The notes under the pieces: generated by a model | The model's input: the letters and a program-made list of their open reading frames with translations, nothing else | What the model was told of the DNA's origin: nothing | Database searches by the model: none | In this document: piece after piece, positions 1 to 64,000 of the stretch | How the letters are laid out: every line of letters starts with the position of its first letter | Numbering within the stretch: the first letter of the stretch is position 1 | Translations under genes and position numbers: made by a program | Source of the DNA: Xylanimonas ulmi | GTDB taxonomy: Bacteria; Actinomycetota; Actinomycetes; Actinomycetales; Cellulomonadaceae | Direction: 5' to 3' | Assembly: GCF_004216535.1 (NCBI RefSeq) | Contig: NZ_SGWX01000001.1 | Location: 3,038,001-3,102,000 of the forward strand | DNA length: 64,000 nt

Positions 1-173
1 TCGGTTGTCAGCCCTGACATGCGGCGCGCGACCGCGCGCCGACCCCGTGACGCCCGGCGAGGTCCGGCGCCGCCGGCTCGTCGGTGAACAGGAGGTACTC
101 GCGACGCTAAGCGAGCGGGCGTAGCGCGGACGTAGCGCGCCCGACCCCGCCGGCCAGTCGCCCACCGGGACGC
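1..173. other. Gene-free left edge with two small palindromes
   Basis: No convincing gene is seen here. TGTCAG-CC-CTGACA (6-19) is a perfect 14-bp palindrome that could be an operator for a gene outside the window. GGCGCGC and GCGCGCC (23-29 and 34-40) can form a short GC stem that might end transcription of the GAF regulator, which reads toward it. Around 118-148 a 'gcgtagcgcg' motif is repeated. The roles are guesses from structure only. Confidence 0.35.
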
Positions 174-1466
174 TCAGTCCCGCAACTCGCTGTCGATGCG
201 CTCGATGGCCGCGAGCGCCTCCTGCCGAGGCGGTGATCCTGGCGCGAACGCGGCGACCACGGCGCCCCAGAGCGAGGCGTCTTGACGGTTCTCAGGGCAG
301 CGCGCCAGTTCGAGCAGCAGGTGGGGCTCGCCCGCCTCACCGACGGCGGTGCGCAGGCGCAGTGCGACCTCACGCCGCACCGTCTCGACCCCCGGCGCGG
401 TCGACCAGGGCAGCACGCCACCGGCATGCGCACGCACCGCCTCTCCGAGCCGCCCCGACCGCACCAGCGACACGACACGAGCCGCGTCCGTCGTCGGCCG
501 CCGCCGGAACCGGTAGGGCCGGGGCCGCACCGACTCACGACCGGCGAGCGGGGCGAGCGCGGCCCGTAGGCGGCGCATCTCGGCCCGCACGACGGCGGGA
601 TCGCGCCCGGCGCGCTCGAGTTCGTGCGCGAGGTCGTCGGCGGTCAGGCCCTCGGGGCGCGTCGCAAGCAGCAGCGCGATCTCGCTGTGCCTCGCGCTGA
701 GGCTGAGCTCGCCGCGCGCCGTGCGCAGCACCGCGTGGCGCCGGGCGATGACGTCGAGTTGACTCGGGCTCTCGTCGTCCGTGGCCGCCGTCGGCTCTGG
801 GCGGTCGATCGCCACCCGGGCCTCGACGGCGGCCGCCGCCGCAACCAGCAGGGCGAGTTCGTTGCCTCGTTCCGCACTCGGCGACCCGGAGAGGTCGAGC
901 ACCCCGACGAGGTCGCCGCTGGCGCCCCGCACCGGGACGGCCCAGCACGTCAGCGGCGGATCGAGCCGTGCCCAGTGCTCGGCTCCGCAGACCCGCACCG
1001 GTCGGCCCGCTGCCACCGCAGTGCCCAGCCCGCTGGTGCCCACGACGCGCTCCGACCAGTCGTACCCCGCACGCACCCCGGCGTTCCCCGCGCGACGACG
1101 CGCGTCGCTAGACCCGTGGACGGCGAGCACGCGCCCGCGGGGGTCGGCGACCACGAGCACGAGTCCCTCGTCACGCACCGTGGGCGCCAGCAGTGTCTCG
1201 ATGACCGCCAGGTGGGGGCAGAGCGGTCCCGCCCGCAGTCGGCGAGCGGCCTCGTCGTCGGACAGCGCGCGCCGAGGCGTCGCACGGGTGCGCGGGAGCG
1301 GTCGTGACCGGGCCCATGAGGCGCGCAGGAGCGCCGACAGTTCGGCAGGCGTGGGTGGAGCCTGGACGTGCGGCAGCGTGACCACGTGACACCTCGGCGT
1401 TGAGGGTTCGTCCGCCCACGGTAGGGCAGACGGCGTCGCCCTGAAACCCTCGGCGCCGCCGGTCAT
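174..1466 (-). CDS. GAF-domain transcriptional regulator
   Basis: Up to 430 aa. The centre (about residues 85-215) reads as a GAF sensor: an LAVIETLLAPTV opening, a VVADPRGRVLAVHG strand, then GTSGLGTAVAAGRPV and a conserved AVPVRGASGDLVGVLDLSG. The C-terminal part (about 235-430) is Arg/Leu/Ala-rich, with a helical LSLSARHSEIALLLA stretch that looks like the DNA-binding half seen in actinobacterial GAF regulators, which often control aldehyde or alcohol dehydrogenases; no such gene lies in view. The ATG at 1466 lies 3' of no obvious ribosome site, and a GTG at 1385 (HVVTLPHV) is an alternative start giving 403 aa. The gene reads out of the left edge region with only 50 bp to the lipoprotein gene upstream, so the two could share a transcript. 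The ligand is unknown. Confidence 0.7.
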   Translation of the reverse strand: MTGGAEGFRATPSALPWADEPSTPRCHVVTLPHVQAPPTPAELSALLRASWARSRPLPRTRATPRRALSDDEAARRLRAGPLCPHLAVIETLLAPTVRDEGLVLVVADPRGRVLAVHGSSDARRRAGNAGVRAGYDWSERVVGTSGLGTAVAAGRPVRVCGAEHWARLDPPLTCWAVPVRGASGDLVGVLDLSGSPSAERGNELALLVAAAAAVEARVAIDRPEPTAATDDESPSQLDVIARRHAVLRTARGELSLSARHSEIALLLATRPEGLTADDLAHELERAGRDPAVVRAEMRRLRAALAPLAGRESVRPRPYRFRRRPTTDAARVVSLVRSGRLGEAVRAHAGGVLPWSTAPGVETVRREVALRLRTAVGEAGEPHLLLELARCPENRQDASLWGAVVAAFAPGSPPRQEALAAIERIDSELRD

Positions 1467-1517
1467 CTGGTGGGCCGCGGGTCGGGGGCGGCGACGGCGG
1501 CCGCGGCGACGGCCTGA

Positions 1518-2162
1518 TCAGGGGTGGGCGACGTCGACCGTGAGGCGGAGCGCGGCGGCGTCGAACGCGACGGTGATCGCCGGATCGGCGTCGCCCCTGA
1601 CGCCGAGGAAGACGTTGACGACGCCCCCGAACCACGGGCGGATCGCCACCTGGCCGAGCGCCGGGCCGCCGACGTCGAGGACCTGCGGGTCGAGTTGCGT
1701 CGACTGCCCGTTCTCGTCGATCGGTGGCGCCATTCCGGCCAGGCGCAGCAGGACATACTGGTCTGCGGCCACATCGACGCGGTAGCCGGACTCCTCGTCG
1801 GTCGCGGTCTCCACGTGCTCGACGCTCCACCCGGGCGCGCCGGTTCCCGTGAGGTCGAGGACGAGGCGGTCGACGCCGTCGTGCGTCTCGGCGTGCGCGC
1901 CGATGGGCGTGAGCGCCGCGTCGTCGCTGGGCGCCGAGTCGAGCCACCACCAGGCGTCGGCGTCGGTCTGGAGCGGCGCGATGTCCACCGCGGCGCGTGA
2001 GGCCGCGTCGGCGTCGCGCTCGACGTCGTCGCCCGACGTCGCTGCGGCCGTCTGCACGGAGCGGGCGTCAGGGCCGTGGTCGGGGCGGGCGCCGCATCCG
2101 GCCACGAGGAGCACGGCGGCGAGGATCGACGTGGTCGTGGCGAGCCGGGTTCGGGTGCGCAT
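1518..2162 (-). CDS. AMIN-like domain lipoprotein
   Basis: 214 aa from the ATG at 2162, which directly begins a signal peptide (MRTRTRLATTTSILAAVLLV) ending in the lipobox VAGC, so the protein should be lipid-anchored outside the membrane. A Ser/Asp-rich linker follows. The mature domain contains DRLVLDLTGTGAPGW, a YRVDVAADQYVLLRLAGM strand and a final VAFDAAALRLTVDVAHP. These match the AMIN-like domain of actinobacterial lipoproteins, related to domains that bind cell-wall glycans. In-frame codons upstream of 2162 lack secretion features and are rejected as a start. The promoter side faces csoR divergently and carries phased CTTG repeats. The exact role is unknown. Confidence 0.75.
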   Translation of the reverse strand: MRTRTRLATTTSILAAVLLVAGCGARPDHGPDARSVQTAAATSGDDVERDADAASRAAVDIAPLQTDADAWWWLDSAPSDDAALTPIGAHAETHDGVDRLVLDLTGTGAPGWSVEHVETATDEESGYRVDVAADQYVLLRLAGMAPPIDENGQSTQLDPQVLDVGGPALGQVAIRPWFGGVVNVFLGVRGDADPAITVAFDAAALRLTVDVAHP

Positions 2163-2200
2163 CGTCGCTCTCTGGTGCGGTGGCGGGCAATACCGCGAGT

Positions 2201-2230
2201 CTTGCTGAATCTTGACTAAGACTTGACTAT
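2201..2230. promoter_or_regulatory. Three helically phased CTTGACTA-type repeats
   Basis: CTTGCTGAAT at 2201, CTTGACTAAG at 2211 and CTTGACTAT at 2222 lie 10 and 11 bp apart, so the same face of the helix is presented three times. They sit 40-70 bp upstream of the lipoprotein start at 2162 and about 80 bp before the csoR promoter. This is the usual geometry for a cooperatively binding regulator, but the protein is not identified. Confidence 0.4.
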
Positions 2231-2306
2231 CGGGCGCGTCTCGACATGGTCCGTGGCATCGATGGCGTCCGCGCGCACACCGGGTGGCGCGCGCCGCGCG
2301 GACCCG

Positions 2307-2333
2307 TTGACTTCTACCCCCCGGGGGTATAAA
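2307..2333 (+). promoter_or_regulatory. Copper operon promoter with CsoR-type operator
   Basis: TTGACT (2307-2312) and TATAAA (2328-2333) form -35 and -10 boxes with a 15-bp spacer. The palindrome TACCCCCCGGGGGTA (2315-2329) fills the spacer and touches the -10 box. CsoR operators in actinobacteria have this C-run/G-run dyad. A repressor bound here would block polymerase and be released by Cu(I). The csoR ATG at 2342 is only about 2 nt from the expected transcription start, so the mRNA is probably leaderless. Confidence 0.8.
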
Positions 2334-2341
2334 CCTGAGGC

Positions 2342-2647
2342 ATGACCGAGTCCACCCACGACGCGCCACACGGCTACGCCTCCGACAAGGACGCCTACCT
2401 CAAGCGCATGCGCCGCATCGAAGGCCAGGTGCGCGGCATCGCCCGAATGATCGACGAAGACGTGTACTGCATCGACATCCTCACGCAGGTGTCGGCGGTC
2501 ACCAAGGCGCTGCAGGCCGTGAGCATCGCGCTCGTCGAGGACCACCTCGGCCACTGCGTCGTCGACGCCGCCCGCAAGTCGCCGGACGCCGGCGCCGAGA
2601 AGGTGCACGAGGCCGCCGAGGCCATCAGCCGCCTCGTGCGCAGCTGA
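2342..2647 (+). CDS. csoR: Copper-sensing repressor CsoR
   Basis: 101 aa, the normal size for the CsoR/RcnR family. The all-helical body carries YLKRMRRIEGQVRGIARMI, the family's conserved first helix. The Cu(I) ligands are in exact CsoR spacing: Cys43, His68 and Cys72 (C-x24-H-x3-C). This predicts a tetramer that binds DNA when apo and lets go when it binds Cu(I). The gene is first in a co-directional set with the HMA chaperone (27 bp downstream) and copA, and its own promoter overlaps the matching palindrome, so it should be autoregulated. Confidence 0.93.
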   Translation: MTESTHDAPHGYASDKDAYLKRMRRIEGQVRGIARMIDEDVYCIDILTQVSAVTKALQAVSIALVEDHLGHCVVDAARKSPDAGAEKVHEAAEAISRLVRS

Positions 2648-2674
2648 CCACTCCCCCCGTCCCAAGGAGCCTCC

Positions 2675-3127
2675 ATGACCACCCTCACCACCCTGTCCGT
2701 GACCGGCATGACCTGCCAGCACTGCGTCGCGGCCGTCACACGCGAGCTCAAGGCCGTCGACGGCGTCGGGAACCTCACCGTCGAACTGCGCGCGGGCGAC
2801 GCGTCCGTCGTCTCGGTCCACTCGGCCTCCCCGCTCGACGAGGCCGCGCTGCGCGAGGCGATCGCCGAGGCCGGCTACGACGTCGCCAAGGTCGACGTGC
2901 TCGAGGACGCGCTCGCGGCCCAGATGACCGAGCGCTCGGACCAGTACCGCGCGACCGGCACGCGGTCGGCCGAGCCGGAGCGCGCCGGGCACGCCCACGC
3001 GCACGCCCACGGTGGCGGCCACGGTGGCGGCCACGGGCAGGGCGGCTGCGGCGGCGGCTCGTGCGGCTGCGGCGGCAAGGGCCGCCAGGGCCTGGGCGTC
3101 GGCCTGCCGATCGTCCCCCTGGGCTGA
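2675..3127 (+). CDS. CopZ-like HMA copper chaperone with metal-binding tail
   Basis: 150 aa, about twice the usual CopZ length. Residues 1-70 are a heavy-metal-associated domain with GMTCQHC (Cys14, Cys17) and the typical AIAEAGYDV end, which should bind Cu(I) and hand it to CopA. After a charged linker, residues about 107-140 are almost wholly His, Gly and Cys, with HAHAHAH, repeated GGGH and a GGCGGGSCGCGG run, which looks like an added metal store. A short hydrophobic end, GLGVGLPIVPLG, follows. A good ribosome site (AAGGAG) precedes the ATG. The stop codon lies inside a tandem repeat. A role in storage or sequestration is inferred. Confidence 0.85.
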   Translation: MTTLTTLSVTGMTCQHCVAAVTRELKAVDGVGNLTVELRAGDASVVSVHSASPLDEAALREAIAEAGYDVAKVDVLEDALAAQMTERSDQYRATGTRSAEPERAGHAHAHAHGGGHGGGHGQGGCGGGSCGCGGKGRQGLGVGLPIVPLG

Positions 3128-3190
3128 TCCACGAACCCTGGGCTGATCGACCGGCCCCGGGTTGATCCACCACTCCCTGAGCTGACCCAC
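3118..3190. repeat. Four tandem CTGGGCTGATCCAC-type units
   Basis: Units of the form CCTGGGCTGATCCAC start near 3118, 3137, 3156 and 3176, with a period of 19-20 bp. The first holds the TGA stop of the chaperone gene (3125-3127). Further TGA triplets fall at 3144, 3163 and 3183, so stops appear in all three frames. The array separates the chaperone gene from copA. Confidence 0.7.
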
Positions 3191-3311
3191 CGGACCAGGC
3201 GACCGCCCGGACCGAACCCCCGCCCGCCACGCGGCGCCGGGCACACGACAACGCCCGGCGCCCGCGATGGTCGGCACGACCGACCGGCGGCCCGCCCTGA
3301 TCGGAGCGCTC

Positions 3312-5777
3312 ATGAGCACCGACACCCTCTCCCCCCAGCCCGTGCGCGAGGTCGACCTCGCCGTCACCGGGATGACCTGCGCGTCCTGCGTGGCGCGCGT
3401 CGAGCGCAAGCTCGCGAAGCTGCCCGGCGTCGTCGCCACCGTCAACCTGCCGCTGGAGAGCGCCCACGTGGTGCTCACCGCCGAGGTCGACGACGCCGCG
3501 CTGATCGCCGCCGTCGAGGCCGCCGGCTACGAGGCCGAGGTCACCGACTCACGCCCCGCCCCGGGCGCCGAGGCGCCGCCGTCGGACACTGCGAGCGCCG
3601 CAGACCGCGCGCAGGCCTCGCACGGGCCCACCCACGACCTACCCGAGGCCGTCCGCCCCACAGGCCACCGCGGCTACGCGGGCGACATCGACCTGCACGG
3701 GCGCGACCTGCTGCGCCGCCTGTGGGTCGCCGCCGTGCTCTCCGTGCCCGTCGTGGCGATCTCGATGATCATGTCGTGGCACTTCCCCGGCTGGGGCTGG
3801 GTGGTCGGCGTCCTCGCGCTGCCCGTGGCGACCTGGGCGGGCTGGCCGTTCCACAAGGCCGCGTTCCGCGCCGCCCGGCACGGCGCCGCGACCATGGACA
3901 CGCTCGTGTCGATCGGCGTCATCGCCGCGGTCATCTGGTCGTGGGTCGAGGTGGTCCGCGGGCGCGAGCACGGCGTCTACTTCGAGGTCGCGGCCGTCGT
4001 CGTCACGTTCCTGCTCGCCGGCCGCTTCGCCGAGCACCGCTCGCGCCGCCGCGCCGGGGACGCGCTGCGCACCCTGCTCGCGCTGGGCGCAAAGGACGCC
4101 GAGCGCGTGGCCCTCACCGACGACGGCGCCCCGCGCCGCCGCGCCGACGGCGCCTGGGACACCACGAGCGTGCCCATCGAGGACCTGCGCGTGGGCGAGG
4201 TCTTCGCCGTGCGGCCCGGCGCGACCGTCGCGACCGACGGCGTCGTCGTGGACGGCGCCTCCGCCGTCGACACCTCCCTGGTGACCGGCGAGCCCGTGCC
4301 CGTGGACGTCACGGCAGGCGACGCCGTCGTGGGTGGCACGGTCAACTCCTCGGGCCACCTGCTGGTGCGCGCCACCCGTGTGGGCGCCGAGACCACGCTG
4401 GCCCGCATCGGCCGCCTCGTGGCGCAGGCCCAGACGGGCAAGGCCCCGATCGCACGCCTCGGCGACCGCATCTCGGCGGTCTTCGTGCCCGTGGTCATCG
4501 CCCTGTCGATCGCGACCCTCGTGGGCTGGCTGCTGGCGACGGGCGACGTCGACCACGCGTTCACGGCCGCCGTCGCGGTGCTCATCATCGCGTGCCCCTG
4601 CGCGCTGGGCCTGGCGACGCCGACCGCGATCCTGGTGGGCACCGGCCGTGGCGCGCAGCTCGGCGTGCTCATCAAGGGCCCCGAGATCCTGGAGCGCACG
4701 CGCACCATCGACACCGTAGTGCTCGACAAGACCGGCACCGTGACCCAGGGGCGCATGGCCCTGGAGCACGTGACGCCGTCGACCGGCGTCGACGCCGACG
4801 AGGCGCTGCGCTACGCCGCGGCGGTCGAGGCGCTCAGCGAGCACCCCATCGCCCAGGCGATCGCCGCCGCCCCGGCGCTGGCCGCCGAGGCCGCGGCCGC
4901 GCTCGCCGCCGCCCCCACGGGGTCGGGCGCCCTCACGGCGCCCACATCACGGGTCACGGCGCCCGCCGCGCCCGAGACGGTCCCGCTGGAGGTCTCCGGG
5001 TTCGTCGCGACGCCGGGCGGCGGCGTCGAGGGCGTCGTGCGCGTCGCGCACGCGGGCCTGTCCCCGTTGGGCGCGGGCAACGCGCGCCGCGTCGTCGTCG
5101 GCCGCGTCACGTGGCTGGCCTCCCAGGGCGTCACGGTGCCCGACGACGTCGCCTCCGCCGTCGACGACGCCGAGCGCGGCGGGGCCACCACCGTCGTCAT
5201 CGCCTGGGACGGCGCGGCGCGTGCGGTGCTGGAGCTGCGCGACCCCGCCAAGCCGACGTCGGCGCAGGCCGTCGCCGAGCTGCGCGACCTCGGGCTGCGG
5301 CCCGTGCTGCTGACCGGCGACAGCGAGGGCGCGGCGCGCGCCGCGGCGGCCGCCGTCGGGATCGACCCCGCCGACGTCGTCGCGCGCGTGCTGCCCGAGG
5401 AGAAGGCCGCGGCGGTCGAGCGGCTGCAGCGCGAGGGACGCGTCGTGGCGATGGTCGGTGACGGCGTCAACGACGCCGCGGCGCTGGCGACCGCCGACCT
5501 CGGGCTCGCGATGGGCACGGGCACGGACGTCGCGATGGAGGCCGGCGACATCACGCTGGTGCGCGGCGACCTGCGCGCGGCCGCGAGCGCCGTGCGCCTG
5601 AGCCGCGCGACGCTGCGGATCATCAAGCAGAACCTGTTCTGGGCGTTCGCCTACAACGTCGCCGCGATCCCGCTGGCCGCCGCCGGCGTCCTCAACCCCA
5701 TGATCGCGGGAGCCGCCATGGCCGCCAGCTCCGTCCTCGTCGTCGCCAACTCCCTCCGCCTCCGCCGCGCCACCTAA
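3312..5777 (+). CDS. copA: Cu(I)-exporting P1B-type ATPase CopA
   Basis: 821 aa from the ATG at 3312, which has a GGAG site just upstream; the in-frame extension to 3267 is not needed. One N-terminal HMA domain has GMTCASC (20-26). Membrane helices follow, then the actuator loop with VTGEPVP, the CPC metal-passage motif in CPCALGLATP (428-430), the phosphorylation motif DKTGT (Asp472), the HP motif in EHPIAQ, and the hinge GDGVNDAAAL (Asp717). Two terminal helices end with NSLRLRR. CPC with this set is diagnostic for Cu(I)/Ag(I) pumps. An Ala/Thr-rich insert of about 45 aa follows the HP motif in the nucleotide-binding domain. It is the last gene of the csoR operon and exports copper. Confidence 0.95.
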   Translation: MSTDTLSPQPVREVDLAVTGMTCASCVARVERKLAKLPGVVATVNLPLESAHVVLTAEVDDAALIAAVEAAGYEAEVTDSRPAPGAEAPPSDTASAADRAQASHGPTHDLPEAVRPTGHRGYAGDIDLHGRDLLRRLWVAAVLSVPVVAISMIMSWHFPGWGWVVGVLALPVATWAGWPFHKAAFRAARHGAATMDTLVSIGVIAAVIWSWVEVVRGREHGVYFEVAAVVVTFLLAGRFAEHRSRRRAGDALRTLLALGAKDAERVALTDDGAPRRRADGAWDTTSVPIEDLRVGEVFAVRPGATVATDGVVVDGASAVDTSLVTGEPVPVDVTAGDAVVGGTVNSSGHLLVRATRVGAETTLARIGRLVAQAQTGKAPIARLGDRISAVFVPVVIALSIATLVGWLLATGDVDHAFTAAVAVLIIACPCALGLATPTAILVGTGRGAQLGVLIKGPEILERTRTIDTVVLDKTGTVTQGRMALEHVTPSTGVDADEALRYAAAVEALSEHPIAQAIAAAPALAAEAAAALAAAPTGSGALTAPTSRVTAPAAPETVPLEVSGFVATPGGGVEGVVRVAHAGLSPLGAGNARRVVVGRVTWLASQGVTVPDDVASAVDDAERGGATTVVIAWDGAARAVLELRDPAKPTSAQAVAELRDLGLRPVLLTGDSEGAARAAAAAVGIDPADVVARVLPEEKAAAVERLQREGRVVAMVGDGVNDAAALATADLGLAMGTGTDVAMEAGDITLVRGDLRAAASAVRLSRATLRIIKQNLFWAFAYNVAAIPLAAAGVLNPMIAGAAMAASSVLVVANSLRLRRAT

Positions 5778-5877
5778 CCCGAGATACCGACCCTCCGCCG
5801 AAGTACCGGTCCTCAGTCACGGAACCCCCCGATTCCGACCGAGGACCGGTACCTCGGCGGGGTTCCGGTATCTCGGG
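5778..5877. repeat. 100-bp imperfect palindrome after copA
   Basis: Immediately after the copA stop, CCCGAGATACCG (5778-5789) pairs with 5866-5877. A 20-bp inner arm at 5795-5814, ending ACCGGTCCTC, pairs with 5841-5860 with one mismatch. The whole can fold as a two-tier hairpin. It probably terminates copper-operon transcription and looks like a dispersed palindromic element. Confidence 0.7.
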
Positions 5878-5910
5878 GTGGGGAGGGGGTGGGGTGGGTA
5901 GGGTTGGGGG

Positions 5911-6816
5911 GTGCGGGGGCGGCGGGGGGTTGTCTGGGAGATCTGGATCCTGCTGGGGCTCAGCCTCGGGAAAGCCGGGGTGTACGCGCTCGTCAACATC
6001 GCCGGGCGCCTGACCCAGGGCACGCCGCTCGCCGACCAGACGGCCACGCTCAACCCCTCGCAGTCACCGCGGCCCCTCCTCGACCTGACCTATCAGCTCC
6101 TGACCATCGGGTTCACGCTCGTCCCGGTGGCGCTGGCCGTCTACCTGCTCGCGATCCGCCGCGGCGCCCCGCCCGTCACCCGCGCCATCGGCCTGGACTG
6201 GCACCTGCGCGGGCGCGACGCCTTCGACCCCGACGTCGCCGCGCCTCTCCCCGCGCCCAGTCACGCGGCCAGTCACGCCTCCAGCCCCGCCTCCGGCTCC
6301 CCGCCCGTTCTCGCGTCCGGCCGACGACGGCGCGACGTCGGGTGGGGCTTCGCGCTCGCCGCCGCGATCGGCGTGCCAGGCCTCGCGTTCTACGCCGCCG
6401 GGAGGCTGCTCGGCATCACCGTGTCGGTGCAGGCCTCCGCGCTCGACGACCGCTGGTGGACCGTCCCCGTGCTGGTGCTCGCGGCCCTGCAGAACGGGGC
6501 GCTCGAAGAGGTCATCGTGGTGGCCTATCTGTTCGAGCGCACGCGCGACCTGGGCTGGTCGCCCACAGACCGGATCGACTGGAGGTTCCTGGCCTCCAGC
6601 GCGCTGCTGCGCGGCAGCTACCACCTGTACCAGGGGTTCGGGCCGTTCCTCGGCAACGTGGTCATGGGCGTCGTGTTTGCGTGGTGGTACCGGTCGCGGT
6701 GGGGACGACGCCGCGTGCTGCCGCTGGTGATCGCGCACACGCTGCTCGACGTCGTCGCCTTCGTGGGGTACGCGCTGATTCCCGCGGGGTGGCGGGAGGC
6801 GCTCGGGATCACGTAG
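5911..6816 (+). CDS. CPBP-family intramembrane protease
   Basis: 301 aa from a GTG start, with a G-rich sequence upstream. Several membrane helices flank a central polar linker (about 100-135). The family motifs occur in their actinobacterial variant: ALEEVIVVAYL (the glutamate pair; the usual Arg of EExxxR is missing), RGSYHLYQGFGPFLGN (His) and VIAHTLLDVVAF (His). CPBP/CAAX-type members are membrane glutamic peptidases. In bacteria they often act in bacteriocin immunity or protein processing, but the substrate here is unknown. It is alone in its direction, convergent with the peptide transporter across dispersed repeats. Confidence 0.8.
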   Translation: MRGRRGVVWEIWILLGLSLGKAGVYALVNIAGRLTQGTPLADQTATLNPSQSPRPLLDLTYQLLTIGFTLVPVALAVYLLAIRRGAPPVTRAIGLDWHLRGRDAFDPDVAAPLPAPSHAASHASSPASGSPPVLASGRRRRDVGWGFALAAAIGVPGLAFYAAGRLLGITVSVQASALDDRWWTVPVLVLAALQNGALEEVIVVAYLFERTRDLGWSPTDRIDWRFLASSALLRGSYHLYQGFGPFLGNVVMGVVFAWWYRSRWGRRRVLPLVIAHTLLDVVAFVGYALIPAGWREALGIT

Positions 6817-6824
6817 GCGCCGGG

Positions 6825-6898
6825 GGTGGTTTCGACAGGCTCAACCACCGGGGTGGCGGGGGTGGTTTCGACGGGCTCAAGCACCGACGGGCTCAACC
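6825..6898. repeat. Dispersed GTTTCGACAGGCTCAACC repeats, locus A
   Basis: One full copy (6825-6851), one diverged copy (6861-6885) and a fragment after 6886 lie between two convergent genes. The stop of the ATPase gene (TGA, 6893-6895 on the minus strand) falls in the last fragment, so its final residues are repeat-derived. Confidence 0.75.
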
Positions 6899-8596
6899 GA
6901 CCGACGGGCTCGGCGCCCGGCGGGCGCGTTGGGCCTGGGGGTCCGGAATCGGCAGGGACGCCAGCAGGCGGCGCGTGTACTCCTCGCGCGGCGCCCCGAG
7001 CACCTGCTCACCCGTGCCCTCCTCGACCAGCCGCCCGTGGTAGAGCACCGCGATGCGGTCGGCCAGCAGGTCCACCACGGCCAGGTCGTGCGAGACGAAC
7101 AGGCACGCGAACCCGAGCTCGCGCTGCAACTCGGCGAACAGGTCGAGCACGCGCGCCTGCACCGAGACGTCGAGCGCCGACGTCGGCTCGTCCGCGATCA
7201 ACAGCTCGGGGTCGAGCGCGAGCGCCCGGGCGAGCGAGGCGCGTTGGCGCTGCCCGCCCGACAGCTCGTGCGGGAACCGGTCGCCGTACGCGCGCGGGAG
7301 CTGCACGGCCTCCAGCAGCTCGTCGACGCGGGCACGCGCGGCCCCCGGCGAGGAGGCCCGCCCGTGCACCACGAGCGGCTCGGCCACACACTCGGCGATG
7401 GTCAGCAGCGGGTTGAACGACGTCGCCGGGTCCTGGAACACGAACCCGAGCCGCGGCCGGATGGCCTTGATCGCGCGCGCCTTGGCGCCACTCAGCTCCG
7501 CGCCGAGCACCGCCAGCGACCCGCCCGAGACGGGCTGCAGGCCGGCGATGGCGCGCGCGATGGTCGTCTTGCCCGACCCTGACTCGCCGACCAGCCCGAG
7601 CACCTCGCCCGGGCGGATGCGCAGCGAGACCCGGTCGACGGCGGTGAACGGCGGCTGGCGGAACCGGCCCGGGTAGGTGATGACCAGGTCGGTGGCCGCG
7701 ACCACCGGCTCGGCCGTCTCCCAGCCGTCGGCCCGCGCCGCCTCGCGCGCGACGGCTCGCGCGCGCCCCTCGCCGATGCGCGGCACGGCGCCGAGCAGGC
7801 TCTTGGTGTACGCGGCCTGCGGCGCCGCGAACAGCTCGTCCACGGGCGCCTGCTCGACGACCTTGCCCTCGTACATGACCGCGACGCGGTCGGCGAGGTC
7901 GGCGACGACGCCCATGTTGTGCGTGATGAGCACGATCGCCGCGCCGGTCTCGTCGCGCAGACGCCTCAGCAGGTCGAGGATCTCGGCCTGCACGGTGACG
8001 TCGAGCGCCGTCGTCGGCTCGTCGGCGACGATCAGCCCGGGCCCCAGCGCCAGGGCCATCGCGATGACGATGCGCTGCTTCTGCCCGCCCGAGAACTGGT
8101 GCGGGTAGTGGTCGACGCGCTGGGCGGGGTCCGGGATGCCGACCTGCCGCAACGCCTCGACCGCGCGCGCCCGCGCCTGGGCGCGGGACATGCGGGTGTG
8201 CGCCCGCAGCCCCTCGGCGATCTGCCAGCCCACCGTGTAGACGGGGTTGAGCGCCGTGGACGGCTCCTGGAACACCATGGCGACGTCGCGCCCGCGCACC
8301 TCGCGCAGCCGCGCGCCCGTCACGGCGACGACGTCGGTGCTCGCGCCCGGCGTCCCGTCGGCGCCGGGCTTCGCCGTCAGGACGACGGCGCCGCGCGTCG
8401 TGGCCGTCTCGGGCAGCAGGCCCAGGATGGTCTTGGCGGTCACGGTCTTGCCCGAGCCCGACTCGCCGACGATGGCCAGCACCTCGCCCGGCGTGACCTG
8501 CAGGTCGACGCCGTCGACGGCGCGCACGGGGCCGGCGTCGGTGGCGAAGGTGACGGCGAGGTCGGTGATCTCGACGACCGGGGGGTGGGGGGTCAT
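6893..8596 (-). CDS. Peptide ABC transporter, fused DppD-DppF ATPase
   Basis: 567 aa with two ATP-binding domains in one chain. Domain 1 (about 1-265) has GESGSGKTVTAK, the signature FSGGQKQR and VADEPTTALDV. Domain 2 (about 290-550) has GESGSGKTTIAR, LSGGQRQR and IADEPTSALDV. The linker includes the AAYTKSLLGAVPRIGEG segment typical of oligopeptide/dipeptide ATPases. Both nucleotide sites look intact, so this single protein can serve as the whole ATPase pair. Its ATG overlaps the stop of the permease gene by 4 bp. Di-/oligopeptides or nickel are possible substrates; the family does not decide which. Confidence 0.9.
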   Translation of the reverse strand: MTPHPPVVEITDLAVTFATDAGPVRAVDGVDLQVTPGEVLAIVGESGSGKTVTAKTILGLLPETATTRGAVVLTAKPGADGTPGASTDVVAVTGARLREVRGRDVAMVFQEPSTALNPVYTVGWQIAEGLRAHTRMSRAQARARAVEALRQVGIPDPAQRVDHYPHQFSGGQKQRIVIAMALALGPGLIVADEPTTALDVTVQAEILDLLRRLRDETGAAIVLITHNMGVVADLADRVAVMYEGKVVEQAPVDELFAAPQAAYTKSLLGAVPRIGEGRARAVAREAARADGWETAEPVVAATDLVITYPGRFRQPPFTAVDRVSLRIRPGEVLGLVGESGSGKTTIARAIAGLQPVSGGSLAVLGAELSGAKARAIKAIRPRLGFVFQDPATSFNPLLTIAECVAEPLVVHGRASSPGAARARVDELLEAVQLPRAYGDRFPHELSGGQRQRASLARALALDPELLIADEPTSALDVSVQARVLDLFAELQRELGFACLFVSHDLAVVDLLADRIAVLYHGRLVEEGTGEQVLGAPREEYTRRLLASLPIPDPQAQRARRAPSPSVG

Positions 8597-9669
8597 CGGT
8601 CGACCTCCGGGGTGGGTTCGAGGGGGTGGGTGGTTTCGACAGGCTCAACCACCGGGGGGTCGGCCACCGGGGGGTCGGCCACCGGGGGCTTGGCGCGCAC
8701 GCGCGAGCGCAGGCGCGGGTCGGCCAGGTCGTTGAGCGACTCGCCCACGAGCGTCATCCCCAGGGCGACGATGACGATGGCCACGCCCGGGAACACCGCC
8801 GTCCACCAGATGCCCGAGGTGACGTCGGCGATGGACCGCTGCAGGTCGTAGCCCCACTCGGCGGCCGCGGTCGGCTCGATGCCGAACCCGAGGAACCCCA
8901 GGCCGGCGAGCGTGAGGATGGCCTCGGACGCGTTGAGCGTGACGATGAGCGGCAGCGTGCGGGTCGAGTTGCGCAGCACGTGGCGCGTCATGATGCGGCG
9001 GTGGCCCGCTCCGATGACGCGCGCGGCGTCGACAAAGGCCTCGCCCTTGACGCGCAGCACCTCGGCGCGCACCACGCGCAGGTATTGCGGCACGAACACG
9101 ACCGTGATGGCCAGGGCGGTCGCGCCGACGCCGCCCCACAGGTTCGACTGGCCGCGCGAGATGACGATGGCGCCCAGGATCGCGAGCAGCAGCGACGGGA
9201 AGGAGTAGATCGCATCGGCGAGCAGCACCAGCACCCGGTCGAGCCAGCCGCCGAAGTACCCGGCGAGCAGGCCCAGCAGCACGCCGACCACGATCGAGGC
9301 GAGGATCGAGACGATCACCACGAGCAGCGCGGTGCGCGCGCCGAAGATGACGCGTGAGAGGACGTCGTACCCGCCCACGGTGGTGCCGAGCAGATGCGCC
9401 GACGACGGCGCCTGCTGGGCGCCGAACGCGACGCCGTCGCTGCGCAGCTGGCTCTGCCCGTAGGGCGCGAGCAGCGGCGCGAGCGCCGCGACCAGCACGA
9501 ACAGCCCCGTGAGCACGAGCCCGGCGACCAGCATGCCGCGTTGGAGCCCGACGCTCTGGCGCACCTGACGCACGACGGGCGCCCGGCGCAGCCGCGGCCA
9601 CCGGCCGCCGTCGTGCGCGGGCGCGGCGCCGGTGACGGCGACGGGCCCGGAGGAGGCGACCTCGACCAT
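8593..9669 (-). CDS. Peptide ABC transporter permease (DppC-like)
   Basis: 358 aa. A cytoplasmic N-terminal stretch is followed by a first helix (MLVAGLVLTGLFVLVAAL), a loop, and the permease core with the EAA-type segment EAFVDAARVIGAGHRRIMTRHVLRN. About five more helices include ILTLAGLGFLGFGIEP, which is typical of DppC/OppC. The C-terminal tail is unusual: PPVADPPVADPPVVEPVETT is encoded by a dispersed extragenic repeat and a short tandem duplication (8629-8690). It follows the DppB-like gene by 1 bp and overlaps the ATPase gene by 4 bp. Confidence 0.9.
   Translation of the reverse strand: MVEVASSGPVAVTGAAPAHDGGRWPRLRRAPVVRQVRQSVGLQRGMLVAGLVLTGLFVLVAALAPLLAPYGQSQLRSDGVAFGAQQAPSSAHLLGTTVGGYDVLSRVIFGARTALLVVIVSILASIVVGVLLGLLAGYFGGWLDRVLVLLADAIYSFPSLLLAILGAIVISRGQSNLWGGVGATALAITVVFVPQYLRVVRAEVLRVKGEAFVDAARVIGAGHRRIMTRHVLRNSTRTLPLIVTLNASEAILTLAGLGFLGFGIEPTAAAEWGYDLQRSIADVTSGIWWTAVFPGVAIVIVALGMTLVGESLNDLADPRLRSRVRAKPPVADPPVADPPVVEPVETTHPLEPTPEVDR
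8629..8690. repeat. Dispersed repeat copy inside the 3' end of a permease gene, locus B
   Basis: A near-complete copy of the dispersed repeat (8629-8655) is followed by two tandem GGTCGGCCACCGGG units. All of it is translated in the minus-strand permease gene, giving a Pro/Val-rich tail. Confidence 0.75.
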
Positions 9670-9670
9670 G

Positions 9671-10714
9671 TCAGTACCTCACTCTCGGGTCGACGAACGC
9701 CGCGATGACGTCGACCAGGAAGTTGGTCACCGCGACGACCACGGCGATGAGCGCGACGATGCCCTGCACGGCGACGAAGTCGCGCGCCTTGAGGTACTCG
9801 GCGAGCTGGAAGCCCAGCCCGCGCCACTCGAACGTCGTCTCGGTCAGCACGGCGCCCACCAGCAGCAGCGCGACCTGCAGCCCGATCACGGTGATGACGG
9901 GGATGAGCGCGGGCCGCCACGCGTGCGCCGTCACGAGGCGCCGCTCGCGCACGCCGCGCGAGCGGGCCGCGTCGACATACTCGCGCCCGAGCGTGCCGAT
10001 CATGTTGGTGCGCACCAGGCGCAGGAACACCCCGGCGGTCAGCAGGCCGAGCGCGGTCGCGGGCAGCGCGGCGTGCGTCAGCACGTCGCCCACCACCTGC
10101 GGGTCGCCGGTGCGCAACGCGTCGATGAGCATGAAGCCCGAGGCCGCGTCGGCCTTGCGCATGGCGATCTCGCCGCTGGTGGACACGCGGCCCGCGACGG
10201 GGAACCACCCGAGCCCGACGGCGAAGACCAGCTTGAGCAGCAGGCCCGCGAAGAACACGGGCGTGGCGTAGGCGAGGATCGCCAGCACCCGCAACACGGC
10301 GTCGGGCCAGCGGTCGCGGAAGTACGCGGCCACCATGCCGAGCGGGATGCCCAGCACGAGCGCGACGACGACGGCGTACGCGGTCAGCTCCAAGGTCGCG
10401 GCGCCGTAGGTGGTCAGCACCTCGGTCACGGGCCGGTGGTCGGACAGGGTGGTGCCGAAGTCGCCACGCGCGATCCCCGCGAGGTACTCGCCGTACTGGG
10501 CGAGGATGGGCCGGTCGAACCCGGCCTCGTGGATGCGCTCGGCGAGCTGTGCGGGCGTCAGACGGCCGCCGAGGGCGGCCGTGATGGGGTCACCGGTGGC
10601 GCGCATGAGCGCGAACACCGTGGTGACCAGGATGAACACTGTCGGGATGATCAGCAGGAAGCGCACCAGGACGTAGCGTCCCAGTGCGCCTCCTGCCGTG
10701 GAGCCGCGAGCCAC
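9671..10714 (-). CDS. Peptide ABC transporter permease (DppB-like)
   Basis: 347 aa. The N-terminus GRYVLVRFLLIIPTVFILVTTVFALMR is the signature first helix of DppB/OppB permeases, followed by the conserved TGDPI. The core has the EAA-type loop EYVDAARSRGVRERRLVTAHAWRPALIPVIT and ends with VDVIAAFVDPRVRY, as is usual for this subunit. About six helices are predicted. It lies 10 bp downstream of the binding-protein gene and 1 bp from the DppC-like gene, so the four-gene set is one operon. Confidence 0.92.
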   Translation of the reverse strand: MARGSTAGGALGRYVLVRFLLIIPTVFILVTTVFALMRATGDPITAALGGRLTPAQLAERIHEAGFDRPILAQYGEYLAGIARGDFGTTLSDHRPVTEVLTTYGAATLELTAYAVVVALVLGIPLGMVAAYFRDRWPDAVLRVLAILAYATPVFFAGLLLKLVFAVGLGWFPVAGRVSTSGEIAMRKADAASGFMLIDALRTGDPQVVGDVLTHAALPATALGLLTAGVFLRLVRTNMIGTLGREYVDAARSRGVRERRLVTAHAWRPALIPVITVIGLQVALLLVGAVLTETTFEWRGLGFQLAEYLKARDFVAVQGIVALIAVVVAVTNFLVDVIAAFVDPRVRY

Positions 10715-10724
10715 GAGAAGGACG

Positions 10725-12362
10725 TCAGCCCTTGGCGAGCGCGCCGTAGCGGAACTTGAACGACGCGTCGAGCGTCTTGTCGGCGCCCGTCACATCGGCG
10801 CCGACGACGGCGGTCTGCGCGCCCTGCAGGTACGGCACGGTCGACAGGTCGGCCGCGACGGCGTCCTGGATCTGCTCGATGAGCGCGGTGCGCTCGGCCG
10901 GGTCGGTGGCCACACCCTGCTCGTGGATCAGGCCGTCGACGGTCGGGTTGTCGTAGTGGTTGCCGAGGAAGTTCTCCTTGAGGAAGAACGGCGTCAGGTA
11001 GTTGTCGGCGTCCGAGTAGTCCGGGAACCAGCCGAGCTGGTAGGCCGGGTAGACGTCGCTCGTGCGGTCCTTGGAGTACTGCACCCACTCGGTGGTCTGC
11101 AGGTCGACCGTGAACAGGCCGTCGGCCTCCAACTGGTCCTTGATCTGGGCGTACTCGTCGCCCGACGACGGCCCGTAGTGGTCGTTGGAGTACTGCAGGC
11201 TGAGCTGGACCGGGGTCGTGACCCCGGCGTCCGCGAGGGCCTGCTTGGCCTTGTCGACCGAGGGGCCGCCCTCGCCGTCGCCGTACAGCTCCTTGAGCGA
11301 CTGCGTGGCGCCGGTCAGGCCGTCGGGCACGTAGGAGTACAGCGGCGTGTAGGTGCCCTTGTAGACCTGCTCGGAGATCGCCTCGCGGTCGATGAGGTCG
11401 GCGACGGCCTGGCGGACCGCGAGCGCCTTGGCCGGGTCGGCCTCGGCGGTCTGGGCGCCGTACGGCTGGGTGTCGAAGTTGAACGTGATGTAGCGGATCT
11501 CGCCGCCGGGGCCGTTGACGACCTTGACGGCGTCGTTGGTCTCCAGGTCGGCGATGTCGGTCGCCGACAGCGACCGCCAGGCGACGTCGATGTTGCCCTG
11601 CTCGACCTCGAGCTTGAGGTTCGAGGAGTCGGCGTAGTACTTGACGTTGACCTCGGCCGTCGCGGGGGCGCCGAGCAGGCCCTGGTAGCCGTCATACGCC
11701 TCGTAGCTGATGAGCTCGTTCTGCGCGTAGGAGGTGATCGTGTACGGGCCGGCGAACGCGTCGCCGTCGACGATGGTCTGGTCGGGCGTGACGGCGTCGG
11801 GCGAGAAGACCTCCTCGTCGACGATGGGGCCGACCGGCGAGGACAGCACCTGCGGGAACGTCTGGTCGTTCTCGGACTTGAGGTGGAAGACGACGGTGGT
11901 GTCGTCGACCGCCTCGGTCGAGTCCAGGTTCCACAGCAGCGACGACGGGCCGTCGGCGGCGGCGATCGCGATCTGGCGGTCGAACGTGAACTTGACGTCC
12001 GACGCCGTCAGGTCGTGGCCGTTGGCCCACTTGAGGCCCGGCTTGAGCGTGACGGTGTACTCGGTCGGCGCGGTGAACTCGGCCGACTCGGCGATGTCGG
12101 GCTGGACGTCCGGGCTGCCGTAGGGCGTGTTGAGCAGGAAGGGGAACACCTGGTTCATGACGGCGAACGAGCCGTTGTCGTAGGACCCGGCCGGGTCGAG
12201 CGACGTGACCTTGTCCGTGGTGCCGATGGTGAGCGAGTCGGCGCCGCCCGCGGCGCCGGTGTCGCCGTCGCCTGCGCCGCATCCGGCCAGCGCCAGCGCG
12301 ATGGCCGTGACACCGGCCCCGGCCGCCAACGACCTTGCCCTCGGCGTGCGGATTCTCGTCAT
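10725..12362 (-). CDS. Peptide ABC transporter substrate-binding lipoprotein
   Basis: 545 aa. The signal peptide ends in the lipobox LALAGCG (Cys about 29), so the protein is a membrane-tethered binding protein. The body is solute-binding family 5 (DppA/OppA): DSLTIGTTDKVTSLDPAGSYD near the start, PTEYTVTLKPGLKWANGHDLTASDVKFTFDR, and ALAVRQAVADLIDREAISEQV. It is first in the operon with a GAGAGGGG ribosome site, as expected for a subunit needed in excess. It should capture oligopeptides or similar ligands; specificity is not readable. Confidence 0.92.
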   Translation of the reverse strand: MTRIRTPRARSLAAGAGVTAIALALAGCGAGDGDTGAAGGADSLTIGTTDKVTSLDPAGSYDNGSFAVMNQVFPFLLNTPYGSPDVQPDIAESAEFTAPTEYTVTLKPGLKWANGHDLTASDVKFTFDRQIAIAAADGPSSLLWNLDSTEAVDDTTVVFHLKSENDQTFPQVLSSPVGPIVDEEVFSPDAVTPDQTIVDGDAFAGPYTITSYAQNELISYEAYDGYQGLLGAPATAEVNVKYYADSSNLKLEVEQGNIDVAWRSLSATDIADLETNDAVKVVNGPGGEIRYITFNFDTQPYGAQTAEADPAKALAVRQAVADLIDREAISEQVYKGTYTPLYSYVPDGLTGATQSLKELYGDGEGGPSVDKAKQALADAGVTTPVQLSLQYSNDHYGPSSGDEYAQIKDQLEADGLFTVDLQTTEWVQYSKDRTSDVYPAYQLGWFPDYSDADNYLTPFFLKENFLGNHYDNPTVDGLIHEQGVATDPAERTALIEQIQDAVAADLSTVPYLQGAQTAVVGADVTGADKTLDASFKFRYGALAKG

Positions 12363-12529
12363 GGTCTATCCCCTCTCGACTGCCGCGGCTCTCCCCCGCG
12401 GTGCCGCAGTCCTAGCACAGCCGATGACCTGTTGTGTTAACGCTCTGGGCAACTGTGATGACACCGTGATGGTCACCTGGACACGCCAGGGCCCCATGCC
12501 GGGCGTCGCCCCGACCTAGACTGCGATCC
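12363..12529. other. Divergent promoter region, peptide operon / flippase-like gene
   Basis: A 167-bp region between two divergent starts that must hold both promoters. It has a locally AT-richer segment (GTTGTGTTAAC near 12431-12441), but I cannot assign convincing -35/-10 pairs or an operator. Confidence 0.4.
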
Positions 12530-15148
12530 ATGCCCGAGACGGTTCCCCCCGGTGCGTCCGCGAGCCCTTCGGGTCCGCAGACCGCCGCCCTGCGAGCCGT
12601 CCTGTTCGACGACGCGACGCCCGCCGACACCGACTTCGTCCGCGTTGTCGACACGCCCGAGCAGCGGGTGCGCCACCCGTCCGACGCCCTGGGGATGATC
12701 GCCTCGGCCCTGGGCATCGCGCTGGTGCTCGTGCTGTCGGTCATCGCTCACGGCACCACCGCGGGCGTCACCCAGGACGTGCGCGGCTTCGCGAGCCTGC
12801 TGGGCGAGATCCTCGTCGTGCCGGTCAACGTGCTCGAGGGCCTGGTCACGATCGTGCTGCCGATCGCGGTGCTCATCGAGCTCGGCGTGCGCCGGTTGGG
12901 GCGGCAGGTGGTCGAGTCGATCACCGCGGCCGCCTGCGGCATGGTGCTGGGCGTGGTGACGCTGCTGCTGGTGCGCCACCTGGGCACGCCCGACTTCGTG
13001 CGCGGGCTGTCGGTGCTCGACGCGGGCCAGTGGCGCCTGACCATCCCGGCCTACGTCTCGGCCGTGGCGGCGCTGCTGACCGTCGCCGGCCCGCGCACCC
13101 GCCGGCGCACCGTGCGCTGGTCGTGGAACATGCTGACCTTCGCGCTGCTCGTCGTGCTCATCACCGCCAAGGTGTCGCTCCCTGGGGTGCTGCTGTCGCT
13201 CCTGCTGGGGCGGCTGGCGGGCCAGGCGGTGCAGTGGGTGTCCGGCGTGCGCTCCGAGCGCGCGTACGGCCCGACCCTGGTCCAGGCCGTGCGTCGTGCC
13301 GGGTTCCGCCCGACGGCGCTGGTGCGGGTGCGCGACCTGGGCGCGGCCTCGGGCGTCGACGACCTCACGCGCGTCGGCGACGCCGCGGCCGTCACACGCT
13401 CCTCCGACCCCGCCGCCGTCGCGCTCGCGCGGGCGAGCGACAACCGCGTCTACGCGATGCTCGCCGACGACGGCGCGCGCTACGACGTCGTCGTGCTCGA
13501 CGGCGACCGGCAGGTCGTGGGCTTCGTGACGCGCCTGTGGCAGGCGCTGCGCATGCGCGGGCTTGAGGGCCGCGCGGCCATCTCGCTCAAGTCGGTCGCG
13601 GAGCGCACCGCGCTGCTGTCGTACGCCGCGGCCGGCGCCGGGGTGCGCACGCCGCGCCTGCTGGGCATCGGCATGGCCGACGACTCGGCGGCGCTCGTGC
13701 TCGAGCACGCGCGCGGCGCGGTCTCGCTGCGCGACCTGCCCGCCCACGACCTGGACGGCACGCACGGCGACACCGTGCTCGCCGAGGCGTGGGCGCAGCT
13801 CCTGCGGGCGCACGCCGCAGGACTGACGCACCACCAGCTCACGGCCGACGTGCTGCTGGTTCAGCACGACGAGGAGCCCGGCACGCGTGAGCGTCCGCAC
13901 CCGGCCGAGGACGGCAAGGGCGCGCCCCGCGTGTGGATCACCGGCTGGGAGCAGGGCGAGATCGCCTCCTCGACGCTCACGCGCCGCCTCGACTTGACCC
14001 AGCTGCTCGCACTGCTCGCGCTGCGCGTGGGCCCGCGCCGCGCGGTCGCCTCAGCCGTGCGGGCGCTGCCCGCGGCGGATATGGGCGCCATCGGCCCGCT
14101 GCTGCAGACCGTGGCGCTGCCCACCGACACGCGCATCGAGGTGCGCCGCTCCAAGGGGCTGATCGACGAGCTGCGCACCGCGCTGGTCGAGCGCCTGCCC
14201 GAGGCGAGCGTGCAGCCGGTGCGCCTGACGCGCGTCGGCGCCCGCACGGTGATCACGCTCGCGCTGACGATCGTCGCGGTCTCGGTCATCGTGACCACCA
14301 TCAACTTCCAGCAGATCCGCGACGCGGTCATGGAGGCGAACCCCTGGTGGGTCGCGGCGTCGTTCGCCTTCGGCGGCATCACCTGGTTCGGCGCCGCCCT
14401 GACGCTCGCGGCCTTCACCCCGGGGCGCCTGTCGATCTTCAAGGCCACCCTCGCCCAGATGGCGGGCTCGTTCGTGGCCCTGGCCACGCCCGCGGGCATC
14501 GGGCCGGCCGCGCTCAACATGCGCTTCCTGAGCCGCAAGGGCGTCTCGACGCCCATGGCCGTGGCGACCGTGGCCCTCATGCAGTTCTCGCAGATCGTGG
14601 TCACGGTGCTGCTGCTGGTCGTGCTGTCGCTGACCACCGGGTCGGGCGCCCTCGTCGAGCTGCCCTCGACCACGATCCTCATGGCGATCGTGATCACCGC
14701 CGTCATCATCGTGGCGCTGCTGTTGGTGCCCGGCATCCGGCGCTGGGCGTGGGGCAAGGCGCGGCCCACGCTCGAACAGCTGTGGCCGCGCCTGTCGCAG
14801 ATGCTCGGGCAGCCCACGCGCCTGACGCTCGGCCTGGGCGGCAACGTCGTCATGACGATGGGCTACGTGCTCGCGTTCGACGCCGCGCTGCGGGCCTTCA
14901 GCCATCAGCTCGGCGTCGTGGACGTCGCCGTCATCTACCTGGTCGGCAACACGCTCGGCGCGCTCATCCCGACCCCGGGCGGCGTCGGCGGCGTCGAGGG
15001 CGCGCTCATCGCGGGCCTGACGACCGCAGGCCTGACGGGTGGGATCGCGTTCTCGGTCACGCTGCTGTTCCGCGTGGTGACGTACTGGATCCGCGTGCCG
15101 ATCGGCTGGGTCGCGATGCGCTACCTGGAGTCGAAGGACGAGCTGTAG
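12530..15148 (+). CDS. Flippase-like (UPF0104/LPG synthase TM) protein with kinase-like middle
   Basis: 872 aa in three parts. Residues about 55-230 hold roughly six membrane helices. Residues about 255-530 are soluble and read as a degenerate aminoglycoside/lipopolysaccharide-kinase-like domain (AISLKSVAERTALLSYAAAGAGVRTPRLLG, then ALVLEHARGAVSLRDLP, then LLRAHAAGLTHHQLTADVLL, where a catalytic HGDLHxxN would be expected). Residues about 570-865 are the lysylphosphatidylglycerol-synthase membrane domain (ALATPAGIGPAALNMRFL and PTPGGVGGVEGALIAGL). There is no LPG-synthase catalytic domain, so lipid or glycolipid transport is more likely than lysyl transfer. A 14-bp stem terminator follows. 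The substrate is unknown. Confidence 0.8.
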   Translation: MPETVPPGASASPSGPQTAALRAVLFDDATPADTDFVRVVDTPEQRVRHPSDALGMIASALGIALVLVLSVIAHGTTAGVTQDVRGFASLLGEILVVPVNVLEGLVTIVLPIAVLIELGVRRLGRQVVESITAAACGMVLGVVTLLLVRHLGTPDFVRGLSVLDAGQWRLTIPAYVSAVAALLTVAGPRTRRRTVRWSWNMLTFALLVVLITAKVSLPGVLLSLLLGRLAGQAVQWVSGVRSERAYGPTLVQAVRRAGFRPTALVRVRDLGAASGVDDLTRVGDAAAVTRSSDPAAVALARASDNRVYAMLADDGARYDVVVLDGDRQVVGFVTRLWQALRMRGLEGRAAISLKSVAERTALLSYAAAGAGVRTPRLLGIGMADDSAALVLEHARGAVSLRDLPAHDLDGTHGDTVLAEAWAQLLRAHAAGLTHHQLTADVLLVQHDEEPGTRERPHPAEDGKGAPRVWITGWEQGEIASSTLTRRLDLTQLLALLALRVGPRRAVASAVRALPAADMGAIGPLLQTVALPTDTRIEVRRSKGLIDELRTALVERLPEASVQPVRLTRVGARTVITLALTIVAVSVIVTTINFQQIRDAVMEANPWWVAASFAFGGITWFGAALTLAAFTPGRLSIFKATLAQMAGSFVALATPAGIGPAALNMRFLSRKGVSTPMAVATVALMQFSQIVVTVLLLVVLSLTTGSGALVELPSTTILMAIVITAVIIVALLLVPGIRRWAWGKARPTLEQLWPRLSQMLGQPTRLTLGLGGNVVMTMGYVLAFDAALRAFSHQLGVVDVAVIYLVGNTLGALIPTPGGVGGVEGALIAGLTTAGLTGGIAFSVTLLFRVVTYWIRVPIGWVAMRYLESKDEL

Positions 15149-15187
15149 CCGCGCGCCGTCTGGCCGCGCACAGCCGCGCACAGTCTT

Positions 15188-15218
15188 CGGGGCGGGCAGG
15201 CAGCGCCTGCCCGCCCCG
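15188..15218. terminator. Bidirectional hairpin terminator
   Basis: A perfect 14-bp GC stem (15188-15201 with 15205-15218; arm CGGGGCGGGCAGGC) with a 3-nt loop sits between the convergent flippase-like gene and the HU gene, so it can stop transcription from both sides. There is no long T run, which is normal in high-GC actinobacteria. Confidence 0.85.
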
Positions 15219-15250
15219 CGGACCTGACCGCCTCGTGCGAGGCGGACGGC

Positions 15251-15535
15251 TCACTCGCCGGTGACGGCCTTCTTCAGCACCGAGCCGGCCGAGACCTTCA
15301 CGCCGAAGCCGGCGGGAATCTGGATCTCCTCGCCCGTGCGCGGGTTGCGGCCCGTGCGCGCGGCGCGCTCGACGCGCTCGACGGCGAGCAGACCCGTGAT
15401 CTTGACGGCCTCGCCCTTGCTGAGCGACTCGACCAGCACCTCCTGGAACGCGTTGAGGGCGTCCTCGGCCTGAGTCTTGGTGAGCTCAGACTTGGCAGCG
15501 ATCGCCGAGACGAGCTCGGACTTGTTGAGCGACAT
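15251..15535 (-). CDS. HU-family nucleoid DNA-binding protein
   Basis: 94 aa, standard HU length, without the Lys/Ala-rich tail of the long mycobacterial-type HupB. It starts MSLNKSELVSAIAAKSELTK and carries the DNA-wrapping arm with the family signature (GRNPRTGEEIQIPAG). It should bind as a dimer, bending DNA non-specifically. A GGAAGGG-type ribosome site lies just upstream of the ATG. It is monocistronic, ends at a shared hairpin, and its promoter lies in the 300-bp gap before the metallopeptidase gene. Confidence 0.95.
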   Translation of the reverse strand: MSLNKSELVSAIAAKSELTKTQAEDALNAFQEVLVESLSKGEAVKITGLLAVERVERAARTGRNPRTGEEIQIPAGFGVKVSAGSVLKKAVTGE

Positions 15536-15838
15536 GCGGTTCCCTTCCTCTGTTCACGCCGCACGGCGGTTGCCTGTGGGCGTCACGTTCGGGCCTCCCA
15601 CGGCCACATCAGGCCGGGAGACTGGGAACACACTAGGGAACAGCAGCCGAAATCCGCGACTTCTCGCCGTTGTGTCGGGCTGTGCGTGCCGCGTGTTGCG
15701 CCACGCGCCGTCGTCGGCCCGCGGCGCGCCGTCGCCGACTCGCCGCGCGGGTGGCCACACCGTGCGCGACGATGTGCCCAATTCGGCCCCACCTCGGGGC
15801 CACCATCCGGACAGGTCAGCGCGCACAGGGAGGTCGCA
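15536..15838. other. Gap holding the HU promoter and metallopeptidase upstream region
   Basis: About 300 bp of divergent upstream sequence. I see no second gene: open frames here have composition unlike genes and no ribosome sites. The sequence is rich in CGCG steps. AGGGAGG at 15827-15833 is the ribosome site for the next gene. I could not fix promoter boxes with confidence. Confidence 0.5.
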
Positions 15839-16450
15839 CTGCGCCACGCCCCGTCACGAGCCGCCCGCGCCGTGCTCGCCCTGGTGGCGGCCGCGATCGC
15901 CGTCGCCACCTCGGCGGCCGCGTCGCCGCGCTCGCCCGACTCGCCCCCGCCGGCCGCGCTCTCACGCGCCGACGCCGCCTGGGCCGCGTCCCTGACCCGG
16001 GCCGCTCAGGTGTGGGCGAGCGCCCACACCGCGCCCACCCCAGCCGACTACCGCGCGCAGGCCGAGGCGTTCCTCGACACGCTGCCCGGCGGCGACGCCG
16101 TCACGATCGAGTGGGGCGATCCCGAGGGCCACCTGGGCGGGGTGTGGATCCCCGGGCCGCCCACCATCATCCTCAACGCCCAGCGCCTCGACGGACGCGT
16201 CGAGGCGACCCAGGACGTGCTGCGGCACGAGATCGCGCACGTCCACCAGAACCTCGCGCTCACCGCGTCGGGCCTCTCGCTCGCGCAGTACACCGCGCGG
16301 CTCGACGCGCTGTTCGACGGCGACGGCGTCGAGCGCTCGGCCGACGCCGTCGCGGCGCTGTTGGGCGCCACGACGCTGCGCTACCAGAGCGAGTTCACCC
16401 CGGCCCAGCTCGACGCGGCCCGCGAGATCCTGGCCGACCGCGTGCCGTGA
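15839..16450 (+). CDS. Secreted HEIAH zinc metallopeptidase-like protein, probable CTG start
   Basis: 203 aa if translation begins at CTG 15839, which lies 5 nt after a strong AGGGAGG site and directly opens a signal peptide (ARAVLALVAAAIAVATSAAA, cleavage near ASP). The only ordinary in-frame start is a GTG at 15686 with no ribosome site, which would add 51 Arg-rich residues before the signal. The mature part has VLRHEIAHVHQ (His130, Glu131, His134, a gluzincin zinc motif) and, further on, GVERSADAVAALLG, whose E-x-x-AD pattern could give the third zinc ligand. The length and small size suggest a minimal exported peptidase. The target is unknown. Confidence 0.7.
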   Translation: MRHAPSRAARAVLALVAAAIAVATSAAASPRSPDSPPPAALSRADAAWAASLTRAAQVWASAHTAPTPADYRAQAEAFLDTLPGGDAVTIEWGDPEGHLGGVWIPGPPTIILNAQRLDGRVEATQDVLRHEIAHVHQNLALTASGLSLAQYTARLDALFDGDGVERSADAVAALLGATTLRYQSEFTPAQLDAAREILADRVP

Positions 16451-16464
16451 CCGCTCGCGGCACA

Positions 16465-16526
16465 CCGAAGGCCCCCTGACCCCGGCCGCACTCGGGCGAC
16501 TGGGGGCGGTCTCAGGGGGCCTTCGG
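16465..16526. terminator. Long-loop bidirectional terminator
   Basis: A perfect 15-bp stem, CCGAAGGCCCCCTGA (16465-16479) with its complement at 16512-16526. The 32-nt loop is itself GC-rich. It lies between the convergent metallopeptidase gene and the sugar-acid operon, which ends at 16531. Confidence 0.85.
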
Positions 16527-16530
16527 GGGC

Positions 16531-17265
16531 TTAGACCGTCGGGTTCTCGAGCGTCCCGATCCCGGCGATCGAGACTCGGGCACGCTGCCCGGGTCGCGCC
16601 GCGGCGGTGGTGCCCGGCGCCCCGGTCAGGACGACGTCGCCGGGCCCGAGCGTGAGGTGCTGCGTCAGGTAGACGAGCTGCTCGGCCACGTTCCAGGCCA
16701 GCCCGGCGGTGCTCGACCGCGCCTGGGTGACGCCGTCGACGTCGACCACGATCTCGACGTCGGACGGGTCGAGGTCGGTCTCGATCCAGGGGCCAATCGG
16801 GGTGAACCCGTCGCCGTTCTTGGCTTGCGTCATCTTGTCGTCGAGGGCGATCTGGTCGACGGCGGTCACGTCGTTGCCGATCGTCCAGCCGAGGATCACG
16901 TCAGGGACCTCGTCGATGGTCAGGCGCCGCGCGCGGCGCCCGATGACGACGGCGAGCTCGCCCTCGACGGCGGTGGCGCCGTCGACGCCGGACAGCGCGA
17001 CCGGCGCCCCGGGGCCGACGACGCTGCGGGTCGACTTGCTGAACGCCTGCGGCGCCAGCGCGCGGTCGCCCGGGCCCGAGTTGTGGGCCATGCCCATCAC
17101 CACGTACGGCTCGCACGGGGCGAGCAGCTCGGCGCCCTGCACCGGGTACCACTCGTCGAGCAGCCGCCGGTCCGGGTCGTACAGGTCGCTGACCACGACC
17201 CAGCGGTCGCCGTCCTGGGCCACCGGACGTGGGCCGTTCGGGGTCCACACCCGTCCGAGCCTCAT
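16531..17265 (-). CDS. Fumarylacetoacetate hydrolase family protein
   Basis: 244 aa, starting at an ATG (MRLGRVWTPNG) that overlaps the idnD stop by 4 bp. It has the FAH-family metal site: EGELAVVIGRRAR (Glu-x-Glu) and GWTIGNDVTAVD (Asp). It also carries the family's PIGPWIETDLDPSD strand and the closing GDVVLTGAPGTT. Members cleave or decarboxylate beta-keto acids or 2,4-diketo sugar acids. As the last gene of the idonate operon it may process a keto-deoxy sugar acid, but it is not part of the known E. coli idn pathway. The specific substrate is not inferable. Confidence 0.88.
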   Translation of the reverse strand: MRLGRVWTPNGPRPVAQDGDRWVVVSDLYDPDRRLLDEWYPVQGAELLAPCEPYVVMGMAHNSGPGDRALAPQAFSKSTRSVVGPGAPVALSGVDGATAVEGELAVVIGRRARRLTIDEVPDVILGWTIGNDVTAVDQIALDDKMTQAKNGDGFTPIGPWIETDLDPSDVEIVVDVDGVTQARSSTAGLAWNVAEQLVYLTQHLTLGPGDVVLTGAPGTTAAARPGQRARVSIAGIGTLENPTV

Positions 17266-18314
17266 CCCTGGACCCCCGCTGCGGGGGCCGCGTCGACGGA
17301 CTCCCCGGCGAACTCGATGACGACCTTGCTCGACGTGCGCGGGTCGGCCGCGCGGTCGAACGCGGCCAGGGCGTCGCGCGGGCCGAACACGTCGGTCACC
17401 ACGTGCCCCAGGGCCGGGGTCGTGGCGAGCATCGCGACGGCGTCGTCGAGCTCGTGGTCGAACCGGAACGAGCCGCGCACGTCGATCTCGCGGGTCACGA
17501 CGTCGACCAGGGTGTACGGCCGCGCGTCGCCCGGCAGCATCCCGAGCAGGACGACGACGCCGCCGCGCCGCGTGGCGCGGATGGCGGCGTCGACGGCTGC
17601 GGGCGCGCCCGCGCACTCGAGGACGACGTCGAACGCCTCGGCGGGCGCCTCCTGTGCGCCGACGCGCACGACGTCGGCTGCGCCGAGGCGCCGGGCGATC
17701 TCCAGCGGTGCGGCGTGCAGGTCGCTGACGGTCACGCTCGCGGCGCCGCTGGCGTGGGCCGCGCCCGCGGCGAGCAGTCCGATCGGGCCCGCGCCGCTGA
17801 CCAGGACGCGCTTGCCCACGACGCCGTCGGCCCTGGCGATGGCGTGCAGGCCGACCGCGAGAGGCTCGGCGAGCACCGCACGCCGCAGCGGCAGGTCGTC
17901 GGGCAGCACCCGGATCTGGTCGGCGCGGACCACCGCGAGGTCGCTCATGGCGCCCTGCGTGTGCGGCGTCGTCGCGGCGCTGCCGAGGTAGCGCGAGCCC
18001 GGCCAGATGTTGGGGCGCCGCTCGATCCCCGGCTGCGGGGCGCCGGGTGTGGCGGGGTGCACCGTGACGGGCGTGCCCGCGGGCAGCCCGGGCGCGTCGA
18101 CGGCGACCCGTCCGCTGATCTCGTGCCCGACGACGAGGGGCTCGCGCACCTCGAACGCGCCGACGCGACCGGAGCGGTAGTAGTGCAGGTCGGAGCCGCA
18201 GACTCCCGCGTACCCGACGCGGATCAGGACCTCGTCGGGGCCTGGCACGGGCTCGGAGCGGAACTCGAGGCGCAGGTCCTCGGCGCCGTGGACGGTGATG
18301 GCGCGCATCGTCAT
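17262..18314 (-). CDS. idnD: L-idonate 5-dehydrogenase-type zinc alcohol dehydrogenase
   Basis: 350 aa from the ATG at 18314, overlapping the idnO stop by 4 bp. It reads closely like E. coli IdnD: CGSDLHYYRSGRVGAFEV, RYLGSAATTPHTQGAMSDL, AEPLAVGLHAI, GAGPIGLLAAGAA (NAD(P) fold) and DVRGSFRFDHELDDAV. Catalytic zinc ligands are present as Cys39, His64-Glu65 and Glu150. The structural-zinc lobe (about 90-106), which in IdnD has four cysteines, reads PGAPQPGIERRPNIWP with none. It should oxidise L-idonate to 5-keto-D-gluconate, which IdnO then reduces. Related polyol dehydrogenase activity is possible. Confidence 0.85.
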   Translation of the reverse strand: MTMRAITVHGAEDLRLEFRSEPVPGPDEVLIRVGYAGVCGSDLHYYRSGRVGAFEVREPLVVGHEISGRVAVDAPGLPAGTPVTVHPATPGAPQPGIERRPNIWPGSRYLGSAATTPHTQGAMSDLAVVRADQIRVLPDDLPLRRAVLAEPLAVGLHAIARADGVVGKRVLVSGAGPIGLLAAGAAHASGAASVTVSDLHAAPLEIARRLGAADVVRVGAQEAPAEAFDVVLECAGAPAAVDAAIRATRRGGVVVLLGMLPGDARPYTLVDVVTREIDVRGSFRFDHELDDAVAMLATTPALGHVVTDVFGPRDALAAFDRAADPRTSSKVVIEFAGESVDAAPAAGVQG

Positions 18315-19078
18315 ACCACCGCCGTCATGCCGCCGTCGACGAACAGCGTCTGCCCGTTGACGAAGTCGGAGGCCGGGGAGGCGAGGAACAGCAGCGGGCC
18401 GACCAGGTCGGCGACCGACCCCCACCGCGCGGCCGGCGTGCGGCCGACGACCCAGGAGTTGAACGACGTGTCGTCGACCAGGGCCTGGGTCATCTCGGTG
18501 TGGATGTACCCGGGCGCGAGCGTGTTGACCTGGACGCCCGAGCCGCCGAGCTCGGCGCACAGCCCCTTGGTCAGCATCACGACGCCGCCCTTGCTCGCCG
18601 CGTACGGGGTGATCGTGGGGCGGGCCAGGCCCGACTGGACCGAGCCGATGTTGATGATCTTGCCGCCGCCGCGCTCGACCATGCCGGCCGCCACCCGCTG
18701 GGCGACGAGGAACGGCGCGGTCAGGTTGGTGGCGAGCACCTGGTCCCACTCGGCGGTGGGGAACTGCAGCACCGGGTGGCGGCGCTGGATGCCCGCGTTG
18801 TTGACGAGGATGTCGATCTGGCCCAGCACGTCGAGCGTCTCGGCGACGCCGACGCGCACCTGGTCGGGTGAGGTGACGTCGAAGGAGACGGCGTCGACCT
18901 GCGCGCCGGTCTGGTCGGCGAGCCTCGCGGCGGCCTCTCGCACGCGGGTGCGGTCCTGCCCGTGCAGGGCGACGCGGCAGCCAGCCTGGGCCAGGCCGGT
19001 GGCCAGGGCGTACCCGACGCCGCGCGAGGATCCGGTGACCAGCGCGTGCCGCCCGGTGAGGTCGAACGCGGCGCTCAT
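18311..19078 (-). CDS. idnO: Gluconate 5-dehydrogenase (SDR)
   Basis: 255 aa from the ATG at 19078, overlapping the transporter stop by 4 bp. It is a classical short-chain dehydrogenase: TGSSRGVG (15-22) binds the cofactor, NNAG is at 93-96, and the catalytic Ser146, Tyr159 and Lys163 occur in GSVQS and YAASKGGV. It tracks E. coli IdnO through NNAGIQRRHP, APGYIHTEMTQALV, RTPAARWG and ASDFVNGQTLFVDGG. It should reduce 5-keto-D-gluconate to D-gluconate, feeding GntK. Placed directly between the transporter and idnD, it makes the operon an idonate/ketogluconate route. Confidence 0.93.
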   Translation of the reverse strand: MSAAFDLTGRHALVTGSSRGVGYALATGLAQAGCRVALHGQDRTRVREAAARLADQTGAQVDAVSFDVTSPDQVRVGVAETLDVLGQIDILVNNAGIQRRHPVLQFPTAEWDQVLATNLTAPFLVAQRVAAGMVERGGGKIINIGSVQSGLARPTITPYAASKGGVVMLTKGLCAELGGSGVQVNTLAPGYIHTEMTQALVDDTSFNSWVVGRTPAARWGSVADLVGPLLFLASPASDFVNGQTLFVDGGMTAVV

Positions 19079-20487
19079 GCGACACCCGCCGGCTGGCGAG
19101 CGGGCTGGCTGGCCTCGGCGGCGCCGCCGACGGGGTCGCCCAGGGCGGCGTCGGCCGTCAGCGTCAGGTCGCGCGCGACGGTCTCGGGGGTCACGAACGT
19201 GGTGGCGAACGTGATGCCGGCCAGCACGAGGACGTAGGCGGCGATGGGCCACCAGGCGTTGCCGGTCGCGGTGAGCATCCAGGCGCCGAGCACGGGCGCC
19301 AGACCGCCGGCGATGACGGCGGAGAACTCACGGGCGCTCGCCACGCCGATGTAGCGGCGGCGGTTGCCGAACAGCTCGGGCATGAGCGCGCACTGCGAGC
19401 CGAGCATGATGCACACACCGAACGAGATGCCGATGGTGATGACGATGGTGGTGCCCCACGCGGTGCCGAGGCTCAGCAGCCACCAGCCGGGGACGGCGAG
19501 CGCGAGCAGCACGACGGCGCCGGCGCGGTAGACGGGCAGGCGGCCGTACTTGTCGGACGCCTTGCCGGCCAACGGGACGGTGATCATTCCGATGACCGAG
19601 CTGATGGCGACCGCGAGGGAGCCCCAGGACTTGGTGACGCCGGCGGTGACCGCGAACGAGACCGCGAGGGTCTGGAAGATGTAGGAGCCGCCGTTCTCGG
19701 CCATGCGCAGCCCGATGCCGATCAGGACGTTGCGGCGCGAGTGGGTCATCAGGTCGCGCAGCGGGTGCTCGGCGACCTGCTCCTGCTCCTCGAGGTGGAT
19801 GAACGTCGGCGACTCGCGCAGCTTGACGCGGATCCAGACGGCGACGGCGATGAGGATCGCCGAGGCGAGGAACGGCACACGCCACAGCCACGCCTCGAGC
19901 ACGTCGTCGGGCGCCAGGGTGACCAGGGCGAACACGCCCGAGGCGAGCAGCGTGCCGGAGAAGATGCCGATGAAGGGCAGGGCGGCGAAGAACCCGCGGC
20001 GCTGCACGGGGGCGTACTCGGCCATGAGCGTCGTCGAGCCCGCCTGCTCGGCGCCGGCGCCGAAGCCCTGCGCCAGGCGCAGGATGACCAGCAGCACGGG
20101 CGCCCAGACGCCGATCTGCTCGCCGGTGGGCAGCAGGCCGACCATGGTGGTCGACACGCCCATGAGGGCGATCGTGATCATCAGGACCCACTTGCGTCCC
20201 AGCCGGTCGCCCAGGACGCCGAAGAACAGTCCGCCCACGGGGCGGGCCAGGAACCCGACGCCGAACGTCGCCAGTGACGCGACGAGGCGCAGCCCGTCGG
20301 GCAGGGCGGGGAAGAAGAGGTTGCCGAAGATGAGTGCCGCGGCCAGGCCGTAGATCGCGAAGTCGTAGTACTCAAGCGCACTGCCGACGGAGCTGGCGAG
20401 GGTGGCGCGGCGCAGGTTCTCGGCGTACTCCGGGTCGTCGGAGCCTCGGGGATCGGCCTGCGCCGATCCGGTCAAGGGGCTGGTCAT
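19075..20487 (-). CDS. MHS-family MFS transporter, probable sugar-acid importer
   Basis: 470 aa from the ATG at 20487, preceded by GGGAGCG. Twelve helices are expected. Family signatures are clear: ASSVGSALEYYDFAIYGLAAALIF in helix 1, the GDRLGRKWVL loop, LRLAQGFGAGAEQAGSTTLMAEYAP in helix 4, and the second-half loop GKASDKYGRLP. These are of the metabolite:H+ symporter (ProP/KgtP/ShiA) type. E. coli imports idonate with a GntP-type carrier, so an MHS carrier here is a different solution. It is first in the operon under a palindromic operator, and it likely brings in idonate, ketogluconate or gluconate by proton symport; the substrate is inferred from neighbours. Confidence 0.88.
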   Translation of the reverse strand: MTSPLTGSAQADPRGSDDPEYAENLRRATLASSVGSALEYYDFAIYGLAAALIFGNLFFPALPDGLRLVASLATFGVGFLARPVGGLFFGVLGDRLGRKWVLMITIALMGVSTTMVGLLPTGEQIGVWAPVLLVILRLAQGFGAGAEQAGSTTLMAEYAPVQRRGFFAALPFIGIFSGTLLASGVFALVTLAPDDVLEAWLWRVPFLASAILIAVAVWIRVKLRESPTFIHLEEQEQVAEHPLRDLMTHSRRNVLIGIGLRMAENGGSYIFQTLAVSFAVTAGVTKSWGSLAVAISSVIGMITVPLAGKASDKYGRLPVYRAGAVVLLALAVPGWWLLSLGTAWGTTIVITIGISFGVCIMLGSQCALMPELFGNRRRYIGVASAREFSAVIAGGLAPVLGAWMLTATGNAWWPIAAYVLVLAGITFATTFVTPETVARDLTLTADAALGDPVGGAAEASQPARQPAGVA

Positions 20488-20576
20488 GTAGCGCTCCCAG
20501 GTCGGGACCCGGCCGACGCGGCGCCTGTAGGCGGGCCGGCCGGGTCGATTGCGCGCGCAGCTTTGCGCACCCCTGG

Positions 20577-20614
20577 ACCGTAACAACCTGTTGAACGCGA
20601 TTCAACTCCTTGAA
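20577..20614 (-). promoter_or_regulatory. Idonate operon promoter with overlapping TTGAA/TTCAA dyads
   Basis: On the minus strand, TTGAAT (20605-20600) and TACGGT (20582-20577) are 17 bp apart and form a good promoter for the transporter gene. Two overlapping palindromes cover the -35 box: GTTGAACGCGATTCAAC (20590-20606) and TTCAACTCCTTGAA (20601-20614). A repressor here would exclude polymerase. The second dyad has the same TTCAR-N4-YTGAA form as the site at 22626. Confidence 0.65.
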
Positions 20615-20642
20615 CGAATCCGGGACCTTGGTCCCGAATCCG

Positions 20643-21473
20643 TCATCCCACCGCGGGCAGCGGTGGGGCCATCGGGTTGGACAGGTGCTCGGCCGCATCC
20701 CGCAGCGCGGCCAGCACGTCCTGGCGCCGGGGCGCGGACAGCTCGGGCTGGATCGGCGAGTCCAGCGTGGAGACGCCCAGGGCCAGCACCTTCTCCCCAC
20801 TCAGGCGCGCGGGGACCGCCACGGCCATCGCGACGACCGAGGGGAACACCTCCCCCTCGTCGATCGAGTAGCCGCGCTCACGCGTCGCCCGGAGCTTGGC
20901 GAGCAGGCCGTCGACCGACTGCGTCGAGCGCTCGGTCAACTGCGGGAACGACGCCGAGCGATAGCGCTCGCGCACCTCGTCGTCGGGCAGCGTCGCCAAC
21001 AGGGCGTTGCCGACCGCCGTCAGCGCCGCCGGGAACCGGTCCCCCACGCCCGCCGTCAGGCGCAACGGCGCGCGGCCCTCGTGCCGGGCGAGGTAGACCA
21101 CGTCGGTGCCCTCGAGCACCGCGATCTGCACGAGCTCGTGACTGAGCACGGGCGACTCGGCGCAGACCCGGTAGAACTCCCGGATCTGGTTGAACGAGGC
21201 CAGGTAGGCGCCCCCGAGCTCGACCGTGCGCCGCCCCAGGACGTACCCCGTCTCACGGCGCTGGACCAGACCCGCCTCTTCGAGCACCACGCAGATATTC
21301 GACGTCGAGGACTTGGCGGCCTCGATCTGGCGGGCGATCTCGGTGAGCGGCACGGGAACCCCGCGCGCCTCGGCGAGCAACGAGAGGATGCGCACCGCAC
21401 GGGTCACGGCCGGAGCGAGGCTCGACTCAGAGTTCTCCGACACGGTGACGCCTCCAGACGACAGTGTGGGCAT
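20643..21473 (-). CDS. IclR-family transcriptional regulator
   Basis: 276 aa. An N-terminal winged helix (about 22-85: AVTRAVRILSLLAEARGVPVPLTEIARQI, then KSSTSNICVVLEEAGLVQRR) is followed by the IclR effector domain (about 95-265) with FPAALTAVGNALLATLPDDEV and GYSIDEGEVFPSVVAMAVAV. IclR proteins are dimers that respond to small acids and sugars. It lies between the transporter operon and the D-2-hydroxyacid dehydrogenase, all on the minus strand, and both nearby promoters carry TTCAR-N4-YTGAA dyads, so it is the natural candidate regulator of both sugar-acid operons. Confidence 0.9.
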   Translation of the reverse strand: MPTLSSGGVTVSENSESSLAPAVTRAVRILSLLAEARGVPVPLTEIARQIEAAKSSTSNICVVLEEAGLVQRRETGYVLGRRTVELGGAYLASFNQIREFYRVCAESPVLSHELVQIAVLEGTDVVYLARHEGRAPLRLTAGVGDRFPAALTAVGNALLATLPDDEVRERYRSASFPQLTERSTQSVDGLLAKLRATRERGYSIDEGEVFPSVVAMAVAVPARLSGEKVLALGVSTLDSPIQPELSAPRRQDVLAALRDAAEHLSNPMAPPLPAVG

Positions 21474-21509
21474 CGGACCATCGTAGCGGCGGGGCGAAAA
21501 CGCCCCGGC

Positions 21510-22562
21510 TCAGAAGAACGCGACGGTGTCGACGACGTTGCGCAGGGGCGCCCCGGCCAGGAGCCGTTCGACGTTCTCGCAGAAGAGCTCGGCGAGCAGC
21601 AGCTCCTCCGTCGCGTTGTTCGCGGCGGTGTGCGGGCTGACGACGACGTTGGGCAGCGTCCACAGCGGGCTCTCGGAGGGCAGCGGCTCGACCTCGAACA
21701 CGTCGAGCGCGGCGAAGCCGACGCGGCCGTCCTGGAGCGCGGCCGTCAGGGCCGACTCGTCCACGACGGTGCCGCGGCCGACCGAGACGAACGTCGTGCC
21801 CGGGCGCACCTGGGCGAAGACCTTCTCGGAGATGAGGTGGTAGGTCGCGTCGGTGCCCGGCAGGGTGTTGACGATCGCGTCGGCCTCGGCGGCCACCTGC
21901 TCGATCTGGTCGGGCGCGTAGACGCGCTCGACCCCCTCGACCGGGTCCGTGGTCAGGTTGACCCCGAGCACGCGGGCGCCCAGCAGCGACGCCTTGCGCG
22001 CGACCTCGCGGCCGATGCTCCCCAGTCCGACCACGAGCACGGTCTGCTCGCGGATCTGCCCCATGGCCCAGCGCCCGCTCCACTCGCGGCGCGCCTTGTG
22101 GTCCGCCAGGCGCGGCAGCTGCTTGGCGCCGGCCAGCAGGCCGAACAGCGCGAACTCCGACAGCGGGCCCGCGTGCACGCCGGCGCCGGTCGTGAACGTC
22201 ACCCGGTCGAGCTCGTCACGCGTCAGGCCCGCGTCGCGCACCTGGCTGCCGCCGCCCGCCGCCATGACCTGCACCCAGCGCAGGCTCGGGTTGGCGCGCA
22301 CGGTGCGGGCCAGGGCGCGCGAGTCGACGTCGGGGATCCCGTACAGCACGTCGGCCGAGTCGACGAGCGCCTCGAACGCCGCCTGCTCGGCGGGCGTGCG
22401 CCGGTAGGAGGGGTCACCGCCGAAGTCGGCGGCCCAGCGCTGCGGGGGCAGCAGGCTCTGGTCGCGCACCAGCTCGACCTGCGGCAGACGGTCCTCGATG
22501 TAGGTGCACAGGTGCTCGGGCAGGGGGGTCGCCACGGCGACGCGCAGGCGGTTCTTGGTCAT
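21510..22562 (-). CDS. D-2-hydroxyacid dehydrogenase, candidate ketogluconate reductase
   Basis: 350 aa from the ATG at 22562 (MTKNRLRVAVATPLPEHL). It has the nucleotide motif VGLGSIGREVA (about 180-190) and the catalytic set of the D-isomer dehydrogenases: Arg in SVGRGTVVDE, Glu in DVFEVEPLPSESPLW and His in VVSPHTAANN. Family members reduce glyoxylate, hydroxypyruvate or 2-ketogluconate. In this setting 2-ketogluconate (to gluconate) or a tartronate-type intermediate would fit, but the family alone cannot decide. It shares a short 100-bp divergent region with the GarR-like gene and is followed closely (36 bp) by the IclR gene, so the two may be co-transcribed. Confidence 0.88.
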   Translation of the reverse strand: MTKNRLRVAVATPLPEHLCTYIEDRLPQVELVRDQSLLPPQRWAADFGGDPSYRRTPAEQAAFEALVDSADVLYGIPDVDSRALARTVRANPSLRWVQVMAAGGGSQVRDAGLTRDELDRVTFTTGAGVHAGPLSEFALFGLLAGAKQLPRLADHKARREWSGRWAMGQIREQTVLVVGLGSIGREVARKASLLGARVLGVNLTTDPVEGVERVYAPDQIEQVAAEADAIVNTLPGTDATYHLISEKVFAQVRPGTTFVSVGRGTVVDESALTAALQDGRVGFAALDVFEVEPLPSESPLWTLPNVVVSPHTAANNATEELLLAELFCENVERLLAGAPLRNVVDTVAFF

Positions 22563-22625
22563 GTCTGTCCTCACCTCGATGTGTCGGGACACGGACGTGG
22601 TCCCGACGTCGAGGGTAGCGGATCG

Positions 22626-22655
22626 TTCAGTGGGCTGAATGCGGTTCGCTATACT
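22626..22655 (+). promoter_or_regulatory. garR-like/gnd/gntK promoter with TTCAG-N4-CTGAA operator
   Basis: TATACT (22650-22655) is a clear -10 box 8 bp before the ATG at 22663, so transcription should start at or next to the start codon (leaderless). TTCAGTGGGCTGAA (22626-22639) is a palindrome lying over the -35 position, and no strong -35 box is present. Its form matches the second dyad upstream of the idonate operon, pointing to a shared IclR-type repressor. Confidence 0.65.
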
Positions 22656-22662
22656 GGCCACT

Positions 22663-23625
22663 ATGACGAGTCAACGCGGACCTTTGCAGAACCCCCACAC
22701 CACGCCCACCGACGCCGCCCGCGGCGTCGGGTTCATCGGACTCGGCTCCATGGGCCTGCCGATGGCGAAGAACCTGGTCACCGCGTCCCCCGCGGGCACG
22801 GTGCACCTCATGACGTTCGCCCCCGGCGACGTCCAGCCGCTCATCGACGCCGGCGCCGTCTACCACGCGACCGCGCGGGAGGTCGCGCAGGAGTGCGACC
22901 TCGTCGTGCTCATGGTGCCCGACCTGCCCGACGTCGTCGCCACGCTCGACGGGCCCGACGGCCTGCTCGCGGGGCGGCGCGGCCGCCTGGTGGTCGCGGT
23001 GAGCTCCAGCGTGTCCCCCGCCGGGCTGCGCGCCCTGGCCCGGCGCCTCGACGAGGAGAGCGACGGGCAGGTGCGCGTCATCGACGCGCCCGTCAGCGGC
23101 GGGACCGAGGGCGCCGAGGCCGGGACGCTCGCGATCATGATCGGCGGCGAGGAGTCCGACGTCGCGCGGGCGCTGCCCGTCTACGAAGCCATGGGCACAC
23201 CCGTGCGCCTCGGGCCCATCGGCGCCGGTCAGGTCGCCAAGGCGTGCAACCAGATCATCGTCGCCGCGACCATGACCGCCCTGGCCGAGGCCGTCGTCCT
23301 GGCCGAGCGCTCGGGCCTCGACATCGCCCGCCTGCTCGACCTGCTCCAGCAGGGGTTCGCGGGCAGTCGGCTGTTGGACGTCAAGAAGGACCGCCTGATC
23401 CGCCACGACCACAGCCCGTCCGGCGCGGCGCGGTTCATGGTCAAGGACCTGGCGGGCATGCTCGCGCAGGCGCGCTCCGTCGGCGCGCCGACCCCGATGA
23501 CCGAGGCGGCGCACCGCCTGTTCTGCGACCTGACCGCGCAGGGGCTGGGCGACCAGGACCTGTCGGTCGTCCAGGCCTACCTCGACTCGCACGTCACCCC
23601 CACCATCGAAGGAGCCCCGGCATGA
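22663..23625 (+). CDS. GarR/HIBADH-type NAD(P)-dependent dehydrogenase
   Basis: 320 aa from ATG 22663; an upstream in-frame ATG at 22639 would lie before the transcription start. The Rossmann motif GFIGLGSMGLPMAKN (GxGxxG 26-31) and substrate site DAPVSGGTEGAEAGTLAIMIGG are typical of beta-hydroxyacid dehydrogenases, with the catalytic Lys in GAGQVAKACNQ. Relatives include 2-hydroxy-3-oxopropionate (tartronate semialdehyde) reductase and 3-hydroxyisobutyrate dehydrogenase. It is translationally coupled to gnd (ATGA overlap), so a role in sugar-acid catabolism is likely. The exact substrate is uncertain. Confidence 0.88.
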   Translation: MTSQRGPLQNPHTTPTDAARGVGFIGLGSMGLPMAKNLVTASPAGTVHLMTFAPGDVQPLIDAGAVYHATAREVAQECDLVVLMVPDLPDVVATLDGPDGLLAGRRGRLVVAVSSSVSPAGLRALARRLDEESDGQVRVIDAPVSGGTEGAEAGTLAIMIGGEESDVARALPVYEAMGTPVRLGPIGAGQVAKACNQIIVAATMTALAEAVVLAERSGLDIARLLDLLQQGFAGSRLLDVKKDRLIRHDHSPSGAARFMVKDLAGMLAQARSVGAPTPMTEAAHRLFCDLTAQGLGDQDLSVVQAYLDSHVTPTIEGAPA

Positions 23626-25082
23626 GCGCCGACACCACCCCGACCGCCCCCGCCCTCGCGCAGATCGGTGTGACCGGTCTTGCGGTGATGGGTCGGAATT
23701 TGGCGCGGAATTTGGCGCGGCATGGGTACACGGTGGCGGTGCATAACCGCAGTGTGGCCAGGACGCGGTCGTTGGTCGCGCAGGCGGGCGATGAGGGGGT
23801 GTTCGTGCCGTGCGAGTCGTTGGCGCAGTTTGTGGCGTCGTTGGAGCGTCCGCGCAAGGTCGTGGTGATGGTCAAGGCCGGGGCGGCCACGGACGCGGTG
23901 ATCGATGAGCTGACGCCGTTGTTGGAGGAGGGCGACATCGTGGTCGACGCGGGCAACGCCCACTACCCGGACACGGTGCGTCGGGAGGCGGCGCTGCGGG
24001 AGCTGGGTCTGCGGTTTGTGGGGGCGGGGGTCTCGGGCGGTGAGGAGGGGGCGTTGCACGGCCCGTCGATCATGCCCGGTGGCACACGCGAGGCGTATGA
24101 GGTGTTGGGCCCGATCTTGGAGGACATCGCCGCGAAGGTCGACGGGGTCCCGTGTTGTGCGTATGTGGGCCCGGACGGGGCGGGGCACTTCGTCAAGATG
24201 GTGCACAACGGCATCGAGTACGCCGACATGCAGCTGATCGGTGAGGCGTATGACCTGCTGCGTCAGGGGTTGGGCGCCTCCGCGGGCGAGATCGGGGAGG
24301 TCTTCGCCCGGTGGAACACCGGGGACCTGGAGTCGTTCCTGATCGAGATCACCGCGGACGTGCTCTCGCATGTGGACGCCGAGACCGGGGCCGCGTTCGT
24401 CGACGTGGTGGCCGACCAGGCCGAGCAGAAGGGCACCGGGCGTTGGACGGTGCACAGCGGCCTGGACCTGGGGGTGCCGATCACCGCGATCGCCGAGGCC
24501 ACGTTCGCCCGCGCCCTGTCGGGCGCGACGGCCGGGCGCCAGGCCGCGCGCGCCGCGCTGCCCGCCCACGCCCCCGCGTGGCAGGTCGCCGACCGCGACG
24601 CGTTCGTCGAGGACGTGCGCCAGGCCCTGTACGCCTCGAAGGTCGTGGCCTACTCCCAGGGCTTCGACCAGATCGCCGCGGCCTCGGCCGAGCACGGGTG
24701 GGGCATCGACCGCGGCGCGATGGCCCGCATCTGGCGCGGCGGGTGCATCATCCGCGCCCGGTTCCTGGACCGCATCACCCAGGCCTATGAGCGCGACACG
24801 GACCTGCCGCTGCTGCTGGCCGACCCCTACTTCACCGACGCCGTCGCCTCGGGCCTGGCCGCCTGGCGGCGCGTGGTCGCCGCCGCCGCCACCCACGGCG
24901 TGCCCACCCCCGCGTTCTCCTCCGCCCTGGCCTACTACGACGCCGTGCGCGCACCGCGCCTACCCGCCGCGCTCATCCAAGCCCAACGCGACTACTTCGG
25001 CGCCCACACCTACCACCGCACCGACAAAGACGGCGCCTACCACACCGACTGGTCCGGCGACCGCACCGAGTCGAACGCATGA
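23622..25082 (+). CDS. gnd: 6-phosphogluconate dehydrogenase, decarboxylating (long form)
   Basis: 486 aa, the long bacterial/eukaryotic class. Motifs: GVTGLAVMGRNLARN (NADP fold), VGAGVSGGEEGALHGPSIMPGG and the catalytic KMVHNGIEYADMQ. The C-terminal domain ends with an RTDKDGAYHTDW tail, as in the long enzymes. It converts 6-phosphogluconate to ribulose-5-phosphate, CO2 and NADPH. It overlaps the upstream and downstream genes by 4 bp each. Codon use changes along the gene: between about 23670 and 24290 Leu is often TTG and T-ending codons are common, whereas after about 24480 almost all codons end in C or G like the neighbours, suggesting a recombined segment. Confidence 0.95.
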   Translation: MSADTTPTAPALAQIGVTGLAVMGRNLARNLARHGYTVAVHNRSVARTRSLVAQAGDEGVFVPCESLAQFVASLERPRKVVVMVKAGAATDAVIDELTPLLEEGDIVVDAGNAHYPDTVRREAALRELGLRFVGAGVSGGEEGALHGPSIMPGGTREAYEVLGPILEDIAAKVDGVPCCAYVGPDGAGHFVKMVHNGIEYADMQLIGEAYDLLRQGLGASAGEIGEVFARWNTGDLESFLIEITADVLSHVDAETGAAFVDVVADQAEQKGTGRWTVHSGLDLGVPITAIAEATFARALSGATAGRQAARAALPAHAPAWQVADRDAFVEDVRQALYASKVVAYSQGFDQIAAASAEHGWGIDRGAMARIWRGGCIIRARFLDRITQAYERDTDLPLLLADPYFTDAVASGLAAWRRVVAAAATHGVPTPAFSSALAYYDAVRAPRLPAALIQAQRDYFGAHTYHRTDKDGAYHTDWSGDRTESNA

Positions 25083-25609
25083 GCGCGACCGCCGGCCGGA
25101 TCGTCGTCATGGGCGTGTCCGGCTCTGGAAAGTCCACGGTCGCCGCCCTGCTCGCGCAGCGGCTCGGCGTGCCGTTCGCCGAGGGCGACGAGTTCCACTC
25201 CCCGGCGAGCCGGGCCAAGATGGCCTCGGCCGTGCCCCTGACCGACCAGGACCGGGCGCCCTGGCTCGCCTCGCTGCGCGACTGGGCCGCTGCCCAGCCC
25301 GCGGGGTGCGTCGTGTCCTGCTCCGCGCTGCGCCGCAGCTACCGCGACGTGCTGCGCGCCGCCGGCCCCGACGTCGTCTTCCTGCAGATCGACGTGCCCG
25401 CCGAGACCCTGCGCGCCCGCATGGACGCCCGCGAGGGGCACTACATGCCCACGGCGTTGCTGATCTCCCAGCTCGCGACGCTCGAACCACTCGGCGACGA
25501 CGAGGCCGGGCGCCGGCTGGACGGCAGCGCGGACGTGGACGACGTCGTCGGCGCGGCGCTCGACGCCGTCGCGGCGCCCGACGTCGTCGCGGCGACCGCG
25601 CTGGGCTGA
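25079..25609 (+). CDS. gntK: Gluconokinase
   Basis: 176 aa. The P-loop GVSGSGKST is at 12-20, followed by the gluconokinase-specific AEGDEFHSPASRAKMASAVPLTDQDRAPWL and CSALRRSYRD, then the lid region REGHYMPTALLISQLATLEPL. It phosphorylates D-gluconate to 6-phosphogluconate, the substrate of the gnd product encoded just upstream (4-bp overlap). With idnD and idnO on the opposite strand, this completes a pathway from L-idonate to ribulose-5-phosphate. Confidence 0.95.
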   Translation: MSATAGRIVVMGVSGSGKSTVAALLAQRLGVPFAEGDEFHSPASRAKMASAVPLTDQDRAPWLASLRDWAAAQPAGCVVSCSALRRSYRDVLRAAGPDVVFLQIDVPAETLRARMDAREGHYMPTALLISQLATLEPLGDDEAGRRLDGSADVDDVVGAALDAVAAPDVVAATALG

Positions 25610-25682
25610 GCGATTCGCCGCGCGGGCCCGCCGGGAGTGCCCCGACGGGCCCGCTTGGGCGTCCGTTCTACCCCGGCGGGCC

Positions 25683-25742
25683 CGCTCCGCCATCAGTCCT
25701 GTCCGGGTGGACCCGCTGCGCCATCAGTCCTGTCCGGGCGGG
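25683..25742. repeat. Tandem duplication of the copC gene 3' end
   Basis: The motif CCATCAGTCCTGTCCGGG occurs at about 25690 and again at about 25721, a period of 31 bp. The second copy holds the minus-strand stop of the CopC gene (25724-25726), so the gene end was duplicated outward. Because 31 is not a multiple of 3, the extra stop falls in another frame. Confidence 0.7.
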
Positions 25743-26548
25743 CCGAACACGCGCGCGCCGCGACGCCGCCCCCAGGCGAGGCCCGCGAGGGCGACGGCGA
25801 GCACCGCGACTCCCGCCGCGATCCAGCCGACCACCGCGCCGCCCGACGGGCTCGCCGCGATCGGCGCGGGCGTGGGCGAGGCCGTGTCGGCCGGGCTGTC
25901 GGCCGTCGCGTCCGTCGGGGTGTCGGTCGCCCTGTCGGCCGTCGCGTCGGCCGGGCTGTCGGTGGCGGCGTCGGCCGGGCTGTCAGTCGCGCTGTCGGCC
26001 GGGCTGTCGGCCGCGGCCTGCGTGGGCTCCGCGACCGGGCTGGGCGCGGGCGCGGCCACGGTGAAGGTGAGCGAGCCCTCGACGGGGTGCCCGTCGGCGG
26101 ACACGATCCGCCACGCCACCTGGTAGGCGCCGTGGGGCGCGTCGGGCGGCAGCGGCGCGGTCACGGTGACGCCGTCGACCTGTGCGGGCTGGGCGCCGAC
26201 GTCGACGCCGTCGGCCGTCACGACCACCTGTGTGCCCGTCTCCAGCACCTGCTCGCTGAAGGTCAGCGTGACGGCGGCGGGCACGGCGTCGAGCGTCGTC
26301 CCGTCCGCCGGGTCCGACGACACGAGCCGGTCGTGCGCGCTCGCCGGCGCCGCGAGCCCCACGAGCGCCGCGCCCACCGCGAGCAGCGCCACCAACAGCG
26401 CGGACAGCGCCCGCGCGGGCACGGTCTGTCGCGCAGGCGACACCCCGCGAGCGACGGGCGAGGCCGGGCGCGTCGCCCCGGACGGCGCGGGCGTCAGCGG
26501 GCGACGGGACGCGCGAGAGCGCGCAGAGGTGAGGCGCGGTGAGGACAT
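25724..26548 (-). CDS. CopC-domain surface protein with low-complexity stalk
   Basis: 274 aa. A secretion signal (ALSALLVALLAVGAALVGLAAPASA) ends so that the mature protein begins His-Asp, as CopC requires for its copper site. The CopC fold follows: HDRLVSSDPADGTTLDAVP, TLTFSEQVLETG, and VSADGHPVEGSLTFTV with the second His. Residues about 170-215 are a DSPADSATDSPADAAT-type repeat rich in Asp, Ser, Pro, Ala and Thr, followed by a membrane helix and an RRRG end, so the domain is held on a stalk outside the cell. The 45 residues before the signal are unusually long, and a GTG near residue 43 is an alternative start. No CsoR box is seen upstream. Confidence 0.82.
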   Translation of the reverse strand: MSSPRLTSARSRASRRPLTPAPSGATRPASPVARGVSPARQTVPARALSALLVALLAVGAALVGLAAPASAHDRLVSSDPADGTTLDAVPAAVTLTFSEQVLETGTQVVVTADGVDVGAQPAQVDGVTVTAPLPPDAPHGAYQVAWRIVSADGHPVEGSLTFTVAAPAPSPVAEPTQAAADSPADSATDSPADAATDSPADATADRATDTPTDATADSPADTASPTPAPIAASPSGGAVVGWIAAGVAVLAVALAGLAWGRRRGARVFGPPGQD

Positions 26549-26675
26549 GCACGCACCTTACGACCGCGCCCACACCCCGATGACCGGGCGGACGGGTCGA
26601 TCGATGTGAGATCGCCCGCGCCCACGGCGAGACGGCGGGCGGCGTCCGCCACCGCCGTCGGGCAGACTCAGGGGC

Positions 26676-28724
26676 ATGTCCAGCAGCGAGTTCTGGTCCG
26701 CCTACGCCCACGGGTTCGCCCGGGTCGCGGCCGTGACCGTCCCCGTCCGCGTCGGCGACCCGGCCGCCAACGCCGCCCACGTCATCGAGCAGGCGCGCGC
26801 GTGCCATGACGACGGCGTGGCCGTCGCCGTCTTCCCTGAGCTGTGCCTGTCGGGGTACGCGATCGACGACCTGTTCCTGCAGGACCCGCTGCTCGAGGCC
26901 GTCCAGGACGCGCTGGCCGACGTCGTCGACGCGTCCGCCGACCTGCGCCCCGTGCTCGTGGTGGGCGCCCCGCTCGAGGCGGGCGCGCGCGTGCTCAACT
27001 GCGCCGTCGTCGTGCACGGCGGGCAGGTGCTCGGCGTCGCGCCCAAGTCGTACCTGCCCACCTACCGCGAGTTCTACGAGCGACGCTGGTTCGCGCCCGG
27101 CGACGACCGGCGCGGGCAGAGCCTGCGGCTGCTGGGGCAGGACGTGCCGTTCGGGCCCGACCTGATCTTCGCGGCGTCCGACGTCGCGGGGCTGCGGCTG
27201 CACGTCGAGGTGTGCGAGGACATGTGGGTGCCCGTGCCACCGTCGGCCGAGGCCGCGCTCGCGGGCGCGACCGTGCTGGGGAACCTGTCGGCGTCGCCCG
27301 TGACGGTCTCGCGCGCCGAGGACCGGCGGCTCATGGTGCGCTCGGCCTCGGCGCGGTGCAGCGCCGCCTACGTGTACGCGGCCGCGAGCCAGGGCGAGTC
27401 GAGCACCGACCTGTCGTGGGACGGGCAGACGATGGTCTACGAGTGCGGCGACCTGCTGGGCGAGACCGAGCGGTTCCCCGACGCCGCGCGGCGCGCCGTC
27501 GTCGACGTCGACCTCGACCGGCTGCGCCAGGAGCGGCTGCGGCAGGGCACGTTCGACGACAACCGGCGCACGCTCGCGGCGCGGACCGGCGACTTCCGCA
27601 CGGTCGAGTTCGAGCTGCGACCGCCGTCGGGCGACATCGGGCTGCGGCGCAAGGTCGACCGGTTCCCGTTCGTGCCCGACGACCCCGAACGGCTCGCGCT
27701 CGACTGCTACGAGGCCTACAACATCCAGGTCGCCGCGCTCGAACAGCGGCTGACCTCGATCGGGGCGCCCAAGATCGTCATCGGCGTCTCGGGTGGGCTC
27801 GACTCGACCCACGCGCTCATCGTCGCGGCCAAGGCGATGGACCGGCTGGGGCGGCCGCGCTCCGACATCCTCGCCTACACGCTGCCGGGGTTCGCGACCG
27901 GGGAGGCGACCAAGGAGCGCGCGTGGCGGCTGGGGCGCTCGCTCGGCGTGAGCTTCGAGGAGATCGACATCCGGCCCGCCGCCGAGCAGATGCTGCGCGA
28001 CCTGGGGCACCCGTACGGGCGCGGCGAGCGGGTCTACGACGTCACGTTCGAGAACGTCCAGGCGGGACTGCGCACCGACTACCTGTTCCGGCTGGCCAAC
28101 CACCTGGGCGGCATCGTGCTGGGCACCGGCGACCTGTCGGAGCTCGCGCTCGGGTGGGCCACCTACGGCGTCGGCGATCAGATGTCGCACTACGTGGTCA
28201 ACTCCGGGGTGCCCAAGACGCTCATCCAGCACCTGATCCGCTGGGTCATCGCCTCGGGGCAGTTCTCCCCCGAGACCGACCAGGTGCTCGCCGAGATCCT
28301 CGACCAGGAGATCTCGCCCGAGCTGGTGCCCGCCGACGCCGACGGCGCCCTGCAGTCCACTCAGGCCAAGATCGGGCCCTACGAGCTGCAGGACTTCACG
28401 CTGTACTGGACGCTGCGCCACGGGCTGCGCCCCTCGAAGATCGCATTCCTGCAGTGGCACGCGTGGCACAGCGCGGCGCTCGGCGAGTGGCCGTCCGGCT
28501 TCCCGCACGACGATCGCTCCGAGTACGACCTGGCGACCATCCGGCGGTGGATGGAGCTGTTCTTCCGCCGGTTCTTCGCCAACCAGTTCAAGCGCTCGGC
28601 CATCCCCAACGGCCCCAAGGTCTCGGCCGGCGGCACCCTGTCGCCGCGCGGCGACTGGCGCATGCCGTCCGACGCGACCGCCACCGCCTGGCTCGCCGAC
28701 CTCGCCACCCTCCCCCCCACCTGA
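26676..28724 (+). CDS. nadE: Glutamine-dependent NAD+ synthetase
   Basis: 682 aa in two domains. The N-terminal nitrilase-type glutaminase carries the catalytic triad Glu55 ([10 protein letters not shown]), Lys124 ([14 protein letters not shown]) and Cys180 (HVEVCEDMW). The C-terminal synthetase has the ATP pyrophosphatase loop GVSGGLDST (370-378) and the [16 protein letters not shown] segment. It makes NAD+ from deamido-NAD+, ATP and glutamine-derived ammonia in the cytoplasm. The length matches the actinobacterial two-domain enzyme. It stands alone, divergent from the CopC gene. Confidence 0.96.
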
Positions 28725-28917
28725 CCCGCCCCCACCGCCGCTCCACACTCGCCCGGCCCCGGCCCCGGCCCGAGTTCGAGCATTTGCGCGGTGTTCGAGC
28801 GCTTGTCGCGCCGTTCGAGCGCCCGGGGGCTCGAACTCGCATCGAATGCTCGAACTCACGGCCCTCCGCTTGAGCCCCGCGCGCGCGTTCGCGTCGGCGC
28901 GACGGTCGCGCGATGGG
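28725..28917. other. Gap between nadE and the small membrane module
   Basis: Apart from the inverted-repeat element at 28772-28857, this holds only GC-rich sequence after the nadE stop and before the operator-promoter at 28918. I see no gene. Confidence 0.5.
28772..28857. repeat. GTTCGAGC palindromic element, left copy
   Basis: GAGTTCGAGCATT (28772-28784) is mirrored by AATGCTCGAACTC (28845-28857). Inside are GTTCGAGCGCTT and a 24-bp near-palindrome of two GTTCGAGC/GCTCGAAC arms around GCCCGGGG (28813-28836). It is a multi-armed inverted repeat. A related copy in the opposite orientation lies at 30065-30152. Confidence 0.8.
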
Positions 28918-28967
28918 TTGACTTTCCCGGTGGGAAAGTATGATCCTGGTTTTCCTGCTAGGAAAGT
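28918..28967 (+). promoter_or_regulatory. Promoter bracketed by two TTTCC/GGAAA operators
   Basis: TTGACT (28918-28923) and TATGAT (28939-28944) form a promoter. ACTTTCCC-GGT-GGGAAAGT (28921-28939) is a perfect 8-bp-arm dyad filling the spacer. A second, weaker dyad, TTTCCTGCTAGGAAA (28951-28965), starts exactly 28 bp downstream, over the transcription start. A dimeric repressor could bind both sites. The winged-helix protein encoded second in this operon is the obvious candidate. The ribosome site is GAGGGG before ATG 28979. Confidence 0.75.
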
Positions 28968-28978
28968 GAGGGGTCGTC

Positions 28979-29443
28979 ATGAGCATTACTCCGGATGAGG
29001 CCCGGGCCGCGCTCGCCGCAGCCGACGCCGGGCGCCGCGCCGTCGCCGACGAGGTCGGGGCGCCCGCCTGGTACTGGTGGGGCCTCGGCGTGTGTTGGAT
29101 CGCCCTGGGCGCCATCAGTGATCTCGACATCGCGTGGTTGACCACACTCGCCACGCTCGTGTTCGGCGCCGCGCACGCACAGATCTTTGGGCGGGTCGCG
29201 GGAGGCCGACGGCGCACCGGCCTGGTGAGCGTGCGCGCCGAGGTCGCTGGTCGCCACACGCTGCTTCACGTCTGGCTGCTGCTGATCGCCCTCATCGTCG
29301 TCGGCGCCGCGTTCGCCCTGATCATCGCCGCCGACGGCGCCGCGCACCCGGGCACGATCGCCTCGCTGCTTCCCGCGGCGATCGTCGCCGCCGGCGGGCC
29401 GCGCCTCGTGCGCTGGTCAGCCGCACGGGCGGCACGGCGATGA
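28979..29443 (+). CDS. Small membrane protein of a regulator-linked module
   Basis: 154 aa with no family I can name. The N-terminus is a helical ARAALAAADAGRRAVADEV stretch. Four membrane segments follow: WYWWGLGVCWIALGAI, TTLATLVFGAAHAQIFG, LLHVWLLLIALIVVGAAFALIIAA and SLLPAAIVAAGGP. No catalytic motif is visible. It is translationally coupled (ATGA) to a winged-helix regulator, and the pair is controlled by paired operators and lies between inverted repeats. Membrane protein plus PF13601-type regulator pairs are common in actinobacteria, but their role is unclear. Confidence 0.7.
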   Translation: MSITPDEARAALAAADAGRRAVADEVGAPAWYWWGLGVCWIALGAISDLDIAWLTTLATLVFGAAHAQIFGRVAGGRRRTGLVSVRAEVAGRHTLLHVWLLLIALIVVGAAFALIIAADGAAHPGTIASLLPAAIVAAGGPRLVRWSAARAARR

Positions 29444-29958
29444 GCGGCGCGGAGGGCGGGGGCACGCCCGTCCCTCACGACCCCGCACGCCGAGGCGGAC
29501 GAAGGACGGGCGCCGGCAAGGGCGTCTCGTCCACACGCGCTGGCGGCGCCCCCTCCCGCAGCGAGCCCCTCGCCCCCCTGGGCGCCGCAGGCTCGCCGCC
29601 CGGCGACCCGCGCGCGCGGGGACCGCACTCGGTCACGGTGACGGCGGTCGAGCCACGTTTCGACGAGGTCATCCACCCGGCCACGCGGCTGCAACTGGTC
29701 GCGGCCCTCGCGGCCGCCGACTGGGCCGAGTTCGCGTTCCTGCGCGATCGGCTCGCGATGTCCGACTCCGCGCTGTCCAAACAGCTCAGCGCGCTGGAGG
29801 AGGTCGGCTACGTCACCACCGACCGAGTGCTCGACGGCGGACGACGACGCGTCCGAGCTCGCCTCACCGCAGCCGGCCGCACCGCGCTGGCGTCCCACCT
29901 GGCCGCCCTCAACGCGCTGCTCGGCGCTGCACCCGACAGCGCACCAACCGCGAACTAG
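29440..29958 (+). CDS. Winged-helix (HTH_34-like) transcriptional regulator
   Basis: 172 aa if it starts at the ATG overlapping the upstream stop. The first 62 residues are Gly/Pro/Arg-rich and look disordered; a GTG near residue 66 (VTAVEPRFDEV) would remove them. The conserved part (about 70-160) is a winged helix: HPATRLQLVAALAAADWAEFAFLRDRLAMSDSALSKQLSALEEVGYVTTDR, then GGRRRVRARLTAAGRTALASHLAAL. This is the short MarR-like class with a basic wing. It probably binds the two TTTCC/GGAAA operators upstream of its own operon. The signal sensed is unknown. Confidence 0.8.
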   Translation: MSGAEGGGTPVPHDPARRGGRRTGAGKGVSSTRAGGAPSRSEPLAPLGAAGSPPGDPRARGPHSVTVTAVEPRFDEVIHPATRLQLVAALAAADWAEFAFLRDRLAMSDSALSKQLSALEEVGYVTTDRVLDGGRRRVRARLTAAGRTALASHLAALNALLGAAPDSAPTAN

Positions 29959-30064
29959 ACCTCGCTACCGCGAACGGCCCCGCCACGCCCGAACCACCCA
30001 CCCCCTGCTCAGCCACTACACCCGCTGGGCCACCCTCGTGCCAGCGACCCGCGCCCGCCGCCGC

Positions 30065-30152
30065 GAGTTCGAGCATTCGGGTCTAGTTCGAGCCCCCGGG
30101 CGCTCGAACACCACGACGAATGCTCGAACACTCCGCAGATGCTCGAACGCGC
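30065..30152. repeat. GTTCGAGC palindromic element, right copy (inverted)
   Basis: This carries GAGTTCGAGCATT (30065-30077), a 24-bp near-palindrome at 30086-30109 that is the exact reverse complement of 28813-28836, and two further GCTCGAAC units (about 30118-30128 and 30139-30149). Aligned in reverse, it matches the left copy arm for arm. The two copies therefore bracket the two-gene module at 28979-29958. The rest of the 29959-30211 gap holds no gene. Confidence 0.8.
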
Positions 30153-30211
30153 GGGGCGCCGGGGCGCCCGGGCACGGCGCGGCGCGCGGGGGCGTGCGCG
30201 GGGGTGGGGGG

Positions 30212-32260
30212 TCAGGGGGTGGTGAGGAAGGCGTGCATGAGGGGGCCGCTGGTGGTCGAGCCGCGCTCGCCGACCTCGACGAAGACCGCCACCGCGAGGT
30301 CGCCCGCGATCGCGATCATCCAGGTGTGCTGCTGCGTGCCGTCGCCGAACTGGGCCGTTCCGGTCTTGGCGCCCACGATGCCAGGCACGTCGCGCAGCAC
30401 GGTCGCGCTGCCGCTGGCCACGACTCCCGCCATGAGGTCGCGCAGCGTCGCGGCCTCGTCGGCGGTGAGCTTCGAGTCAGGCACGTCCTTCGCCTCGGCG
30501 GGCGTCGCGGGCTTGACCAGCACCGGGTCGACGCGCTTGCCCGCCGCGACGCTCGCCGCGACGCGCGCCATCGTGAACGGCGACGCCTCGACGCGGTCCT
30601 GCCCGATGAGCGTCGCCGCGTGCTGGGCGGGCGTCGCGTCGCTCGGCACGTTGCCGTAGAAGACCGGCGCCCCGACGGGGGTCTCGACCCCGAGCCCGAG
30701 GTCGGTGGCGGCGGCGACGAGGTCGTCCTGTGAGACGACGTCGTGCTGGGCGATCATCGCGGTGTTGCACGACTGCGCGATGGCGGTGCGCAGCGGAATG
30801 TCGCCAAGCGCGCTGGCCGGGTACTCGGGCACGTTCTGGAACTCGCGCCCATTGACCGTGATGGTGGGCGTGCACGCCACCAGGCTGTCGGGCGTGATGC
30901 CCCGGCGCCCGAAGGCGAGCGCGTCGATGACCTTGAAGGTCGAGCCGGGCGCGTACTTGCCCAGCAGCGCGGTGTCCAGCCCGTTGCTGCCCGGCCCCGA
31001 CGCCGCCGCGAGCACGTCACCCGTCGAGGGCCGGATCGCGACGATCGCGCTCGCCGGTCCCACGTCGGCGAGCACCTGCTCGGCGCGCTCCTGCAGGCCG
31101 ACGTCGAACGTGGTCTGCAGCGGCGTCCCGTCGACCGCCTCCTTGGTGAACACCTCGCGGGCCGTCGAGGCGTCCGCGTCGGGCTTCGCGGCGGTGACGA
31201 CGACGCCGGGCGAGCCCGCGAGCTGCGCGTCGTACTGCCGTTGCAGGCCCGAGAGCCCGGTGGTGTCACCCTGCTTGATCCGGCCGCCTGACTGCTCGAT
31301 GATCTCGGCCGTCGCCTCGCCCGCGCGGCCGAGGATCGCGCGAGCGAACGTCGAGGTGGGGGCGAGCGCCGCCGATCCGGGCAGGACGCCGACCCCGGGG
31401 ATCTGCCGCGCGGCCTCGATGTCGACGCCCGACCCCTCCTGGCGCAGCGTCACGAGCTCGACGAACGCCTTGGGCCCCGCCGACAGCACGCGCTGGGCGT
31501 AGGCGTCAGCGTCGACCGCCACGCCGCCCTGCGCGACGAGCTCGGCGAGCGCGCGCGCCGAGGACTCCCACTGGTCCTGGGCGGCGTGCGTCTTGTCGAC
31601 GCCGACGCGCCAGACGTCGCGCGTGGTGACCAGCGGCTCGCCCGTCCCGTCGAGGATGTCGGCGCGCTTGGCCTGGACGGTCGAGACGGTCAGCCGCTCG
31701 CCCGGCTGCAGGTCCGGCACGAGGAGGGACGGCGTCCACGCCGTCGTCCATGTGCCGGGGCCGTCCGAGCCCTCGGGCGCGTCGGCGTAGGTCAGCTCGG
31801 CGCGCGTCAGGTAGGTCCAGTCGGCCTCGGCGCCAAACTGCCACGACCACTGCAGCGTGGCGGTGGCGCGTCGGGCGGCGTCCTCGCCGTCGGGCGCCGT
31901 GACCTGCGTGAGCGAGACGTCCGGGTGCTCGCCGCCGACGGCCGTGAGCAGTGGCTCGAGGATCTCGGTGAGCTGCTGCTGCGGGTCGCCGGAGGTGTCC
32001 TGGGTCAGCGCCACGCCGTCGAGCGAGCCTGACTGCAGGCCCGCGACCAGGGCCTTGGCCGCGTCGTCGGGCTGCGGGACGCCGTCTCCCGTGCAGGCCG
32101 CGAGCGGCATGGCCAGGACGGCGGTCAGCAGCAGCGCGACGAGCCGCCGAGGCCGGGCCGCCCCGGCCGACGGCGCGGCCGGCGCGGACGACGACGCGCG
32201 GCGTCGCGCGATCTCGTGCGGAGTGTTGCGGTGCGAGGTGGTGCGGGGGTGGGTGCGCAC
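30212..32260 (-). CDS. Lipoprotein penicillin-binding protein (transpeptidase)
   Basis: 682 aa. A signal segment (RRLVALLLTAVLAMPLAAC) ends in a lipobox cysteine near residue 57, implying lipid anchoring. A MecA_N/NTF2-like domain follows (about 65-185: KALVAGLQSGSLDGVALT), then a dimerisation domain. The transpeptidase domain has all three active-site motifs: Ser440-x-x-Lys443 in PGSTFKV, Ser497-x-Asn499 in QSCNTAM and Lys632-Thr-Gly in GAKTGTAQF. It crosslinks peptidoglycan outside the membrane and should be bound by beta-lactams. It is single, with the hypothetical gene upstream in the same direction 107 bp away. Confidence 0.9.
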   Translation of the reverse strand: MRTHPRTTSHRNTPHEIARRRASSSAPAAPSAGAARPRRLVALLLTAVLAMPLAACTGDGVPQPDDAAKALVAGLQSGSLDGVALTQDTSGDPQQQLTEILEPLLTAVGGEHPDVSLTQVTAPDGEDAARRATATLQWSWQFGAEADWTYLTRAELTYADAPEGSDGPGTWTTAWTPSLLVPDLQPGERLTVSTVQAKRADILDGTGEPLVTTRDVWRVGVDKTHAAQDQWESSARALAELVAQGGVAVDADAYAQRVLSAGPKAFVELVTLRQEGSGVDIEAARQIPGVGVLPGSAALAPTSTFARAILGRAGEATAEIIEQSGGRIKQGDTTGLSGLQRQYDAQLAGSPGVVVTAAKPDADASTAREVFTKEAVDGTPLQTTFDVGLQERAEQVLADVGPASAIVAIRPSTGDVLAAASGPGSNGLDTALLGKYAPGSTFKVIDALAFGRRGITPDSLVACTPTITVNGREFQNVPEYPASALGDIPLRTAIAQSCNTAMIAQHDVVSQDDLVAAATDLGLGVETPVGAPVFYGNVPSDATPAQHAATLIGQDRVEASPFTMARVAASVAAGKRVDPVLVKPATPAEAKDVPDSKLTADEAATLRDLMAGVVASGSATVLRDVPGIVGAKTGTAQFGDGTQQHTWMIAIAGDLAVAVFVEVGERGSTTSGPLMHAFLTTP

Positions 32261-32367
32261 CCGGGCAGGCTAGCCGACCAGACCGACAACCCGACATCGC
32301 CGCGCGCGCACGTCCCCCCGCCGAGCCCCGAGCCGTCGGGCCCGCGAGCCCCCAAGCCCCCGCGCCG

Positions 32368-33078
32368 TCAGTGCGCCGGGACCGCCTTGACGACCGGATC
32401 CCACGCATCGCGCACCAGCGGCGCGGTGTCCTCGTCGGTTCGGCCCGCCCAGACGCGCACCTCGGCGATGGTCTCGGCCAGCAGCGTGCGCAGGCGGGCG
32501 TCGACGTCGGGAGCGAACGCCTCGCTGATGCCCTGCACGGCGGTCGAGACGACCGACGGCGTCGCGTCGCGCACAAACCGCTTGGTCCGCATGTGGCTGC
32601 CCGCGCAGAACTTGCGGGCCCACTCGGCGGTGCGCGGCGCCTGGTCGAGCGCCTCGACGCTCTCGGGCTCGAGCGTCCCCTCGGGCCGGTCGTCGAGGAC
32701 GTCGAGCATGCGCTCGCAGCCGATGATCGCCACGGCGAGGGTCTGCTGGCGGTCGGCCGGGGCGACCGGCAGCGCGGTGCGCGCGGCGCGCAGGGCGATG
32801 CGCACGTCCCAGCGCGGGTCGCCGCTGGTCAGACCGATGACCGACGGGATGAGCGGCGCGAGCCTCGGGCGGGCGCCGTCGGACGTCAGGTCGTTGACCG
32901 CGCGCGCGAGCATCGCGAGCAGCGGGTGCGTGCACTGTGGATGGTCGCTCCACCGCTCGCCCGCGAGGAACGACGCGAGCTCCATGAAGCACGCGCCCTT
33001 CTTCGGGTTGCGGTGCTTGCCTCTTCCCAGCATGGGAAGGGCGTCGAAGGACGAAGTCGCGCTGTGTGTGCTTACCAC
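32368..33078 (-). CDS. Conserved actinobacterial hypothetical protein
   Basis: 236 aa from a GTG at 33078 (VVSTHSATSS); longer in-frame extensions are Arg/Pro-rich and unlikely. The N-terminal block KKGACFMELASFLAGERWSDHPQCTHPLL is of a kind I recall from uncharacterised actinobacterial proteins. It mixes two cysteines and His residues, so a metal or cofactor site is possible but unproven. The remainder is helical, with IIGCERMLDVLDD and a C-terminal WAGRTDEDTAPLVRDAWDPVV. No membrane segments are visible. It is divergent from the large LuxR regulator. Function not recognised. Confidence 0.7.
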   Translation of the reverse strand: MVSTHSATSSFDALPMLGRGKHRNPKKGACFMELASFLAGERWSDHPQCTHPLLAMLARAVNDLTSDGARPRLAPLIPSVIGLTSGDPRWDVRIALRAARTALPVAPADRQQTLAVAIIGCERMLDVLDDRPEGTLEPESVEALDQAPRTAEWARKFCAGSHMRTKRFVRDATPSVVSTAVQGISEAFAPDVDARLRTLLAETIAEVRVWAGRTDEDTAPLVRDAWDPVVKAVPAH

Positions 33079-33266
33079 CGTTCCACCCCCGTATCGGGTC
33101 CGGGTCCGTGTGCGCTCGGGAGGGGCCCGGGCTGGGTTCCAGTGTGCGCGCGGTGTGACGTAGATCGCAATCGAACGCAAGTCGCAACGTGTCCGGCCGC
33201 CGCGGCCCGACCAGCAGATGAGATAAACCGTCCCGTGATGTCGGGGGCTGGTGGCACGATCGAGGG

Positions 33267-36227
33267 GTGCGCCGATCCACGACGGTTCCGCTGGTCGCCC
33301 GCGAGCTTGAGGTGGCCACCTTTCGGCGCGCGCTCGACGCCGCCGCCACAGGCCGCCCCGGCGTGCTGATGGTGGGCGGTGACGCGGGCGTCGGCAAGAC
33401 CCGGCTCGTGACGCACCTCGCGCAGGCCGCCGAGCGGGCCGGCGCACGCGTCGTCGTCGCGCACTGCGTGGACCTGGGCGAGGTCGGCATCCCCTACCTG
33501 CCGTTCTCCGAGGCGCTGACGCTGCTGCGCGACGCGGGCGGGCCCGTGGACACCGCGATCGGCGACCGTCCCGCCCTGGCCCGGCTCATCGACCCCGCCT
33601 CGGCCCCGTCTGCGGGCGACGACGCGGCCGAGCGCCTGCAGTTGTTCGACGGCATCGCGGGCGCCCTGGCCGCCTCGGGGGCGCCGGGCGCCCCGCTCGT
33701 GCTGGTGCTTGAGGACCTGCACTGGGCCGAGCCGTCGACACGCGACGTGCTGCGGTTCCTGGTGGCCCGGTTGCGCGCCGAGCACCTGCTGATCGTGGGC
33801 ACCTACCGCACCGACGACGTCGGCCGCCGCCACCCGCTGCGCCCCCTGCTGGCCGAGCTGTCACGCTCCTCGGCCGTCGGCCGCGTGGACCTGGAGCCGT
33901 TCACCGCCGACGAGCTGCGCGCCTTCACCACGGCGTTGGCCGGCGCCCCGCTGCCCGAGGACGAGTTCGGGCAGGTGCTGCGCCGCTCGGAGGGCAACGC
34001 GTTCTTCGCCGAGGAGCTGCTGCGCGCCGACTGCCCCTCCGACGGCCTGCCGTGGTCGCTCGCGGAGGTGTTGCACGCCCTGCTCCAGCGGCTCGACCCG
34101 GCCGTGCAGGAGGTCGCGCGCGTGCTGTCGGTCGCAGGCCGCACCGTGCGCGAGGACCTGCTGCGCGCCGCGGCCTCGCGCACGCGCGCGCTCGCCGATC
34201 CGGCCACGCTTGACGCGGCGCTGCGCAACGCCGTCGCCCAGCAGGTCCTGGAGGTCGAGGGCGAGAACCTCGCGTTCCGCCACGCCCTGTTCGCCGAGGC
34301 GCTCTACCTCGACCTGCTGCCGGGTGAGCAGGCGGCGCTGCACCGCGCCTACCTCGCGGCGCTGACCGACGACCCGACGCTCGGCGTGCCCGCCCAGCGC
34401 GCCCACCACGCGCTGCACGGGCACGACCTGGCCACGGCGCTCGCGGCGTCGCACGAGGCAGCCGACCGGGCCGCGCGGCTGCTGGCTCCCGACGAGGAGC
34501 TGCGCCATCGCGAGCAGGTGCTGTCCCTGTGGGACTCGGTGCCCGACGCGGCCGCGCTGACCGGCCAGGACCGCATCGCCGTGGCGCTCGCCGCCTCCGA
34601 GGCCGCCAGCCGCGCCGGGCTGTTCCCCCGCGCCGAGCAGCTCGCACGCGTGGCGGTCGACGCGCTCGACGCCGAGCCGCGCCGTCAGGCGGTCGCGCGC
34701 GACCTGCTGGCGCGGCATCTGCTCGACCTGGAGCGCATCGAAGCCGCGTTCGAGCAGGCAAAGCTGGCCGTCGACGCGCTCGCGGCCGAGCGTGACGCCG
34801 GCTCCGGAGCGTCAGCGGACCTGGCGCGCGCCACCGCACGCCTGGCCCGTGGGCTGCTCAACCTCGACCGCGACGCGGAGGCCGCCCAGTCGGCGCAGGC
34901 GGCCGTCGCGGAGGCCCGCGCGGCGGGCGATCCGGGCGTCGAGGCCGACGCGCTGACGACACTGGCCGTCCTCGACGTCGACGATCCCGGCGCCGCCGCC
35001 CGCCTGCTGGCCACGGCCCGCCGCCGCGCGGTCGAGGCGGGAGACCTGCTGGTCGAGTTGCGCACCACCCAGAACCTCGCGACGACGTACTACTACGCGG
35101 GGGACATCGACAGCAGCGAGGCCGTCATCAGCGAGGGGGTGCGGCGGGCCGAGGCGACCGGGCTGGGCTGGAGCGCCGCGGGCATCCAGCTGCACGTCTT
35201 CGACGAGTTGGTGCGCTACGTGCGCGGCGACCTCGCGGCCCGCCCGACGCCGCCCGGCGTGCCCGCGCAGGCGGTCCCGTTCCTCACCTCGGTGCAGCAG
35301 TACGCCGCGGTCGCGCGCGGCGACACCGACGCGATCGCGCGTAGCGAGTCGCTGCGCGAGGCGTGGGAGCGGGACGGCCAGATCGCCCTGTACGCCGGGG
35401 GCACGCAGGTCGACGCCCTGACGTGGGCGGGGCGCCACGCCGAGGCCGTGGCCCTCGCCGTCGAGCTCGCCGACCACCTCGGCAGGGTGTGGACCGAGTT
35501 CTTCCTCGGGCGCATCTGGATCAGCGCACTCGCGCTGGCCGCGCTGGCGGACGCCGCCGAGCGTGAGGCGCCCGGCGCGAGCCGGCAGGAGGTCGCCGCG
35601 GCGCGCGCGGAGCTGCTCGCCGTCGGTGACACGCTCGCGCAGGTCGCGCACACCACGGCGGTGCGCGGGCGGCCCCGCGGCGGACAGCTCGGACCGGAGG
35701 GTCGCGCCTGGCTGCTGCGCGTCGACGCCGAGCACGCGCGGCTGCGCGCCACGGCGTCGGACGCTCCCGCCGACCCGGCGCTGTGGGAGACGGCGCTGGG
35801 CGCGTTCGGCTACGGGTACCGCTACGAGTGCGCCCGCACCCGGTGGCGCTGGGCCCAGGCCCTGCACGCGGCCGGCGACGGCGACGCGGCGGCGGCGCAG
35901 AGCGCGACGGCGCTCGCCGAGGCGGAGGCGATGGGCGCGACCCCGCTCGCCGACGCGCTGCGCGAGTGGGCGCGACGCGCGCGCGTCGGCCTTGCGGGGT
36001 CTTCCCGCCGCGCTCCCGGGCCCGGCCCCGCCCCGTTGACCGACCGCGAGGAGGAGGTGTTGGCCCTGGTCGCCGAGGGCCTGTCCAACCGGCAGATCGG
36101 CGAGCGGCTGTTCATCAGCACCAAGACCGTAAGCGTCCACGTGTCCAACGTGCTGGCCAAGTTGGGCGTCTCGGGCCGCGCCGAGGCGGTCGACGTCGCC
36201 CATCGCCGGGGGCTGCTGCGGGTGTGA
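33267..36227 (+). CDS. Large ATP-binding LuxR-family regulator (LAL)
   Basis: 986 aa from a GTG. It opens with an AAA/STAND ATPase: Walker A GGDAGVGKT (37-45) and Walker B PLVLVLEDLHWAEPS (about 147-161). A long alpha-helical tetratricopeptide-like middle follows (about 370-880, Ala/Arg/Asp-rich helices). The C-terminal LuxR helix-turn-helix (about 917-985) reads LTDREEEVLALVAEGLSNRQIGERLFISTKTVSVHVSNVLAKLGV. Proteins of this layout (MalT-like) switch with ATP and an inducer. The target is not obvious from neighbours; the phosphatase gene lies 94 bp downstream in the same direction. Confidence 0.9.
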   Translation: MRRSTTVPLVARELEVATFRRALDAAATGRPGVLMVGGDAGVGKTRLVTHLAQAAERAGARVVVAHCVDLGEVGIPYLPFSEALTLLRDAGGPVDTAIGDRPALARLIDPASAPSAGDDAAERLQLFDGIAGALAASGAPGAPLVLVLEDLHWAEPSTRDVLRFLVARLRAEHLLIVGTYRTDDVGRRHPLRPLLAELSRSSAVGRVDLEPFTADELRAFTTALAGAPLPEDEFGQVLRRSEGNAFFAEELLRADCPSDGLPWSLAEVLHALLQRLDPAVQEVARVLSVAGRTVREDLLRAAASRTRALADPATLDAALRNAVAQQVLEVEGENLAFRHALFAEALYLDLLPGEQAALHRAYLAALTDDPTLGVPAQRAHHALHGHDLATALAASHEAADRAARLLAPDEELRHREQVLSLWDSVPDAAALTGQDRIAVALAASEAASRAGLFPRAEQLARVAVDALDAEPRRQAVARDLLARHLLDLERIEAAFEQAKLAVDALAAERDAGSGASADLARATARLARGLLNLDRDAEAAQSAQAAVAEARAAGDPGVEADALTTLAVLDVDDPGAAARLLATARRRAVEAGDLLVELRTTQNLATTYYYAGDIDSSEAVISEGVRRAEATGLGWSAAGIQLHVFDELVRYVRGDLAARPTPPGVPAQAVPFLTSVQQYAAVARGDTDAIARSESLREAWERDGQIALYAGGTQVDALTWAGRHAEAVALAVELADHLGRVWTEFFLGRIWISALALAALADAAEREAPGASRQEVAAARAELLAVGDTLAQVAHTTAVRGRPRGGQLGPEGRAWLLRVDAEHARLRATASDAPADPALWETALGAFGYGYRYECARTRWRWAQALHAAGDGDAAAAQSATALAEAEAMGATPLADALREWARRARVGLAGSSRRAPGPGPAPLTDREEEVLALVAEGLSNRQIGERLFISTKTVSVHVSNVLAKLGVSGRAEAVDVAHRRGLLRV

Positions 36228-36321
36228 GGTCCGTCTCCGGTTGGCGCTGGGGCCATGGGTCCCTGGCCGAAGATGACTGTCGCCGGTGGAACGGGGGCAC
36301 ATTGTGGACCATCCTGGGACG

Positions 36322-38556
36322 ATGGCCCCGGACGTGCAGGCTCTCAGGCAACCGCGCCTCGGCCTCACCCACGCGGACGACGAGTTCGACCGGATCGCCC
36401 GGCTCGTGTGCCGCCAGCTCGACGTCTCGATCGCCACGGTCGCGCTGCTGTCGCCGGAGGGTGTCGTCCTGCCCGGCTCCCTCGGCATGCCAGAGCCCTA
36501 CCAGTCCACGCGTCGCATCCCGCTCGATGGCACGCTGACCCGCCGGGTCGTCGAGTCGGGCAACCCGCTCGTGCTCCAGGACGTCTCGGCCGATCCGTCC
36601 GCCGCCCGGATCTGCGCGATCTTCGGCGTCGAGCACGGCGCCGCCGTCGCGCTGCCCGTGCACGCCGGCGACAACCGCCCCGTGGGCGCGCTGGTCGCCA
36701 TGGACACCGCGCCGCGCGTGTGGACGGGCGCGGACCTGGCCACGTTGTCCGACCTCGCGGCCTCCTGCTCGGGCGAGATCCGCCTGCGCACCGAGCGCGA
36801 GCGCGCCCGCCAGGCCGAGCGCGCCGCACGGCGTGAGCAGCGGCGCTCGCAACTCCTGCTCAGCCTGTCCGAGGCGTTCGCGGGCGCGACCACGGCCGCG
36901 CAGGTCGAGCGCGCGATCCGCGGCGTCGTCGACCGCGGCATGGGCGCGTCGTCGAGCTATCTCGCGCTGGTCGACGCCGACCGCCGCGGCCTGACGTTCG
37001 TCAGCACCGCGCCCGACGTCGCCCCCGCCCCCCGCAGCGGGCGTCGGTCGTCGCGGGCGCGCATCGACGACGACCTGCCGGTGAGCGAGGTGGCGCGCAC
37101 CGGCGTGCCGCAGTTCTTCTCGGGCGCGCGGGAGCTCGTCGCCCGCTACCCGCTGCTCGGCGGCAGTCTCGACGACGACGGCGCGTGCTCGCTCATGCCC
37201 GTGCACGCCGACGGCCGCGTCGCCGCCGTGGTGTGCACACGATGGGAGTCCGAGCGCGCCCTCGACCGCGACACCGCGTCGCTTGAGGCGACGCTCGCGC
37301 CCTACGTGGCGCACGCGCTCGACCGGATCGCGCTGCTGGAGGCCCGCCGACGCGTCTCCACGACGCTTCAGGCGGCGCTGCTGACAGCGCCGCCCGCGGT
37401 CGCCAACCTCGACATCGCCACGACCTACGAGCCGGCGACCCGCACCGACCAGGTCGGCGGGGACTGGTACGACGTCGTCGCGGTCGACGACGACACGACG
37501 GTGCTGATGATCGGCGACGTCACCGGGCACGACATGCAGGCCGCCGCGCACATGGGCCAGTTGCGCTCGATGCTGCGCGCGCTCGCGTGGAGCCACGACG
37601 AGACGCCGTCGGTGTTGCTGACGCTGCTCGACCGCGCCAACCACCAGCTCGGTCCGCGCGCCGGGGCGACCGCCGTCGTCGTGCGCCTCGAACGCCTGCC
37701 CGTCGTCGGCGAGCAGGGTCACAAGCCCGGCACGTACGCCGTGACCTGGTCCAATGCGGGGCATCCGCCGCCGCTGGTGCTGCGCCAGGACGGGTCGGTC
37801 GAGGTGCTGCGTCGGCCCGCCGACCTGCTGTTGGGCGTGCTGCCGGCCACCCGGCGCTCGGATCACTCGACCACGTTGCGGCCTGGCGAGACGCTGCTGC
37901 TGTACACCGACGGACTGGTCGAGCGGCGCCGCGAGACCATGGCCGACCGCATCGCGCTGCTCGCCGAGACGTTCGCGCGCACGGCCGCCGCCGCGACGGC
38001 GACGCTCCCGGCCACGCTCGTGCGCACGATGGTGCCCGCCCCCCAGCGCGACGACGTCGCGGTGCTCGCGGTGCGGGCGCGCGAGGCGGCGTCGGTGACG
38101 GCCGAGGCCCCGGTGGACGTCGACGGCGTGGTGGCGACGTCGCTGGTGCGCGCGGAGCGGCGGGTCGCCGACTCGCTCGCCGACCTGGGGCCGGCGCGGC
38201 GCTGGATCGACGACATCCTGGAGACCTCCGGCGTCGCGCAGCGCGAACGGCGCACCGCGATGCTGCTGTCGAGTGAGCTGCTGACCAACGCCTTGGAGCA
38301 TGGCGGCGGGCCGGTGACCGCGACCGTGATGATCGACGCGGAGAGCGCGCACGTGCGCGTGGGCGTCCGCGACGCCTCGACCGAGCGGCCGCAGCTGCGC
38401 AACCCCGACCCGCACGAGCTGTCGGGGCGAGGCGTGCTGTTCCTCGATCGGCTCGCTGCACGGTGGGGCGTCATCGACCACGACGGCGCCGAGATGATCG
38501 GGCGGCACGGGCAGGACGTGGCCGGCAAGACCGTCTGGTTCGAGCTGCGCACCTGA
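36322..38556 (+). CDS. GAF-GAF-SpoIIE phosphatase with HATPase_c domain
   Basis: 744 aa from ATG 36322; an in-frame GTG at 36286 is an alternative start. Two GAF-like sensors lie at about 15-150 and 185-345. A PP2C/SpoIIE phosphatase domain follows (about 365-590) with GGDWYDVVAVDDDTTVLMIGDVTGHD carrying the metal-binding Asp residues, and WSNAGHPPPLVL and LLLYTDGLVERR. The end is an RsbW-like kinase fold with the N-box SSELLTNALEHGGG and a GRGVLFLD box. Combining RsbU-like phosphatase and RsbW-like kinase in one chain suggests control of an anti-anti-sigma factor, but no such partner is encoded here. Confidence 0.88.
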   Translation: MAPDVQALRQPRLGLTHADDEFDRIARLVCRQLDVSIATVALLSPEGVVLPGSLGMPEPYQSTRRIPLDGTLTRRVVESGNPLVLQDVSADPSAARICAIFGVEHGAAVALPVHAGDNRPVGALVAMDTAPRVWTGADLATLSDLAASCSGEIRLRTERERARQAERAARREQRRSQLLLSLSEAFAGATTAAQVERAIRGVVDRGMGASSSYLALVDADRRGLTFVSTAPDVAPAPRSGRRSSRARIDDDLPVSEVARTGVPQFFSGARELVARYPLLGGSLDDDGACSLMPVHADGRVAAVVCTRWESERALDRDTASLEATLAPYVAHALDRIALLEARRRVSTTLQAALLTAPPAVANLDIATTYEPATRTDQVGGDWYDVVAVDDDTTVLMIGDVTGHDMQAAAHMGQLRSMLRALAWSHDETPSVLLTLLDRANHQLGPRAGATAVVVRLERLPVVGEQGHKPGTYAVTWSNAGHPPPLVLRQDGSVEVLRRPADLLLGVLPATRRSDHSTTLRPGETLLLYTDGLVERRRETMADRIALLAETFARTAAAATATLPATLVRTMVPAPQRDDVAVLAVRAREAASVTAEAPVDVDGVVATSLVRAERRVADSLADLGPARRWIDDILETSGVAQRERRTAMLLSSELLTNALEHGGGPVTATVMIDAESAHVRVGVRDASTERPQLRNPDPHELSGRGVLFLDRLAARWGVIDHDGAEMIGRHGQDVAGKTVWFELRT

Positions 38557-38596
38557 CCCGGGATCCGTGTCACCCGCGCGGCGTAGCGTGTGATCC

Positions 38597-39664
38597 ATGA
38601 CACAGGCAACCCAGGTCACTCCGGTCGACGCGGTGGCCGTCGAGCTCGACCGCTACCGCTCCGAGCTCACGGGCTTCTGCTATCGCATGCTCGGCGGGGT
38701 CTTCGACGCGGACGACGCCGTGCAGGAGACGATGCTGCGCGCCTGGCGCGCCTACGACCGGTTCGAGGGGCGCGCGTCACTGCGCTCGTGGCTGTACCGC
38801 ATCGCGACCAACGTGTGCTTCGACCACCTCGGCTCGGCCGCCCACCGGCGCGAGCGCCCCATGGGACTCGGCGCCGCGCAGGAGCCGACGCTGGAGAACT
38901 TCGGCGAGACGCTCGCCGAGGACCGCTGGGTCGAGCCCGTGCCCGACGACGCCGTACTGCCGCGCGAGGGCGACCCCGCACAGGTCGCGGTGGGGCACGA
39001 GTCGATCCGCCTGGCGTTCGTGGCCGCGCTGCAGCACCTGCCGCCGCGGCAGCGGGCCGTGCTGGTGCTGCGCGAGGTGCTGCGCTGGTCGGCGGCCGAG
39101 ACGGCGGACCTGCTCGACATGAGCGTCGCGGCCGTGAACTCGGCGCTCCAGCGGGCGCGCGCGACGCTCGACGAGAAGGCCCCGACCCCCGAGGCGACCG
39201 CGCACACGCCGGGCGAGGCCTGGCGCGACGCCATGCTGGAGCGCTACCTCGACGCGTTCGAGCGGTACGACATGGATGCGCTGGTCGCGCTGCTGCGCGA
39301 GGACGCCCACCTCAACATGCCGCCGTACGCGATGTGGGTCCGGGGTCCGCGCGACATCGCCGCGTGGATGCTCGGCCCGGGCGCCGAGTGCCGTGGCTCG
39401 CGCTGCGTGCCGGTGCGGGCGAACGGCTCGCCCGCGTTCGGGCAGTACCGGCCCGACCCCGTGCGCGGCGGCCACTTCGCCTGGGGTCTGGTGGTCCTGG
39501 AGACCGACGCCGACCAGGTCACGGGCATCACGACGTTCCTCGACGTCGCGTCGTGGTTCCCGCGCTTCGGGCTGCCGCTGCGGCTCGACGACGGCACGCA
39601 CGACGACGCCACGCATCACGACGCCGCGGACGACGGCGGTCTCAGCCGATCGTCAGCGCCTTGA
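38597..39664 (+). CDS. ECF sigma factor with SnoaL-like C-terminal domain (SigG-type)
   Basis: 355 aa. Region 2 (GFCYRMLGGVFDADDAVQETMLRAWRAYDRFEGRASLRSWLYRIATNVCFDHL) and region 4 (LQHLPPRQRAVLVLREVLRWSAAETADLLDMSVAAVNSALQRAR) are clear. Residues about 205-330 are an added SnoaL-like fold (WRDAMLERYLDAFERYDMDALVALLREDAHLNMPPYAMWV), as in the SigG/TIGR02960 class, which lacks a separate anti-sigma and is thought to be controlled by this domain. The last 25 residues are His/Asp-rich. Its 3' end overlaps the convergent membrane-protein gene by 23 bp. Confidence 0.9.
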   Translation: MTQATQVTPVDAVAVELDRYRSELTGFCYRMLGGVFDADDAVQETMLRAWRAYDRFEGRASLRSWLYRIATNVCFDHLGSAAHRRERPMGLGAAQEPTLENFGETLAEDRWVEPVPDDAVLPREGDPAQVAVGHESIRLAFVAALQHLPPRQRAVLVLREVLRWSAAETADLLDMSVAAVNSALQRARATLDEKAPTPEATAHTPGEAWRDAMLERYLDAFERYDMDALVALLREDAHLNMPPYAMWVRGPRDIAAWMLGPGAECRGSRCVPVRANGSPAFGQYRPDPVRGGHFAWGLVVLETDADQVTGITTFLDVASWFPRFGLPLRLDDGTHDDATHHDAADDGGLSRSSAP

Positions 39665-40097
39665 CCGCTCCCGCGAGGGTGACGTCTTCGGGGTCGTCGA
39701 GGTCCTCGACCGTCGCGATGATCGCGTGCTCGCCGGGCGCGACCTCGGCCAGCGCCGCCCGGACCCGGTCACGGCCGAGCGAGCTCAGCGCCTGGCTGGT
39801 GAAGCCCACGTAGGCCAGGCCTCCGGCCAGGCCCAGGAACGGGGCGGTGAGCGTCAGCCAGATCAGGTCCCACCGGAAGCGCTTGCGACCCATCGCGGGC
39901 GCCACGACGTGCGCGACGGGCTGCGCCGTGTACCTGCTGCGCTCGCCGTCCCAGCCGATGAGGTAGGCCGAGCCGACGCCGGACTCGCCCAGCCGGGCCC
40001 GGGATCGCAGCGACACGGCCGCGGCCGTCGCCGACTCCTGGTCGGGGAACACCCACAGGCGCAGCGTGTCGTCATAGGTCTGAGTGCTGTCGCTCAT
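39642..40097 (-). CDS. DUF1269-like membrane protein
   Basis: 151 aa from the ATG at 40097 (MSDSTQTYDD), preceded by GGGAGA. The N-terminal half is a ferredoxin-like soluble part (LRLWVFPDQESATAAAVSLRSRARLG). A segment DLIWLTLTAPFLGLAGGLAYVGFTS inserts in the membrane in the middle, and a second soluble half, VRAALAEVAPGEHAIIATVEDLDDP, follows. This layout resembles DUF1269 stress-related proteins; the assignment is from pattern only. It converges on the sigma-factor gene with a 23-bp overlap. Confidence 0.65.
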   Translation of the reverse strand: MSDSTQTYDDTLRLWVFPDQESATAAAVSLRSRARLGESGVGSAYLIGWDGERSRYTAQPVAHVVAPAMGRKRFRWDLIWLTLTAPFLGLAGGLAYVGFTSQALSSLGRDRVRAALAEVAPGEHAIIATVEDLDDPEDVTLAGAVKALTIG

Positions 40098-40283
40098 CGC
40101 GTCTCCCGCAGTTTCTCGCACTAATCCCCGGACATTCCAACTGCACATTCAGTTTCGCAGGTCGGCGTGGCGCGCGCGAACCCGCGTGGGGCACCCGGGC
40201 GCAAACGATCACCCGCGGCGGCCCGCCCCTGCGACCCGGTCACCAGCAGCGCGCATCCGCGGGTCCGTGGGACGCTGGCGCAC

Positions 40284-41228
40284 GTGAGCCTGCTCTTGCT
40301 CGACACCGCGTCCCTGTACTTCCGCGCGTTCTACGGGGTGCCCGACTCGCTGCGCTCCCCGCGCGGCGAGCCCGTCAACGCCGTGCGCGGGCTGCTGGAC
40401 ACCATCGCGTTCCTCGTCACGGAGCACCGCCCCACGCGCCTGGTCGCCTGCTGGGACGACGACTGGCGCCCGGCCTGGCGCGTGGCGGCCATCGCCTCCT
40501 ACAAGGCGCACCGTGTCGCGGTCCCGGGGGGCGGGCCTGGCGGCAGGGACGTCGAGGACGTCCCCGAGGCGCTGACGCCGCAGGTGCCCGTCATCGCGGC
40601 GACGGTGGAGGCGTTCGGGATCGCCCGCGTGGGCGCCCCCGGCTACGAGGCCGACGACGTCATCGGCACCCTGGTCGCACGCGAGGCCGCGCGGGGCGCG
40701 GCCGCCGAGCCGATCAGCGTCATGACGGGCGACCGCGACCTGTTCCAGCTCGTCGACGACGCCGCCGGCGTGCGCGTGCTCTACCCCGCTCGCGGCGTGC
40801 GCGACCCCGACGTCGTCGACCAGGCGCGGCTCGCCGAGAAGTACGGCGTGCCGACCGGATCGGCGTACGCCGACATGGCGGTGCTGCGCGGCGACCCGTC
40901 GGACGGCCTGCCCGGGGTGCCCGGCATCGGCGAGAAGACGGCGGCCGGGCTGCTCGCGCGCTTCGGCACGCTCGACGGCGTCCTGGCGGCGCGCGACTCG
41001 GGGTTCGGGCTGACGGCCACGCAGCAGCGGCGGCTGACCGAGTCGGCGACGTACCTCGACGTCGCGCCCGCGGTCGTGCGGGTCGCGCGCGACGCCCCGC
41101 TGCCCGCGTTCGACGACACGCTGCCGCGCGCGGCCGCGCACCCCGAGGCTCTGGCCGAGCTGACGGCGCGCTGGGGTCTGAGGTCGAGCGTCGACCGCGT
41201 GCGCAAGGCCCTGGCCGCCACCGGCTGA
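40284..41228 (+). CDS. 5'-3' exonuclease / flap endonuclease-like protein
   Basis: 314 aa from a GTG (VSLLLLDTASLYFRAFYG). It has the PolI-type 5' nuclease core: Asp in LLDTASLYFRAF, VACWDDDWRPAWR, GYEADDVIGTLVA with acidic metal ligands, MTGDRDLFQLVDD and the helix-hairpin-helix DPSDGLPGVPGIGEKTAAGLLARFG. There is no polymerase domain, so it is a free-standing nuclease that could remove flaps or RNA primers. Extensions upstream to 40167 lack gene-like composition. It ends at a cluster of dispersed repeats. Confidence 0.92.
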   Translation: MSLLLLDTASLYFRAFYGVPDSLRSPRGEPVNAVRGLLDTIAFLVTEHRPTRLVACWDDDWRPAWRVAAIASYKAHRVAVPGGGPGGRDVEDVPEALTPQVPVIAATVEAFGIARVGAPGYEADDVIGTLVAREAARGAAAEPISVMTGDRDLFQLVDDAAGVRVLYPARGVRDPDVVDQARLAEKYGVPTGSAYADMAVLRGDPSDGLPGVPGIGEKTAAGLLARFGTLDGVLAARDSGFGLTATQQRRLTESATYLDVAPAVVRVARDAPLPAFDDTLPRAAAHPEALAELTARWGLRSSVDRVRKALAATG

Positions 41229-41252
41229 CCCCACCCGCTGGTTGACCCCACC

Positions 41253-41365
41253 GGTGGTTGAGCCTGTCGAAACCACCTCCCGGTTTCGACGGGCTCACCC
41301 AGCGGGGGCCCGGTTTCGACAAGCTCAACCAGCGCAGGGCCCGGTTTCGACGGGCTCAACCAGCG
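41253..41365. repeat. Dispersed repeat cluster, locus C
   Basis: One copy in reverse orientation (41253-41277) and three forward copies near 41282, 41312 and 41343, with a spacing of about 30 bp. The forward copies end CCAGCG rather than CCACCG, so they were duplicated from one another. They lie between the convergent exonuclease and ppc genes. Confidence 0.8.
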
Positions 41366-41374
41366 GCGTCGGTG

Positions 41375-44083
41375 TCAGCCCGTGTTCTGCAGGCCCGCGG
41401 AGACTCCGTTGACGGTCAGCAGCAGCAGGTGCTGCCAGCGCTCGCGCCGGGCCACCGCGTCGGTCGACGGCTCCGAGGCGCCGTCGGTGCGCAGCGCACG
41501 CAGCGCGCGCACCTGCAGCAGCGAGAGCGCGTCGACGTAGGGCGAGCGCAGTTGCACGGCGCGGCCGAGCACGCGGCGCCCCGCCAGCGGCCACGCGTTG
41601 CCCGTCACGCGCAGCACCCACTCGCGCGTCAGGCGCAGCTCGTCGAGCACCTGCTGCGCGAGATCGTCGCGGTCGCCGAGGGCCAGGTAGCGGGCGGCGA
41701 TGCGCTCGTCGGTCTTGGCGATCGACATCTCGACGTTCTCGAGCAGCGTGTTGAACAGCGGCCAGTCGTGGTAGGCGGCCTGCAGGTCGGCGAGGCCGCC
41801 GTCGCGCGAGTCCGCGTAGTCGCGCAGCGCGGTGCCCAGGCCGTACCAGCCGGCCAGGTTGATGCGCGCCTGCGACCAGGAGAACACCCACGGGATCGCC
41901 CGCAGGTCGTCGAGCGAGTTGACCGACAGGCCGCGCTTGGCGGGGCGCGACCCGATGGCGAGCATGCCGATCTCCTCGAGCGGCGTCACCTGCGCGAACC
42001 ACTGGGGGAAGCCCTCGGCGCGCACCAGGTGGTGGAACCGCTCGCGCGAGCTGACGTCGAGCGACGCGGCCAGGGCCGTGAACCGCTCGGTCGCCTCGGC
42101 GTTGCGCTCCTCGACCGACGGCGCCGAGGCGAGCAGCGTCGCGGCCGCGACCTGCTCGATGTGCCGGGTCGCGATGACGGGGTCACCGTAGCGGGCCAGG
42201 ATGACCTCGCCCTGCTCGGTGAGCTTGAAGCGGCCGGCCACCGAGTGCGGCGGCTGGGCCAGCACGGCGCGGTTGGCGGGGCCGCCGCCACGGCCGAGCG
42301 ACCCGCCGCGGCCGTGGAACAGGGTGAGCTCGATGTGGTGGCGGTCGGCCCACTCCGCGATGCGCGACTGAGCGCTGTGCAGCGAGAGCGTCGCGGCCAC
42401 GGGGCCGACGTCCTTCGACGAGTCGGAGTACCCGAGCATGACCTCGACGCGGCGGCCGTTGGCCTCCAGGCGCGCCTGCACCTGCGGCAGCTCGAGCATG
42501 GCCTCGAGGATGTCGACCGACCCCTCCAGGTCCGCGAAGGTCTCGAACAGCGGGATCGCGTCGATGACGGGCCGCTCGTCAGGGTCCGGGAACGCGTGCT
42601 CGGCGAGCTGGTAGACCGCGGCCAGATGCTCGGGCGCCTGCGTGAACGACACGATGTAGCGGCGGGCGGCCCGCTCGCCGTAGCGGCTCTGCACGTAGCC
42701 CAGCGCGCGGAAGGTGTCGAGCACCTCGCGCGTGCGCGGGCTCAGGTCGGGGCTGGAGGCGCCCAACTCCTCGATCTCGGCGAGCGCGGCGGCGTGGACC
42801 TGCGAGTGCTGGCGCACCTCCAGCTCGGCCAGGTGGAACCCGAAGGTGTTGACCTGCCAGATGAGTTTCTGCAGGCTGCCGTAGGCGAGGCGGGGCGCCC
42901 CGGCCCGCACCAGCGAGTCCTGCACGACGGCGAGGTCCGCCTCGAGCCGCTCGGCGGAGGGGTAGGCCAGGTCGGCGTCGCGGCGGCGGGTGGCGGCGAT
43001 GCGCTCGGCGATCATGACCAGCACCGCTCGGTGCGGCTCGCCGGGCGACTCCTCCTCGGCCTTGGCCGCGGCCTCGGCCGACAGCTGCCGCAGGCGGTTC
43101 CACAGCGAGAGCAGGGCCTCGGACGGCGGGGTGTCGCCCGCCGCGACGGTGAGCTTGCGCGCGGTCAGGAAGGCCTCGGCCTCGAGCGCCGCGAGCGCGT
43201 GCTGCGAGGCGAGCGCGGCGGCCTGGCGGGTGATCTCGGGCGTGACGTTGGGGTTGCCGTCGCGGTCGCCCCCGATCCACGTGCCCAGCCGCACGAACGG
43301 CCGCACCACGGGCGTCGCCCGGCCGGCGTCGTCGCCCAGGAGCCAGTCGTCCAGGCGGCGGTACACCTCGGGGAAGGTCTGGAAGAGCGTCGCGTCGAAC
43401 ACGCCGACGGCGGACTTGACCTCGTCGATCACGGTCGGCTTGGAGGCGCGCAGCGGCTGGGTTCGCCACAGCACGTCGATCTCGGCGAGCAGACGGCGGT
43501 CGGTCTCGGCGAGCGCGGTGCCGCGCGGGTGCAGCGTGTCGCGCTCGGCCAGCAGGGTCGAGATGCGGCGGACCGAGCGGGACACCGCGCGACGGCGCGC
43601 CTCGGTCGGGTGCGCCGTGAGCACGGGGCGGAACTCGATGTTCTGCAGGCGGCGCAGCGCCTCGTCACGGCCCACCTCGTCGGCGAGCTGCGTGAACGCC
43701 TGCGGGATCGACTCCTCGATCACCGCGGCGCTGCCCGGCTCCTCCTGCTCGCGCTCGCGCAGCACGCGCACACGGTGGTACTCCTCGGCGAGGTTCGCCA
43801 GGTGGAAGTAGCACGTGAAGGCGCGGGCGACGTGGTCGGCGCGATCCAGGGAGAACGAGTCGACGAGCTCGGCCGCGGCCGCCAGCGCGCCGTCGTCGTC
43901 GCCGTAGGCGCGGATGGTCAGCTCGCGCAGGCGTTCGACGTCGTCGAGCAGGTCCTGGCCGCCGGCCTCCTTGAGGATCGTTCCGAGCAGCCCGCCCAGG
44001 AGGCGGATGTCCTCGCGCAGCGGGTCAGGCATCTCGTAGCGCGCGACGACGCGCTCGGTGGCTTGCGGGTTGATCTCGCTCAC
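41375..44083 (-). CDS. ppc: Phosphoenolpyruvate carboxylase
   Basis: 902 aa from a GTG at 44083 (VSEINPQATERVV); a second GTG 6 bp upstream is possible. The catalytic His158 is in VLTAHPTEARRR. Further signatures are MLGYSDSSKDVG, the glycine-rich FHGRGGSLGRGGGP (about 585-598) and the conserved C-terminus NGVSAGLQNTG. It adds bicarbonate to PEP to form oxaloacetate, refilling the citric-acid cycle. The length is normal for the bacterial enzyme. Its upstream region follows a terminator for the sigL operon, so it is separately transcribed. Confidence 0.96.
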   Translation of the reverse strand: MSEINPQATERVVARYEMPDPLREDIRLLGGLLGTILKEAGGQDLLDDVERLRELTIRAYGDDDGALAAAAELVDSFSLDRADHVARAFTCYFHLANLAEEYHRVRVLREREQEEPGSAAVIEESIPQAFTQLADEVGRDEALRRLQNIEFRPVLTAHPTEARRRAVSRSVRRISTLLAERDTLHPRGTALAETDRRLLAEIDVLWRTQPLRASKPTVIDEVKSAVGVFDATLFQTFPEVYRRLDDWLLGDDAGRATPVVRPFVRLGTWIGGDRDGNPNVTPEITRQAAALASQHALAALEAEAFLTARKLTVAAGDTPPSEALLSLWNRLRQLSAEAAAKAEEESPGEPHRAVLVMIAERIAATRRRDADLAYPSAERLEADLAVVQDSLVRAGAPRLAYGSLQKLIWQVNTFGFHLAELEVRQHSQVHAAALAEIEELGASSPDLSPRTREVLDTFRALGYVQSRYGERAARRYIVSFTQAPEHLAAVYQLAEHAFPDPDERPVIDAIPLFETFADLEGSVDILEAMLELPQVQARLEANGRRVEVMLGYSDSSKDVGPVAATLSLHSAQSRIAEWADRHHIELTLFHGRGGSLGRGGGPANRAVLAQPPHSVAGRFKLTEQGEVILARYGDPVIATRHIEQVAAATLLASAPSVEERNAEATERFTALAASLDVSSRERFHHLVRAEGFPQWFAQVTPLEEIGMLAIGSRPAKRGLSVNSLDDLRAIPWVFSWSQARINLAGWYGLGTALRDYADSRDGGLADLQAAYHDWPLFNTLLENVEMSIAKTDERIAARYLALGDRDDLAQQVLDELRLTREWVLRVTGNAWPLAGRRVLGRAVQLRSPYVDALSLLQVRALRALRTDGASEPSTDAVARRERWQHLLLLTVNGVSAGLQNTG

Positions 44084-44170
44084 GGCCACGAGAGTAGCCG
44101 CGCCACCCGGGAATGCGGCGCCCCGTCCACTCGGTGGTCCGTCCACAGGCCTGTTCGGCGTCGCGTCGCA

Positions 44171-44223
44171 CCCCCGCACCCGCGCCGATCCGCGGCGCGC
44201 GAGGGTGCGGGGGCCGGTGCGCG
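44171..44223. terminator. Hairpin after the sigL-rslA operon
   Basis: CCCCCGCACCC (44171-44181) pairs with GGGTGCGGGGG (44213-44223), and an inner GCGCC/GGCGC stem (44182-44186 with 44194-44198) extends it. It lies just beyond the anti-sigma stop at 44241 and upstream of ppc. Confidence 0.75.
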
Positions 44224-44240
44224 CGAGCGCGCACCCCGCG

Positions 44241-44999
44241 TCAGAGCGCGGCGGCCGCGAGCGCGGCGGCCTCGCCCGCCCTCGCGATCTCGACCCGGTC
44301 GAGCGCCTCGATGGGCAGCGCCGACGACGCCCCGAGCCCGTGCGCCTCGGGATGCGCCGTCGTCCAGGTCGCCGCGACGCTGCGCCCGCCCGCGCGGTCC
44401 ACGAGCACGAGCTGGTAGGTCACCTCGGCCGGGTCGTAGCCGCCCGCCGCCGGCCCGCCGGTGAGCGCGTAGCGGCAGCTCCACTCCAGGCGGGTGCCCC
44501 AGGGCGTCGGGGTCGCGACCAGGTCGGCGTGCAGGCCCGTGTCGCCCACGGGGACCAGTTCGATCGTGCGCGCCGCCTCCGACGCGGCCGACGACGCCGG
44601 CGGCGCCGTGGGGCTCGTGTCCACCAGCCCACTCACCGGCCCACTCACCGATCCGCTCACCAGCCCGCCCGCGACGCCCGCGACGACCGCGAGCGCCGCC
44701 CCCGCCGCCGTCAGCCGAGCGCGATGGCGACGACGCCCGCGCCGCGCGGCCGCGGCCAGGCGCGCGAGGGGGAGAACGTCGCCCTCGGCGGGTTCGTCGC
44801 CGGCTCCCTGCCCCGCGCCCACCGCGCCCAGCAGGCCGGGCAGGCCCGCGAGCGCCGCCACAGCGTCGCGGCACGCGTCGCACCCGACCAGGTGGGCCTC
44901 GAAGTCGCGGCGTTCGCCCGGGCCGAGCGCGCCCAGCACGTACGCCCCGTCCCAGTCGGCGAACGGGTCGAAGGCGTCGGCGTGCGGATCGGGCCTCAC
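44241..44999 (-). CDS. Zinc-finger anti-sigma factor (RslA-like)
   Basis: 252 aa. The N-terminal zinc-finger anti-sigma motif is intact: His36-x3-Cys40-x2-Cys43 in AHLVGCDACRDAV. A basic stretch and one membrane helix follow (LTAAGAALAVVAGVAGGLVSG, about 95-117). The exported domain (about 140-250) carries a single WSC cysteine in LEWSCRYAL. Its ATG overlaps the sigL stop by 4 bp. It should hold the sigma factor at the membrane and release it on an oxidative or envelope signal, as M. tuberculosis RslA does with SigL. Confidence 0.88.
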   Translation of the reverse strand: MRPDPHADAFDPFADWDGAYVLGALGPGERRDFEAHLVGCDACRDAVAALAGLPGLLGAVGAGQGAGDEPAEGDVLPLARLAAAARRGRRRHRARLTAAGAALAVVAGVAGGLVSGSVSGPVSGLVDTSPTAPPASSAASEAARTIELVPVGDTGLHADLVATPTPWGTRLEWSCRYALTGGPAAGGYDPAEVTYQLVLVDRAGGRSVAATWTTAHPEAHGLGASSALPIEALDRVEIARAGEAAALAAAAL

Positions 45000-45499
45000 G
45001 GCGTGACTCCCCTCTCCTGGAGCGCGAGGCGCAGCGCGCGCATCGCGTAGTGCATGCGGGACTTGACGGTGCCGGGCGGCACACCGAGCTCATCGGCGAG
45101 CTGCGCCACCGACCGGTCCCCGTAGTACGCGCCGACGACGACGGCGCGGTGCTCGGGGGTGAGCGCGGCGAGCGCGTCGCCCACGAGCCAGGCGTCGAGC
45201 ACGGCCTGCGTGCGATCGGGCTCGGACTGCTCGGGCACGGCGGCGGTCGAGCGCTCGTGGGCGTACCGCGCGCTGCGCCGCGCGTCGATCACGAGGTGGT
45301 GCGCGACGGTGAACAGCCAGGCGCGCACCGAGTCGGGCGGGCGTTCGAGCACCTCGGGGTGGCGCCAGGCGCGCAGCAGGGTCTCCTGGACGACGTCACG
45401 CGTCTGCTCCTCGTCCGAGGTCAGGTGCCGGACGTAGCGGTGCAGCGCCGCGGCGTGGGCGCCGTGCACGGCCACCAGAAGATCGTCGTCGCGCGCCAC
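44996..45499 (-). CDS. sigL: ECF sigma factor, SigL-like
   Basis: 167 aa. Region 2 is YVRHLTSDEEQTRDVVQETLLRAWRHPEVL with RAWLFTVAHHLVIDARRSAR. Region 4 is LAALTPEHRAVVVGAYYGDRSVAQLADELGVPPGTVKSRMHYAMRALRLALQERGVTP. The wording, including the C-terminal LRLALQERGVT, is very close to M. tuberculosis SigL as I remember it. It is encoded between a YceI gene (3 bp away) and its anti-sigma. Two divergent promoters upstream carry TGAACC-N16-CGTCGT, matching the published SigL-type consensus (TGAACC / CGT), so it is probably autoregulated. Confidence 0.88.
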   Translation of the reverse strand: MARDDDLLVAVHGAHAAALHRYVRHLTSDEEQTRDVVQETLLRAWRHPEVLERPPDSVRAWLFTVAHHLVIDARRSARYAHERSTAAVPEQSEPDRTQAVLDAWLVGDALAALTPEHRAVVVGAYYGDRSVAQLADELGVPPGTVKSRMHYAMRALRLALQERGVTP

Positions 45500-45502
45500 G
45501 CC

Positions 45503-46210
45503 TCACTCCGGGGCCAGCACGAGCGAGAACTCGACCGAGCCCGCCGCCTCGACCGTGACGAACCCGAGCGACGGCGCCTCGACGCCGTAGTCGGCGAACG
45601 TGACCGGCACGCTGCCGACGACCTGGATCGCGTCGCCCCCACGGGTCTGCGCGACCTGCGCGGCGACGTCGACCCGCCGGGTCACGCCGTGGATCGTCAG
45701 GTCTCCCGTGAGGGTCACGGCGGTGGCGCCGTCGGGCAACGGGGTGGGCGAGGTGAGCGCGAAGGTCGCGGTCGGGAAGTCGCCGGTGCGCAAGGCGGTG
45801 CTGCGGAAGTACAGGTCGCGCGGCGGCTGGTCGGTGGCCACCGACGCCATGTCCACGGTGACGCTCGCCGCGGTGAGCGTGCCGTCGTCGAGCGTGACCT
45901 GCGCCCGCACCTGCGGCGTGCGGCCCGTCACGGTGGCGTCCTCGCCGCGCAGCACCTCCTCGACGCGGTAGCCCGCGTAGGACCCGTCTTGCGCGGTCCA
46001 CACGCCGTCGAGCCCGGCGGCGAGCGGCGCCGCGTCCGCGGCGTCGAGGGTCGGCGCGGCCTGCGCATTGCGGTCGGCCCAGCCGGCGTACAGGCCCGGC
46101 CCCCAGATCACGGCGGCGCCGACGAGCACGACGACGGCGCCCGCCACGCCGATCCCGACCTTGACCCGTGTGCGCACGATCCGCCCCTCCCCCGGACGCC
46201 GGAGCCGCAT
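45503..46210 (-). CDS. YceI-family exported protein
   Basis: 235 aa. An N-terminal membrane helix (VGIGVAGAVVVLVGAAVIWGPG) anchors a YceI lipocalin-like domain: DGVWTAQDGSYAGYRVEEVL, PQVRAQVTLDDGTLTAASVTVDMASV, FRSTALRTGDFPTATFALT, LTGDLTIHGVTRRVDV and VEFSLVL. YceI proteins bind polyisoprenoids or other lipids in the envelope. It is the first gene of the sigL operon and starts about 45 nt after a SigL-type promoter, so it is likely a SigL target. Confidence 0.9.
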   Translation of the reverse strand: MRLRRPGEGRIVRTRVKVGIGVAGAVVVLVGAAVIWGPGLYAGWADRNAQAAPTLDAADAAPLAAGLDGVWTAQDGSYAGYRVEEVLRGEDATVTGRTPQVRAQVTLDDGTLTAASVTVDMASVATDQPPRDLYFRSTALRTGDFPTATFALTSPTPLPDGATAVTLTGDLTIHGVTRRVDVAAQVAQTRGGDAIQVVGSVPVTFADYGVEAPSLGFVTVEAAGSVEFSLVLAPE

Positions 46211-46260
46211 GACGACCCCGCCCGATCGCCCGACTCCGATCCTGCGACTCCCTGTGGACG

Positions 46261-46288
46261 ACGACGAGGCGCGCCGCCGCCCGGTTCA
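46261..46288 (-). promoter_or_regulatory. SigL-type promoter of the yceI-sigL-rslA operon
   Basis: On the minus strand, TGAACC (46288-46283) and CGTCGT (46266-46261) are separated by exactly 16 bp. The same hexamers and spacing occur in the divergent direction at 46375-46402. The expected start is about 45 nt before the yceI ATG. Confidence 0.72.
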
Positions 46289-46374
46289 ATCCTGCGCCCG
46301 CGGGCCCGACGCGGCCGCGGGTGGGCCGCGCGAGTGGGCCGAGCGGGCGGGCCGCGGGTGAGCAGCGGCGAGCG

Positions 46375-46402
46375 TGAACCGCGGCGGCCCACGGCTCGTC
46401 GT
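46375..46402 (+). promoter_or_regulatory. SigL-type promoter of the divergent lipoprotein gene
   Basis: TGAACC (46375-46380), a 16-bp spacer, and CGTCGT (46397-46402). It is identical in both boxes and in spacing to the promoter facing yceI. The lipoprotein ATG is at 46470, giving a leader of about 60 nt with a GAAAGGGG ribosome site. Confidence 0.72.
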
Positions 46403-46469
46403 CATCCAGGGAGGCGCCCCGGCCCAAACGTCGGCGTCCCCCCACGCGCCACACGAAAGGGGACCAGCC

Positions 46470-47003
46470 ATGCGACGCGCATCACCACACCTCAGAGCCA
46501 TACCCGCCAGGGCAGTGCTCGCCGTCGGGCTCGCTCTCGGTCTGGCCGCCGTGGCGGCCGGTTGCGCGAGCGGCGGCGCCGCGGACCCCGGGCCGGCGGC
46601 CACGGCGTCGGCGCCACCCGGCACGGCGCTGTCCACCGCCCGCACCAGCCTCGGCGACGTCGTCGTGGACGGGCGTGGCATGACCGTCTACATCTACACA
46701 CCCGACCGGCCCGGCTCGGGCCGCAGCGCCTGCACGGGCGCGTGCGCCGCGCAGTGGCCCGCCGTCCACGCCGAGACCGCCACACCCCAGGTCCAGGGCG
46801 TCACGGCCGAAGTCGGCACGATCACGGGGACGGACGGCATGCTCCAGGTCACCCTCGACGGGCGCCCGCTGTACACCTACGCCGGTGACGGCGCCCCGGG
46901 CGACGTCACCGGTCAGGGGCTCGACGACGTGTGGTGGGCCGTCGCGCCCGACGGGGTCGAGGTCACCGAGGCTCCGGCGCCGCTCATGCCGGGCGGGTAC
47001 TGA
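46470..47003 (+). CDS. Secreted lipoprotein with PF03640-type repeats
   Basis: 177 aa from ATG 46470. The signal ends in the lipobox AAGC (near residue 29). The mature part holds two copies of the lipoprotein repeat: LGDVVVDGRGMTVYIYTPDRPGSGRSACTGACAAQWPAVH and GTDGMLQVTLDGRPLYTYAGDGAPGDVTGQGLDDVWWAVAPDG. This repeat occurs in many exported actinobacterial proteins of unknown role; the Cys pair in SACTGAC could form a disulphide. A SigL-type promoter upstream suggests it belongs to the envelope response run by sigL. The stop lies in a tandem repeat. Confidence 0.85.
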   Translation: MRRASPHLRAIPARAVLAVGLALGLAAVAAGCASGGAADPGPAATASAPPGTALSTARTSLGDVVVDGRGMTVYIYTPDRPGSGRSACTGACAAQWPAVHAETATPQVQGVTAEVGTITGTDGMLQVTLDGRPLYTYAGDGAPGDVTGQGLDDVWWAVAPDGVEVTEAPAPLMPGGY

Positions 47004-47042
47004 CCATCCGGGCCTGACCATCCGGGCCTGACCATCCGGGCC
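47001..47042. repeat. Three 14-bp tandem units starting at a stop codon
   Basis: TGACCATCCGGGCC is repeated at 47001, 47015 and 47029. The first TGA is the lipoprotein stop. Because 14 is not a multiple of 3, the three TGAs fall in three different frames. Confidence 0.8.
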
Positions 47043-47060
47043 GACACCCCGCCGTCGGCC

Positions 47061-48896
47061 TCAGCGCAAGAGCGCCTCCGACCATGCCTCGGCCGCAGCG
47101 CCCTCCTCGGACCCGGCCGGGTCGGCGGGCGACGCGCCCGCGGGGGTGGTGGCCGCGGCGCTCGCGGCCATCGCGGCGGCGGTCGCGGCGGCACGCTCGC
47201 GTCCGCGCTTGGCCGCGTCCACGGCACGCGCACGGGCGCCGTCACGCACGCGCCGCCAGACGGGGACCAGCCGCGCGCGCAGGAGGTACGCGGCCGCCGC
47301 GAGCGCCACCACCGCCGCCGCGATGATCCCCAGCGTGATCAGCCCCGCCGTCTTCCACCCGGACAGCTCGGCGACGACGGATTCGCTGCCCTCCGCGGCG
47401 TCGTCGACGCTGAGCCCTCCCGCCCCGAGCACCACGGACCGCACGTCGGCCACGCCCCAGCCGCCGAACGGGTCCTCGACGGAGGCGCGCAGCCGTGCGC
47501 GGAAGAACCCGTCGCCGTCGACGCGCCATCCGGTCGCGCCGAGCCCGGCGAGTCCGGCGGCGCGGGCTGCGGCGTCGAGCCCGTGGGCCGAGGCCCGCTC
47601 GATGGTGAGCGTGTACACGGCGGCGTCGTCGCCGCGGTCGACCCGCAGCGAGGAGCCGTCGCCGCCTGAGAGCATCGCCTCGAAGTCCTCGCCCACGACG
47701 TCGTCGGTCGACGCCGCGAGCGTGAGCACCACGGTCTGCGCGAACGTCAGGTCGGGGAAGGCGTGGGTCGTGACGTGCGCCGAGGTGATGGGGACAGGGC
47801 GGACGAACGTCAGCGACGCGCCCTCCTGCCCGAGGTCGTACTCGCCCGCGCCCGACTCCTGCCCTTCGCCCCACGCGCCCTCCGGCTGCCACTGGCGCGG
47901 CAGGACGAGCGTGTCGCGCACCGGGTAGGCCTGCGGCGAGCACAGCGAGCAGTCCGCCGTCGAGGTCACCGTCAGGCGCATGGCGGGCGGGTTCGCGGTG
48001 AACGACCGCCCGACCGTGAATGTGGCCTCCCCGCCGCCGAGCGCCTGGGACGTCGCCTGGGCGAGGTCCGCGGCGGGGGCGGTGATGGTCATCGTCCAGG
48101 TCTGCGCGCCGTCCACCTCCGGGCCCTCGCGCAGGTCGCCTCCCGCGGGGGTCGCCTCGGCGAGGAACGCGTCGAACTGGTCGGGATTGGTCGCGTAGGC
48201 GTCTGCCCCCATCGCGTAGTCGATCGTGCGGGTGGCCTGGCCGTCGTCGGACAACTCGGTGCGCAGGGTCACGGCCCGCATCCCGACGTCGCGGATCTGG
48301 TCGACGCCCAGCGGCTGGTACGCCTCGAAGGTGCGGCCCGCGGCGCGCACCGTGGAGTCGCCCTCCTCGATGACGTTGCCGCGCGCGCCGTCGTCGACGA
48401 CGCCGTCGTCCACCAACCCCTGCTCAAGCCAGGCGAGCAGATCGCGGGACGTGAAGTTCTCCCGCACGACGACGCCCTGGAGGAACAGCGTGTCCTCGAT
48501 GCGCAGGTCGATCGTGGGAATCTGCGTCTCGCCGCTCGCCGCGAGCAGCGAGGCGACCTTGGCGCGGTACTCCTTGAGCGAGCCGAACTCGAGTGTGAAG
48601 TCCGCCGCGACCTCGCCGCTCTCCTCGGGCGTTCCGTCCCCCTGCGGCGTTCCGGGCTTTTCGGACAGGCCCGCGTAGGTGAGCTCGGGCGGCAGGTGTC
48701 GCCGGATCGAGGCGTCGAGCGCCGCGTTGCCGCCGCTGACGTACTCGTCGCGGTCGTCGGTGGAGAGCGTGAGCGTCATGACGCGTGACCCGCTGCCGTC
48801 GGCGGCGACGTCGAGCACTGTGTCCAGACGCGCTCCGCAGGCGCCCAGCACCGCGACCATGACCGCCGCGGCGCACGCGGCGGCGATCCGGCTCAT
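47061..48896 (-). CDS. Large lipoprotein with C-terminal membrane anchor (DUF3153-like)
   Basis: 611 aa. The signal peptide ends in the lipobox AVLGAC (Cys20). The opening RLDTVLDVAADGSGSRVMTLTLS strand resembles DUF3153-type exported proteins. The body is beta-rich, with a CSLC cysteine pair near residue 318. One membrane helix (LITLGIIAAAVVALAAAAYLL) lies near the C-terminus, followed by a basic then Ala-rich cytoplasmic tail, so the protein has both a lipid and a helix anchor. Its gene overlaps the stop of the six-helix membrane protein gene by 4 bp, suggesting a joint envelope role. Function unknown. Confidence 0.75.
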   Translation of the reverse strand: MSRIAAACAAAVMVAVLGACGARLDTVLDVAADGSGSRVMTLTLSTDDRDEYVSGGNAALDASIRRHLPPELTYAGLSEKPGTPQGDGTPEESGEVAADFTLEFGSLKEYRAKVASLLAASGETQIPTIDLRIEDTLFLQGVVVRENFTSRDLLAWLEQGLVDDGVVDDGARGNVIEEGDSTVRAAGRTFEAYQPLGVDQIRDVGMRAVTLRTELSDDGQATRTIDYAMGADAYATNPDQFDAFLAEATPAGGDLREGPEVDGAQTWTMTITAPAADLAQATSQALGGGEATFTVGRSFTANPPAMRLTVTSTADCSLCSPQAYPVRDTLVLPRQWQPEGAWGEGQESGAGEYDLGQEGASLTFVRPVPITSAHVTTHAFPDLTFAQTVVLTLAASTDDVVGEDFEAMLSGGDGSSLRVDRGDDAAVYTLTIERASAHGLDAAARAAGLAGLGATGWRVDGDGFFRARLRASVEDPFGGWGVADVRSVVLGAGGLSVDDAAEGSESVVAELSGWKTAGLITLGIIAAAVVALAAAAYLLRARLVPVWRRVRDGARARAVDAAKRGRERAAATAAAMAASAAATTPAGASPADPAGSEEGAAAEAWSEALLR

Positions 48897-49606
48897 GTCA
48901 GCGCGTCCCAGATCGCGGCCAGCCCCACGAGGGTGGCGAGCATCCCGACGACGCTCAGCAGCAGGCCGAAGACGAGGTTGAACCAGATGTAGGGCATGAG
49001 GATCGACCGCCCCCGCCCGGCCTCGCGCGCCATGCCGATGTACAGCAGGGGCTCGGAGGCCATCGTCGCGATCAGCAGCAGCGCGCCGACGACGATGGCC
49101 GCGAACGCCCGCGCCCCATCACCGGGCAGCAGGCTCAACACCACCGCGACGGCGACGACGAACCCGTAGAGCGCGACCACGGTCGCCACCAGGCTCGACG
49201 CCGCCGAGAACGCGATGCCCGGCACGCGGGTCCGCAGCGCCCACCAGACCGTCAGGCAACGCAGCACGCAGAACCCCAGGACGGCGAGCGCGACGACGGC
49301 GAACGCCTGCAGCGCCATCCCGAACGACCCGCCCGCGACCGCGACCCCCAGGAGCGCCACGAGCCCGACGAGGACTCCCACCCCCGCCACGACGACGAAC
49401 CACGTCATGCGGTTGCCGCTCGCGCGGACATGGTCGAGCGCAGCGACCGTCTCCCCGCGCCAGACGTCCCGCGGCACGCGCAGGAAGACCGGAAGCGTCT
49501 CGACGACGACGCCGCGGGCGGCGGTCGGTGCTGGTGCTGGTGCTGGTGTCGGAGCCGGCGCCGGCTCCGACGTCTCTGGGTTGGGTCCCCTGGTGGACTC
49601 GGCCAT
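48893..49606 (-). CDS. Six-helix membrane protein
   Basis: 237 aa from ATG 49606, with AAGGGGG upstream. Residues about 12-30 are a Pro/Ala repeat (EPAPAPTPAPAP). About six hydrophobic helices follow (from MTWFVVVAGVGVLVGLVALLGVAVA to LVFGLLLSVVGMLATLVGLAAI), with short loops. I do not recognise the family and no active-site motif is seen. Translational coupling to the lipoprotein gene suggests the two proteins act together in the membrane. Confidence 0.7.
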   Translation of the reverse strand: MAESTRGPNPETSEPAPAPTPAPAPAPTAARGVVVETLPVFLRVPRDVWRGETVAALDHVRASGNRMTWFVVVAGVGVLVGLVALLGVAVAGGSFGMALQAFAVVALAVLGFCVLRCLTVWWALRTRVPGIAFSAASSLVATVVALYGFVVAVAVVLSLLPGDGARAFAAIVVGALLLIATMASEPLLYIGMAREAGRGRSILMPYIWFNLVFGLLLSVVGMLATLVGLAAIWDALT

Positions 49607-49710
49607 CTGTGCGCCCCCTTGCGTCACAGGGCGCCCCCTGCGCCCTGTCAGGAGCCTAGGAATTCTGGAGGTTTCCGCAACTTTTTCTGTGAGTCTGCCG
49701 CAGGCAGACC

Positions 49711-50520
49711 TCAGGGGCGCACGCCCCGGCGCGGGATCGCGACGACGTCGATCAGCACGCTGCGCCGCACCCCGGCCTCGCGGCACGCCTCGGCCGCGGC
49801 GGCAACCAGCAGCGTCACGGCCGCGTCGCTCCACTCGGCGACGTCGGCCTCGAAGGTGATCCGGTGGCCGCCGGCCGGGAAGTACGCGAGCACGGGCGTC
49901 GGTCCCTGCGCGTCGAACCCTCTGCCCAGGGCGCGCAGCGACGCCACCAGGGGGCCCAGCAGGAACCGCAGGTACGTGCCCACGACGCAGGCGCCGCGCA
50001 CGACGTCGTCCGCGTCGCCCGAGTCGATCGTGACCCGGACGCTCGCGCGCGGGCCGCACGACGGCATCGCGAACGCCCGGCCGACCGCGTACACGCAGTC
50101 CCCGGCGTCACCGGCCAGGTGGACGGGGACCAGCGTCTGCACGCCCGTCAGCGTGAGGGCGCCCAGGCGGCGGGCCGGGGCCAGCGCCGCCGTCAGCAGT
50201 TGCGGGATCGGCAGCGGCGTCGGGGTCGGCGTCGGGCACAGGCCGTGCTGGAGCTGGAACCACGCCACGTTGGTGCCCCGCGTCGACTCGCTCCACCTCG
50301 GGGACGCCTCGCCCATGGTCCACGGCGCGGTCGGCTGTCCGTCGCCGTCGTCGCAGTCGCCGTCGTCGTCGCCGACGAGGTTCCACCCCGCCCCGGCCGC
50401 CGCGTGCACCAGCGCGCGGTACGGGTCGGCCTCGAACTCGGCGGGCTCCAGGTCGCGCAGGTGGCCGTGCCGGGCGAAGATGCCGAAGAGAGACAGGAAG
50501 AGCCTGGAGTCCCTCACCAT
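49711..50520 (-). CDS. Uncharacterised protein
   Basis: 269 aa, not recognised. There is no signal peptide or clear membrane helix. The N-terminal part contains an acidic patch ([11 protein letters not shown], about 51-61). The middle has a Pro-Thr run ([12 protein letters not shown]) followed by a likely globular region with [17 protein letters not shown] and [17 protein letters not shown], a beta-rich pattern. Its codon use matches the neighbours, so it is likely a real gene. It is divergent from the endonuclease IV gene. I cannot suggest a role. Confidence 0.65.
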
Positions 50521-50687
50521 GTCCCCTCCGCCTCACCCGTGCACGACCACCTGCTGACGAGGGCGTCCCTAGCGCCGTCGTCACCGCATACAAAGCCTTG
50601 CGCGGGCCTGCGCGCGCAACGCAAAGCGACACAATCGCCCGCGAACGATCACTCGCGCAGCGCCCGGCTCGGCCTACCCTGGCCGCC
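50521..50687. other. Divergent region upstream of endonuclease IV
   Basis: A 167-bp region between divergent starts. It contains an inverted repeat, TTGCGCG (50598-50604) with CGCGCAA (50613-50619), and the AT-richer stretch GCATACAAAGCC, which could serve either gene as operator or promoter. Nothing more specific can be assigned. Confidence 0.35.
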
Positions 50688-51485
50688 ATGAGCATCCGCA
50701 TCGGCGCCCATGTCGACGCCGCCGACGCCGTCGCGCAGGCCCAGGCCATCGGGGCGCAGGCCGCGCAGGTCTTTCTGGGCGACCCGCAGGCGTGGAAGGT
50801 CACCGGTCCCGGCTATCCCGGCGGCCCCCAGGCGCTGCGGGACGACGCCGCGGCCGCGGGCGTCGACCTGTACGTGCACGCCCCCTACGTCATCAACGTC
50901 GCCTCGACCAACAACCGCATCCGCATCCCCAGCCGCAAGCTGCTCCAAGCCACGCTCGACGGCGCGGCGGAGATCGGCGCGAAGGGCGTCGTCGTGCACG
51001 GCGGGCATGTGACCGGCAAGGACGACCCGGCCGTGGGGTTCGACAACTGGCGCAAGGCGGTCGACTCGCTCAACACCGACGTGCCCGTGCTCATCGAGAA
51101 CACTGCGGGCGGTGACTTCGCGATGGCCCGCCACCTGGAGCGGGTCGAGCGGCTGTGGGCCGCGGTGCAGGCCTCGGCCAACGCGAGCGTCGTCGGGCTC
51201 ACGCTCGACACCTGCCACGCGTGGGCGGGCGGCGTCGACCTGACGACGGCGGCGGCCGACCTCCGCGCGATCACGGGTCGCATCGACCTGGTGCACGCCA
51301 ACGACTCCCGCGACACCGCCGGCTCAGGCGCCGACCGGCACGCGCACCTCGGCGAGGGTCAGATCCCGCCCGACCTGCTGGTCCAGGTCATCGCGGACGC
51401 GGACGCCCCGGTCATCTGCGAGACGCACGGCGACATGGGCCCCGACATCGCCTGGCTGCGCGAACGCCTGGCGACGCCCGCCTGA
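50688..51485 (+). CDS. nfo: Deoxyribonuclease IV (endonuclease IV)
   Basis: 265 aa from ATG 50688. The TIM-barrel AP endonuclease 2 signatures are all present: [58 protein letters not shown] and VICETHGD. These supply the His, Glu and Asp ligands for the three zinc ions. It cleaves at abasic sites in DNA base-excision repair. The next gene is on the opposite strand and ends 16 bp away, with no evident terminator. Confidence 0.94.
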
Positions 51486-51501
51486 CGCGTCCGAGCCCGC
51501 G

Positions 51502-53349
51502 TCACGAGCCGCCGCCCTTCTTCATCTCGACCATGAGCTGTTCCGCGTCGAGCGCCGACAGCGTCCGCTCCAGCTGGTGCGAGTCGTGCGCCCCGGAGCG
51601 CCGGGCCTCCAGCAGCGCCTTGCGCTGGGCGTCGATGATCCGCAGGCGCAGCGCACGGTACTGCGCCACGCGCTCGGCCGACTCACGTGCGTCGGCGTCG
51701 TCGGAGGCCTGCCCGCGCACGACGTCGGCGCGCACCCGCGCCACGACGTCGGGGGCGTAGCCGGTCCCGTCCGCGCGGACGAGGGCGGCGTCGTCGAGCA
51801 GGTCGCGCGCCGCCGAGTCGACGATGCGGCGCAGCGCCAGCACCTCCTCGCGGGAGACCTCCCCCTGCCCGGCCAGGCCCAGGCGCCGCACGATCCATGG
51901 CAGCGTGCCGCCCTGGATCAGCAGCGTCGCGGCGGCGACGCCGAACGCGACGAGCACCACGAATGAGCGTTGCGGGAACCCGGCGGGCAGCGACTGGGCC
52001 GCCGCGACGGTCACGACGCCGCGCATCCCGGCCCAGATGAGCAGTCCGCCCTCGCGCGGGCCGAGCGGCTTGGCCGTGAGGTAGTCGATGTCGGCCACGC
52101 GTCGCACCAACCCCGACTGGAGCCGCTGCACGCGCGCCACGGGCACCTCGCGCGGGCCGGCGCCCGGCCGTCCCGCGCCCGGCATCGGCAGGCGCGTCGG
52201 CGCCTCGCCCTCGCCGGGCTCGACGCCGCTCATGCCGTCGAACGCGCCCGGCCCGAACGTCACGACGCCGCTCGGCCCGGCGTCGGCCAGGCGCGTCTCC
52301 AGGCGCTCCTGCGCGCTGGCCAGCACGCCGCGCGACGCCGCGGCCCGCCGCGCCTTGCGCGCGAGCGACCGCAGCAGCGGCGCGACGTAGGCGGTGCGCA
52401 CCACGAGCACGCCGAAGGCCGCGATGGCCGCGACGCCGGCCGCCAGCCACAACGACCCGCCCTCGGCGCGCACGTCCTGGACCATCTTGGGCAGCTCCAG
52501 GCCCATGAGCAGGAACACCCCGCCCTCGAGCAGCAACTCGATCGTGGCCCAGTTGGAGTGCTCGAAGATGCGGTCGCGCGGGCGCAGCCAGGCGGCCGAG
52601 CCGTAGCCGGTCACGAGCCCCGCGGTGACGACGGCGACGAGCCCCGACGCCTCCAGGTGCTCGGCGGGCAGATACGCGCCGAACGGCACCACGAACGAGA
52701 CGGCGGTGCACAGCGCCGCACTGCCCACCGCACGCCGCACCACCAGGCCGATCATGCCGACGGCGGCGCCGCACAGCACCGCCCCAGCCACCGCCCAGGC
52801 GAAGTCCCCGACGATCTCGCCGAACGACACGGCCGTCGCCGTCGCCGCGACGGCCGAGCGCAGCAGCACCAGCGCCGAGGCGTCGTTGAGCAACCCCTCG
52901 CCCTCCAGCACCGTGACCACGCGCGGCGGCGCCCCGAGCCTCTTGACGATCGACGTCGCGACCGCGTCGGTGGGCGAGACGATCGCGCCGAGCGCGATGC
53001 CGCCCGCCAGCCCCAGGTCGGGCAGCACGAGCGAGAACACGAAGCCGAGCAGCACCGAGGTGACCACGACGAGCGCGACCGACAGTCCGCCGATGGTCGC
53101 GAAGTCGCGGCGGAAGTCCATGGTCGGCATGGCGACGGCCGTCGAGTACAGCAGGGGTGGCAGCACGCCCGCGAGGATGACCTCGGGCGGCACCGCGATC
53201 GCGGGCACCGCCGGCAGGGCGCTGAACGCGACGCCCAGCACCACGAGGATCAGGGGCGCCGAGACTCCGGTGCGCGGGGCCAGGGCGGTCACCGCGATGA
53301 CGGCGACGCCGGCGAGCAGTCCGACGAGCAGGGGGTCCATGGGGGTCAT
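51502..53349 (-). CDS. CPA1-family Na+/H+ antiporter
   Basis: 615 aa. About 12 helices begin at LLVGLLAGVAVIAVTALA. The transport-site motifs of the NhaP/NHE family are seen: GIALGAIVSPTDAVATSIVKRLGAP and LEGEGLLNDASALVL, with a helix IELLLEGGVFLLMGLELP. The C-terminal 150 residues are a cytoplasmic helical regulatory tail (LALRRIVDSAARDLLDD, then LQLRIIDAQRKALLEAR-like helices). It exchanges cytoplasmic Na+ or K+ for protons for pH and salt balance. It is single and faces endonuclease IV tail to tail. Confidence 0.92.
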   Translation of the reverse strand: MTPMDPLLVGLLAGVAVIAVTALAPRTGVSAPLILVVLGVAFSALPAVPAIAVPPEVILAGVLPPLLYSTAVAMPTMDFRRDFATIGGLSVALVVVTSVLLGFVFSLVLPDLGLAGGIALGAIVSPTDAVATSIVKRLGAPPRVVTVLEGEGLLNDASALVLLRSAVAATATAVSFGEIVGDFAWAVAGAVLCGAAVGMIGLVVRRAVGSAALCTAVSFVVPFGAYLPAEHLEASGLVAVVTAGLVTGYGSAAWLRPRDRIFEHSNWATIELLLEGGVFLLMGLELPKMVQDVRAEGGSLWLAAGVAAIAAFGVLVVRTAYVAPLLRSLARKARRAAASRGVLASAQERLETRLADAGPSGVVTFGPGAFDGMSGVEPGEGEAPTRLPMPGAGRPGAGPREVPVARVQRLQSGLVRRVADIDYLTAKPLGPREGGLLIWAGMRGVVTVAAAQSLPAGFPQRSFVVLVAFGVAAATLLIQGGTLPWIVRRLGLAGQGEVSREEVLALRRIVDSAARDLLDDAALVRADGTGYAPDVVARVRADVVRGQASDDADARESAERVAQYRALRLRIIDAQRKALLEARRSGAHDSHQLERTLSALDAEQLMVEMKKGGGS

Positions 53350-53420
53350 CCTCGCAAGTGGATCGCTGCCCGAACAGACAGATCCCTGTCACGGGCTGGC
53401 ACGAGCCAGTCACACCCGAC

Positions 53421-53536
53421 GGTTGAGCCCGTCGAAACCGCCCCCCACCCCGGTGGTTGAGCCTGTCGAAACCACGCCACCGGTCGCGTCGGGTGGTTTC
53501 GACAGGCTCAACCACCGCGAGGGCTCAACCACCGCG
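53421..53536. repeat. Dispersed repeat cluster, locus D
   Basis: Two reverse copies (53421-53439, 53452-53475), a forward copy (53492-53517) and a partial GGGCTCAACCACCGCG duplication (53521-53536). They lie between the antiporter gene and the 3' end of the nuclease gene. The inverted pair 53452-53475 / 53492-53517 can form a hairpin that ends nuclease transcription. Confidence 0.8.
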
Positions 53537-53545
53537 AGGGCCGGC

Positions 53546-54427
53546 TCAGACGCGGATGTCTCCCGGACCGCGCAGCGGCGTCCACGCGGCCAGCGCCTCG
53601 GGCGCCGCCTCCCCGCCGCCGGGCCGCACGTCCCCGGGTCGCACGTCCGCGGACACGAGCGCGCCGAGGTCCATTCCCGAGAGTCCCGCGATGTCGGCCA
53701 CGGGCGCCTGATAGGTCCGGAACGGGCCGAGCGGCGGCGCGTCGTCGGCCGCGAGCGCCCGCGCGGCCGCCTCGGCGAGCGCGCCGTCGTCGAGCAGCGG
53801 CGTCTGGTCGAGCACGAACCCCGCCGAGGCGAGCGTGACCTCCTCGCGGACGGGGCCGCCGTCGGGGGTCTGCCAGCGCGCGAGGGTCCACGCGGCGACC
53901 TTCCAGAAGCGGCGAGGGATGCCGACGCCGCGGTAGACCGGGTCGTCCGGGGCGAGCACGGGCCCGGTGAGCACCACGACGCGGCGGCGGTGCGCCTGCG
54001 CGTAGGTCAGCACGTGGTCCTCCAGCCCGTTCCACAGCTCCTTCGACTGGTTGAAGCGGCCCACCTGCGGCGCGGCGTTCGGGTAGACGAAGGTGGCCTC
54101 GCCGGCGGCCTTGGCCTCGGCGGGCGTGCCCCACATGGGGTCGCGGCGGCGCACCAGGTGGCCCCGATCGAGCGCGTTGCGGTGGTAGAGCTCGGGCCCG
54201 GCCTGCTCGGACGCGGGCGCGCGCGGGTCGAGGCGCCAGGAGCCGGCGCGCGGCAGCGCCTGGAGCCGGGCGCCGTCGATCCCGACGACGGTCGCGGCGG
54301 CCAGGCGTCGCGCCGGGTCGAGCAGCACCGTGAAGCGGGGGTAGTCGAGCCGGCGCAGCGAGCGGCCGTCGCGCGGCCGCGGGATCGGGACGGACAGGTC
54401 GAGGAACGCGGCGTCGTAACCGGGCAC
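53546..54427 (-). CDS. DNA/RNA non-specific endonuclease
   Basis: 293 aa without a signal peptide. The beta-beta-alpha-metal active site is seen as ALDRGHLVRRRDP (His90 the general base) and TFVYPNAAPQVGRFNQSKELWNGLEDHV (Asn117, Asn126 and Glu136 for metal binding). The flanking fold, PRFTVLLDPARRLAAATVVGIDG and VLTGPVLAPDDPVYRGV, matches the NUC1 family. It would cut DNA and RNA with Mg2+. The missing export signal makes an intracellular or non-classically released enzyme more likely. No immunity protein is apparent next to it. Confidence 0.9.
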   Translation of the reverse strand: MPGYDAAFLDLSVPIPRPRDGRSLRRLDYPRFTVLLDPARRLAAATVVGIDGARLQALPRAGSWRLDPRAPASEQAGPELYHRNALDRGHLVRRRDPMWGTPAEAKAAGEATFVYPNAAPQVGRFNQSKELWNGLEDHVLTYAQAHRRRVVVLTGPVLAPDDPVYRGVGIPRRFWKVAAWTLARWQTPDGGPVREEVTLASAGFVLDQTPLLDDGALAEAAARALAADDAPPLGPFRTYQAPVADIAGLSGMDLGALVSADVRPGDVRPGGGEAAPEALAAWTPLRGPGDIRV

Positions 54428-54477
54428 GCGTCCACCTCACCACGCACGGCGCCCCCCTGCGCGCGGAGAGCGCGCCC

Positions 54478-56241
54478 TCAGGCGACGCGCACCAGCGTGC
54501 TCCCGTCCGAGCACAGCAGCCGCCCCGCGACCGCGGCGCACTCGCTCTGGGACGGCACGAGGGCGTCGGCGTCGGCGCCGTCGAGCCGCCACACGACGGC
54601 GCCCGTGCGCAGGTCGTAGGCCGTCCACGCGGTCGGCTCCGCCCCGTCGGCGGCGCCGGGCGTGCGCAGCACGGCGACCGTGCCGTCTGTCCAGGCGCCG
54701 CGCGCGTACCCCCAGGTCCCGCCGGACCCGGGCACGCCGGGCAGGGGCGCGGTCCACCGCGTCTCACCCGTGCCCAGGTCGACGGCCCACATCTCGCCCG
54801 ATCCCCCCGCCAGCAGCATCACGCCGGCGGCGCGCACCAGCGCCCCCTCGCTGCGCGGGCGGTCGGGCACTGCCCACCGCTGCGCGCCGTCCGCTCCGAC
54901 GCCGATCAGGCTCGTGGCGTCGCGCATGACGATCACGCCGGCGCCTTGCGCCCCCTCGCCGCCGACGACGACGCCGCCCGTGCCGTCGGTCGCCCATGGG
55001 TCGAGCACTCCCCCGGGCAGGCGCATGACCTCACCGCCGTCGTCACCGACGACGACGGTCGAGGACGTCCGGCCGTCCCAGCCGCCGTCCGCGGACACGG
55101 AGATGCCCAGACCCCCGTCGGTCAGGGCCGAGACCATCAGCATCCCGGCGAAGGACGCCTCGCCCACCGGGTGTTGGTGCGCGACGCGCCCCGACGCCGT
55201 CAGCACCACGTCCACGCCGCACATCCACAGGCGCATGCCCTGGTCGGCCGTGCTCGCCGCCACCGTGCGACCGTCGAACCGCGGCTCGCCCGCCCCGTCC
55301 CAGGTGGTGCACGACCACCAGTTGGAGCCCTCGTCCACGACGTCGGCCTCGATGCGGGTGTCCCAGCGGGCCTCGCCCGTCAGGGCGTCCTCGGCGCTGA
55401 CCTGGACGTCGGGCGGCTGGAACTCGTGGTTGAGCCGCCAGCCCATGGCCGTGTCCACCACCAACTCGACGCCCTCGGGGGGATCGCCGAGCTGGCGCAC
55501 GCGCACCAGCGTCCCGCGCGGGCCGGGCAGGAGCGTCGTGTGCTCGTCGAGTCCGTCCGGGACGCGTGTGGTGACCTGGCCGTCCGCGTCGACGACGGCC
55601 ACGGTCGCGTCCTGCCCTGCTCCGACGACGCACACCACCTGCGTGACCCGCCCGATCGTCAGGCGCGACTGGCCCAGGTCTCCGGGCCCCGTCCCGCACG
55701 ACGCCTCCGCGTCGAGCGGCGCCTGCCAGCGCTCCGCCCCGGTGTCGAGGTCGAGGCCGTGCAGCACCGTGCGGGACTCGCGTCCGTCGCGCGCCGCGAG
55801 CGACGGCGGCCCGTCCAGATCGCCTCGGGTCTCGGCGAGCACGACGACGTCGCCGAGCGCCGCGATCGGCCAGAGCCCGGCGCCGGCCTCCTCGCCGCCG
55901 ATGGTGGACGACCAGCGCTCGTGGATCGGCTGCGACAGGTCGGCGACGCCGCCCGGAGCGGCGCGCAGCGTGGCCTCGCGCTCCCGGTCGCGCAGCACCG
56001 CCGCGGCGCCCGCGGCGCCGACCGCCAGGGCGAGCACGACGCCGCCGGCGACGAGTTGGGGGCGGCTGCGGCTCCGCAGCCACCCGAGCGCGCGGCGCAC
56101 CGCCGTGGTCAGCATCGAAGGCGGGATCGAGGGCGGGGTCGGGTCGGGCGCTGCGAGCGCGAGGACGGGACCCGGGCCGTCCGCGTCGTCGTCGGGCACG
56201 AGCTCGAAGGTCAGGCCGCCGGAGCGGCCATGTCGGGCCAC
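54478..56241 (-). CDS. Membrane-anchored PQQ-like beta-propeller protein
   Basis: 587 aa from a GTG. A short cytoplasmic region precedes one membrane helix (LVAGGVVLALAVGAAGAAAVL, about 63-83). The outer part is a series of beta-propeller blades with PQQ-type repeats, each with Gly-Trp or Asp-x-x-Thr-Gly signatures (GLDLDTGAERWQAPL, DALTGEARWDT, DLGTGETRWTAPL, DLRTGAVVWRL). It probably serves as a scaffold or binding protein outside the cell; PQQ binding is not implied. Cysteines near 178 and 321 may pair. It is in an operon-like arrangement 50 bp upstream of the nuclease gene. Confidence 0.82.
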   Translation of the reverse strand: MARHGRSGGLTFELVPDDDADGPGPVLALAAPDPTPPSIPPSMLTTAVRRALGWLRSRSRPQLVAGGVVLALAVGAAGAAAVLRDREREATLRAAPGGVADLSQPIHERWSSTIGGEEAGAGLWPIAALGDVVVLAETRGDLDGPPSLAARDGRESRTVLHGLDLDTGAERWQAPLDAEASCGTGPGDLGQSRLTIGRVTQVVCVVGAGQDATVAVVDADGQVTTRVPDGLDEHTTLLPGPRGTLVRVRQLGDPPEGVELVVDTAMGWRLNHEFQPPDVQVSAEDALTGEARWDTRIEADVVDEGSNWWSCTTWDGAGEPRFDGRTVAASTADQGMRLWMCGVDVVLTASGRVAHQHPVGEASFAGMLMVSALTDGGLGISVSADGGWDGRTSSTVVVGDDGGEVMRLPGGVLDPWATDGTGGVVVGGEGAQGAGVIVMRDATSLIGVGADGAQRWAVPDRPRSEGALVRAAGVMLLAGGSGEMWAVDLGTGETRWTAPLPGVPGSGGTWGYARGAWTDGTVAVLRTPGAADGAEPTAWTAYDLRTGAVVWRLDGADADALVPSQSECAAVAGRLLCSDGSTLVRVA

Positions 56242-56376
56242 CGGACCAGCGTAGCCAGCACGGCCGCGACGGCGTCACATCGGCTTCGCCTGAGCCGCGG
56301 CCTGGCCGGGCCCACGTGAGGGGTACAGGCTGGTGGCGTCACCACGCCCGGGCCGCCCCCACCGCTGGAGGTCGTC

Positions 56377-57219
56377 ATGCGTTTCTGGATCTGCGCCACG
56401 TGCGGCGTCGAGCACGCCGACCGCCCGCGTGTGTGCGCCATCTGCGCCGACGAGCGGCAGTGGGTCCCCGTCGACGGCCAACTCTGGACCACGCTCGACG
56501 ACCTCGCCGCCGCGGGCGCCGGCGTCGCGTTCGCCCCGCTGGAGCCGGGGCTGTGGGGGCTCACGGTCGAGCCCGCCGTCGTCGGCATCGGGCAGCAGGC
56601 CAAGCTGCTCGTCACGCCTGACGGGGCGCTGCTGTGGGACCCGCCCGCCTTCGTGGACGACGCCGCCGTGGCGCGTGTGCGTGAACTGGCGGGTCCGGCC
56701 GGCGTCGTCGCGGTGGTGGCCAGCCACCCGCACATGTTCGGGGTGCAGGTGGAGTGGGCGCGGCGGCTTCGCCCCGGGGCGGGGCGCGCCCTGCCCGTGC
56801 TGGTCGCCCGCGCCGACCTCGACTGGGTGGCCCGCCCGGGCGAGGAGATCGTGGACTGGGAGGGCGAGCGCGAGGTGCTGCCGGGGGTCACCCTCACCCA
56901 GCCGGGAGGGCACTTTCCCGGCTCGGCGGTCGCGCACTGGGCCGGCGGCGCCGGCGGGCGTGGGGTGCTGTTGAGCGGGGACACGATCTTCGCCAACCCC
57001 GATCGCGTGTCGGTGAGCTTCATGCGCAGCTATCCGAACCGCATCCCGCTGTCGGGCCGGGTCGCCGAGCGGGTCGCGGCGCATGTGGGCCGGTTCTCGT
57101 TCGAGCGGCTCTACAACAACTTCGACGGTGTGATCCCGCGCGACGCCCGCGACGTGGTGATCCGCTCGGCGCGGCGGCATCGGGAGTGGACCGAGGGCGC
57201 CCACGACCACCTGACCTGA
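56377..57219 (+). CDS. Rubredoxin-like/MBL-fold protein
   Basis: 280 aa. The N-terminus is a zinc-ribbon or rubredoxin-like knuckle (CATCGVEHADRPRVCAICAD, Cys6, Cys9, Cys20, Cys23). A metallo-beta-lactamase fold follows. Its first metal motif is degraded: ASHPHMFG replaces the usual HxHxDH, so the Asp and third His are missing, while GGHFPGSAVAHW and LLSGDTIF keep His and Asp residues. It may bind one metal or be a non-hydrolytic relative. The context (PQQ-like gene upstream, ybdD-cstA downstream) does not suggest a substrate. Confidence 0.8.
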   Translation: MRFWICATCGVEHADRPRVCAICADERQWVPVDGQLWTTLDDLAAAGAGVAFAPLEPGLWGLTVEPAVVGIGQQAKLLVTPDGALLWDPPAFVDDAAVARVRELAGPAGVVAVVASHPHMFGVQVEWARRLRPGAGRALPVLVARADLDWVARPGEEIVDWEGEREVLPGVTLTQPGGHFPGSAVAHWAGGAGGRGVLLSGDTIFANPDRVSVSFMRSYPNRIPLSGRVAERVAAHVGRFSFERLYNNFDGVIPRDARDVVIRSARRHREWTEGAHDHLT

Positions 57220-57225
57220 CCGTCC

Positions 57226-57288
57226 GGTGGTTGAGCCTGTCGAAACCACCCCATCACGGAACAGGTGGTTTCGACAGGCTCAACCACC
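57226..57288. repeat. Perfect 25-bp inverted pair of the dispersed repeat, locus E
   Basis: The repeat occurs in reverse (57226-57250) and forward (57264-57288) orientation with a 13-bp loop. The two arms are perfectly complementary. It forms a strong hairpin between the convergent MBL-fold and ybdD genes and should terminate both. Confidence 0.85.
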
Positions 57289-57298
57289 GGGGCGCCGG

Positions 57299-57490
57299 TC
57301 AGCAGCAGCGGGCGCCGGGGTTGGCGTCCTGGTCGGCGTACCGAGCGCGCCAGTACTCGCTCACGCTCGGCACGGGGGCCGACGGGTGGTGGCGGCGCAG
57401 GTGGGCGACGTACCGCTGGTAGTCGCTCTCCCCCAGCACACCCTTGACGTACCACGCCAGGGCGCGCCATGCGCGTCTCACGCTCTCCAT
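57299..57490 (-). CDS. ybdD: YbdD/YjiX-family small protein
   Basis: 63 aa, normal for the family (DUF466). It contains the family core: WRALAWYVKGVLGESDYQRYVAHLRRHHPSAPVPSVSEYWRARYADQD. In other bacteria such genes lie downstream of cstA or btsT pyruvate transporters and are thought to support them. Here it follows cstA by 55 bp on the same strand, so the pair is conserved. It ends in a double cysteine. Confidence 0.9.
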   Translation of the reverse strand: MESVRRAWRALAWYVKGVLGESDYQRYVAHLRRHHPSAPVPSVSEYWRARYADQDANPGARCC

Positions 57491-57545
57491 CCCGTCAGCC
57501 CCCGTGTCCCTCAGCGTGTCTTGCGGCCTCGTCCCATGATCACGC

Positions 57546-59810
57546 TCAGTGGGACGACGTCGTCACGCGCTCGCCGCCGCGCTCGGCGTCGTAGGCGGCC
57601 CACTGGGCGGCGACCTGCTTCTCGAGGTCGGTCATGACGAGGCTGCTCGGCGCGAACCGGTGCGACGGCGCGTCGGGCTCCTCCGTCGTCGGCAGGCCGC
57701 CCGCGCGGATCGCCCGCACGCTGACCCACACCGCGACGGCGGCGACCACGAGCACGAGCAGCGCGAACACCACCGAGAGCGTGCCCTGCACCGCGGTGTT
57801 GCGGATGACGGCGTCCATCGCCTCGGGGGTCTTGGCCGTGCCGAACGACGTCTCGCCCGCCTCACGCGCCCGGCGGAACGCGTTGTGCTGCGCCCAGAAG
57901 CCCAGCGCCGGGACGTCGCTGAAGATCTTCTGCCACGAGGCCGTCATGGTCACCGCGAGGTCCCACACGAGCGGCAGCGCGGGAATCCACGCCCACTTGA
58001 GGTAGCCCTTCTTGATGACGACGACGGTCACGAGCGACAGCGCCATGGCGGCCAGGAGCTGGTTGGCGATGCCGAACAGCGGGAACAGCGTGTTGATGCC
58101 GCCCAGCGGGTCGGTCACGCCCATGAGCAGGATGGCGCCCCACAGGCCGCACACCACGATCGACGCGATCCACGCGCCCAGGCGCCACGACGGGTCGCGG
58201 AACCGCTTGAGGCCGCCGCCCAGGTTGCCCAGGGTGTCGGTGAGCATGAAGCGCGCGACGCGCGTGCCGGCGTCGACCGTGGTGAGGATGAACAGCGCCT
58301 CGAACATGATCGCGAAGTGGTACCAGAACGCCTTGAGCCCGGCGCCGCCGAGGAACGAGTGCAGGATCTCGGCCATGCCGAACGCGAGCGTCGGCGCGCC
58401 GCCGGTGCGCGAGATGATCGACTCCTCGCCGACGCTCTCGGCCGCGGCCGCGATCGCCTCGGGCGTGATCGCCGTGCCGCCCGCCAGCGGCAGCGAGTTG
58501 ACGTACTCGGCCGCCGTCTCGGGGGTGCCGCCCGTGAGGTTGGCGCCCGCGTTGAGCGTGAAGTACAGGTGCTGGTCGATCGACACGGCGGTGACCAGCG
58601 CCATGATCGCCACGAACGACTCGGTGAGCATGCCGCCGTAGCCGATGAGGCGCAGCTGGCTCTCCTTCTCGACCAGCTTGGGCGAGGTGCCGGACGAGAT
58701 CAGGGCGTGGAAGCCCGACAGGGCGCCGCAGGCGATGGTGATGAACAGGAACGGGAACAGCGAGCCGGCGAACGCCGGGCCGGTGCCCGTGTGCGCGAAC
58801 TGCGAGACCGCGGGCGCCTGCACGACGGGCTGCGCGACGAGCACACCGACGGCGAGCAGGATGATGGTGCCGACCTTCATGAACGTCGACAGGTAGTCGC
58901 GCGGGGCGAGCAGCAGCCACACGGGCAGCACCGAGGCGAGGAACCCGTAGCCGACGATGAGCCACGCGATCGTGGTCTTGTCGAGCGTGAAGATCTCGGC
59001 GCCCCACGTCGTGCCGGCGACCCAACCGCCCGCGATGATCGCGAGCACCAGCAGCACGACGCCGATGACGGACACCTCGGCGACCCGGCCGGGGCGCAGG
59101 TAGCGCAGGTAGACGCCCATGAACAGCGCGATCGGGATGGTCATGCCGACCGAGAACACGCCCCACGGCGACTCGGCGAGGGCGTTGACCACGACCAGCG
59201 CGAGCACGGCGATGATGATGATCATGATGACGAACACGCCGATGAGGCCCGCGGCGCCGCCGACCGAGCCCAGCTCGTCGCGGATCATCTGACCCAGGGA
59301 CCGGCCCTTGCGTCGCGTCGAGAGCCACAGCACCAGGTAGTCCTGCACGGCGCCGGCGAGCACGCCGCCGATGATGATCCACAGCGTCCCGGGCAGGTAG
59401 CCCATCTGCGCGGCGAGCACGGGGCCGACGAGCGGGCCGGCGCCCGCGATCGCGGCGAAGTGGTGGCCGAACAGCACCCGGCGGTCGGTCGGGGCGAAGT
59501 CATGACCGTTCTCGTGCTGCTCGGCGGGCGTCGCGCGGTCGTCGCGCGGGCGCACCACCTTGTACTCCACGAGCCGCGCGTAGAAGCGGTAGGCGATGAC
59601 GTACGTGCCGACGGCGGCCAGCACGAAGTAGGCCGCGTCGACGTCCTCGCCGCGCAGGACGGCGATGAGCGCCCACGCGACGGCCGCGACCAGCGCGATG
59701 ACCGCGAAGACGATCTTCTTGCGGGGGGTCATGGGTCGTCTGTCGACGATGGCGACGGGTGGCTGGTCCGGATCGGTACGGACCAGTTCGACGTGCTCTG
59801 ACGTGCGCAC
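57546..59810 (-). CDS. cstA: CstA-family carbon-starvation/pyruvate transporter
   Basis: 754 aa from a GTG at 59810 placed 5 nt after AAGGAGG; the ORF upstream lacks signs of coding. About 16-18 helices are predicted. Signatures include FGHHFAAIAGAGPLVGPVLAAQMGYLPG and CGALSGFHALISSGTSPK. CstA/BtsT proteins import pyruvate or peptides under carbon limitation. It is co-transcribed with ybdD. Expression control is not readable, but the 140-bp 5' region up to 59950 may hold the promoter. Confidence 0.94.
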   Translation of the reverse strand: MRTSEHVELVRTDPDQPPVAIVDRRPMTPRKKIVFAVIALVAAVAWALIAVLRGEDVDAAYFVLAAVGTYVIAYRFYARLVEYKVVRPRDDRATPAEQHENGHDFAPTDRRVLFGHHFAAIAGAGPLVGPVLAAQMGYLPGTLWIIIGGVLAGAVQDYLVLWLSTRRKGRSLGQMIRDELGSVGGAAGLIGVFVIMIIIIAVLALVVVNALAESPWGVFSVGMTIPIALFMGVYLRYLRPGRVAEVSVIGVVLLVLAIIAGGWVAGTTWGAEIFTLDKTTIAWLIVGYGFLASVLPVWLLLAPRDYLSTFMKVGTIILLAVGVLVAQPVVQAPAVSQFAHTGTGPAFAGSLFPFLFITIACGALSGFHALISSGTSPKLVEKESQLRLIGYGGMLTESFVAIMALVTAVSIDQHLYFTLNAGANLTGGTPETAAEYVNSLPLAGGTAITPEAIAAAAESVGEESIISRTGGAPTLAFGMAEILHSFLGGAGLKAFWYHFAIMFEALFILTTVDAGTRVARFMLTDTLGNLGGGLKRFRDPSWRLGAWIASIVVCGLWGAILLMGVTDPLGGINTLFPLFGIANQLLAAMALSLVTVVVIKKGYLKWAWIPALPLVWDLAVTMTASWQKIFSDVPALGFWAQHNAFRRAREAGETSFGTAKTPEAMDAVIRNTAVQGTLSVVFALLVLVVAAVAVWVSVRAIRAGGLPTTEEPDAPSHRFAPSSLVMTDLEKQVAAQWAAYDAERGGERVTTSSH

Positions 59811-59948
59811 AGGGGCCTCCTTGCCACTGGGGTGTGTCTGACGGAACGGGCGATTCCTCCCCGTTCCGCGGCGCCCACGATAGTGGCCCGCGTCACCACG
59901 TCCACCGCAACTCGGGGGTTCTGGCTGCAAGCAACCCGGGTGAAACCT

Positions 59949-60000
59949 GAACGGGACCCTGACGGACCGCTGAGGACAGCGGACCGTCAGGGTCCCGTTC
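59949..60000. terminator. Large hairpin terminator of the second peptide operon
   Basis: GAACGGGACCCTGACGG (59949-59965) pairs perfectly with 59984-60000, with an inner CCGCT/AGCGG stem and a 6-nt loop. It lies after the minus-strand binding-protein stop at 60055, so it ends that operon. The remaining 59811-59948 and 60001-60054 hold no other gene. Confidence 0.88.
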
Positions 60001-60054
60001 GGTCACAGGAGGGCCCGGCGAGGCCGGGTCGCTGCGAGGCTCAGTGAGCCGAGG

Positions 60055-61824
60055 TCACTTCTCCCAGCCGACGTTCTCGACGTGGGGGTTGATCGCCTTG
60101 AAGCCGCTCGACGACGCGATCGAGGAGCCGCCGTAGTTGGCCAGGCCCTTCTTGACGGCCAGCATGACCGGGCCGTTGTTCAGCGGGAAGGTGCCGTACA
60201 GCGCGAGGGCCTTCTTCTCGGCCTCGTTGAGCTGCTTGATCGCGGCCGCGGTGTCCTCGATCTGGCCGGCCTTCTTGAAGCCCTCGTCAGCCTCGGGGTC
60301 ACCGATGTAGGTGAAGTTCGAGTCCGAGTCCGAGCAGTAGAGCTGGCAGCCTGAGGTCGAGTAGCCGTACGGGTCGGAGGCCGACCACGCCATGATCAGC
60401 ACCTCGTACTGACCGCCCAGCACGACGTCGCTGAACTTCGAGGGGTCCTGGTTGTCGAGCTGGACGTCGATGCCGGACGCCTTGCCCATCGCCTGGATGG
60501 CGTTGGCGATCGCGGTCTGCGTCGGCGAGTCACCGAAGAAGGTGTACTTGAGCGAGACGGGCGTGCCGTCCTTCTCGTAGATGCCCGTCGAGTCGTTCTT
60601 GGTGTAGCCCGCGTCCTCGAGCGTCTTGCCCGCGGCCTCGACCGAGTAACCCGAGTCGGCCGGCATGTTGTCCTCATAGCCGTCCTGGAACGGGAACATG
60701 ATCTCGGAGCCCAGCGGCTCCTCCTGCCAGTTCAGGCCCTGGAAGTCGATCTCGTTGATCTTGGTCCGGTCGATGGACTGCGTCAGCGCCTTGCGCACCG
60801 CGATGTCCTTGAGCGAGTCGGCCTTGGTGTTGAGGGTCACGACACCCGACGACGTCGCGGTGTTGACGCGGATCTGCACGTTGTCCATGCCCTGGGCGAC
60901 CTTGAGGCGGTCGGCCGCGGAGACGCCGGTCGCGTCGATCTCACCGTTCTGGAAGGCGTTGATCGAGGCGGAGGAGTCCATCACCTTGAAGGTGACCTTG
61001 TCGAGCAGCGGCTTGGTGCCCCACCACTTCTCGTTCGGCACGAAGGTGGCCTGCGTGTCGTCGAACGAGTCGACCTTGAACGGGCCCGCGGCCCACTCGT
61101 TGTGCGGGTTGTTGACCCAGCCCTCGGTGAACGTCGCCACGTCGACCGCCGCCGGGTGCTCGATGTTCGCGAACAGGAACTGGTAGGGGTAGAACGGCGT
61201 CTCAAACGTGACGACGGCCTGCTTGGCGTTGTCACCCTCGGTCACCGAGGCGACCTGGTCGTAGCCGGAGGTCGACGGCGGGTTGTAGCCCTCGGTCTTG
61301 CCCGACTGCGTCTTCCAGGTGGCCTCGAAGGCCGTCCAGTCGATCGGCGTGCCGTCGTTCCAGGTGGCCTTCTCGTTGATGTCGTAGGTGACGACGAGCG
61401 GGTCTTCGGACGTGACCTCGACGTTGGTCAGGTAGTCGGGGTTCGGCGTCGGGTTGCCCGACACGTCGTAGTCCCACAGCTGCGGCTGGTAGTACGTCCA
61501 GAACTGCGCCATGTAGGCGGTGTTGCCGTCGGTCGAGAACGAGTTCCAGTTCGGCCCGACCTCGGTCGTGGCCAGGGTCAGCGTGCCGCCCTGCTGGAGC
61601 GCGTCGCGGTCCTGCGGGTTGTCGTAGGCGACGCCGTCCTCGGGCATCGGGTAGTCGGCGCCCATGGTCTTGGCGTCGAACCCGGCGAGCGGCTGCTTCG
61701 CGGTGGCGTCGTGCTCGCCGTTGTCGGCGCTGTTGTCGCCACCGGAGCCGCACGCCGAGAGCGCGAGCGCCAGCGCAGTCACGACGACGGCCGCGCGGGC
61801 CCCCGTCTTCTGGAAGCTCTTCAT
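60055..61824 (-). CDS. Peptide ABC transporter substrate-binding lipoprotein (family 5)
   Basis: 589 aa. The signal ends in the lipobox LALSAC (Cys25), followed by an Asn/Asp-rich linker. The body is solute-binding family 5: GTLTLATTEVGPNWNSFSTDGN near the start, DPLVVTYDINEKATWNDGTPIDWTAFEATW, AVRKALTQSIDRTKINEI, and a C-terminal CQLYCSDSDSNFTYIGDPEADEGFKKAG. Its ATG overlaps the stop of the fused ATPase gene by 4 bp, so in this operon the ATPase precedes the binding protein. Ligands are likely oligopeptides; the exact class is unknown. Confidence 0.9.
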   Translation of the reverse strand: MKSFQKTGARAAVVVTALALALSACGSGGDNSADNGEHDATAKQPLAGFDAKTMGADYPMPEDGVAYDNPQDRDALQQGGTLTLATTEVGPNWNSFSTDGNTAYMAQFWTYYQPQLWDYDVSGNPTPNPDYLTNVEVTSEDPLVVTYDINEKATWNDGTPIDWTAFEATWKTQSGKTEGYNPPSTSGYDQVASVTEGDNAKQAVVTFETPFYPYQFLFANIEHPAAVDVATFTEGWVNNPHNEWAAGPFKVDSFDDTQATFVPNEKWWGTKPLLDKVTFKVMDSSASINAFQNGEIDATGVSAADRLKVAQGMDNVQIRVNTATSSGVVTLNTKADSLKDIAVRKALTQSIDRTKINEIDFQGLNWQEEPLGSEIMFPFQDGYEDNMPADSGYSVEAAGKTLEDAGYTKNDSTGIYEKDGTPVSLKYTFFGDSPTQTAIANAIQAMGKASGIDVQLDNQDPSKFSDVVLGGQYEVLIMAWSASDPYGYSTSGCQLYCSDSDSNFTYIGDPEADEGFKKAGQIEDTAAAIKQLNEAEKKALALYGTFPLNNGPVMLAVKKGLANYGGSSIASSSGFKAINPHVENVGWEK

Positions 61825-63992
61825 CGGTTCTCCTCTTTGTCCAAGGTGTTCAGGGACAGCGGAAAGTGGCAGGCGGCGGCGTGGTCGCCTCCTGCCGTCG
61901 TGGACAGCACCGGCAGTTCGGTGTCGCAGCGCCGCTGCTGGTCGGCGGGCAGGAGCGCCCGCACCTGGCAGCGGCCGGCGAACCGGCAGCCGGCGATCTC
62001 CTGTGCCGGGCTGGGCTGGTCGCCCGTGAGCACGATGCGCGTGCGAGTGCGCTCGAGCTCCGGGTCGGGCAGCGGAACCGCGGACAGGAGAGCTTGGGTG
62101 TAGGGGTGACGCGGGGCGGTGAAGACCGCCTCCGTGTCGCCCTGCTCCACGACCTGGCCCAGGTACATGACCGCGACGCGCGCGGAGATGTGCCGGATGA
62201 CCGACAGGTCGTGTGCCACAAAGAGGAACGCGACGCCGAGTTTCGCCTGCAGGTCCTCCAGCAGGTTGATGACGCCGGCCTGGATCGACACGTCGAGAGC
62301 CGAGACGGGCTCGTCGAGCACCACCAGCCGCGGGCGCACGGCCAGGGCTCGCGCGATGGCGATGCGCTGACGCTGCCCGCCCGAGAACTGCGCCGGGAAG
62401 CGGTCGACGTGGTCAGGGTTGAGCCCGACCAGGCGCATCAGCTCGGCGATGCGCTCGTTGATGCGCTCCTTGGACCAGCGGTGCACCATCAACGGCTCGG
62501 CGAGGATGTCGTAGACCGGCAGGCGCGGGTCGAGCGAGCTCATCGGGTCCTGGAACACGATCTGCAGCTCGCGGCGCAGCGCGGCGCGCTCGGCGCGCGG
62601 CAGGTGGTCGAGGTTCTTGCCGAGCACCGAGATCGTGCCGCCCTGCGGCACGGCGAGCTTCATGATCTCCAGCAGCGTCGTCGTCTTGCCCGACCCGGAC
62701 TCGCCGACCAGCGCGAGCGTCTCGCCCTCGCGCACGTCGAACGTGACGCCGTCGACGGCCTTGACCGTGCCGACGCGGCGGCGCATGAGGCCGCCCTTGG
62801 TCAGCGGGAAGTGCTTCTTGAGGTCGGTGACCTCAAGAACCGTGGCGCGCTCGGCGCGCGGGACGTCGGCCAGCGTCGAGGCGGCGGCCTCCTCGACGGA
62901 GTAGACGTCGTCGTAGGTCAGGCCGCGCTCGGCGATCTCGTCGGCGCGCACGCACGCGGCGAGCTGGTCCTCGCGGCCGGCGACCCGCGCGAGCGGCGGC
63001 TCGGCGGTGCGGCAGCGGTCCTCTGCGAGCGGGCAGCGCGCCGCGAACGGGCACCCGACGGGCAGGTCGACGAGCGAGGGCGGGGAGCCCTGGATCGGCA
63101 CCAGACGGCGGTTCTCACCGCGGTCGGGCCGCGGCACCGCGCCCAGCAGGCCCATGGTGTACGGCATCGCGGGGCGCGCGTACAGGTCCAGGACCGGCGC
63201 CTTCTCCACGGGGCGGCCCGCGTACATGACCAGGACGTCGTCGGCGACGCCGGCGACCACCCCGAGGTCGTGGGTGATCATGACGACGGCGGCGCCCGTC
63301 TCACGCTGGGCCTTCTTGAGCACGTCGAGCACCTGGGCCTGGATGGTGACGTCCAGGGCCGTGGTGGGCTCGTCGGCGATGATCACGTCAGGGTCGTTCG
63401 CGATCGCGATGGCGATCATGACGCGCTGGCGCATGCCGCCCGAGAACTGGTGCGGGAACGACTTGAGGCGTTCGGCCGGGTTGGGGATGCCTACCAGGTC
63501 GAGCAGCTCGATCGAGCGCTCGCGCACCTGCTTGCGGCTCAGGTCCTGGTGCAGGTCGAGCGCCTCGGCGAGCTGGTCGCCGATCGAGAACACCGGGGTC
63601 AGGGCCGACAGCGGGTCCTGGAAGACCATCGCCATGTCGTTGCCGCGATGCTTGGACAGCTCGACCTCGGACAGGCCGAGCAGTTCGCGGCCCTTGAGCC
63701 GGATCGAACCGGTGGTGCGCGCGTTGCGGTCGAGCAGGCCCATGACGGCGAGCGACGTGACCGACTTTCCGGACCCGGACTCGCCGACGATGCCGAGCGT
63801 GCGCCCGGGCAGCAGGTCGAAGGAGACTCCGCGCACCGCACGGACCGTCCCGGCCTCTGAGGCGAAGCTGACGTGCAGGTCCCGCACCGACAGCACCGCC
63901 TCGGACGCCGCGCCCAGGGGGTCGAGGATGTGCCGGTTCGCCGTCGCCGCGTCGGCGACCGCGTCCTGCCTCATCACGCCTTGCCGCTTCAC
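61821..63992 (-). CDS. Peptide ABC transporter, fused double ATPase (5' end near window edge)
   Basis: 723 aa if it starts at GTG 63992; an ATG at 63974 is an alternative. There are two ATP-binding domains. The first (about 35-300) has GESGSGKSVTSLAVMG, FSGGMRQR and IADEPTTALDV. A connecting oligopeptide-transporter segment carries CPFAARCPLAEDRC cysteines. The second (about 395-690) has GESGSGKTTTLLEIM, FSGGQRQR and LDEPVSALDV and ends in another cysteine-containing segment (CRFAGRCQVRAL). A 15-bp tandem GGCAAGGCGTGA unit lies at the start region. The permease genes are expected just beyond the window. Confidence 0.88.
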   Translation of the reverse strand: MKRQGVMRQDAVADAATANRHILDPLGAASEAVLSVRDLHVSFASEAGTVRAVRGVSFDLLPGRTLGIVGESGSGKSVTSLAVMGLLDRNARTTGSIRLKGRELLGLSEVELSKHRGNDMAMVFQDPLSALTPVFSIGDQLAEALDLHQDLSRKQVRERSIELLDLVGIPNPAERLKSFPHQFSGGMRQRVMIAIAIANDPDVIIADEPTTALDVTIQAQVLDVLKKAQRETGAAVVMITHDLGVVAGVADDVLVMYAGRPVEKAPVLDLYARPAMPYTMGLLGAVPRPDRGENRRLVPIQGSPPSLVDLPVGCPFAARCPLAEDRCRTAEPPLARVAGREDQLAACVRADEIAERGLTYDDVYSVEEAAASTLADVPRAERATVLEVTDLKKHFPLTKGGLMRRRVGTVKAVDGVTFDVREGETLALVGESGSGKTTTLLEIMKLAVPQGGTISVLGKNLDHLPRAERAALRRELQIVFQDPMSSLDPRLPVYDILAEPLMVHRWSKERINERIAELMRLVGLNPDHVDRFPAQFSGGQRQRIAIARALAVRPRLVVLDEPVSALDVSIQAGVINLLEDLQAKLGVAFLFVAHDLSVIRHISARVAVMYLGQVVEQGDTEAVFTAPRHPYTQALLSAVPLPDPELERTRTRIVLTGDQPSPAQEIAGCRFAGRCQVRALLPADQQRRCDTELPVLSTTAGGDHAAACHFPLSLNTLDKEENR

Positions 63993-64000
63993 GCCTTGCC

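Follow-up and report, generated by a model that had tools for sequence, protein, structure and literature searches.

SigL is an ECF sigma factor known mainly from mycobacteria, where its redox sensor has been solved and its core task is unclear. In M. tuberculosis, RNA polymerase with SigL transcribes the sigL promoter (P-sigL), and the SigL −10 element reads T-12 G-11 N C/A A G after C-14 G-13 (PMC6372665). In the structure G-11 flips into a pocket, where Asp60 contacts it, and His54 contacts T-12; alanine in place of either residue abolishes the preference at the respective position (PMC6372665). On oxidation the anti-sigma factor RslA loses its zinc and forms a disulfide within its HxxxCxxC motif (PMC2877774).

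The window, the whole 64,000-nt stretch of Xylanimonas ulmi DNA that was analysed, contains a locus that on sequence grounds is a variant of this SigL–RslA system (Table 1). The sigma factor is ∼56% identical to M. tuberculosis SigL over the aligned region and has His at the T-12-reading residue. As in M. tuberculosis, a zinc-motif RslA-like anti-sigma gene lies directly downstream, the operon has its own promoter upstream, and CGT comes before the −11 base; the TGAAC-type −35 and the 16-bp spacing are those of mycobacterial sigL loci. Unlike in M. tuberculosis, the −11 base is C rather than G, the aligned reader is Arg rather than Asp, the operon begins with yceI, and a divergent Lipoprotein_15 gene has a matching promoter of its own. 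Our literature search returned nothing that connects yceI or Lipoprotein_15 to SigL.

Table 1. Features of the sigL locus, in window coordinates
Feature	Position	Strand	Details
Predicted sigL-operon promoter	46261..46288	-	−35 TGAACC 46288-46283, 16-bp spacer, −10 region CGTCGT 46266-46261
Predicted lipoprotein promoter	46375..46402	+	−35 TGAACC 46375-46380, 16-bp spacer, −10 region CGTCGT 46397-46402
YceI-domain exported protein, first gene of operon	45503..46210	-	Pfam PF04264, 7.2e-24
SigL-type ECF sigma factor	44996..45499	-	phmmer, M. tuberculosis SigL 6dv9_F, 1.3e-49; NF007227 above cut-off
Arg53 codon	45341..45343	-	gap-free alignment to SigL Asp60, the −11-reading residue
RslA-like anti-sigma factor	44241..44999	-	zf-HC2, 1e-7; RslA 3hug_B, 1.5e-13
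Exported lipoprotein, divergent target	46470..47003	+	two Lipoprotein_15 repeats, PF03640, 8.9e-28

A reading made from the sequence only had taken the sigma factor for SigL, and database searches bore this out. Its best PDB match was M. tuberculosis SigL, the closest match to any non-SigL sigma factor reached 1.3e-13, and the NCBIfam model NF007227/PRK09645 scored above its curated cut-off. Its sequence thereby groups with SigL ahead of other ECF sigma factors, and it has regions 2 and 4. The adjoining anti-sigma factor had RslA as its sole PDB hit, carries the zinc motif H-x3-C-x2-C (as HLVGCDAC) and is predicted to contain a transmembrane segment. A SigL-type promoter (−35 TGAACC, 16 bp, CGT) precedes the operon. 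The window has C and Arg53 in place of a G at −11 read by Asp60; judged across the sequences compared, that G-11/Asp60 pairing is a mark of the mycobacterial subtype, not of the SigL family, and Gln, Glu and Arg types are also SigL-type. An HxxxCxxC ORF was found downstream in 165 of 170 sigL loci, and a strongly hydrophobic segment in 151 of the 155 downstream anti-sigma ORFs that were complete.

The start and stop codons of yceI, sigL and the anti-sigma gene nearly touch or overlap, as in an operon: sigL starts 3 bp beyond the yceI stop codon, and the start of the rslA-like gene overlaps the sigL stop. The GTG at 46177 is the more likely yceI start, because it closely follows GGGGGAGGGG and is the point from which the orthologues align, their conserved V-R-T/R-R start being matched by this reading. 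The genome has no PF03640 gene other than the divergent lipoprotein gene. The first repeat of this lipoprotein has a C-x3-C motif (SACTGAC here), which is conserved in the window gene and 15 orthologues and hints at a redox or metal function. Beginning at the lipoprotein stop codon is a 14-mer, TGACCATCCGGGCC, in three perfect head-to-tail copies (47001-47042).

Identical TGAACC-N16-CGTCGT motifs had been claimed on opposite strands between yceI and the lipoprotein gene, and both were present with zero mismatches. The −10 register of the sigL-operon promoter is C-14 G-13 T-12 C-11 G-10 T-9. It was fixed by the conserved 16-bp spacing, because one more CGT follows the minus-strand motif (CGTCGTCGT). 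TGAAC[CT]-Nk-CGT was also sought upstream of 170 sigL loci with the spacer left free (k = 10–24): k = 16 accounted for 146 hits and any other k for at most 21. Mycobacterial sigL loci have TGAACC/T-N16-CGTG (or CGTA, CGTT) ∼60–100 bp before sigL. Transcription is predicted to start at ∼46252 (minus strand) and ∼46411 (plus strand), with predicted leaders of ∼75 nt for yceI (from 46177) and ∼59 nt for the lipoprotein; these lengths are arithmetic from the −10 box rather than mapped ends.

The window has two exact copies of the motif where its dinucleotide shuffles predict 0.02, and none of 100 such shuffles reached two or more matches. Only 3 exact matches were found across the 3,965,098-base genome, the third within an IS110-type transposase ORF, and a whole-genome search with a reversed control pattern yielded 0. 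The shorter form TGAACC-N16-CGTC had six genomic matches, the divergent twin pair and four elsewhere, all inside long ORFs (an APC-type permease, a LicD-like protein, an IS110-type transposase and an ABC permease, names read from the translations rather than from a family search). The sequence-only reading had asked whether a genome scan would place the motif before envelope genes or spread it at random. In the strict form that we ran, the other matches in this genome lay in coding ORFs. A strict regulon search in four congeners gave 24 matches, of which 8 belonged to the twin pair, and no second conserved target. Most of the remaining matches were placed within ORFs and four were ambiguous, by a codon-composition heuristic that also mislabels some twin-pair sites. 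Weaker SigL promoters may exist elsewhere, which would be compatible with this result.

Conservation was followed in 30 loci with a close yceI, drawn from 150 genomes of the window's family. The −35/−10 pair with 16-bp spacing preceded yceI in 30/30, one locus having CGAACC for TGAACC; strict CGTC missed some yceI-side loci, and the full count was obtained with −11 left free and CGAACC accepted in that one. Information content in the 30 loci was 1.8–2.0 bits at the −35 positions and 2.0 bits in CGT, with a spacer mean of 0.7. The lipoprotein-side motif was present in 16/16 family loci with the lipoprotein and in 0/14 lacking it, and no other evidence argues as strongly for the plus-strand copy serving the lipoprotein. 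The two copies had been assigned to yceI-sigL-rslA and to the lipoprotein, respectively, and both assignments are supported by these counts, as is the further suggestion that SigL is autoregulated and has the lipoprotein in its regulon. By comparison of sequences, autoregulation with a co-regulated lipoprotein is well supported. Some family relatives (L037/L190, L041–L043, L063, L178, L188) have CGTGGT or CGTAGT before yceI while their SigL still has Arg.

The likeness to a published CGT-type −10 held in part: CGT is shared, but the −11 base is C here, versus the G preferred by M. tuberculosis SigL (PMC6372665). In the window SigL, His54 is retained (as His47) and Asp60 is replaced by Arg53; both window promoters have C at −11. 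We compared residue and base in 203 non-redundant SigL loci; scanning beyond the family covered 80 named SigL loci, 60 loci of the order, 29 phylum-wide and 90 from three further family searches. To assign the Asp60 equivalent we counted positions inside a 16-residue loop, since pairwise alignment had put residue 60 in the wrong place in one locus or more. With an Arg-type SigL the −11 base was C in 52, A in 13, T in 13 and G in 2 (n = 80). With Asp, Asn, Glu or Gln it was G in 76, A in 20, T in 17 and C in 3 (n = 116), and two of the three C cases were distant motif hits (at −603 and −824) that may be chance. The strict promoter pattern was absent in 50 loci of the scan. A group of seven loci with Pro at the Asp60 position had no SigL-type promoter within 1 kb upstream.

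The divergent-side promoters (motif within 260 bp) behaved alike, with C 22, T 12, A 4 and G 1 for Arg, and G 22, T 4, A 2 and C 0 for Asp, Asn, Glu or Gln. Both promoters of a divergent pair thus obey the same residue/base rule, and a −11 class shared on opposite strands, in separate DNA stretches, supports one sigma factor reading both.

In an earlier set of 136 loci the association had a Fisher p of 2e-22, with relatedness ignored. The residue class changed at least 7 times on a larger tree, few of these on supported branches, and an independent-pairs test, with only one or two supported contrasts, had no power. Pagel-type tests favoured dependence, with LR 37.4 (p 1.5e-7) when C was set against G and LR 26.9 (p 2e-5) when G was set against all other bases; they used one quick, weakly supported tree, are sensitive to it, and had some rates at bounds. 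The co-variation is likely to be real, and the solved contact helps; since the independent switches are few, a change of specificity is likely rather than proven. C stands at −11 in no more than 65% of Arg-type SigL loci, so Arg may act more by shutting out G than by requiring C.

We lean towards a reading in which a one-residue swap (Asp/Gln/Glu versus Arg) shifted the −10 preference of SigL while G and C replaced each other concertedly in its own and the divergent promoter. In this reading, different exported or membrane proteins, redox proteins among them, have also taken turns as the divergent target. A possible but less likely alternative is that these are SigL promoters whose −11 base goes unread by Arg-type sigmas, C reflecting shared ancestry without a new contact. 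This would agree with the loss of −11 specificity in Asp60Ala (PMC6372665), with the A or T found in 26/80 Arg-type loci and with the small number of independent switches. A lost reading should, however, admit G like C, and G is almost missing with Arg (2/80) despite the G+C-rich window. The Arg/C pairing is also found in three families besides the window's own, and the divergent-side counts (G in 1/39 with Arg, C in 0/28 with the other class) speak against an unread base as well.

That another ECF sigma of the same cell reads these promoters, with sigL merely linked to them, seems improbable. E. coli RpoE, which belongs to a separate ECF group, also requires a cytosine at its single flipped base (PMC8103513), a likeness drawn here at the level of the base. 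Against such a sigma, sigL keeps the motif from family to family even as the operon's first gene and the divergent gene are replaced, and the −11 base of the motif tracks the residue of the linked SigL. Chance coincidence of the twin motifs has a probability close to nil. The four other genomic matches to the shorter motif do look chance-like, lying within ORFs; the coincidence is nonetheless refuted for the pair by conservation (30/30 and 16/16 loci), and only 0.02 matches were expected in the window.

We think it very probable that the locus is an autoregulated SigL–RslA unit with a divergent target, one sigma serving both promoters; an Arg53-linked shift from G to C at −11 is likely. In the model we propose, the membrane-anchored, zinc-motif RslA-like anti-sigma factor would keep SigL inactive until a signal releases it; the parallel with M. 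tuberculosis RslA makes an oxidative signal probable. RNA polymerase with SigL would then initiate at both promoters, which would match because one sigma factor reads both. The leftward transcript would supply YceI together with more SigL and RslA, giving amplification and later shut-off, and the rightward transcript would supply the lipoprotein. In the window's lineage Arg53, replacing Asp60, would read −11 through a presumed contact with cytosine, moving the preference from G to C.

The divergent gene changes with lineage. In the window's family, and in several more, it encodes Lipoprotein_15. Amycolatopsis, Leifsonia and a Streptomyces have a Tat-type lipoprotein with a Rieske motif in this place, and further families, Microbacteriaceae among them, have a membrane protein of DUF2231 type (three DUF2231-like proteins were scanned, one of them without a Pfam hit). 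This suggests that the most conserved SigL outputs are SigL itself and one exported or membrane protein that depends on lineage (lipoprotein, Rieske protein or DUF2231 protein). The lineage-varying partners may point to envelope redox chemistry, a theme that a zinc-motif anti-sigma factor and a Rieske partner would fit. SigL may also offer a natural, readable case of an ECF sigma factor changing its promoter specificity along with its targets.

In ten loci the gene divergent to sigL encodes the Tat-type lipoprotein and is faced by a SigL-type promoter; the sequences read had a Rieske-type CTHQGC...CPCH motif, and PF00355 was confirmed for two. The small DUF2231-type membrane protein was divergent in seven loci. 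In several Microbacteriaceae-type loci, Lipoprotein_15 was found instead downstream of the anti-sigma gene.
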